34,643 nucleotides of DNA from an uncultured Pelagibacteraceae bacterium (GTDB lineage: Bacteria > Pseudomonadota > Alphaproteobacteria > Pelagibacterales > Pelagibacteraceae). The DNA is taken from assembly GCA_902580135.1 (NCBI GenBank), contig CACHJL010000012.1:1-34643 (forward strand), read 5' to 3'. A program made the position numbers and the translations under genes. The notes under the pieces were generated by a model. It ran no database searches and was not told the DNA's origin. It worked only from the letters and a program-made list of their open reading frames with translations. Below are positions 1-34,643 of this stretch, piece after piece. Positions within the stretch are counted from its first letter, which is position 1. Each line of letters starts with the position of its first letter.

Positions 1-1281
1 TGCTAAATATTTTCTTCCTTTTTCAAATGTAGGATAAGCATTACCAATTGCACAATTATTTCCAATATCACTTGAAATAATTACATCATCAGGCATACCA
101 GCTTGAATAGCTCTCCAAGCCTGTCTTGGTGACATTCTATCTTTATCTCTTTCTCTTGCCTCTTTATTCCAAACTGTTCCTGGATCATCATCTTCATGAT
201 CAAGACTTGTTAAAGTTTGCAACCAAGATGATTTTGTTTGATGTATAAGATTCTTTCTATCTTCTCTTCCGCTGTCACCTGCTGTAGATGAAAGTTTTTC
301 TAATATTTGTTGTGAAACCATTTTTGCATCTCCACAAATACCCACTGTAACTTTTTTAGTTAATCCAATTCTGTCTGGATTCATGTCGACTTGTATTATA
401 GTTGCATTTTTTGGCCAATAATCAATTCCATAACCAGGTAATGTTGAAAAGGGATTTAATCTTGTTCCTAAAGCTAAAACCACATCAGCTTTAGATATTA
501 ATTCCATAGCAGCTTTTGATCCATTATAACCAAGAGGTCCTACAGCTAAAGGATGACTTCCAGGAAAACTATCATTATGCTGATAACCACTACATACTGG
601 TGCATCCAATTTTTCTGCAAGTTTTTTACAGTCTTCTATTGCGTTACCAATAACAACTCCTGCACCTGATAAAATTACAGGAAACTTTGCATCTGATAAA
701 ATTTTTGCAGCTTGATCAATAGCTGTTTTTCCTCCACCTTGCCTTTCAAATCTTACAATTGGTGGTAATTCTATGTCTATAACTTGAGTCCAATAATCTC
801 TTGGAACATTTATTTGAGCTGGAGCAGACCCTCTAATTGCTTTTTCTATAACTCTATTCAAAACTTCAGCCATTCTTGAAGGGTCTCTAACTTCTTCTTG
901 ATAACAAACCATGTCTTTAAACAAATTCATTTGCTCTACTTCCTGAAAGCCACCTTGGCCCATTGTTTTATTTGCTGCTTGAGGTGTTACCAAAAGTAAA
1001 GGAGTATGATTCCAATACGCAGTTTTAATGGGGGTTACTAAACCTGTTATACCAGGTCCATTTTGAGCAATTACCATTGACATTTTTCCGGTAGCTCTTG
1101 TATATCCATCAGCAATTAATCCACCATTAGTTTCATGAGCAACATCCCAAAAAGTAATTCCCGCTTTAGGAAATAAATCTGAAATTGGCATAAATGCAGA
1201 CCCTATAATTCCAAAAGCATGTTCTATGCCATGCATTTGCAGAACTTTTATAAAAGCTTCTTCAGTTGTCATTTTTGTCAT
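1..1281 (-). CDS. xsc: Sulfoacetaldehyde acetyltransferase (ThDP-dependent), C-terminus truncated by window edge
   Basis: Translated by eye on the minus strand from ATG at 1281: MTKMTTEEAFIKVLQMHGIEHAFGIIGSAFMPISDLFPKAGITFWDVAHETNGGLIADGYTRATGKMSMVIAQNGPGITGLVTPIKTAYWNHTPLLLVTPQAANKTMGQGGFQEVEQMNLF...; ThDP-enzyme N-terminal domain of the Xsc type; neighbours are sulfonate/sulfite genes. Missing from the supplied ORF track because it runs off the edge. Confidence 0.9.
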   Translation of the reverse strand, partial: MTKMTTEEAFIKVLQMHGIEHAFGIIGSAFMPISDLFPKAGITFWDVAHETNGGLIADGYTRATGKMSMVIAQNGPGITGLVTPIKTAYWNHTPLLLVTPQAANKTMGQGGFQEVEQMNLFKDMVCYQEEVRDPSRMAEVLNRVIEKAIRGSAPAQINVPRDYWTQVIDIELPPIVRFERQGGGKTAIDQAAKILSDAKFPVILSGAGVVIGNAIEDCKKLAEKLDAPVCSGYQHNDSFPGSHPLAVGPLGYNGSKAAMELISKADVVLALGTRLNPFSTLPGYGIDYWPKNATIIQVDMNPDRIGLTKKVTVGICGDAKMVSQQILEKLSSTAGDSGREDRKNLIHQTKSSWLQTLTSLDHEDDDPGTVWNKEARERDKDRMSPRQAWRAIQAGMPDDVIISSDIGNNCAIGNAYPTFEKGRKYLA

Positions 1282-1310
1282 AACAAGACCTTAATAAATT
1301 GTATTTTTTT

Positions 1311-1360
1311 AATTGTCAAAGTGGACAATTCATATATAAATTGTTCGAAATTTCAAACAA
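1311..1360. promoter_or_regulatory. Two 20-bp dyad-symmetric elements in the xsc/suyA divergent intergenic region (candidate operators)
   Basis: AATTGTC-AAAGTG-GACAATT (1311-1330) is a perfect 7-bp inverted repeat; TTGTTCGAAATTTCAAACAA (1341-1360) is palindromic except for one position pair. Centres are 30 bp apart. Confidence 0.5.
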
Positions 1361-1373
1361 AGAAATCGTCACA

Positions 1374-1661
1374 ATGGCTAACACTGACATTATAATTCAC
1401 GATGAAAAAGACAACGTAGGTGTCGTAGTTATTGAAAAAATTATACCAAATCAAGATTGTAACTGTTGGGTTATGGAAAATGATAGTTCTGTACAAATTC
1501 AATCAAAAAACGAAATCCCGCTAGGTCACAAAATAGCAATGATTGACTTTAAAGAAGGTGATACAATTATCAAATATGGCCACGATATTGGTAAAGTGGT
1601 TAAATCAATCAAAAAAGGTGAGCATGTTCATGTTCATAACGTAAAAACTAAGAAGTGGTAA
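1374..1661 (+). CDS. suyA: UxaA-family small subunit (SAF-type domain), likely (R)-sulfolactate sulfo-lyase subunit alpha
   Basis: Start trimmed from 1299 to ATG 1374 ([19 protein letters not shown]...); altronate dehydratase small-subunit-like sequence, 4 nt before the large subunit and divergent from xsc. Confidence 0.72.
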
Positions 1662-1665
1662 ATTT

Positions 1666-2832
1666 ATGGAAATTCCAAAAAGTTTTTTAGGATATAAAAG
1701 AGAAAATAAAAGAGTTGGAACTAGAAATCATGTTGTTATTTTGCCTGTTGACGATATCTCAAATGCATGTGCAGAAGCGGTTGCAAATAATATTAAAGGT
1801 ACTTTCGCAATACCACATGCTTATGGAAGACTCCAATTTGGTGCTGATTTAGAATTATTTTTTGACACTATGATTGGGACAGGAAAAAATCCAAACGTAG
1901 CTGCATGCGTTGTAATTGGTATAGAACCAAAGTGGACTAAAAAAATTGTTGATGCAATAGCAACTACAGGTAAACCTGTTGACGGATTTAGCATAGAAGG
2001 ATCTGGTGACATTGAAACTATAATGAAAGCTTCTAGAAAAGCTCAAGAATTTTCGCAATGGGCCTCGGAAAAACAAAGAGAAGAGTGTCCTCTAAGTGAT
2101 TTATGGATATCCGTTAAATGTGGAGAATCTGACACTACATCAGGTATGGCCGCTAATCCTGCGGTTGGTAATTTAATGGACAAATTAGAACCTTTAGGAG
2201 TTCATCTTTGTTTTGGAGAAACTTCGGAGTTAACAGGAGCTGAAAAAGTGTGTGCTGCTAGAGGAGCTACTTCAGAAGCTTCTGATAAATTTATAAAAAC
2301 ATGGAATGATTATAACGATTTTATACTCAAAGAAGCCACTAATGACCTTTCAGAAAGCCAGCCAACAGCTGGTAATATTGCAGGTGGGCTCACAACAATT
2401 GAAGAAAAAGCTTTTGGAAATTTTCAAAAAATTGGATCACGAACATTTATAGACGTATTAACCCCAGCTGAGGAACCCAAAAAAGGACCTGGTCTATATT
2501 TTATGGACACCTCGTCTGCTGCAGGAGAATGTTTAACTTTGCAGGCAGCTGCAGGTTTTAATATTCATTTATTTCCAACTGGACAAGGTAATATAATTGG
2601 AAATGCAATCGAACCTGTTGTTAAATTGACAGGTAATCCTAGTACTGCAGTTAAAATGAAAGAACATATTGATTTAGATGTTTCAAAAATTCTAAAACGA
2701 GAAATGAATATGGATCAAGCAGGTGATGAATTAATCAAGACTACTATTAGAGCTGCTAGTGGGCGTTTAACATGCGCTGAAGTTCTTGGTCATAAAGAAT
2801 TTATTATGACAAAACTATTTAGAAGTGCTTAA
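1666..2832 (+). CDS. suyB: UxaA-family large subunit, likely (R)-sulfolactate sulfo-lyase subunit beta
   Basis: 388 aa, [45 protein letters not shown]..., GRxRVGTRN-type start and C-terminal [19 protein letters not shown] typical of altronate/sulfolactate lyase large subunits. Confidence 0.75.
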
Positions 2833-3920
2833 GATTTTTTAATAGCTTGCTTATATTTTCTTCTTGTATCTGAAATAAATTTTCTAATTATTGCCGCTCC
2901 TACTCCAAGTACGAGTGCTAAACCAATTGAAAATATACCATAGAGAACGGGAACGTTTATTGAAATGTCTTTAATAAATTTTGCAAATACACTTAGTGAT
3001 TGTGTTCCATTAGAGTCTGAAACTATTCTAACTGTCTTTTCAGCAAAAAATGCATCATAAGCAATTGCAATACCGACTAATAATAATAATATTGCTAGGA
3101 TAGTTTTAAATTGTGAACTATCAAATCTTTCTCCAATTTTTTGTCCTACCTGTACCCCTAATATAGAACCAAGTATTAAAACCATAACTAACATAAGGTC
3201 TATTGATCCATAATAAAAAGCGTGAAGAACTGTAACTATAGCGCTTACAAAAATTGTAACGAACAGAGATGTGCCAGGAACTAATTTAGTTGGCATACCT
3301 ATAATATAAATCATTGCAGGAACTAAAATAAAAGCACCTCCTATACCCATTATTGCAGCAAGGTATCCAACTAAAAGACCAATAATAATCGGTGTAAAAA
3401 TACTTTCGTATAATTTAGATTTTTTAAATCTCATTCTAAATGGAAGGCCGTGTATCCAATAATGTGAATGAAGTTTTTTCCTTACTATCACTTTTCTTCT
3501 AGCTCTATCTATTTCGCTTATCCCTTGTATTAACATTATTGTACCAATAATTGCCAAAATATACATATAGGCTAACGAAATAACGATATTGATTTTTCCA
3601 ATATCTTTAAAATAAGAAAATGTAATTATACCTAAAATTGTACCAATGGTTCCTCCGACTACAATCATTATTCCCATTTTATAGTCTAAGGTTCCTTTTA
3701 AATAGTGTGTAGTAGAACCTGATACTGAGGTTCCTAAAATATTATTAGCTTCATTTGCTACAGCATAAGAAGGTGGAATACCTAAAAAGATTAAGAATGG
3801 TGTCATTAAAAATCCTCCGCCTACTCCAAACAAACCTGATAGAACTCCAACTATTAAACTTAGAATAAATATTAATGGAAGGTTTACATAAACTTCAGCT
3901 ATTGGAAGAAAATACTCCAT
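2829..3920 (-). CDS. TSUP (TauE/SafE-type) sulfite/sulfonate exporter-like membrane protein
   Basis: 363 aa, repeated [21 protein letters not shown] and [23 protein letters not shown] motifs characteristic of TSUP family; between suyB and the apr operon. Confidence 0.85.
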
Positions 3921-3963
3921 ATATCTTAACTATTCTTCAAAAATATTAATGTCAACTAATTGG

Positions 3964-4110
3964 TTATATATTAGTAAATGTTCCAAATAAGATAATTAAC
4001 CAATAAGTAGCTAAACCAAAATAGATTGCTGTTTTAGTATTAACAAATGAATTAAAATTTTGAATGTTCTTAACAATTGATTTTATATTTTTTTGAAAAT
4101 TGTTAAGCAT
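3964..4110 (-). CDS. Uncalled small ORF, 48 aa, single predicted transmembrane segment
   Basis: Reverse-strand ATG 4110 to TAA 3964: MLNNFQKNIKSIVKNIQNFNSFVNTKTAIYFGLATYWLIILFGTFTNI; fills the otherwise empty gap between the apr operon and the TSUP gene. Below the length cutoff of the ORF track. Confidence 0.45.
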   Translation of the reverse strand: MLNNFQKNIKSIVKNIQNFNSFVNTKTAIYFGLATYWLIILFGTFTNI

Positions 4111-4173
4111 ACACGCCAAGTACACCCAGATTATAAATTTTGCAAGAATTTTCTTAATAAATTTAAAAAAAAA

Positions 4174-4524
4174 TTAAAAGATTGTAGCTCCAAAAACTTT
4201 AATTAAATCTCCTTCATCTCCTAAAACGAGTCGTCCTAAGAACTCTCCTGGTATTTTGGTACTTGTCTGTTTATAAACTACAGTAACATACAGGCCTCTT
4301 CTAATGCAGCCTAAAGCCTTACATCCTTCTGATAAGGTTGATATAAGTTCATTGTTGGCCCATTGTTTGCCAAGCTCAACTTCATTAGCTCCATAAAGCA
4401 TCTGGGAAGACAAATCTTTAGTAAAGCCACCATAGTCTTTTATATTTGATGATTTTACTAAATTAGCCCAAATTGGTTCGGCAATTTCGATTATTTCTTC
4501 GTCGGACTTTTCTATGATACTCAT
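4174..4524 (-). CDS. Conserved-looking hypothetical protein (116 aa), last gene of the apr operon
   Basis: 17 nt downstream of aprA on the same strand; complete ORF with two Cys (CKALGC); no family recognised. Confidence 0.8.
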   Translation of the reverse strand: MSIIEKSDEEIIEIAEPIWANLVKSSNIKDYGGFTKDLSSQMLYGANEVELGKQWANNELISTLSEGCKALGCIRRGLYVTVVYKQTSTKIPGEFLGRLVLGDEGDLIKVFGATIF

Positions 4525-4541
4525 TAATTAGATATTATATC

Positions 4542-6398
4542 TTAAGAAGCTTCTTTTTTCTCTTTTTCATCTACCATGTGATAAACAGGAACTTTTTCTA
4601 AGGTAAATTTGCCAGTTTTAGGATCTCTTCTTGATACTGTTAAACAATGCCAATTTTCATCATCTAATTTTATATGATCCCCTCTGTAATAATATCCTGG
4701 CCAACGTGTTTCTTCACGGAACATCGTATGTTCTGTCACGCACTGTGAAGTAAGAGCTCGATGTTTTAATTCCCAAGCTCGCATTAGCTGATGGTAGTCT
4801 TCAGCACCAACATTTTCCAAATCTTCTTGTAGCCATTCTAATAACTCTAGCCCTTTTTTAAGCATATTAGAATTAGTCATGTAGTTAGTAGCAATACCCC
4901 CTACATATTCATCCATAATTCTTTGAAGTCTTTGAAGACCTTGAATTGGAGAAATATAACTTGGAGATACTGTTCCTCCAGTAATTTCGTTTCTACCAAC
5001 AGTATAATTTTCTAATGGTTTAAATATAATTTCTTTAAAATCGTCACATTGTTTATCGCTTACTTTTATATCTGTGGCTTTTTTATCTTCAATATATTTA
5101 ACGGCTGCTTTTGCAGCTAATCTTCCTTCTGTAAATGATCCTGATGAGAATTTATGGGCACTTCCACCAACTGTATCTCCAGCACCAAAAAGACCTTCTA
5201 CTGTCAGCATTCTATTATATCCCCAAAAATATTCTGGAGGTGAAAGATCTTCAGGGCCGCTAACCCAAGCTCCTGAACAAGTAGCGTGGGAACCCATAAC
5301 ATAAGGTTCTGAAGTAGTTAGTTCAGGATTAGTATATTTTGGATCAATATTTTGGGATGCCCATACAACCGCCTGTCCAACTGTCATTCCAAGAAAGTTT
5401 TCCCATCCTACTGTCTCTAAGTGTGGATCTTGAAATGCCTCTGTTGTAACCATATGAATTGGTCCACCACCAGCCATTGTTTCTTGGATAAAGGCATGAT
5501 TTCTCAAACAAGTTGGTGTTGGGTGATGATCAATATATTCACCAACCATCTTTTTTGTATGGTCATACCATTTTTTTTCGTAATTCTCTCCGTTGGCATT
5601 TTGGGTATAAGTTTTTAAATGCAAAAAGTATGCTCCAACAGGACCATATCCATCTTTAAATCTACATAAAACTATTCTGTTTTCCATTTGAGTCATTTTA
5701 GCACCAACAGCAATTGGTAATGCGTAAGCTGAACCATTGCTCCAAGGTGCATACCAAGTTCTACCCATTCCTTCACCAACAGCTCTTGGTTTAAAGATGT
5801 GAGAAGCACCACCTGCAGCAACTATCACTGTTTTTGCTCTAAATACATGATAGTCCCCTGTTCTCATATTAAATCCTACTGCTCCACCAACTCTATTCTC
5901 TTTTGTTTCATCCATAAGCAGATGGGTGATCATAATTCTATTATAAATTTTATCAGCAGATTTTTTCGCAGCTTCAGCAACAATTGGTTTGTAACTTTCG
6001 CCATGTATCATTATTTGCCATTTACCCTCTCTTAAATAACGACCAGTTTTTTCATTTTTCATCATAGGCAAACCCCATTCATCAAACATATGAACTGTTG
6101 AGTCAACATGACGAGCCATGTCATAACCAAGGTCTTCTCTAACCATACCCATTAAATCATTACGAGCATATCTCACATGATCCTCAGGTTGATTTTCATC
6201 CCATTGCATACCCATATAACAGTTAATTGCATAAAGACCCTGAGCTACCGCTCCACTTCTATCAATATTTGCTTTTTCAACACATATAATTTTTAAATCT
6301 CTGCCCCAATGTCTAGCCTCAAAAGCTGCTCCAGTCCCAGCCATGCCTCCACCAACAACTAAAATATCACAATTTTCTAATACTGTTTTTCTAGCCAT
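4542..6398 (-). CDS. aprA: Adenylylsulfate reductase alpha subunit (FAD)
   Basis: 618 aa; FAD-binding N-terminus CDILVVGGGMAGTGAAFEARHWG, AprA-type signatures (GAVAQGLYAINCYMG, RWPGYYYRGDH). Confidence 0.95.
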   Translation of the reverse strand: MARKTVLENCDILVVGGGMAGTGAAFEARHWGRDLKIICVEKANIDRSGAVAQGLYAINCYMGMQWDENQPEDHVRYARNDLMGMVREDLGYDMARHVDSTVHMFDEWGLPMMKNEKTGRYLREGKWQIMIHGESYKPIVAEAAKKSADKIYNRIMITHLLMDETKENRVGGAVGFNMRTGDYHVFRAKTVIVAAGGASHIFKPRAVGEGMGRTWYAPWSNGSAYALPIAVGAKMTQMENRIVLCRFKDGYGPVGAYFLHLKTYTQNANGENYEKKWYDHTKKMVGEYIDHHPTPTCLRNHAFIQETMAGGGPIHMVTTEAFQDPHLETVGWENFLGMTVGQAVVWASQNIDPKYTNPELTTSEPYVMGSHATCSGAWVSGPEDLSPPEYFWGYNRMLTVEGLFGAGDTVGGSAHKFSSGSFTEGRLAAKAAVKYIEDKKATDIKVSDKQCDDFKEIIFKPLENYTVGRNEITGGTVSPSYISPIQGLQRLQRIMDEYVGGIATNYMTNSNMLKKGLELLEWLQEDLENVGAEDYHQLMRAWELKHRALTSQCVTEHTMFREETRWPGYYYRGDHIKLDDENWHCLTVSRRDPKTGKFTLEKVPVYHMVDEKEKKEAS

Positions 6399-6868
6399 TA
6401 ATAATAAACTCCTTTTTTGAAAATACTTTTTTCTACTTTAGGTAATTCTTTATTAGTATTTAAACCTTCTGGTTCAGAATATAAAATTTGAGAATTTATT
6501 TCTCCTTGATTTGGTTTGTCACCATCTGCTAGCTTAGGAATAAATTTTCCCCAAGGTTTTGTAGTTATTGGAGATACAAAATCTTTTTCTGTTCCATTTC
6601 TAAATTTTATTTTCCAAGAAATTGTTCCTTTTTCTTCTTCTCTACGAACTCTTACGCTATGCCCCATTGGTGCAAAATCAGCATAGCCTCTTACATCAAT
6701 TGCATGATTAGGACATGCTTTTACACATGAATAACATTCCCAACAAAAATTAGGTTCAATATTTTTTGCTCTTCTTATTGTTTCATCAATGTGCATGATA
6801 TCTGATGGGCAAATATCGACGCAATGTCCACATCCATCGCAACGAGTCATATAAACAAAAGTTGACAT
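6398..6868 (-). CDS. aprB: Adenylylsulfate reductase beta subunit (2x[4Fe-4S])
   Basis: 156 aa with CDGCGHCVDICP and CWECYSCVKACP clusters; stop and aprA start overlap (TAATG). Confidence 0.95.
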   Translation of the reverse strand: MSTFVYMTRCDGCGHCVDICPSDIMHIDETIRRAKNIEPNFCWECYSCVKACPNHAIDVRGYADFAPMGHSVRVRREEEKGTISWKIKFRNGTEKDFVSPITTKPWGKFIPKLADGDKPNQGEINSQILYSEPEGLNTNKELPKVEKSIFKKGVYY

Positions 6869-6889
6869 ATTTAATTTTCCTTTATCATA

Positions 6890-7690
6890 TTAATAATGTT
6901 TTGGCTCTTCTCTTTTTATGCCGAGACCAAATTGCTCAGGTGCATCAGCTGGTGGTGGTAAATTATCTCTTGAACCATCGGCTTCCGCTAAATTTTTTTG
7001 AATTGCTGCTCCAGGTTTATAGAACATATGTGCAAATTTCGACCAATATACTCCTCCAAAAAGTGCAAGGTTTGATACAATAAATAAAACTAAAAATACT
7101 TTATCGTCCCATCTGTCATTTAAATTTAATGACTGTAAATAAGACCAAATTAATCCGAATAAAGAAGTGGCAACAAGAGCAAGAACAAATAAATCTGCTT
7201 TAATAATTCTGTACCATGGTTGAGCCTCTGAATAAACATCTACTCTTAAGAAAAACCAAAACCACGACCCACCTATAATTGTCATTAAAGCACCAGCATG
7301 CCAAATAATTGGCCATGCTATTGGGGTTACTGAAGTTGATTTTGAATAACAAAAAATCATAATTACAGAACCAGCCCAAAATAATATAGTTCCATACATT
7401 CCTAAAAGATGAGCTGCTCTTCTTTTTCCTGCACCTAACTCTGAGGTAGTCGCGATATCACTAACAATTGTTTTTGAAATTACAGATATTTTCTCAGATG
7501 AGCTTAATGTTTTTTTAGCTGACAGTTTTGCTTTTTTTGCATTTTCAAAAAAATATTTAACATTTTTTTTGTGAATTATGTCTAGAAGAGTTCCTACAAT
7601 TACAAGTAAAGCCATTAGAATTACAAACGCCTGCATTAATATAACAGGCACTGTCTCCGATAATAATAAAAACGGATTTATTAAAAACAC
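6890..7690 (-). CDS. aprM: AprM-like membrane protein (putative electron-transfer membrane anchor for AprBA)
   Basis: 266 aa, several TM segments with His residues, immediately upstream of aprBA on the same strand. Confidence 0.75.
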   Translation of the reverse strand: MFLINPFLLLSETVPVILMQAFVILMALLVIVGTLLDIIHKKNVKYFFENAKKAKLSAKKTLSSSEKISVISKTIVSDIATTSELGAGKRRAAHLLGMYGTILFWAGSVIMIFCYSKSTSVTPIAWPIIWHAGALMTIIGGSWFWFFLRVDVYSEAQPWYRIIKADLFVLALVATSLFGLIWSYLQSLNLNDRWDDKVFLVLFIVSNLALFGGVYWSKFAHMFYKPGAAIQKNLAEADGSRDNLPPPADAPEQFGLGIKREEPKHY

Positions 7691-7786
7691 AGTTAATTAT
7701 CTCCTTTTAGATCTAGGTTTTTTAGTACATTCATATTGATAGATCAACCGCGTTATATTGACATTTATACCTATAGTAAGCCAAAT

Positions 7787-8188
7787 TTATTTAGGTTTTC
7801 TTGTATAATGTTGTTTTGAAGGGATAACTGCTCTAACACCACCTTGGGGATTATCAACATCTCTCTGTCTTCTTGGAATCAGGTGAATGTGACAATGATT
7901 AATTGATTGTCCTGCTACTTTTCCATTATTTGAACCTAGATTAAAACCTTTAATAGTTCGATCCTCTTGCTCTAGTTTGTTTTTGCTTAACTTGATAACT
8001 TCATTGCAAGCTAAAATTTCATCATTTGATAGATCAAAATAATTTTTTACATGTCTTTTAGGAATAATTAATAAATGATATTTTGATACAGGATAAGAAT
8101 CAAAAGTTGCAAAAGCTAAATTATTTTCAATTATATATTCTTCTTTATTAGTATTACAAAATAAACAAGGGTTATTTGGATCCATCAT
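7787..8188 (-). CDS. HIT family protein
   Basis: CxxC zinc motif (CLFCNTNK), YHLLIIPKRHV and the HIT motif HCHIHLIPR. Confidence 0.93.
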   Translation of the reverse strand: MMDPNNPCLFCNTNKEEYIIENNLAFATFDSYPVSKYHLLIIPKRHVKNYFDLSNDEILACNEVIKLSKNKLEQEDRTIKGFNLGSNNGKVAGQSINHCHIHLIPRRQRDVDNPQGGVRAVIPSKQHYTRKPK

Positions 8189-8961
8189 AATGACTTACTA
8201 ACATAACTTTGTATTTTTATTTCTTTATCGTAAAGAAAAGAAAGTTTTTTAAAGATATTATTTTTTTTTCTTTTCCACCCAATTTTTTTTATATTCTTAA
8301 CTTGAACAACTCCTTTACCAGAGCCAACTAAAATAATTTCGTCAAATTTATTTAATTGTTTTAAATAAATATCTTTTTTTATAATTTTTATTTTTTTTTC
8401 AAAAAATTTTAAATTTATTCCTCTATAAAAATTGTTTTTTGGTGAATAAATCTTTTTATTACAAACAAAAAGCAAATTTGAAGTTCCGGTCTCAAAGACT
8501 TTACCTTTTGCACAAAGTGCTATATCAGATTTAATAATATTTAATTTTGATAGATGTTTTAATATTGTCTTATATTTCAAATTTTTATACTCAGGATCTA
8601 TTCTTTTATAATTGATTAAGTTTAAACTAAAATTTTTATTTGTTCTAACCTTGTCTCTTAATGAAATTGATATTATTTTATTATTAAGAGCTACTCTTAA
8701 AAGATGGTTATATTTTTTATTTTTATTTAAATTCATGCTAATTAATTTTAAAATTTGTGACTTAATTTTTTTTTCATATATTTTATAATCTTTTAAAGAT
8801 TTAATTAAATTATCAATATGAGATTTAAAAAATAAAATTTTTTGTGGTTTTCCATATATCCACATTGTAGTAAATACCCCATTATGATTCCAAAGATCAT
8901 TAAAGTTAACTTCGTTAAGATTTTTACGCTGATAAGATTTTTTTAATAAGTATTTTACCAT
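8185..8961 (-). CDS. pabC: Aminotransferase class IV, likely 4-amino-4-deoxychorismate lyase
   Basis: 258 aa; contains FETGTSNLLFV motif (class IV PLP fold); overlapping pabA and followed by HIT with 4-nt overlap. Confidence 0.75.
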   Translation of the reverse strand: MVKYLLKKSYQRKNLNEVNFNDLWNHNGVFTTMWIYGKPQKILFFKSHIDNLIKSLKDYKIYEKKIKSQILKLISMNLNKNKKYNHLLRVALNNKIISISLRDKVRTNKNFSLNLINYKRIDPEYKNLKYKTILKHLSKLNIIKSDIALCAKGKVFETGTSNLLFVCNKKIYSPKNNFYRGINLKFFEKKIKIIKKDIYLKQLNKFDEIILVGSGKGVVQVKNIKKIGWKRKKNNIFKKLSFLYDKEIKIQSYVSKSL

Positions 8962-9481
8962 TTGGAGTTAAAAAAGATTCTGGATGAAATTGAAAACCGT
9001 ATATATCATCTATTTTATTTTCAAAAGCCATTGCTACATTAGTTTTGCTACATCTCATAGTAATTTCAAAATTATTTGAATAAAAAGGTTCTTTTAACTT
9101 TAATGAATGGTATCTGCCAACTTTAAATTTAAATTTTTTTGAAAAAATAGACTTTTTATTCGTCACTTTTACCTCTGATTGGTATCCATGGTAAATTCTT
9201 TTTTGCTGAATAATGTTTCCTTTTTCGCAATGAAGAATTTGTTGATAACCAAGACAAATTCCTATGATTTTTTTCTTTCCTTTGTATTTTTTGTATAATT
9301 TTGAACTCTCAGGATAGTCTTTGGGAGATCCTGGTCCTGGAGATAAGACTATAGTATGTGCTTTTTTAATAATTTGTTCTTTTATATCAAAATAATTTGA
9401 ACAATAAACTTTATCGAACTCGGCGAACTGATGCACAACGTTCCATGTAAATGAGTCTTGATGATCAACTATATAGATCAT
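8924..9481 (-). CDS. pabA: Glutamine amidotransferase, aminodeoxychorismate/anthranilate synthase component II
   Basis: 185 aa; DHQDSFTWN, LSPGPGSP, GICLGYQQ nucleophile, FQFHPESFLTPNG. Confidence 0.88.
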   Translation of the reverse strand: MIYIVDHQDSFTWNVVHQFAEFDKVYCSNYFDIKEQIIKKAHTIVLSPGPGSPKDYPESSKLYKKYKGKKKIIGICLGYQQILHCEKGNIIQQKRIYHGYQSEVKVTNKKSIFSKKFKFKVGRYHSLKLKEPFYSNNFEITMRCSKTNVAMAFENKIDDIYGFQFHPESFLTPNGKILIKKILSA

Positions 9482-10620
9482 TTATATAACTCTAATAAAG
9501 ATTTTGCTTTTATATAATTTTCATTAAATTCTTTTTTTGCTGCACTATCTAAAATTACTCCAGATGCAGCTGAAATTTCTGAAAATTTTTTATAATTTAA
9601 TATTGATCTTATTATAATATTAAATCTCATATCTGAATTAAACTTTATAAAACCGAAGCTGCCTGTAAAAATATTTCTATCTTCTTTTTCTTGTTGATTT
9701 AAAAGTTCCAAAGTTCTGATTTTAGGACATCCTATAACAGATCCTCCTGGCATCATCGATTTTATAATATCTTTGATAGATGTATTGTTTAATAAATTTC
9801 CAGAAATACTTGTTACATAATGGTACAAATGTTTATATTCCTCAACATATTTTTCTTTTTTAATTTTTACAGATCCTGGTTTGCATATTCTGGATAGGTC
9901 GTTTCTTTCCATGTCAACAATCATATTGTGCTCTTTTGTTTCTTTTGTATTATTTTTAAAATATCTTAAAGCTGAAGATTTATTGGTAAATTTTTTCTTT
10001 CTTAACGTTCCAGCAATTGGTTTAGTTGTAATATTTTTTCCTTTTTTTGATATTAAAGTTTCTGGAGAACAGCTTACAATTGAATAATCTTTATCTCTTA
10101 TCATGAAAGACTCTGGGGATGCATTAGATTTCATTAATTTCCAGAAAAAATTGACAGGATTAATTTGAGATTTATTTTTATACTTTGTGCATATTTTAAT
10201 TTGATACGTTTCTCCAGCTCTAATTTTTTTTGAGAAAATATCAAATATTTTTTTATATTTTTTAAAATTAATATTAAGTTTAAATGGATTAAGAATTTTA
10301 GTTGGTTGAAAAAAACTTTTAAATTTATTTGATTTGATACTAGATAATATTGAAATTTTTTTTCTTATTTTAATAATCGTCTCAGGCTTATAAAATACAC
10401 CTTTATAAAAATTTATTTTTTTTTGTTTTTTTATTTTTAAACCTAATAAATTATTCAGTATTTCGTAACCAAAAAAACCAATATATATATCTGTGTCTTT
10501 TTTATAGTTTAATTTTTTAAAAGAATTTAAAAAATAAAATATATTTTTATTATTTAATATAATTTTTTTTGAAAAATCTGTGTATATATTATAACCACCA
10601 TCAACCTTATAAATAATCAA
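9478..10620 (-). CDS. pabB: Chorismate-binding enzyme, aminodeoxychorismate synthase component I
   Basis: 380 aa; KPIAGTLRKK, MIVDMERNDLSRICKPGSV, MMPGGSVIGCPKIRTLE, GSFGFI motifs. Confidence 0.88.
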   Translation of the reverse strand: MIIYKVDGGYNIYTDFSKKIILNNKNIFYFLNSFKKLNYKKDTDIYIGFFGYEILNNLLGLKIKKQKKINFYKGVFYKPETIIKIRKKISILSSIKSNKFKSFFQPTKILNPFKLNINFKKYKKIFDIFSKKIRAGETYQIKICTKYKNKSQINPVNFFWKLMKSNASPESFMIRDKDYSIVSCSPETLISKKGKNITTKPIAGTLRKKKFTNKSSALRYFKNNTKETKEHNMIVDMERNDLSRICKPGSVKIKKEKYVEEYKHLYHYVTSISGNLLNNTSIKDIIKSMMPGGSVIGCPKIRTLELLNQQEKEDRNIFTGSFGFIKFNSDMRFNIIIRSILNYKKFSEISAASGVILDSAAKKEFNENYIKAKSLLELYK

Positions 10621-10669
10621 TGCTTTATTTGATTGATATAATTTTTCTAAATAGGGATTGAATTTTAAT

Positions 10670-11893
10670 TTATACAGTTTGAACTCTCTCTATTGCTTTC
10701 TCATTTATTGGCAAATGTATCAAACCTGCAAAAATAGATAAAGCGATAGAAATGTACCACGCATAATCGAAGGAACCATAGAGATCGTAAAAAACTCCAC
10801 CTAAATATGCTCCTAAAAATGACCCAACTTGATGACTAAAAAAAACAATTCCATATAACAAAGCAATGTATTTTGTGCCGAATATATGTGCTACTAGTCC
10901 ATTAGTAGGTGGGACCGTAGCTAACCATAAGAATCCAAATGTTATACCGAATACCATCGCATTAAACACACTCGGTGGTAAAAATATAAAGTAAATAATT
11001 GAAACACCTCTTAATAAATATATTGCACTTAATATTAATTTTTTACTATATTTTGTTGAAAGATATCCAGCTGTTAAAGTTCCAATCATATTAAAAATTC
11101 CTATTAAAGCCAATATTGCGGCAGCACACCAATCAGGAAGACCTCTGTCATTCACATATGTAGGTATATGAGTTGCAACTAATGCTATATGCCACCCACA
11201 TACAAAAAAACCTAAGGTTAAATATATAAAACTTTTATTAGAGAATGCTTCTTTCAATGCTTGTGTTGCAGTTTGTTTGTTTTCATGAGGTGTTGAACCA
11301 ATTGGGACTTTTGGTGTTGTGATGAATAAAGAAACAAAAAGACCTAATGTTAGAAAAAATACAAAATATAAAATAGTTGTTTCCCAGCCTGTCTCTACTA
11401 AAGAATAGTTTACTATTAAAGGTGAAACAAAATATCCAAATGAACCTGCTGAAGTTACTATCCCTGTTGCAATTGTTCTATTTGATATTGGAAAATGTTT
11501 TGCTACAACAGAAATTGGTATGTTTATCGCTGTTGAACCTAAGCCTACCCCAATTAAAATACCAATTGTTAAAGTAAAATAAAATCCTGTGTTAAAACCT
11601 AAATAAAAAAAAACTACACCGGCCAAATAAAAAAAAAATCCTATAAAAATTGCAACGTTTCCTCCATACTTATCAGTTATAATTCCAAATAAAGGAGCAA
11701 AAGCTCCCCAGAGAAGCATTTGCAAACCCATAGCAAAACCGAAGTGAGTAATTGAAATATCCAAGTCATTTGAAAAATCAAAATAAAAAAGACCAAAAGT
11801 CTGTCTAATTCCTAAAGCAATTATAACAATTAAACTTGCAGCTATTAATGTTATGGTAGCTGTTCTATTCTGAAAAAAATTTTCTGATCTCAT
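10670..11893 (-). CDS. Major facilitator superfamily transporter
   Basis: 407 aa, about 12 hydrophobic segments, MFS loop DKYGGNVA; resembles MCT/OFA-type permeases. Confidence 0.85.
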   Translation of the reverse strand: MRSENFFQNRTATITLIAASLIVIIALGIRQTFGLFYFDFSNDLDISITHFGFAMGLQMLLWGAFAPLFGIITDKYGGNVAIFIGFFFYLAGVVFFYLGFNTGFYFTLTIGILIGVGLGSTAINIPISVVAKHFPISNRTIATGIVTSAGSFGYFVSPLIVNYSLVETGWETTILYFVFFLTLGLFVSLFITTPKVPIGSTPHENKQTATQALKEAFSNKSFIYLTLGFFVCGWHIALVATHIPTYVNDRGLPDWCAAAILALIGIFNMIGTLTAGYLSTKYSKKLILSAIYLLRGVSIIYFIFLPPSVFNAMVFGITFGFLWLATVPPTNGLVAHIFGTKYIALLYGIVFFSHQVGSFLGAYLGGVFYDLYGSFDYAWYISIALSIFAGLIHLPINEKAIERVQTV

Positions 11894-13065
11894 TTTATAT
11901 ATTTTAAAGCATTTCTTAAATCAGTTATTAAATCTTGTGGGTCCTCAAGGCCAATGTGAAGTCTAACCAAATGTTCATTTTTATTTAATTTTAAATAATT
12001 TCTGTCGCCTAATTCTCTAAACTCTTGTTGTAAAGCAAGGCTCTCAAAGCCGCCCCAGCTATACCCATATCCAAATAATTTTAATGAATTAACAAATTTA
12101 ACAACAGATTTTTTACTTTTTGATTTAATTTTTAAACCCATCAATCCTGATGCGCCAGAATAATATTTTTTCCACATTTTATAATTGTATGATCCTTTTT
12201 TGTAAGGATATAGAAGTTTTATTTTTTTATTTTTAGAGAGAAATCTTGCTACTTTTTTTGCATTTTCTTGATGTTTATCAAGACGAATATCTAAAGTTCT
12301 TAAACCTCTTATTATTAAATAAGCATCATCAGGTCCTAACCTCAATCCAGTTATTTTATTTGCTTGTTCAACATATTTAAAAACTTTTTTATTTACAGCT
12401 AAACTTCCACCCATTACATCAGAATGTCCAGAATAGTATTTAGTTGCAGAAACAATTGACATATCAAATCCTAGTTTAATCGGTTTTATAAAATAAGGTG
12501 TTGCCCAAGTATTATCTATAGCTGTAAATATATTATATTTTTTTGCTATAGAGACTATTTTTGATAAATCTTGAAATTCAAAAGAATTACTTCCAGGGTT
12601 TTCAACATAAATTAATTTTGTTTTTTTTGAAATTTTACTTTTTAAAGTACTTAAATCATGAGGGTTATAAAAAACTGTTTTAACATTAAATGATTTTAGA
12701 AAATCTTGGGTTAAAAGCCTTGTTGGATAATAAACTGGGTCAGCTAGAAGAATTTCATCACCAGGGCGTATAATACTAAAAATTGATAAAAAAACTGAGC
12801 CAAACCCTGTTGGAGTTAAAAAAACATGGTGACACTCTTCCATCTTTTTTAACATTTGCTGCAAAATATATGTTGTTGAAGTTCCTTGTCTTCCATAATC
12901 AAAATGGCCACCTGTTGGATTTTTCTTGCCTTTGGCTTGAGTGTTCCGAAGTTCATTCATTGTTTTAAAGATTATAGTTGATGCTCTAACTACTGGTGGA
13001 TTGACTGACTGATTGTAATAATCTTTTGCAGTATGTTTTAAAAATGTTTTAAACGATTTATTCAT
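11890..13065 (-). CDS. metC: Cys/Met metabolism PLP-dependent enzyme, cystathionine beta-lyase-like
   Basis: Start set at MNKSFKTFLKHTAKDYYNQSVNPPVVRASTIIF (ATG 13065) rather than 13158; SATKYYSGHSDVMGG PLP-lysine motif. Confidence 0.82.
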   Translation of the reverse strand: MNKSFKTFLKHTAKDYYNQSVNPPVVRASTIIFKTMNELRNTQAKGKKNPTGGHFDYGRQGTSTTYILQQMLKKMEECHHVFLTPTGFGSVFLSIFSIIRPGDEILLADPVYYPTRLLTQDFLKSFNVKTVFYNPHDLSTLKSKISKKTKLIYVENPGSNSFEFQDLSKIVSIAKKYNIFTAIDNTWATPYFIKPIKLGFDMSIVSATKYYSGHSDVMGGSLAVNKKVFKYVEQANKITGLRLGPDDAYLIIRGLRTLDIRLDKHQENAKKVARFLSKNKKIKLLYPYKKGSYNYKMWKKYYSGASGLMGLKIKSKSKKSVVKFVNSLKLFGYGYSWGGFESLALQQEFRELGDRNYLKLNKNEHLVRLHIGLEDPQDLITDLRNALKYIK

Positions 13066-13137
13066 AATAAATTTGATATGAAAGGAAGACAATGCTATAT
13101 CCGTCAAATATGTCAACAAAAAGAAATAAAGGAGATT

Positions 13138-13221
13138 ATGGGTTACCCAAAAAAGCATAGAGGCCGTAGAAAAATGGGCTCAAAAAAAAGAAGAGCCAGA
13201 AAAAAGAATAAGAAAAAATAG
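13138..13221 (+). CDS. Uncalled 27-aa highly basic small protein; candidate ribosome-associated peptide
   Basis: Perfect Shine-Dalgarno AAAGGAGATTATG then MGYPKKHRGRRKMGSKKRRARKKNKKK* ; 84 nt exactly fits between metC start and mnmA stop. Confidence 0.65.
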   Translation: MGYPKKHRGRRKMGSKKRRARKKNKKK

Positions 13222-13229
13222 TCTTAAAT

Positions 13230-14348
13230 TTATTCTTTAATCCAACCACCACCTAGTACTTTATGACCGAATTGGTCTTTGTTGTAAAAGACACAGGCTT
13301 GACCAGGAGAAATTCCGTGCTCAATATCAACTAAATTAACTTCAGCTGTGTTCTTCTCTCTTATATTAACTTTTGCTTCGAGAAGTTTTCCTGTTGATCT
13401 CACTTTAACAAAAATATTATTATTAAATTCTTCTTTTTCACTTAATAGGTTTAAATCTTTTAAAAAAATATTTTTCTTTCCAAGGTTTTCTTTCGGGCCA
13501 ACTATTATTTCATTGTTTTCAGCATCTATTTTTAATACATAAAACGGATCTTTATCTGAGACTTTTATTCCTTTTCTTTGTCCAATTGTAAAATTAATTA
13601 TTCCATTATGCACGCCAACTACTTTACCATCTAAATTTTTAATATTTCCTTTTTTGAACGAGTCAGGTCTAAATTTTTTAATGACTGAAGAATAATTTCC
13701 ATTTGGTACAAAACATATATCTTGACTGTCCGGTTTGTCTGCTACATTTAAATCAAGTTCTTTTGCAATTTCTCTAGTTTTGTCTTTTAAAATTTTTCCT
13801 AATGGAAATCTTAAGTAGTCTAGCTGCTTCCTTGTAGTATTAAATAAAAAATAACTTTGGTCTCTATTTTCATCTATTGCTCTATACATGCTTGTAGAAT
13901 TATTTTTAGTTATACTTTTTACATAATGACCTGTTACTAAGGCATCAGCTTTAAGATCCTTAGAAAAATCTAATAAATCTTTAAATTTTACTGTCTGGTT
14001 ACATTGAATACATGGTATAGGGGTTTCACCTCTAAGATAACTTTCTACAAAATTATCAACAACTCCCTGTTTAAACTTATCCTGATAGTATAAAATTTTA
14101 TGTTCTATGCCTAATTTGTTGGCAACACGTTTAGCATCCATTATATCTTGTCCTGAACAACATTGTTTAGATTTTGCAACTTCTTTACTATCGTCATAAA
14201 GTTTTAATGTTATTCCTACTACATTATATCCTTCTTTTTTCATCATTCCTGCTACAGCAGAAGAATCTACGCCGCCTGACATAGCTACAACAATATTTGT
14301 ATCTGATGGTTTTTTTTCTATTCCAAGCGAATTTAATTCTGTTTTCAT
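13230..14348 (-). CDS. mnmA: tRNA-specific 2-thiouridylase
   Basis: [33 protein letters not shown]-loop, CxxC (CIQCN), GQRKGI motif. Confidence 0.95.
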
Positions 14349-14389
14349 TTGATGGTATTTATACTTAATTCTATTATAAATTAAATTAA

Positions 14390-14566
14390 ATGATTATAGA
14401 TTTTGAACCAGGAGATAAAGTTATTAATCCAGCTAATAAAAGCTGGGGAATTGGTCAAGTTCAGTCTATTATTAATGAAAAAATAACTGTCAATTTTGAA
14501 AATGTTGGTAAAAAAGTAATTAATTCAAAAAACATTATTTTAGAAAAATTTGTAACAGATGAATGA
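14390..14566 (+). CDS. DUF3553-like small protein (58 aa)
   Basis: [58 protein letters not shown]; FxPGDxVxxPxxxxWGxGQVQS...VNFExxGK pattern; overlaps the next start codon (ATGAATGA). Below track cutoff. Confidence 0.82.
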
Positions 14567-15332
14567 ACAAAATTTAAAAGATATTATAGAAAAACAAATA
14601 GATAATTTTCTTTATGCTGGTGAAGTTGCTATAGAATTAAGAAACAAAGGTCTAAAAAAAAAAATTAAATCAGACGGTACTCCAGTAAGTAATGGAGATT
14701 TAGAAGTAAATAAAATTATTATAAATAAAATATTAGAATTAACTCCAGATGTGCCAATTATATCAGAAGAAACTTCTCATAACAAATCAGACAAAAATCT
14801 TACAGATTTTTGGTTGATTGATCCAATTGATGGAACTTATGATTACATAAATAATTTAGATGAATTTACAATAAATGCTGGTCTAATAATAAATAGAAAA
14901 CCCGTTGCGGGATTAATTTATGCTCCAGCTAAAAAAAGAATGTTTTATTCATTTGGTAAAAATAAAGCATATGAGCTAACAAATGGAAAATTAATTAATT
15001 TAAAATGTAATGTTGAAACTAAAAAAAGTTCAATTAAATTTGTTTGTTACTCTTCCAAAATAAAACCTGAAATAGAAAAAGTTTATAGAAGTATTGGTGT
15101 AAAAAATTTTGTTAGAATGAAAAGTTCATTAAAATTTTGTGTAATAGCAACAGGTGAATTTGATGGTTATGTAGCCGAACCTAGAGCCTGCGAGTGGGAT
15201 ATCGCCGCCGGTCATGCTATACTTCAAGACGCTGGTGGAATAGTAACAGATTTCTATGGCAACCAAATTTTATATGGAAAAGAAAATTTCAAAAATCCAA
15301 GTATAATTTTAAAAAGAAGTGAAAATCTTTAA
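14559..15332 (+). CDS. cysQ: 3'(2'),5'-bisphosphate nucleotidase / inositol monophosphatase family
   Basis: ISEET, DPIDGTYDYIN and CEWDIAAGHAILQDAGG motifs. Confidence 0.88.
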   Translation: MNEQNLKDIIEKQIDNFLYAGEVAIELRNKGLKKKIKSDGTPVSNGDLEVNKIIINKILELTPDVPIISEETSHNKSDKNLTDFWLIDPIDGTYDYINNLDEFTINAGLIINRKPVAGLIYAPAKKRMFYSFGKNKAYELTNGKLINLKCNVETKKSSIKFVCYSSKIKPEIEKVYRSIGVKNFVRMKSSLKFCVIATGEFDGYVAEPRACEWDIAAGHAILQDAGGIVTDFYGNQILYGKENFKNPSIILKRSENL

Positions 15333-15490
15333 TGAGCGAACAGACAAGAATAATTTTGATTATAATTGTTTCAGTATCAATATTTGGACTATTGGTATTT
15401 GTTTTTGTTAAAAATTATATCAGAAGTAAAATACAATATTATCTCAGTAAAAATGAAAAAAATAAAAAAAAAATTAAAGAAGATTTATAA
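15332..15490 (+). CDS. Uncalled small ORF, 52 aa, single TM with basic C-terminal tail
   Basis: MSEQTRIILIIIVSVSIFGLLVFVFVKNYIRSKIQYYLSKNEKNKKKIKEDL*; start overlaps the cysQ stop (TAATG); convergent 17-nt overlap with recX 3' end. Confidence 0.55.
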   Translation: MSEQTRIILIIIVSVSIFGLLVFVFVKNYIRSKIQYYLSKNEKNKKKIKEDL

Positions 15491-16037
15491 TTTTTAAATA
15501 TTCATCTTTTTCTAGTTCCATTACTCTTTTTGAAACTTCAAAATCAAAGCCTGACCTAGCTAAAATACCAATATCTTTTTTATAAAAAAGCTCTCTATTT
15601 GCTTCCTCTCTATTTGGCCCAATTCTTTTTTTTTTACATATTTTTATTGCTGAAAAAAAATCCTGATCATCATTATTAGTTTGAATTTTCTCAATTGTAT
15701 TCTTGATATATTTTTCACCCACACCTTTGCTAAATAAATATTTTCTTATTTTATTAATTGATGATCCTCTTTGAATTAAGTTTTTAGCCTTAGATTCGGA
15801 GTAGAATTTATCATTGATAAATTTTGATTTTTCAAGATCTTCGGCAACTATATCAATTAAATCATTAATATTACTTTTTTTAACACTTGGTATTTTGGAC
15901 TTTAAGTATTTTTTTAACAAATATGTTTTTAGTTGTTGCTTAGATGGAGCAAATTTTTCAATATAATTAAACGCAAAACTACGCATCTCTTCAACAGTTA
16001 CTTCTAAAGATTTTTTTTTATTTTTTATAGGAATCAT
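15474..16037 (-). CDS. recX: RecX-like regulatory protein
   Basis: 187 aa helical repeats: AFNYIEKFAPSKQQLKTYLLKKYLK, FINDKFYSESKAKNLIQRGSSINKIRKYLFSKGV. Confidence 0.72.
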   Translation of the reverse strand: MIPIKNKKKSLEVTVEEMRSFAFNYIEKFAPSKQQLKTYLLKKYLKSKIPSVKKSNINDLIDIVAEDLEKSKFINDKFYSESKAKNLIQRGSSINKIRKYLFSKGVGEKYIKNTIEKIQTNNDDQDFFSAIKICKKKRIGPNREEANRELFYKKDIGILARSGFDFEVSKRVMELEKDEYLKIINLL

Positions 16038-16065
16038 CGATTCTTTTTATATAATATATATTAAT

Positions 16066-16539
16066 ATGATTGATCAAATTTTAACTTTTTTTACAATAGA
16101 AATTATTTATTTATGGCTAAGCTTTGGTGTTTTACCATTTTGGTTTATATTAATTTTTTTTCCTCAATCAAGAATTAGTGGAATTTTTGTAACATCAATA
16201 TTTCCATTTATAATCTTAGGATTTGTATATGTTTATTTGATTTATTACTTCTTTAATGATGGTTTTGATTTTCTTCAAAATTTTGAATTATATTTAGGAA
16301 TTTACAATTTAGCTAATTTGTTCGAAAATGAAGCTTTTTTAATTCTTATTTGGACACACTTCTTGGCAATTAATTTATTTTGTGCGGCTTGGATAGTAAG
16401 AGATAGTCAGAAATACTTTATATCAAAATATTTAAACCTTGTACCTTTGGTAATTACGTATTTTGTTGGACCTCTAGGTATTGTCTTGTATTGGATTATT
16501 AGAATTTTCTTTGCAAAGAAAATTAGTCTCTTCGACTAA
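16066..16539 (+). CDS. ABA4-like (DUF4281) integral membrane protein
   Basis: LFENEAFLILIWTHFLAINLFCAAWIVRDSQK...LVPLVITYFVGPLGIVLYWIIR matches the remembered ABA4/DUF4281 pattern (WxHxLAxxLFxxxWIxRDxxx...GPxGxLLY). Confidence 0.75.
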   Translation: MIDQILTFFTIEIIYLWLSFGVLPFWFILIFFPQSRISGIFVTSIFPFIILGFVYVYLIYYFFNDGFDFLQNFELYLGIYNLANLFENEAFLILIWTHFLAINLFCAAWIVRDSQKYFISKYLNLVPLVITYFVGPLGIVLYWIIRIFFAKKISLFD

Positions 16540-16542
16540 AAT

Positions 16543-16929
16543 TTACTTAACTACTTTAAAACCTGAATTTGACATATCTCCAAAACCTCCTTCTACGTGA
16601 GAAACATTTTTAAAACCCATTTCTTTTAAAGTTTTAACTGCTAGAGCTGATCTTCCTCCGGCTGCACAAAATAATACTAATTCTTTATTTAAATCTATAT
16701 TATTATTTTGAACGTAAGCGCTATCTGGATGAATTAAAAATTCCAACAATCCTCTTGAAATATGAAAAGAATTTTCAATTCTGCCCAAATTTTGTAATTC
16801 ATTTGCATCTCTAATATCAATTAAATTACATTTATTTTCTTTTGAAAGCTCTAAAGCCTCTGATGATGAAATAGTTTTTACTTCGGAAAGTGCATCTGCG
16901 ACTAAAGTTTGAGGTGATTTTATTGTCAT
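16543..16929 (-). CDS. Rhodanese-like domain protein
   Basis: LIDIRDANE, LVLFCAAGGRSALAVKTLKEMGFKNVSHVEGGFGDM active-site loop. Confidence 0.92.
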   Translation of the reverse strand: MTIKSPQTLVADALSEVKTISSSEALELSKENKCNLIDIRDANELQNLGRIENSFHISRGLLEFLIHPDSAYVQNNNIDLNKELVLFCAAGGRSALAVKTLKEMGFKNVSHVEGGFGDMSNSGFKVVK

Positions 16930-16971
16930 AGATGTTTAATACACTATAAAAAAAAAAATACTATAACTAAT

Positions 16972-17436
16972 ATGGAAAAAAAAACAAAACCCAAAAAAGC
17001 ACCAAATTTTAAAATACTTTCTACTGATGGTAAAATATTTGAATTAAATAAAGTTAATAACAAATATATTGTAATCTATTTTTACCCAAAAGATGATACT
17101 CCTGGATGTACAATAGAAACAAATGATTTTAACTCATTGTTTCAAAAATTTAAAAAATTAGACTGTTTAGTCATTGGTGTCTCTAGAGATAGTATAGTTA
17201 GCCACCATAAGTTTAAAAAAAAATATAATGTTAAATTTAATCTTTTGGCTGATGAAAAGAAAGAAGCAATTAAAAGCTATAAAACTTGGGGTAAAAAAAA
17301 ATTTATGGGAAGAGAGTTTATGGGGCTAATAAGAAGTACTTTTGTAATTAAAGATCAGAAAATCATTAAAGAGTGGAGATCTGTTAAAGTCAAAGATCAC
17401 GCATTAGAAGTTTTGGATTTCATTAAAAATCATTAA
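16972..17436 (+). CDS. bcp: Thiol peroxidase, Bcp/PrxQ-type peroxiredoxin
   Basis: YFYPKDDTPGCTIETNDF catalytic motif. Confidence 0.93.
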   Translation: MEKKTKPKKAPNFKILSTDGKIFELNKVNNKYIVIYFYPKDDTPGCTIETNDFNSLFQKFKKLDCLVIGVSRDSIVSHHKFKKKYNVKFNLLADEKKEAIKSYKTWGKKKFMGREFMGLIRSTFVIKDQKIIKEWRSVKVKDHALEVLDFIKNH

Positions 17437-17440
17437 TTAA

Positions 17441-17580
17441 AGAGACCTTTTGACTGATAACAGGAGTGGAGGTTCAAAAGGTCTCCTGTTAATTCGAAGG
17501 GTCCTTTAAAAAGGACCCTCCAAACTTACTTGTTCTTAAATTGATAACTAATTAGAGAGACTGATTATTGAACAAGTAAA
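17441..17580. ncRNA. Structured RNA candidate: interleaved helices, hairpin, and long-range stem between bcp and amtB
   Basis: AGACCTTTTGA (17443-17453)/TCAAAAGGTCT (17474-17484); TAACAGGAG (17458-17466)/CTCCTGTTA (17483-17491); GGGTCCTTT (17499-17507)/AAAGGACCC (17510-17518); TTACTTGTTC (17526-17535)/GAACAAGTAA (17570-17579). Line 17461-17520 is 28/60 G+C by count. Strand undetermined. Confidence 0.5.
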
Positions 17581-17584
17581 TACT

Positions 17585-18886
17585 TTAATCTCTAATTGCG
17601 TAGGCTATTACACCAGTTTCGGTAACGTCAGTTCCTTTTATTTCGGCCTCCTTACTTAATCTAATACCCATAGTATTTTTCATTAATGCCCAGACAATGA
17701 AGGCAGCAACAAAAACAAATACATTTATGGAAATTACACCCAGTAACTGAGTTCCAAAGTTTGCGCCTGAGTTAGTAATCGGTACTGCTAGAGTTCCCCA
17801 TATACCTGCAAACAAGTGTGCTGGTACAGCTCCCACAACATCATCAACTTTAAAATGAAATAAAAGTTTAGTTCCAAATATTACTATAATACCTCCTACA
17901 GCACCAATTAAGATAGCAGCTATTGGTGATGGCATTAAAGGCTCGGCAGTTATTGCAACTAATCCACCAATTGCACCATTTAACATTTGAATTACATCTG
18001 TTTTACCTATCATCAATCTAGTTATTACAGCGCAAGCCATTACACCTCCGCAGGCAGCTAGATTTGTATTGATAAATATTTTTGATACAGCAATAGCATC
18101 ATCTGCAGTTCCCATAGCAAGTTGAGATCCACCATTAAATCCAAACCAACCTAACCATAAAATAAATACTCCAATTGTTACAAGAGGTATAGATGAAGCT
18201 GCAAAAGGTTTTACTGGAGCTGGAGCTCCTGCTTTTGCAAATCTTCCAATTCTCGGCCCTAACAATATAGCACCTGCTAATGCGGCCGCTCCTCCAGTAG
18301 AGTGAACAAGTGTTGATCCAGCAAAATCTGAGAATCCTCTAACAGCTAACCAGCCGCCTCCCCATTGCCAACCCATTACTATCGGATAAATAATTCCTGA
18401 CAATAATGCCGCAAATAAGAAGAATGGCCATAATTTTATTCTTTCTGCCAAAGTTCCTGATACTATTGATACGGTAGTAGCACAAAATACCATTTGAAAA
18501 TACCAATCTGATCCATCTGAGTACCCGGTATCTATTTTGCTAGAATCGGACCAAGGAATAAATTTACCTATAAATCCTCCTTCAGGTATTCCATATGCTA
18601 GATTATATCCAAATAACCAAAACATTATTCCAGCTATTGAAAACAACCCTATATTTTTTGCACAGATTACAGATACACTTTTAGATGTAACCATTCCGGA
18701 TTCAAGCATGGCAAAACCTGCAGCCATAAACATAACTAGAAATCCACAAACTAAAAATAAAAATGTATTAAATATAAACCCAACTTCTGCTGACACGGTT
18801 GTTTCTGCGCTAGCAACGCTTGTCATGTTGAGTAAAAAAAATAAACTAACCGAAGGGCCAATTAATTTTTTAAATTGTTTAATCAT
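17585..18886 (-). CDS. amtB: Ammonium transporter
   Basis: 433 aa; signal peptide, AMLESGMVTSKSV, WGGGWLAVRGFSDFAGSTLVHSTGGAAALAGAILLGPRIGRF. Confidence 0.95.
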   Translation of the reverse strand: MIKQFKKLIGPSVSLFFLLNMTSVASAETTVSAEVGFIFNTFLFLVCGFLVMFMAAGFAMLESGMVTSKSVSVICAKNIGLFSIAGIMFWLFGYNLAYGIPEGGFIGKFIPWSDSSKIDTGYSDGSDWYFQMVFCATTVSIVSGTLAERIKLWPFFLFAALLSGIIYPIVMGWQWGGGWLAVRGFSDFAGSTLVHSTGGAAALAGAILLGPRIGRFAKAGAPAPVKPFAASSIPLVTIGVFILWLGWFGFNGGSQLAMGTADDAIAVSKIFINTNLAACGGVMACAVITRLMIGKTDVIQMLNGAIGGLVAITAEPLMPSPIAAILIGAVGGIIVIFGTKLLFHFKVDDVVGAVPAHLFAGIWGTLAVPITNSGANFGTQLLGVISINVFVFVAAFIVWALMKNTMGIRLSKEAEIKGTDVTETGVIAYAIRD

Positions 18887-18980
18887 AAAACTCCTTTTGT
18901 AGAGAATTCTTTATAATTTTAAAAAAATTAATGACTAACGAATGTTAAGAAAAATAGGTATGCAGGAATTGCATGTAGTA

Positions 18981-19020
18981 ACAGCCTTTGTTAAATTTTT
19001 TTGAATTTAACAAAGACTGT
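18981..19020 (-). terminator. Hairpin downstream of HU gene, possible terminator
   Basis: ACAGCCTTTGTTAAATT ... AATTTAACAAAGACTGT, 17-bp arms with one mismatch, 6-nt loop. No strong U-tract on the minus strand. Confidence 0.5.
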
Positions 19021-19029
19021 TGAAAAAGT

Positions 19030-19305
19030 TTACTTATTGAAAACTTCTTTAAGCGCTTTTGCAGGTAAAAATTTTACCTTTTGAGATGCAGCGATTTGGA
19101 TTTGTTCTCCTGTTCTTGGATTTCGTCCAATTCGGGCTTTTCTTTTGGCTACTTTATAAGTACCAAAACCAGCAATTTTTACTGAATCATCGTTTTTTAA
19201 TGCATCCAATATTGTGTTGGTAATAGTATCAAAAGTACGCTCAGCATCAGCTTTGCTTTGATTTAAAGAACCAGCCAATTTAGCGACTAATTGTTTCTTG
19301 TTCAT
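19030..19305 (-). CDS. HU family DNA-binding protein
   Basis: MNKKQLVAKLAGSLNQSKADAERTFDTI...GFGTYKVAKRKARIGRNPRTGEQIQIAASQKVKFLPAKALKEVFN. Confidence 0.95.
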   Translation of the reverse strand: MNKKQLVAKLAGSLNQSKADAERTFDTITNTILDALKNDDSVKIAGFGTYKVAKRKARIGRNPRTGEQIQIAASQKVKFLPAKALKEVFNK

Positions 19306-19431
19306 TTTAGCTCCGGTTTTAAAGGTTTATATATCTATACTTAACAAAATCGTTGATATTTCAAGTTTTTTTTTAGTATGTCTTAAAAAAAAAATAACAA
19401 TATATAGTATTAAATAAGTATTGATTTATAA

Positions 19432-19455
19432 GGTTTTTTTAATCGTTAAAAAACC
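19432..19455 (-). terminator. Short A/T stem hairpin just after rseP stop, possible terminator
   Basis: GGTTTTTTTAATCGTTAAAAAACC, adjacent to rseP stop (19457). Confidence 0.4.
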
Positions 19456-19456
19456 A

Positions 19457-20566
19457 TTAAAATAGGCCTAAATCTTTGAGGTCATTGAAAGTTGCAAAAA
19501 ACATCAAAGAAAGCAATAAAAACATCCCGATTCGAAAAAATCCCTCTTGAGTTTTCTGGCTTAAAGGTCTTCCTAAAATTTTTTCAAATGTATAAAACAT
19601 TAAATGCCCTCCATCTAGCAGTGGTATAGGGAAAAGATTAATCAAGCCTAAACTAATAGAGATATAAGCCATCATGCTAATAAATGGAATTATCCCAAAT
19701 TCAGCAACTTGGCCTGATATTTTTGCGATTCTTATAGGGCCACCAAGTTGAGAGGAATCCCCGGCACCTGTTAACATTGATCCTAGATACTTTAAAGATG
19801 ATATTGTAACAAAATAAACTTCATTTAAAGAATGAATAAGAGCTTGTCCTGGGCCTAATTTCTCATGTTTAATTTCATTATTATAAGGGCTTAGCCTGAT
19901 TCCGATCATTCTTTTTTTGATTTTATTACCAAGATTATCCTCGCTTTCGACAAGATTTGGTTTAACCTTTAATAAAATTTCTTGATCATGTCTTGAGACT
20001 TTAAAATCAATAAATTCAGAAGTTGACATTGCAATTAATTTGGAAACATCCAGAATACTTTCAACTTCAATATTGTCAATTTCTAGAATAATATCATTTT
20101 TATTCATACCAGCTGTCTCAGCAGGACTATCTTTTTGAACTTCATCAATTATTGCTGGAGTAAAATCTTTACCTATAAACATATAAATAAATAAAAATAT
20201 AAATATAGCTAAAACAAAATTAGCCACAGGTCCTCCTGCAACAATCAGTGCTCTTTGATACAATGGTTTTGTAACAAATAATTTTTCTTGATCCTCTTTT
20301 TTATACTTTTTCAACAATTCTTCTTGGTCAGCTTGAGAAAAAACGTTTCTATCACCAAAGAATTTTACGTAACCACCAAGAGGTATCCAGCATATTTTCC
20401 ATCTAGTTCCAGATTTATCATTCCATCCAAATATTTCTTTTCCAAAACCAATAGAAAAATCTGTTACTCCGACGCCATATTTTTTTGCAAAATAGTAATG
20501 ACCGTACTCGTGGATAAATACAACCACGAGTATTAAAATCATAAATGGTAATATAAAATCAAACAT
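19457..20566 (-). CDS. rseP: RIP/site-2 zinc metalloprotease with PDZ domain
   Basis: VVFIHEYGHYYFAKKYGV (HExxH), LGGYVKFFGD, PDZ-like region, NLFPIPLLDGGH. Confidence 0.93.
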   Translation of the reverse strand: MFDFILPFMILILVVVFIHEYGHYYFAKKYGVGVTDFSIGFGKEIFGWNDKSGTRWKICWIPLGGYVKFFGDRNVFSQADQEELLKKYKKEDQEKLFVTKPLYQRALIVAGGPVANFVLAIFIFLFIYMFIGKDFTPAIIDEVQKDSPAETAGMNKNDIILEIDNIEVESILDVSKLIAMSTSEFIDFKVSRHDQEILLKVKPNLVESEDNLGNKIKKRMIGIRLSPYNNEIKHEKLGPGQALIHSLNEVYFVTISSLKYLGSMLTGAGDSSQLGGPIRIAKISGQVAEFGIIPFISMMAYISISLGLINLFPIPLLDGGHLMFYTFEKILGRPLSQKTQEGFFRIGMFLLLSLMFFATFNDLKDLGLF

Positions 20567-20614
20567 ACTTAATATTATATTATAATAGTTAATTTAAAAA
20601 TAGCTTTTCATTAA

Positions 20615-22045
20615 TTATTTTAATTTCCAAGTAAAAATTGGCATAAATGTAGCTAAAATAAATGAACAAAATAGCAATGATTGTGAAATAACTGATGGGA
20701 ATAAATCAATAGGAATTATTATGCCTACTAATATCGATTTAGAAAAGTCTAGACTTGGAAAAAATAATATACCTACTATTAAACCAATAATAATTGATAT
20801 ATATGCATTTTTTTCATTTATAGATTTTGAATAAAAACTATAGAAAATAGTTAATACTGCTGCACAACAAAAAAGATCAGCAAGTAAAAATAAATATAGA
20901 ATACTTAGACCTTTTGAAGCAACAAAAAATGCTATTAAAGATAATAAAACTATTATTTGTTTAGATGCCTTTAAATAGTTTCCTTTAAAATTAATAACTT
21001 TGTTTCCATCAACTACTATTAAGCTTGAAATGCCATTTATTAATGTATCAATACTACTTATAGTTAAAGATATGGCTAAGACTAATATAGTTATCGATAA
21101 ATAAACACTTTGTTCTTTTAACAATAATGAAAAGAAAGCAAGATCTGGGATAACACTATTATTTTGAGAAATTGCTACCAATCCACTAAAACCCATAAAA
21201 AAAACAATTGGAATAATAATTATAAATGAAAATATTAAACTTCTGATTAAAACATCATTATTTTTTGCAGCATAAACTCTCTGCCAATTACCCTGATGAA
21301 AAAGATTAGTAGCAGCAACTGCAATAAAAAAAGTTAACCCAGCTGTAAAATTTGGTAGATAATTTGAATTTAATAAATTTGATTTATTTTTTTTAATAAA
21401 TTCAAAATTAAAATCATTAGAGTTAAATGAAATTAAAAAATAAAAGCTAACAAATAATAATAAGACCAAAACAATAAATTGAATATTATCAGTAAAAATT
21501 GAAGCTCTTAATCCACCATATAATGTGTAAGCAAGTGAGCTAGCAATTATAACGAAAGCAGTAATCCATAAATCAGTTCCTGAAATATAATTAATTAAAA
21601 TTGATACAGCTGTTACTTCAGCAATTAAAAATATAGTCATATAAAAAATGGACAGAAATAAAATTAATTTAAATAATTTAGAACCAAATCTTATTCTGAT
21701 AACTTCAATTAAAGTTTTTCTTTTAGGATATAATGTTCTAAATTTTTTTCCTAAATAAACTAAAATAATTAAAGGAAATGCTGTTCCTAACGCATATCCT
21801 ATTACCGCTCCAATACCCCCCCAGGTTGCTGCTGAAGCTGGACCAAATAGTATCCATGCGCCCAATGCTGAAGCAACTAAACTTGTAGTTAATGAAAAAG
21901 TTCCAACAGATCTATTTGCAACTAAATAATTGTTTATGCCTTGATATTTTTTAGAATAAAAAATTCCTACAATCAAAAATATACAACTTATAAATAAAGT
22001 TAATATAATTGTAGAAGATTGACTTAATAAGTTTATTTGTTCCAT
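20615..22045 (-). CDS. thiV: Sodium:solute symporter family, TPP-riboswitch-controlled; likely thiamin-precursor transporter (ThiV-type)
   Basis: 476 aa SSS-type membrane protein; TPP aptamer in its 5' UTR. ThiV identity follows the published SAR11 link of a TPP-riboswitch SSS transporter to HMP uptake, from memory. Confidence 0.75.
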   Translation of the reverse strand: MEQINLLSQSSTIILTLFISCIFLIVGIFYSKKYQGINNYLVANRSVGTFSLTTSLVASALGAWILFGPASAATWGGIGAVIGYALGTAFPLIILVYLGKKFRTLYPKRKTLIEVIRIRFGSKLFKLILFLSIFYMTIFLIAEVTAVSILINYISGTDLWITAFVIIASSLAYTLYGGLRASIFTDNIQFIVLVLLLFVSFYFLISFNSNDFNFEFIKKNKSNLLNSNYLPNFTAGLTFFIAVAATNLFHQGNWQRVYAAKNNDVLIRSLIFSFIIIIPIVFFMGFSGLVAISQNNSVIPDLAFFSLLLKEQSVYLSITILVLAISLTISSIDTLINGISSLIVVDGNKVINFKGNYLKASKQIIVLLSLIAFFVASKGLSILYLFLLADLFCCAAVLTIFYSFYSKSINEKNAYISIIIGLIVGILFFPSLDFSKSILVGIIIPIDLFPSVISQSLLFCSFILATFMPIFTWKLK

Positions 22046-22046
22046 T

Positions 22047-22115
22047 CTTCCCTTTCTGAATTACCGGACAGGTTCATCGGGTTTTTCTCAGCCTATATTG
22101 GCACCCCATGTGTCA
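22047..22115 (-). promoter_or_regulatory. TPP riboswitch (THI box)
   Basis: Minus strand: CACATGGGGTGCCAATATAGGCTGAGAAAAACCCGATGAACCTGTCCGGTAATTCAGAAAGGGAAGAATG; conserved GGGGTGCC, GGCTGAGA, ACCCGATGAACCTG, GGGAAG. Confidence 0.93.
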
Positions 22116-22165
22116 CTATAAAGTATTTTTTTTATTTTAAAAGCATATAAATTTAATTCTAATTT

Positions 22166-22555
22166 ATGAAAAAAATTTTTATTTTTATTTTCTGCCTTAT
22201 AACGTTTGGTACAAATGCAATAGAAAAGAAAACAACTTTTGATAAAGAATTATTTAATAAAGCTAAATCTGAAGGAAAAATTGTAGTAGTAAGTTCTTGG
22301 ATAAAATATTGTTCATCATGTGCAAATCAAATGAAAGTTTTACAACAAGCAAAAAAGGAAGGTGAATTATCAGATATTAAATTTGATAACATTGAATATT
22401 TTTCATTTGATGTAACAAATAGTGAGATCGCTAATTTATTTAATGTACAATATCAAACCACGCTATTAATTTTTAAAGACGATCAAGAAGTTTATAGAAG
22501 CATTGGAGAAACTACAGAAGATTTGATTTATGAAGCTTTAAAAACATCGATTTAA
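22166..22555 (+). CDS. Secreted thioredoxin-fold protein with CSSC motif
   Basis: 129 aa; signal peptide MKKIFIFIFCLITFGTNA; VSSWIKYCSSCANQMKVL; divergent from the riboswitch-controlled transporter. Confidence 0.8.
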   Translation: MKKIFIFIFCLITFGTNAIEKKTTFDKELFNKAKSEGKIVVVSSWIKYCSSCANQMKVLQQAKKEGELSDIKFDNIEYFSFDVTNSEIANLFNVQYQTTLLIFKDDQEVYRSIGETTEDLIYEALKTSI

Positions 22556-22583
22556 AACTAAAGTTAATAAAGGTATTTAAAGT

Positions 22584-25121
22584 CTATTCATTTCTTACTA
22601 ACGGGTAGACTTTAGGATTCAAGTACTTAATATTAGTTAAAATGATAAGTAAAAGAGTAGAAATTCCTACTCCAAGAGAAATGATGATGAATAAAATATA
22701 ATCTAACTCCCATTTTAATTGAAATATATTTTCAATAATAAATGTTGATGCAACTATTGAAAAAAGAGTTGAAAATAAAATTATTGATGAAAAAATTATT
22801 AAAAACTCGATTATAGATGACAAAATTATTTCCTTTTTAGTAAATCCCAAAATTTTAAATATTAAATTTTGATATTCTTTTACTTTACCCTGTACCATTA
22901 TCGCACTTGAAATAACAATTAAACCAATCACAATTGTTACTGCAGATATTAATGTAACTGCTAAGAAAACTTTATTTAAAACTGCAGTTACTTTACTTAA
23001 GTAATCTGCAATTTTTATCATTGATAAACTTGGTAATATTTCTAACATTTGCGTTTCATCAAATTTTTCTGAGTTGTTAAGTTTAGCAGTTGCTAAATAT
23101 TCATGGGGTATTTGTTTTGCATACTGAGGATTGAACAACATTGCAAAATTAATACTTAGATCACGATAATCTACTTCTCTAAAATTAACTATTTCACCAT
23201 CAATTTCTCGACCATATATATTCAATGTAAAAATATCTCCTAATTCAATATTGAAATCATTAGCGACCTTTGCATCTAAGGATATTTGAAGTTTATTTGG
23301 TTTAGATAAATCCCACCATTTGCCTTTTACAATTGGATTATCTTTAGGAGCATTTTCAACCCAAGAGGATCTTCGCTCGCTTCCAATTACCCAATAACTA
23401 TCATTATCAGGTTTAATATAGTTGCTAGGATTTATACCATTAATTTTTACAATCCCCGAGGAAACCATTGGGACAATTTCAATATTTGCATTTGGATCCA
23501 TGTTTAAAATACCTTGTTCGAATTTTTCTCTTTCTCCTTTTTGAATACCAACAAAAAAATAATCAGGAGCAATATCTGGTATAGATTTTGCAATTTCTCT
23601 TTGAAAGTTTGTACCAACTAAAGCTAAAGTCAAAAGCAAAGTAACCCCTAAACCCAAAGACATAATTGTAATTGGTGTAATACTCTTTGTTTGAGTTATA
23701 TTTTTAACAGATACTTTTAAAGGGATATTTGAACTAAATTTAAATTTTTTAAGAAAAAATATAATCACTTTTGAAAGTAAAAAAAATACAATTAAACAAA
23801 CAAAAAATGCCCCAAAGTAGCCTAAACTATATAAAGGTCTCTCAGAATCTATTGTTAATAATATAACTAATATTGCAAGTAAAATAAAACTTAAAACAAT
23901 TGATCTTTTAGAATAATAAAACTGTAAATTTTGAAATACATTTCTAAATAAGTTGGATGCTTTTACTTGATCAATTGAACTGATTGTTGGAATGGAAAAT
24001 ATTATAAGAACTAATAATCCAATTAAAAAAATCTTTATAAAATTCTTGAAAGAAAATACTGCATAAACATTTAATCCTAATCCATCAGATAAGTACTTAT
24101 CAACAACTGGAACTATTAAAAAACTAGAAGCATAAGAAACAACGGTAATAATAAACAATAAGATTAATAATTGTATGTAATAGAGTGTTTTTATATTCCC
24201 TGAATAAAATCCAACTGCTTTTCTAACAGCAATAGACATATTGTTTTGATTTATAAAAGAAAGCAAAGTATTTGCAATTCCAATTCCAGCTATTAACATC
24301 GCGCTTATAGAAACAAGTGATAAAAATTGTGAAAAATTGTTAATAATTCTTTTTATTCCACTTGCAGAATTTTCAGGATATCTAAGCTTTACTTTTTGAT
24401 CATCTTTAAAAATATTTTCAATTCTTTGTTCAATTTTTTTAAAATCATCATTTGGATTAAATTTTACTTTATATTCATAATTTAAAAAGCTTCCTATTCC
24501 ATTTAATTTTAATATTTCTAAAGTTTGTTTTCCAGCCAATGCCCAGTCGCCGAATGCTACAAATCCACTTACATCAGGTACTGATTTTATGATTCCAATA
24601 ACGGTAAATTTTTGATCTTGGACTTTTACTATTTCGTTAATCTTAATATTTAATGTTTTTGATAAACTTTCATTAATTAAGATTGTATTTGGTTCTTTTT
24701 GCATTCGTTCGTAGGCACCCTCAGGTTCATAAACAACTTCTCCATATAATGGATATTTTTCATCAACTGTCTTAATTCTTGTAAATAAAGATTTATTTTT
24801 GTTTCTACCAGTTGTTGAAAGCATGGTGCTGAATTCAATCATCTGAGAGATTGTTGCAAAATTTTTAACTTTTTTAACTAAGTTAAGGTTTCCTTGATTA
24901 CGATTATAATCAATTTCTAAGTCTCCTCCTAAAAGAGACTTAGCATTATCATTTAGTTCTTTTTTTAAACTATCTTCAATTGTAAAAATAGCGCTTAAAA
25001 TAAAGAGACTAATAAATAGAGTGACAATAATACTTGATATTTTTTGATAATTTCTACTTAAATCTTTTAAAGCATATTTAAATATTAATGCAAATTCAGA
25101 ATGGTTATTTAATTTTTCCAT
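22584..25121 (-). CDS. ABC transporter permease, FtsX/YbbP-like
   Basis: Start set at MEKLNNHSEFALIFKYALKDLSRNYQKIS (ATG 25121), 17-nt overlap with ATPase gene; two FtsX-like TM blocks around periplasmic MacB-PCD-like domain. Confidence 0.85.
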   Translation of the reverse strand: MEKLNNHSEFALIFKYALKDLSRNYQKISSIIVTLFISLFILSAIFTIEDSLKKELNDNAKSLLGGDLEIDYNRNQGNLNLVKKVKNFATISQMIEFSTMLSTTGRNKNKSLFTRIKTVDEKYPLYGEVVYEPEGAYERMQKEPNTILINESLSKTLNIKINEIVKVQDQKFTVIGIIKSVPDVSGFVAFGDWALAGKQTLEILKLNGIGSFLNYEYKVKFNPNDDFKKIEQRIENIFKDDQKVKLRYPENSASGIKRIINNFSQFLSLVSISAMLIAGIGIANTLLSFINQNNMSIAVRKAVGFYSGNIKTLYYIQLLILLFIITVVSYASSFLIVPVVDKYLSDGLGLNVYAVFSFKNFIKIFLIGLLVLIIFSIPTISSIDQVKASNLFRNVFQNLQFYYSKRSIVLSFILLAILVILLTIDSERPLYSLGYFGAFFVCLIVFFLLSKVIIFFLKKFKFSSNIPLKVSVKNITQTKSITPITIMSLGLGVTLLLTLALVGTNFQREIAKSIPDIAPDYFFVGIQKGEREKFEQGILNMDPNANIEIVPMVSSGIVKINGINPSNYIKPDNDSYWVIGSERRSSWVENAPKDNPIVKGKWWDLSKPNKLQISLDAKVANDFNIELGDIFTLNIYGREIDGEIVNFREVDYRDLSINFAMLFNPQYAKQIPHEYLATAKLNNSEKFDETQMLEILPSLSMIKIADYLSKVTAVLNKVFLAVTLISAVTIVIGLIVISSAIMVQGKVKEYQNLIFKILGFTKKEIILSSIIEFLIIFSSIILFSTLFSIVASTFIIENIFQLKWELDYILFIIISLGVGISTLLLIILTNIKYLNPKVYPLVRNE

Positions 25122-25770
25122 CTTTAATTTTAATTTTTCTTTTTGCTTTACTGGCAAGTTTTGGATCATGAGTTACCATAATTAATGAAGAACCTTCTTC
25201 TTTTACATATTTAAACAAAATATTAGAAATCATTAATGAGTTTTCTGTATCTAAGTTTCCTGTTGGCTCATCAGCTAAAATTAATTTTGGTTTCATGGCA
25301 ATAGATCTTGCTATTGCAACTCTTTGTTGTTCGCCACCTGACAGTTGGCTTGGGAGGTTGTTAAATCGATGTTTTAATCCAAATCTTTCTAGCAAAAGCT
25401 TTGCTTCTTTTTCAGGGTTTTTAAAATTATTAAGTTCAAGAGTTAAAGCAACATTCTCTATTGCTGAATAATTTGGAATTAAATAAAAAGATTGAAATAT
25501 AATTCCAATATTTTTTTTTCTAATTTTAGAAATCTCATCTTCGTTTAATTTAGTAATTTCATGATCTTGAAAATAAATTTTACCCGAGGTTACCTTTTCA
25601 AGGCCTGCAATTAACATAATTAAACTGGTTTTGCCTGAACCGCTTTCTCCAACAATTGAAATTGTTTCATTTTTATTGGTGGTTAGATCAATATTTTTTA
25701 AAACTTTTATAGTTTCTTTGCCAGTTTGGTATTTGAGATTTACCTTTTTTAATTTAAGAAGTGTATTCAT
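25105..25770 (-). CDS. ABC transporter ATPase, YbbA/LolD-like
   Basis: Start set at MNTLLKLKKVNLKYQTG (25770); Walker A GESGSGKTSL, LSGGEQQRVAIARSIA, LILADEPTGNLD. Confidence 0.9.
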   Translation of the reverse strand: MNTLLKLKKVNLKYQTGKETIKVLKNIDLTTNKNETISIVGESGSGKTSLIMLIAGLEKVTSGKIYFQDHEITKLNEDEISKIRKKNIGIIFQSFYLIPNYSAIENVALTLELNNFKNPEKEAKLLLERFGLKHRFNNLPSQLSGGEQQRVAIARSIAMKPKLILADEPTGNLDTENSLMISNILFKYVKEEGSSLIMVTHDPKLASKAKRKIKIKDGKIK

Positions 25771-26380
25771 GAATAAAAGTTTTATTATTAAAATAATTGC
25801 TATCTGTCTAGTGACCATAAATGCAATTGCAATTGAAAAAGTCGTATTATTTGGTGATAGTTTAATGGCTGGATATGGCTTGCCTAATGAACAACATTTA
25901 TCTGTAGTTTTAGAAAAAAATTTAAAATCAAAAGGTTATGAAATTGAAATAATTAACGCTAGTGTTTCAGGAAGTACTTCTTCTAGTGGTTTGAATAGGG
26001 TAAAATGGACTTTGTCCGAATCTGATATTGATTTAATGATTTTAAATCTTGGAGCTAATGATATGCTTCGAGGTATCAGCCCAAGTGAGACTAAAAATAA
26101 TTTAGAAGAAATAATTAAAATTACCCAAGATAAAAAAATAGAACTTATCTTAGCTGGAATGATTGCACCAAATTCACACGGAGAAGAATATAAAAAAAAA
26201 TTTGATAAAATATATCCAGATTTATCAAAAAAATATAATTTAATTTATATTCCTTTTTTATTAGAAGGTGTAGCACTGAAACCTGAATTAAACTTAAATG
26301 ATGGAATGCATCCTAATTCAAAAGGAGTAAAAATAATCAGTAACACTTTAGAAAAAAAAATTACTCCTTTGGTAGAATAA
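25769..26380 (+). CDS. tesA: Secreted GDSL/SGNH arylesterase or lysophospholipase, TesA-like
   Basis: Start set at MNKSFIIKIIAICLVTINAIA (25769); VLFGDSLMAGYGL, LGANDMLRG, DGMHPNSKG. Confidence 0.9.
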   Translation: MNKSFIIKIIAICLVTINAIAIEKVVLFGDSLMAGYGLPNEQHLSVVLEKNLKSKGYEIEIINASVSGSTSSSGLNRVKWTLSESDIDLMILNLGANDMLRGISPSETKNNLEEIIKITQDKKIELILAGMIAPNSHGEEYKKKFDKIYPDLSKKYNLIYIPFLLEGVALKPELNLNDGMHPNSKGVKIISNTLEKKITPLVE

Positions 26381-26388
26381 AATATTGA

Positions 26389-27504
26389 TTAGTTTAAAAT
26401 ATCTTTTGCTTTGAAATAATTGTGTCCAAAAGCATCTGCTACTGCTTTATATGTAACTTTTCCTTTATAAATATTTAAACCATCTAAAAAATTTTGATCT
26501 TCTTTAAGAGTTTTTTGATATCCAAATTGTGCGAGTTTGGACAAAAAAGGTAAAGTTGCTTTATTTAAAGCAATTGTAGAAGTTCTTGGAACGCCTCCCG
26601 GCATATTAGCAACACAATAATGAACAACATCATCGACGATATAAGTTGGTTCTGCATGTGTGGTTGGTTTGCTTGTTTCAACACATCCGCCTTGATCAAT
26701 AGCAACATCAACAATAACTGATCCACGCTTCATTTTTTTTATCATATTTTTTGTAACTAATTTTGGAGCTTCCGCGCCAGGTATTAAAACACCGCCAACT
26801 AATAAATCGCAGTTTGATACTAATTTTTCTAAATCTATATTTTCACTTAATTGTGGAATAATTTTATTTCCAAAAATTTCACTCAATTGCTTAAGTCTTT
26901 TTTCTGATTTATCTACAACATGTACCTTGGCTCTCATTCCAGTGGCTATAATTGCAGCATTTTCTCCAACTACTCCACCTCCAAGGATTACTACTTCAGC
27001 AGGTTCTCCTCCAGGTGCTCCTCCTAATAATATTCCTCTACCATTTTGATTTTTTTCTAAACAATGAGCTCCAGCCTGAACAGACATTCTTCCAGCTACT
27101 GCACTCATAGGAGCTAATAAAGGGAGTCTTCCATTATTATCTGTAACTGTTTCGTATGCAATACATATAGACTTTGTATTAATTAATCCTTGGGTTAATT
27201 CTTTTGCTGCAGCTAAATGAAGATAAGTAAATATAATTTGATTTTCTTTGATCATCTTAACTTCATTAGACAAAGGTTCCTTAACTTTAACAATGATATC
27301 TGCATCATTAAAAATATCTTCTACTTTGTCTAAAATTTTAGCTCCTGCTTTCTTATACTGATCATTATCAAAGCCTGCCTCGAATCCACCGTTATTTTCA
27401 ACCAATACTTCATGACCGTTAGAAATTAGAGTTTTTACGCTTTCTGGAGTTAATCCAATCCTATTTTCTTGCGGTTTTATTTCCCTTGGAACACCGATTT
27501 TCAT
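26389..27504 (-). CDS. ald: Alanine dehydrogenase
   Basis: 371 aa; MKIGVPREIKPQENRIGLTPESV, VVILGGGVVGENAAIIATGMRAKVHVVD, DVAIDQGGCVETSKPTTH. Confidence 0.95.
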   Translation of the reverse strand: MKIGVPREIKPQENRIGLTPESVKTLISNGHEVLVENNGGFEAGFDNDQYKKAGAKILDKVEDIFNDADIIVKVKEPLSNEVKMIKENQIIFTYLHLAAAKELTQGLINTKSICIAYETVTDNNGRLPLLAPMSAVAGRMSVQAGAHCLEKNQNGRGILLGGAPGGEPAEVVILGGGVVGENAAIIATGMRAKVHVVDKSEKRLKQLSEIFGNKIIPQLSENIDLEKLVSNCDLLVGGVLIPGAEAPKLVTKNMIKKMKRGSVIVDVAIDQGGCVETSKPTTHAEPTYIVDDVVHYCVANMPGGVPRTSTIALNKATLPFLSKLAQFGYQKTLKEDQNFLDGLNIYKGKVTYKAVADAFGHNYFKAKDILN

Positions 27505-27513
27505 TAGATTAAA

Positions 27514-28857
27514 TTAATTTTTTTTGCTTTTAGAATAGTTGGTAATTCCAGTTCTAAGTTTTTCAATAATTTCATCAATATGTTTTTTTTCACATATAAA
27601 CATCGGAGCAATAATCAAACAATCCCCTGTAGCTTTAAAATTAACTCCAGCTTCATAACAATGTTTAAAACAAGTAAAACCTGCTGCTCCTGGTTTTTTA
27701 TCCATTTTCATATCTATTCCACCCATCATTCCGTATCCTCTTATATTTTCAACAGCATCTAAATCTTTAAGAGACATTAAACCTTCTTGAAAGTATGGAG
27801 ACATTTCTTTTGCTCTTTTAAATATATCTTCTTTTTCAAAAATTTCTTGAACAGCTAATCCAGCGGCAACTGAAATAGGAATTCCAGAATATGTGTATCC
27901 ATGAAATAATTCAATCGCACCTTGAGGTGAATTATCCATTACCGCATCATAAATTTCTTCTTTACAAGCAACTGCCCCAAGAGGAACTATTCCATTTGTT
28001 GTAGCCTTAGCCATAGTCAATAGGTCTGGGGTTACGCCATATTCTTGTGAAGCGAAAGGTGATCCAGTTCTTCCCCATCCTGTAATTACTTCATCGAATA
28101 TTAATAAAATTCCATGCTTGTCACAGATTTCTCTTAACCTCTGCAAATACCCTTTTGGTGGAACTAATGTGCCTGTAGAGCCTGCAATAGGTTCAACAAT
28201 ACATGCTGCAATATTTTCTGCTCCAAAATTTGTACAAATTCTTTCCAAGTCATTTGCTATTTCTGCTCCAGTTTCTGGTTGCCCTGAAATAAATTTGTGT
28301 TCAGGTAAGTGTGTATGTCTCATGTGGACTACACCGGGCATCAAAACACTAGCAAATGTTTTAACATTATTTATCATTCCCCCAACTGAAGTGGCTCCAA
28401 TGTTCATTCCATGGTAAGCTCTTTCTCTTCCTACAAATCTAAATCTGTGCCCTTGGCCTCTAGCTTTGTGATAGGCTATTGAAATTTTGATAGCTGTTTC
28501 AACAGCTGTTGATCCACATATTGTATAAAAAATTCTATTTAAATTTCCTGGTGTATGTTTTGCAATTTTTGTAGCAAGCTCAAAAGAACCTCCAAATCCC
28601 TGTTGAAAAGGTTGGGCATAATCAAGTTTTCTTAATTGATTTGTTACTGCATTTATTATTTCTTCTCTTCCATGGCCTAAAGGATTACAAAACAATCCTG
28701 AGCTAGCATCTATTTGAGTTTGCCCTTGGTGATTTTTTAAATAAACCCCTTTAGCTTCAGTAATTAATCTAGGATTAGCTTTAAAATCTCTGTTAGATGA
28801 AAATGGCATCCAGTGTTCATTTAGAGAGTTTGGAATTTCTGGTTTTTCTGAGCTCAT
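27514..28857 (-). CDS. tpa: Class III aminotransferase, likely taurine--pyruvate aminotransferase
   Basis: 447 aa; LLIFDEVITGWGRTG, MAKATTNGIVPLGAV PLP motif; co-oriented with ald and divergent from tauABC-like genes. Confidence 0.72.
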   Translation of the reverse strand: MSSEKPEIPNSLNEHWMPFSSNRDFKANPRLITEAKGVYLKNHQGQTQIDASSGLFCNPLGHGREEIINAVTNQLRKLDYAQPFQQGFGGSFELATKIAKHTPGNLNRIFYTICGSTAVETAIKISIAYHKARGQGHRFRFVGRERAYHGMNIGATSVGGMINNVKTFASVLMPGVVHMRHTHLPEHKFISGQPETGAEIANDLERICTNFGAENIAACIVEPIAGSTGTLVPPKGYLQRLREICDKHGILLIFDEVITGWGRTGSPFASQEYGVTPDLLTMAKATTNGIVPLGAVACKEEIYDAVMDNSPQGAIELFHGYTYSGIPISVAAGLAVQEIFEKEDIFKRAKEMSPYFQEGLMSLKDLDAVENIRGYGMMGGIDMKMDKKPGAAGFTCFKHCYEAGVNFKATGDCLIIAPMFICEKKHIDEIIEKLRTGITNYSKSKKN

Positions 28858-28923
28858 AATTTATTTTTTTATGTTTGCAATTTCTTCTAGACTAGTTTTT
28901 TTTAATTAAACAGCAAATAAATT

Positions 28924-28971
28924 AAACAATTAAAAAGAATACAACTTCAGATTGTTAATTGTTTATTCTTT
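28924..28971. promoter_or_regulatory. Interleaved inverted repeats in tpa/tauA divergent intergenic region
   Basis: AAACAATTAA (28924-28933)/TTAATTGTTT (28955-28964) and AAAGAATA (28934-28941)/TATTCTTT (28964-28971). Confidence 0.35.
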
Positions 28972-29060
28972 AATAAATTCTAGCTAATTCTTAGTTTACT
29001 TAGCCATTGGAATACACTTTAATGTGTTACGTAAATTAAATTTAATTAACAGGAGATAAA

Positions 29061-30002
29061 ATGAAAAAAATAATAAGTTTTATTCTTGGAAGTTTGTTTG
29101 CTCTCAATTTGTCAATTTCAGCCGCCAATGCTGCTGCTAATGAAGTGAGAGTTGCTTTCTTCTTAGAATGGCCAACTCCAAACCAAGAAGATAAAGTGAA
29201 AGGCACTTATGAAAAGGCTTTAGGTGTACCAGTAAAATGGACAAACTTCACAAATGGTGGAGCAATGACTGATGCTATGTTGGCAGGAGATATTGATATT
29301 TCGTATTCTCAAGGTTTAGTACCTTTTATCAATGCTGTAAAATCTAATGCACCTTTAAAACTTGTAGATATTGCAATGGAATATGGAATGGGTGGTACTA
29401 CTTGTGTAACTTCTAATGCATCTGGAATTACAAAAGCAAACGCATCTGAATTAGAAGGTAAAAAAGTTGCAGTTCCACTAGGAACAATGGCTGAATACGT
29501 ATTTGATGAAAGTATGAAAGTTGTTGGAGCTGACAGAGGTAAAATGGATGTTATTCAAATGGACCCTGAAGAAGGTGCTGCTGCATTAGTAAGTGGTGAT
29601 GTTGTTATGGCTTGCCTATTTGGTGGTAACTCTATCAAAGCAGCAACAGCAGTTGGTTCAAGACTTTTAACTGTTCAAGAAGCTAGAGATGCTGGTATTT
29701 TGGGTATTGATATTACATCTGTAACTGACAAATTCATGAAAGAAAATCCAGGAATGTTAAGAACTTTCATAGAAGTAACTCATGAAGCAAACGCAAGATA
29801 CGCATCTGGTAAATCAGATATGAATGTGATTGCTAAAGATGCTGAAATGAAACTTGCTGATATGAAAGAAACTATTGGTGGATTTAAATTTCTAACTCCA
29901 GAAGAAACTAAACAGTCTATGGAGAGTGGTAATCTTGATGGTTTCCTAAAAGGTATGGGAACACCTGATGGAGCTGTAGATACTAGTTTCTTACCTCTAT
30001 AA
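29061..30002 (+). CDS. tauA: Taurine/sulfonate ABC transporter substrate-binding protein
   Basis: 313 aa; signal peptide, EVRVAFFLEWPTPNQ, NMT1/SsuA-like fold, AGGAG SD, followed by ATPase and permease. Confidence 0.82.
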   Translation: MKKIISFILGSLFALNLSISAANAAANEVRVAFFLEWPTPNQEDKVKGTYEKALGVPVKWTNFTNGGAMTDAMLAGDIDISYSQGLVPFINAVKSNAPLKLVDIAMEYGMGGTTCVTSNASGITKANASELEGKKVAVPLGTMAEYVFDESMKVVGADRGKMDVIQMDPEEGAAALVSGDVVMACLFGGNSIKAATAVGSRLLTVQEARDAGILGIDITSVTDKFMKENPGMLRTFIEVTHEANARYASGKSDMNVIAKDAEMKLADMKETIGGFKFLTPEETKQSMESGNLDGFLKGMGTPDGAVDTSFLPL

Positions 30003-30023
30003 TTAATAGAGAAAGAAAAATTT

Positions 30024-30062
30024 AATAGGCGCCAATTTAAATAATTGGTGCCTATTTTTTTA
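30024..30062 (+). terminator. Intrinsic terminator/attenuator between tauA and tauB
   Basis: AATAGGCGCCAATT-TAAAT-AATTGGTGCCTATTTTTTTT: 14-bp stem with one G-U (only on + RNA) and U-tract. Confidence 0.85.
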
Positions 30063-30090
30063 GTAAAAATTCAAATATAAAGTTAGTCTT

Positions 30091-30888
30091 ATGAGCGATC
30101 TAGTTTCTCTAAATCTTAATATGATTTTCAAAAGTCCAAAAGGAGAAACGGTTCACGCTTTAAAAGATGTAAGTTTTACTTTAAAAAAAGGTGAATTGCT
30201 TACAGTACTTGGACCCTCTGGCTGTGGAAAAACAACTTTACTTAATATAGCAGCTGGATTTTTAAGACCTACCTCTGGAAAACTTACTCTTAATGAAAAA
30301 GAGATAGATGGGCCTGGAGTTGAAAGAGGAATGGTTTTTCAACAAGGTGCTCTGTTTGAGTGGTTAACAGTTGCTGAAAATGTAAACTTTGGACTTCGAA
30401 TGAAACAAGAAAATCATGAAGTAACAGCAAAAAAGGTTGAAGAGTGGCTAGATATAGTTGGATTAAAAGGTTTTGGAAACACTCCTACCTATCAATTATC
30501 TGGAGGTATGCAGCAAAGAGTGGCTCTTGCCAGATGCTTAATAAATGACCCTGATTTGATTTTGATGGATGAGCCATTAGGTGCACTAGATGCATTAACT
30601 AGAGAGAAGATGCAATCTTTAGTTTTAAAAATTTGGAAAGAAACAGGAAAAACAATTATTTTAATTACACACTCAGTTGAGGAGGCATTGTTGCTTGGTG
30701 AAAGACTATATGTGATGGCACCAAGACCGGGCAGAATACATAAAGAGTACAAACTTCCTTTTGCAGAAATGGGATTAAAAGAAGATTTAAGAGAAATTAA
30801 AAAAAATAAAGAATTTTCATCAAAGAGAGAGGAAATTTTATCTATGATCTGGAATATGGAAGAAGAAATCATGGGTAAAGAAAACTAA
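30091..30888 (+). CDS. tauB: Taurine/sulfonate ABC transporter ATPase
   Basis: LGPSGCGKTTLLNIAAGFLRPTSG, QLSGGMQQRVALARCL, LILMDEPLGALDALTREKM. Confidence 0.88.
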   Translation: MSDLVSLNLNMIFKSPKGETVHALKDVSFTLKKGELLTVLGPSGCGKTTLLNIAAGFLRPTSGKLTLNEKEIDGPGVERGMVFQQGALFEWLTVAENVNFGLRMKQENHEVTAKKVEEWLDIVGLKGFGNTPTYQLSGGMQQRVALARCLINDPDLILMDEPLGALDALTREKMQSLVLKIWKETGKTIILITHSVEEALLLGERLYVMAPRPGRIHKEYKLPFAEMGLKEDLREIKKNKEFSSKREEILSMIWNMEEEIMGKEN

Positions 30889-32814
30889 ATGTTAACTCAA
30901 TTTTTAACTATCTTAATATTTGTAGCAATTATTGGATGTATCCTTTATGGGAGACGATTAATTAAAACGGAAAAAGTTGATGCAGTTTTCGGTAATCCTG
31001 AAAGAGCTAAAGGCGGCACACATTGGGTAATTGTTGGCTCTAGTGCAATTTTATTAGTTTGGCTTTATTATTCTTGGGATATAGCAAAAGGTTTTTATCC
31101 AAAATCAGCAAATGAATTGTGCCAAGTAGCTAAAATTAATGAGTCATTGTTAGGATTAAAATATCAATTTCCTATTGAAGAAAGAGAATTCAAAAGTACC
31201 TCAATAATAAAAATTGAAAACAAGAATCTTCAAAGAGTTACAAATGAAATACAAAATTCATCAGATCTTAATGATCAACAAAAAAATATTTTAGTTAGAT
31301 ATATTGATCAAACTAAAAAATTAATTCCATTGCTAACTAATGAAGACTTGATGGAGATGAATACAAAACTTGAAATTCAGGAGCTCACTGAACAAATTAA
31401 ACTTCTGAGTTCTGATTTTCAAAAAAAAGATTATCCATTTGAAACAGCAGAACAAAAAGCTGAAAGACTAAAAGCTGTTTCAGAGCAAGGTAGTTGGGGT
31501 ATCATAACGGTTAGGACTGGTACTGGATCAATAGAAAATACTATTGAAGTTCCAATGGTTCCTGAGACTAATAAAGGTTTAAAATTCGATTATGCTGCAA
31601 AAGAACTTAAGCTTATAAATGATAAATTCTTTAAGTTAAGAAATCATAACCTGCAGTTCAAAAATTCAATTAAAAAATTAAAAGATGAAATTAAATCTTA
31701 TAGAAAAAGTTTAGATGATAGTGATGAGATCGCATCAACTTTTGCAAAAGATATTGTTAAAATAGCAAGACGAATTGAATACGCAAGTATTTACCCTCCA
31801 GCTGCTTTAAATGAAATGAAAAACGCAATTATTGAATTTGATAATGTACAAAAAGATCAACAAGGCGGGTTATGGTTAATTGATTTAATTCTGTTTCCAG
31901 CAGGTACAATTGTTTCAAGTGGCACAAGTTGTTCAGAACAAGGTTCGGGAAGATGGTTACCAAAGCCTTCTGATACATTTAACAAGTTTGTACTGATGTC
32001 TAAACCAAGCATTGGATACAAAAATATCCCACTCCTATGGATAGAAATGATTGATGTTAGCTCAATTATAGGCTTTATTTTACCTGATTGGATAGCAGAT
32101 ATTTTACCAGGAGAGTACCCAGTTCATACAAATGAAGGTGTTGTTAAGCAAAACTTTAAAGGGAAAGTTCTTAAAATTGTAACTGGGGACTTTAAATTAT
32201 TTAAGATCCCTGTTCCTTATGGGCATATTTGGGATTCTTTCTTAAGAGTATTTTTAGGTTTGGTGTTTGGAATAATTATTGGAGTACCACTAGGATTATT
32301 TATGGGATTAAATAGATTTGCTAAAGGTTTCTTCGATCCATTAATAGAGTTATATAGACCAGTTCCCCCATTAGCTTGGGCACCTTTAATCATTTCAGTA
32401 CTTGGAATTGATAACACTGGTAAAGTATTTTTATTGTTCATGGTCTCACTATCAATCATGATTATTTCTGCCAGAGCTGGTGCATCAGGTACTCAACTTT
32501 CAAAAATTCATGCCGCACATTCGCTAGGGGCATCAAAAAGACAAATACTAAGACATGTTATTTTTCCAAACTCCTTACCAGAAATATTAACAGGAATAAG
32601 AGTTGCTGTGGGTATGTGTTGGGGAACTTTAGTTGCTGCAGAATTTTTAGCAGGTACAACTGGTATAGGTTTTGTTGAAAACGTTGCTAAAAAATACTTC
32701 CAATATGAAGTTATTTGGATAACAATATTTATTATGGGAATGCTTGGTCTACTATTTGATATAACTTTAAGAAAAATAATTGATAAGACTATACCTTGGA
32801 GAGGCAAAGGTTAA
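30889..32814 (+). CDS. tauC: Taurine/sulfonate ABC transporter permease with ~440-aa N-terminal extension
   Basis: C-terminal ~200 aa is a BPD_transp_1 permease core (IWDSFLRVFLGLVFGIIIGVPLGLFMGLN..., EAA loop AHSLGASKRQILRHVIFPNSLPEILTGIR); N-terminal part has 2 TM segments and coiled-coil-rich region. Confidence 0.82.
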   Translation: MLTQFLTILIFVAIIGCILYGRRLIKTEKVDAVFGNPERAKGGTHWVIVGSSAILLVWLYYSWDIAKGFYPKSANELCQVAKINESLLGLKYQFPIEEREFKSTSIIKIENKNLQRVTNEIQNSSDLNDQQKNILVRYIDQTKKLIPLLTNEDLMEMNTKLEIQELTEQIKLLSSDFQKKDYPFETAEQKAERLKAVSEQGSWGIITVRTGTGSIENTIEVPMVPETNKGLKFDYAAKELKLINDKFFKLRNHNLQFKNSIKKLKDEIKSYRKSLDDSDEIASTFAKDIVKIARRIEYASIYPPAALNEMKNAIIEFDNVQKDQQGGLWLIDLILFPAGTIVSSGTSCSEQGSGRWLPKPSDTFNKFVLMSKPSIGYKNIPLLWIEMIDVSSIIGFILPDWIADILPGEYPVHTNEGVVKQNFKGKVLKIVTGDFKLFKIPVPYGHIWDSFLRVFLGLVFGIIIGVPLGLFMGLNRFAKGFFDPLIELYRPVPPLAWAPLIISVLGIDNTGKVFLLFMVSLSIMIISARAGASGTQLSKIHAAHSLGASKRQILRHVIFPNSLPEILTGIRVAVGMCWGTLVAAEFLAGTTGIGFVENVAKKYFQYEVIWITIFIMGMLGLLFDITLRKIIDKTIPWRGKG

Positions 32815-32833
32815 GTAGATACATTTTAAAGAA

Positions 32834-33343
32834 CTAGACCTTTTTCACAAAACCAATAGCGGCACCAATGGACGTCAAAAATCCAGCTAACGGTAAAATC
32901 GCAACTGCGTATTTTTTTGGCATATAATTCTCTTTAAACTCAATACCTTGCATACTAATTTCAAAATACCACATCTCCCAATACTTTCCTCGCATACCCT
33001 CAACAAGTTCAATTCCATAAATTATCAATACGATACCAATTACCATAATCATAATTTTCCAAAACTGGCGTATATATAGCGACAATCTGCTTGGTAATTT
33101 TTCATAAATTAAATTTAAAGCTACGTGTTCATGGTCTCTGGCTGTCAGAGAAAGCGCAATAAACATCAACCAAATATTACTTAATACTGTTAGCAGATCT
33201 CCCCAAACCGGAGGGTTGTTAAAAACATATCGCATAGTAACGTTATAAAGAGTAAAACCAACCATCGCAGCCAATAAAAGTGAACACATAGCTTCCAAAG
33301 TACGATGGATAAAACGATCTATTTTGTTTAAAAATTTTAACAT
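32834..33343 (-). CDS. TRAP transporter small membrane subunit (DctQ family)
   Basis: 169 aa, four TM segments, VGFTLYNVTMRYVFNNPPVWGDLL pattern. Confidence 0.88.
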   Translation of the reverse strand: MLKFLNKIDRFIHRTLEAMCSLLLAAMVGFTLYNVTMRYVFNNPPVWGDLLTVLSNIWLMFIALSLTARDHEHVALNLIYEKLPSRLSLYIRQFWKIMIMVIGIVLIIYGIELVEGMRGKYWEMWYFEISMQGIEFKENYMPKKYAVAILPLAGFLTSIGAAIGFVKKV

Positions 33344-33347
33344 ATAA

Positions 33348-34631
33348 TTAATTACTCAATAAGTTTGGAAGAAACATAGTTAACTCTGGAACAATAAGAA
33401 TAAAAAATAAAAGTAAAAACAACCCAACTAGATAAGGAATTAACGCAATAGCCACCTTTTCTAAACGGACTTGTGCTATTGTTGCAGCTGTAAAGTACGC
33501 GACACCAACAGGTGGTGTTACTGATCCTATTAAGAAGCCAACTATTACAACCATTGCTGCTTGGACCTCAGGAAAGCCGGCTTGAGACATAACGTTCACT
33601 AGTACCGGACCAACAATGATAATGTTAACCGCTGAGTCCATTACCGTTCCAAGAAGAAAAATGAATAGAATCACGGCTAAAATAAATAATATAGGGGAAT
33701 TCGCTAAGCCTAAAAGCCAGGTTTCAAGATCACCGATTGCACCAAGAGAAGTAAGCAACCAACTGAAAGGTCCTGAAGCGGCTATGATAATAAAAACCAT
33801 TGCTGAATTACGGAATGCTCGACGAAAAGCACCAGTGCAGTCTTTCCATTTAATAGTTCGATAAACGAATACACCTGTAAATAACGCAACCATTGCTGTT
33901 ATAGCACCAGCCTCAACAACCGATGCTACGCCACCCATTACTGAACCCACTAAAACCAAAGGTATCAAAAGGGCGAACGAGGATCGATATAATTCTTTAC
34001 CAGCTCGACGTATCGAAAATGATTCATCACTACGTTCGAAGTTATATTTAACTGCGAAGTAATGGTTGATTACCATTATAACAACACCTATCAAAATGCC
34101 TGGAATAATCCCAGCAGCAAATAAAGATGCAATAGAAATCTCAGTTGCATTAGCAAGCACAATCATCATGATGCTAGGTGGAATTATCCCTCCTATAGTG
34201 GAACTTACACCTGTAACCGCAGCTGAAAATGCTGCAGGATAACCTGCTTTCTTCATTGCTGGTAATACTAATGCACCAACTGTAGCTGTATCTGCTACGA
34301 CAGAACCATTCATGCCTGCAAAAAACATACTAACAAGAACATTGACTTGAGCTAACCCCCCTCGTATACGCCCAATCAACGCCCTACTCAAAGCAACTAA
34401 ACGGTCTGTAATCGTGGCACTTGTCATTAACTCACCTGTCAACATAAAGAATGCAATTGCAGTTAATGGAACTGAGTCAATAGCTGTAAACATTTGACTA
34501 GGAATTAAAACAAGAGGCACAGCATCTGTGAGAAGAATATAAACAAATGGAATCAGTATTAATATAAAGCCAATTGGCGCTCCTAATAAAATTAGAAAAA
34601 GGAGCACTACAAGTAAAATAATACTTTCCAT
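33348..34631 (-). CDS. TRAP transporter large membrane subunit (DctM family)
   Basis: 427 aa, PLTAIAFFMLTGELM, GGLAQVNVLVSMFFAGMNGSVVADTATVGALVLPAM, GSVTPPVGVAYFTAA. Confidence 0.93.
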   Translation of the reverse strand: MESIILLVVLLFLILLGAPIGFILILIPFVYILLTDAVPLVLIPSQMFTAIDSVPLTAIAFFMLTGELMTSATITDRLVALSRALIGRIRGGLAQVNVLVSMFFAGMNGSVVADTATVGALVLPAMKKAGYPAAFSAAVTGVSSTIGGIIPPSIMMIVLANATEISIASLFAAGIIPGILIGVVIMVINHYFAVKYNFERSDESFSIRRAGKELYRSSFALLIPLVLVGSVMGGVASVVEAGAITAMVALFTGVFVYRTIKWKDCTGAFRRAFRNSAMVFIIIAASGPFSWLLTSLGAIGDLETWLLGLANSPILFILAVILFIFLLGTVMDSAVNIIIVGPVLVNVMSQAGFPEVQAAMVVIVGFLIGSVTPPVGVAYFTAATIAQVRLEKVAIALIPYLVGLFLLLFFILIVPELTMFLPNLLSN

Positions 34632-34643
34632 AAATACTTATAA

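Follow-up and report, generated by a model that had tools for sequence, protein, structure and literature searches.

GlnZ of Enterobacteriaceae and the alphaproteobacterial RNAs AbcR1/2 are the nearest precedents for the element described here, the former as a regulatory tail of a nitrogen mRNA (PMC9731577) and the latter for anti-Shine-Dalgarno (anti-SD) pairing (PMC8844928). GlnZ is an sRNA released from the 3'UTR of glnA that represses a gene of energy/carbon metabolism, and the amtB tail would resemble it in that the 3'UTR of a nitrogen-assimilation mRNA gives a base-pairing RNA. The parent gene, the target and the organism are different, and a sequence relation was neither found nor expected; in addition, Hfq (PF17209), a chaperone on which 3'UTR-derived sRNAs usually, though not by definition, depend, was found in 0 of 61 genomes of the SAR11 genus, with positive controls, and release of the amtB tail is presumed. 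AbcR1/2 (alpha-r15) and NfeR1 of rhizobia likewise pair with ribosome-binding sites, through anti-SD sequences rich in C and U (CUCCUCCC, UUCCCCUC) that lie in their loops and linkers, but they are independent transcription units with broad transporter targets (PMC8844928), whereas the motif of the amtB tail extends to GUUAGUU, appears to follow one target and has no match in Rfam. In Rhodobacter sphaeroides, the 3'UTR-derived sRNAs SorX, PcrX and UdsB-D/H are alphaproteobacterial mRNA tails that are cleaved by RNase E and end at the terminator, and PcrX links the photosynthesis operon to its own control (PMC8625941). Their parents and targets differ from those considered here, and comparable processing of amtB mRNA would have to be assumed. 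The list of structured RNA motifs described for Candidatus Pelagibacter ubique, from the same group of organisms, follows the same idea, namely that RNAs are to be sought in intergenic regions rich in G+C; it includes the region on the upstream side of amtB (hupA-amtB) without an RNA, and the region 3' of amtB is not among its motifs (PMC2704228).

The element lies in a stretch of 34,643 nt from an uncultured Pelagibacteraceae bacterium, referred to as a whole as the window. It occupies the gap between two convergent genes, and all of its helices were verified base by base. The features are:

16972-17436, plus strand: bcp (peroxiredoxin) coding sequence, convergent neighbour of amtB, outside the element
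17437-17584: gap between bcp and amtB, 148 nt
17442-17485, minus strand: SL1, a perfect 12-bp stem (S1, GAGACCTTTTGA 17442-17453 / TCAAAAGGTCTC 17474-17485) with a CU-rich loop (AACCUCCACUCCUGUUAUCAG, minus strand)
17458-17466 / 17483-17491: S2, a crossing helix of 9 bp (TAACAGGAG / CTCCTGTTA), interleaved and overlapping with S1
17499-17518, minus strand: middle GC-rich hairpin (arms GGGTCCTTT 17499-17507 / AAAGGACCC 17510-17518; GGGUCCUUU/AAAGGACCC), positioned where relatives have their terminator hairpin, with no clear U-run
17526-17579, minus strand: last stem, the first 3'UTR hairpin past the amtB stop codon, 10 bp (TTACTTGTTC 17526-17535 / GAACAAGTAA 17570-17579), with a loop of about 34 nt that holds the seed
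17546-17559, minus strand: seed 5'-CUCUCUAAUUAGUU-3', predicted partner the proteorhodopsin (PR) leader 5'-AACUAAUGAGGGAG of the same genome
17585-18886, minus strand: amtB (ammonium transporter) coding sequence, an open reading frame with orthologues 80–97% identical across the genus

The structured element proposed in an earlier note on this DNA is real. Its helices lie where they had been placed, and the region folds far better than expected by chance, more strongly on the minus strand (z = -6.49 against dinucleotide shuffles) than on the plus strand (z = -4.75), with 0 of 200 shuffles as good in either case. S1 had been located correctly but was 1 bp longer than the 11 bp described, while S2, the middle hairpin, the 10-bp stem and the 148-nt convergent gap were found as reported. 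The G+C content of the 60-nt line 17460-17519 was 45% rather than the 47% given, compared to 34.5% in the bcp-amtB gap and 30.2% in the window. As had been argued, the element is more than a one-hairpin terminator, namely a structured 3'UTR of amtB. It also matches no Rfam family: searches at gathering and relaxed thresholds returned nothing credible for it, the highest ar14 (RF02344) scores, 20.7 and 20.2, falling far short of the gathering threshold of 58.8 and the window itself giving no match.

A DNA search with the element among 101 relatives matched only the element itself, and the comparison was therefore made through synteny. The closest relative, G113 (97% identity in AmtB), has retained S1 as well as the middle hairpin and the 10-bp last stem. 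Compared with G113, one stem pair of the window is changed on both sides (a compensatory U-A to A-U in the middle hairpin), and all four one-sided stem changes give G-U on the minus strand, where the plus strand would have A-C: two in SL1 and one U-A to U-G each in the middle hairpin and the last stem. Many other genomes of the genus (111 of 300) carry a hairpin after the amtB stop codon, here called SLA, whose stem contains 32 G-U cells versus 1 A-C cell in 33 distinct sense rows. Two-sided changes occur in 8 of its 12 pairs in an alignment that was fitted to the model and thus leans towards structure, and in 7 of 12 in the first alignment, which was made without the model. Since the wobble changes are G-U on the amtB strand, the RNA is amtB-sense, and the element is the amtB 3'UTR on the minus strand. 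It lies downstream of the coding sequence on the same strand, with a shared transcript end predicted from the terminators. The amtB 3'UTR element suggested in the earlier note is supported, and the suggested tie to nitrogen is plausible for a part of the ammonium-transporter transcript; the note had missed the functional strand and a stretch antisense to the PR ribosome-binding site.

SLA adjoined amtB in every case in which coordinates were compared, also where bcp lies elsewhere and between tandem amtB copies. This covarying hairpin has a conserved internal loop (GCUCUCUGU / UACUCAUC or GAUCUCCAUGUCGUUAUCUCAUUG) and is absent from Rfam. SL1 of the window resembles it, with weak homology: on the strand of amtB, the SLA profile reached 20.3 bits in G113 but gave no match at SL1 in the window.

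Across Pelagibacterales, a short motif recurs in the 3'UTR of amtB beside variable hairpins; it consists of a CU-tract and, after it, (A)GUUAGUU. In many relatives the gap comprises just 62–85 nt, consisting of the CU-rich stretch, (A)GUUAG(UU) and a terminator hairpin with a U-run, whereas in others SLA is inserted between the amtB stop codon and the CU-rich stretch, giving the order hairpin, seed and GC-rich terminator with U-run, an arrangement also seen in known 3'UTR-derived sRNAs. An intrinsic terminator with a U-run is clear in most relatives; the minus strand shows no clear U-run of this kind in the window. The window and G113 have diverged from this layout in that the CU-rich stretch is located in the loop of the last stem and is followed by the middle hairpin and SL1, the latter likewise with a CU-rich loop. 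The loop of the terminator hairpin that follows the seed in relatives often reads CUCCCUC, another anti-SD-like exposure.

A genus-wide pattern search for the CU-tract plus GUUAGUU revealed a second conserved place, in the opposite sense, which is the PR leader (target 5'-AACUAAC...GAGGGAGUUUUUUAUG). By base complementarity, the amtB tail is antisense to the leader and Shine-Dalgarno region of the PR gene of its own genome. In each of 18 lineages the cell's own seed-leader pair was stronger than at least 299 of 300 shuffles. Own pairs in 16 genomes reached -15.3 to -28.4 kcal/mol, duplex energies that leave out the cost of opening structure, and 0 of 200 shuffles were as strong in any of them. 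When the same 16 seeds were compared with 1,490 start regions taken from G122, a near-complete genome, and delimited by a simple purpose-made ORF caller, with seeds set by hand, the own PR leader ranked between 1 and 27; in G122, PR came within the top six of about 1,490 start regions. In the reverse test, the amtB seed was compared with the 70-nt 3' flanks of 1,492 G122 genes, and in 14 of 15 lineages 0–16 flanks were stronger, placing it in about the top 1%. The seed of G108 forms 17 pairs without interruption, among them a TAGA that its own PR leader contains, and in a distant family CCCUCCCUCGUU of amtB stands opposite AACGAGGGAGG of the PR leader. A match between seed and PR leader was absent from L120 and L125. 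AACTAAC as a general leader motif of SAR11 was rejected (7 leaders versus 3.7 expected). Upstream of the site targeted by the seed, PR leaders also contain a palindrome that is conserved as AGTTTATATAAACT or AGTTTAAATTTAAACT, possibly a promoter operator or a 5'UTR hairpin.

For the window, 13 of 14 positions of the seed pair with its own PR leader (G000, contig 27), one of them as G-U, with one mismatch. The calculated energy is -15.0 to -15.8 kcal/mol, a strength reached by 1 of 300 and 0 of 200 shuffles, and the seed has a mean unpaired probability of 0.73 in the predicted fold. In the reverse test, 47 of the 1,492 G122 flanks were stronger than the seed of this lineage. For the group as a whole, the seed is predicted to be conserved, accessible and able to pair with a target mRNA; the window match is among the weakest of the lineages, and the claim would not stand on the window alone. 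The genome of the window also harbours a second rhodopsin gene (contig 7:37945-38625), which is about 47% identical to proteorhodopsin.

SAR11 bacteria have few transcription factors, and we know of no settled account of how proteorhodopsin is controlled in them. We propose that the tail of the amtB mRNA, either attached or cleaved and released as a small RNA, exposes an antisense seed between or inside hairpins. Where both RNAs meet in the cell, the seed would pair with the PR mRNA at its leader and Shine-Dalgarno sequence and block ribosome binding, and strong amtB transcription, perhaps depending on nitrogen status, would then lower proteorhodopsin synthesis. From the sequence comparisons we put the probability that the amtB 3'UTR RNA represses PR translation by anti-SD pairing at roughly 55%. 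A broader reading, held tentatively and at slightly worse than even odds, is that the amtB tail of Pelagibacterales carries a dedicated, co-evolving antisense seed against the PR ribosome-binding site and forms an RNA circuit, independent of Hfq, in which the uptake of nitrogen is traded against the capture of energy from light. If true, such a conserved link would provide a concrete mechanism by which nitrogen supply is coupled to light use, would add a 3'UTR-derived regulator in a group in which Hfq was not found, and would place this circuit in some of the ocean's most abundant bacteria. The two genes are likely to be expressed together, because in a study of the Red Sea the SAR11 promoters for transport functions, including that of ammonium, ranked high and the rhodopsin promoter ranked tenth (PMC5069720).

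The best surviving alternative, unlikely in our view, is that the tail serves the amtB 3' end only, with a terminator and protective hairpins that stabilise an abundant mRNA, and that the complementarity to PR arises incidentally, from a linker rich in C and U and a Shine-Dalgarno sequence that is conserved. Such a role would agree with the terminator occurring at the same place in most relatives and with hairpins that vary freely in number and order. It is also favoured by G122 taken alone, where the PR leader has better-pairing partners than amtB at many genomic positions, most of them within genes; as amtB is not unique in this whole-genome antisense scan, the case for PR rests on conservation. 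However, GUUAGUU is kept even where it has no hairpin partner, as in tails of the L182 type, and in G356 the PR leader is the first of the 412 own start regions covered by that ranking (-22.5 kcal/mol, with the next at -16.7). Own seed-leader pairs are, moreover, better than permuted ones, in accordance with clade-matched variation: among representatives of 18 lineages, another family included, own pairs averaged -20.0 kcal/mol and permuted pairs -18.5. Permutations as good as the own pairs numbered 13 of 20000 for the 18 lineages and 189 of 20000 for the genus only, counts that ignore relatedness, overstate independence and are to be taken as a guide rather than as a probability.

Part of the signal is generic anti-SD pairing, since the PR Shine-Dalgarno motif GAGGGAG is also present in other leaders. 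It is nevertheless quite improbable that the tail is a general anti-SD regulator of many transporter genes, similar to AbcR or NfeR1, with PR as just one target. Several tail hairpins, including their terminator loops, do display CU-rich anti-SD sequences, the G122 ranking includes the leaders of a sugar-binding protein, a TRAP-like protein and Amt, and a DUF4212/ActP-type leader is second in G356; a high rank in all lineages was obtained for PR only. The sugar-binding protein was rejected as a conserved target, its orthologue being confined to G122. Pairing of the SLA loop to the Amt3 leader, seen in G122, was dropped as well, since the GAUAAC part of this match is not conserved elsewhere. 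The leader of the DUF4212/ActP-like symporter operon resembles the complement of the seed and may be a further target.

Unpaired CU-rich stretches recur in the tail and might be recognised by a protein that binds RNA, such as a cold-shock protein, and controls decay of amtB mRNA; we regard this as very improbable, as clade-matched complementarity to PR would not be expected from it. Least credible of all is the H-type pseudoknot or two-state switch of S1 and S2 proposed in the earlier note, for although both helices are perfect in the window and a crossing 9-bp second helix arises in only 2 of 5000 shuffles, S2 folds to -11.7 kcal/mol compared to -19.9 for S1 (about 8 kcal/mol weaker), is destroyed in G113, the one close homologue, and was rejected as a functional helix, and the pseudoknot would be sterically poor because zero nucleotides separate the 3' arms of S1 and S2. 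The window further contains two 18-nt direct copies, 17429-17446 and 17544-17561, that are 83% identical, and on the minus strand the copy at 17429-17446 resembles a second, weaker seed (GUCUCUUUAAUUAAUGAU) after SL1.
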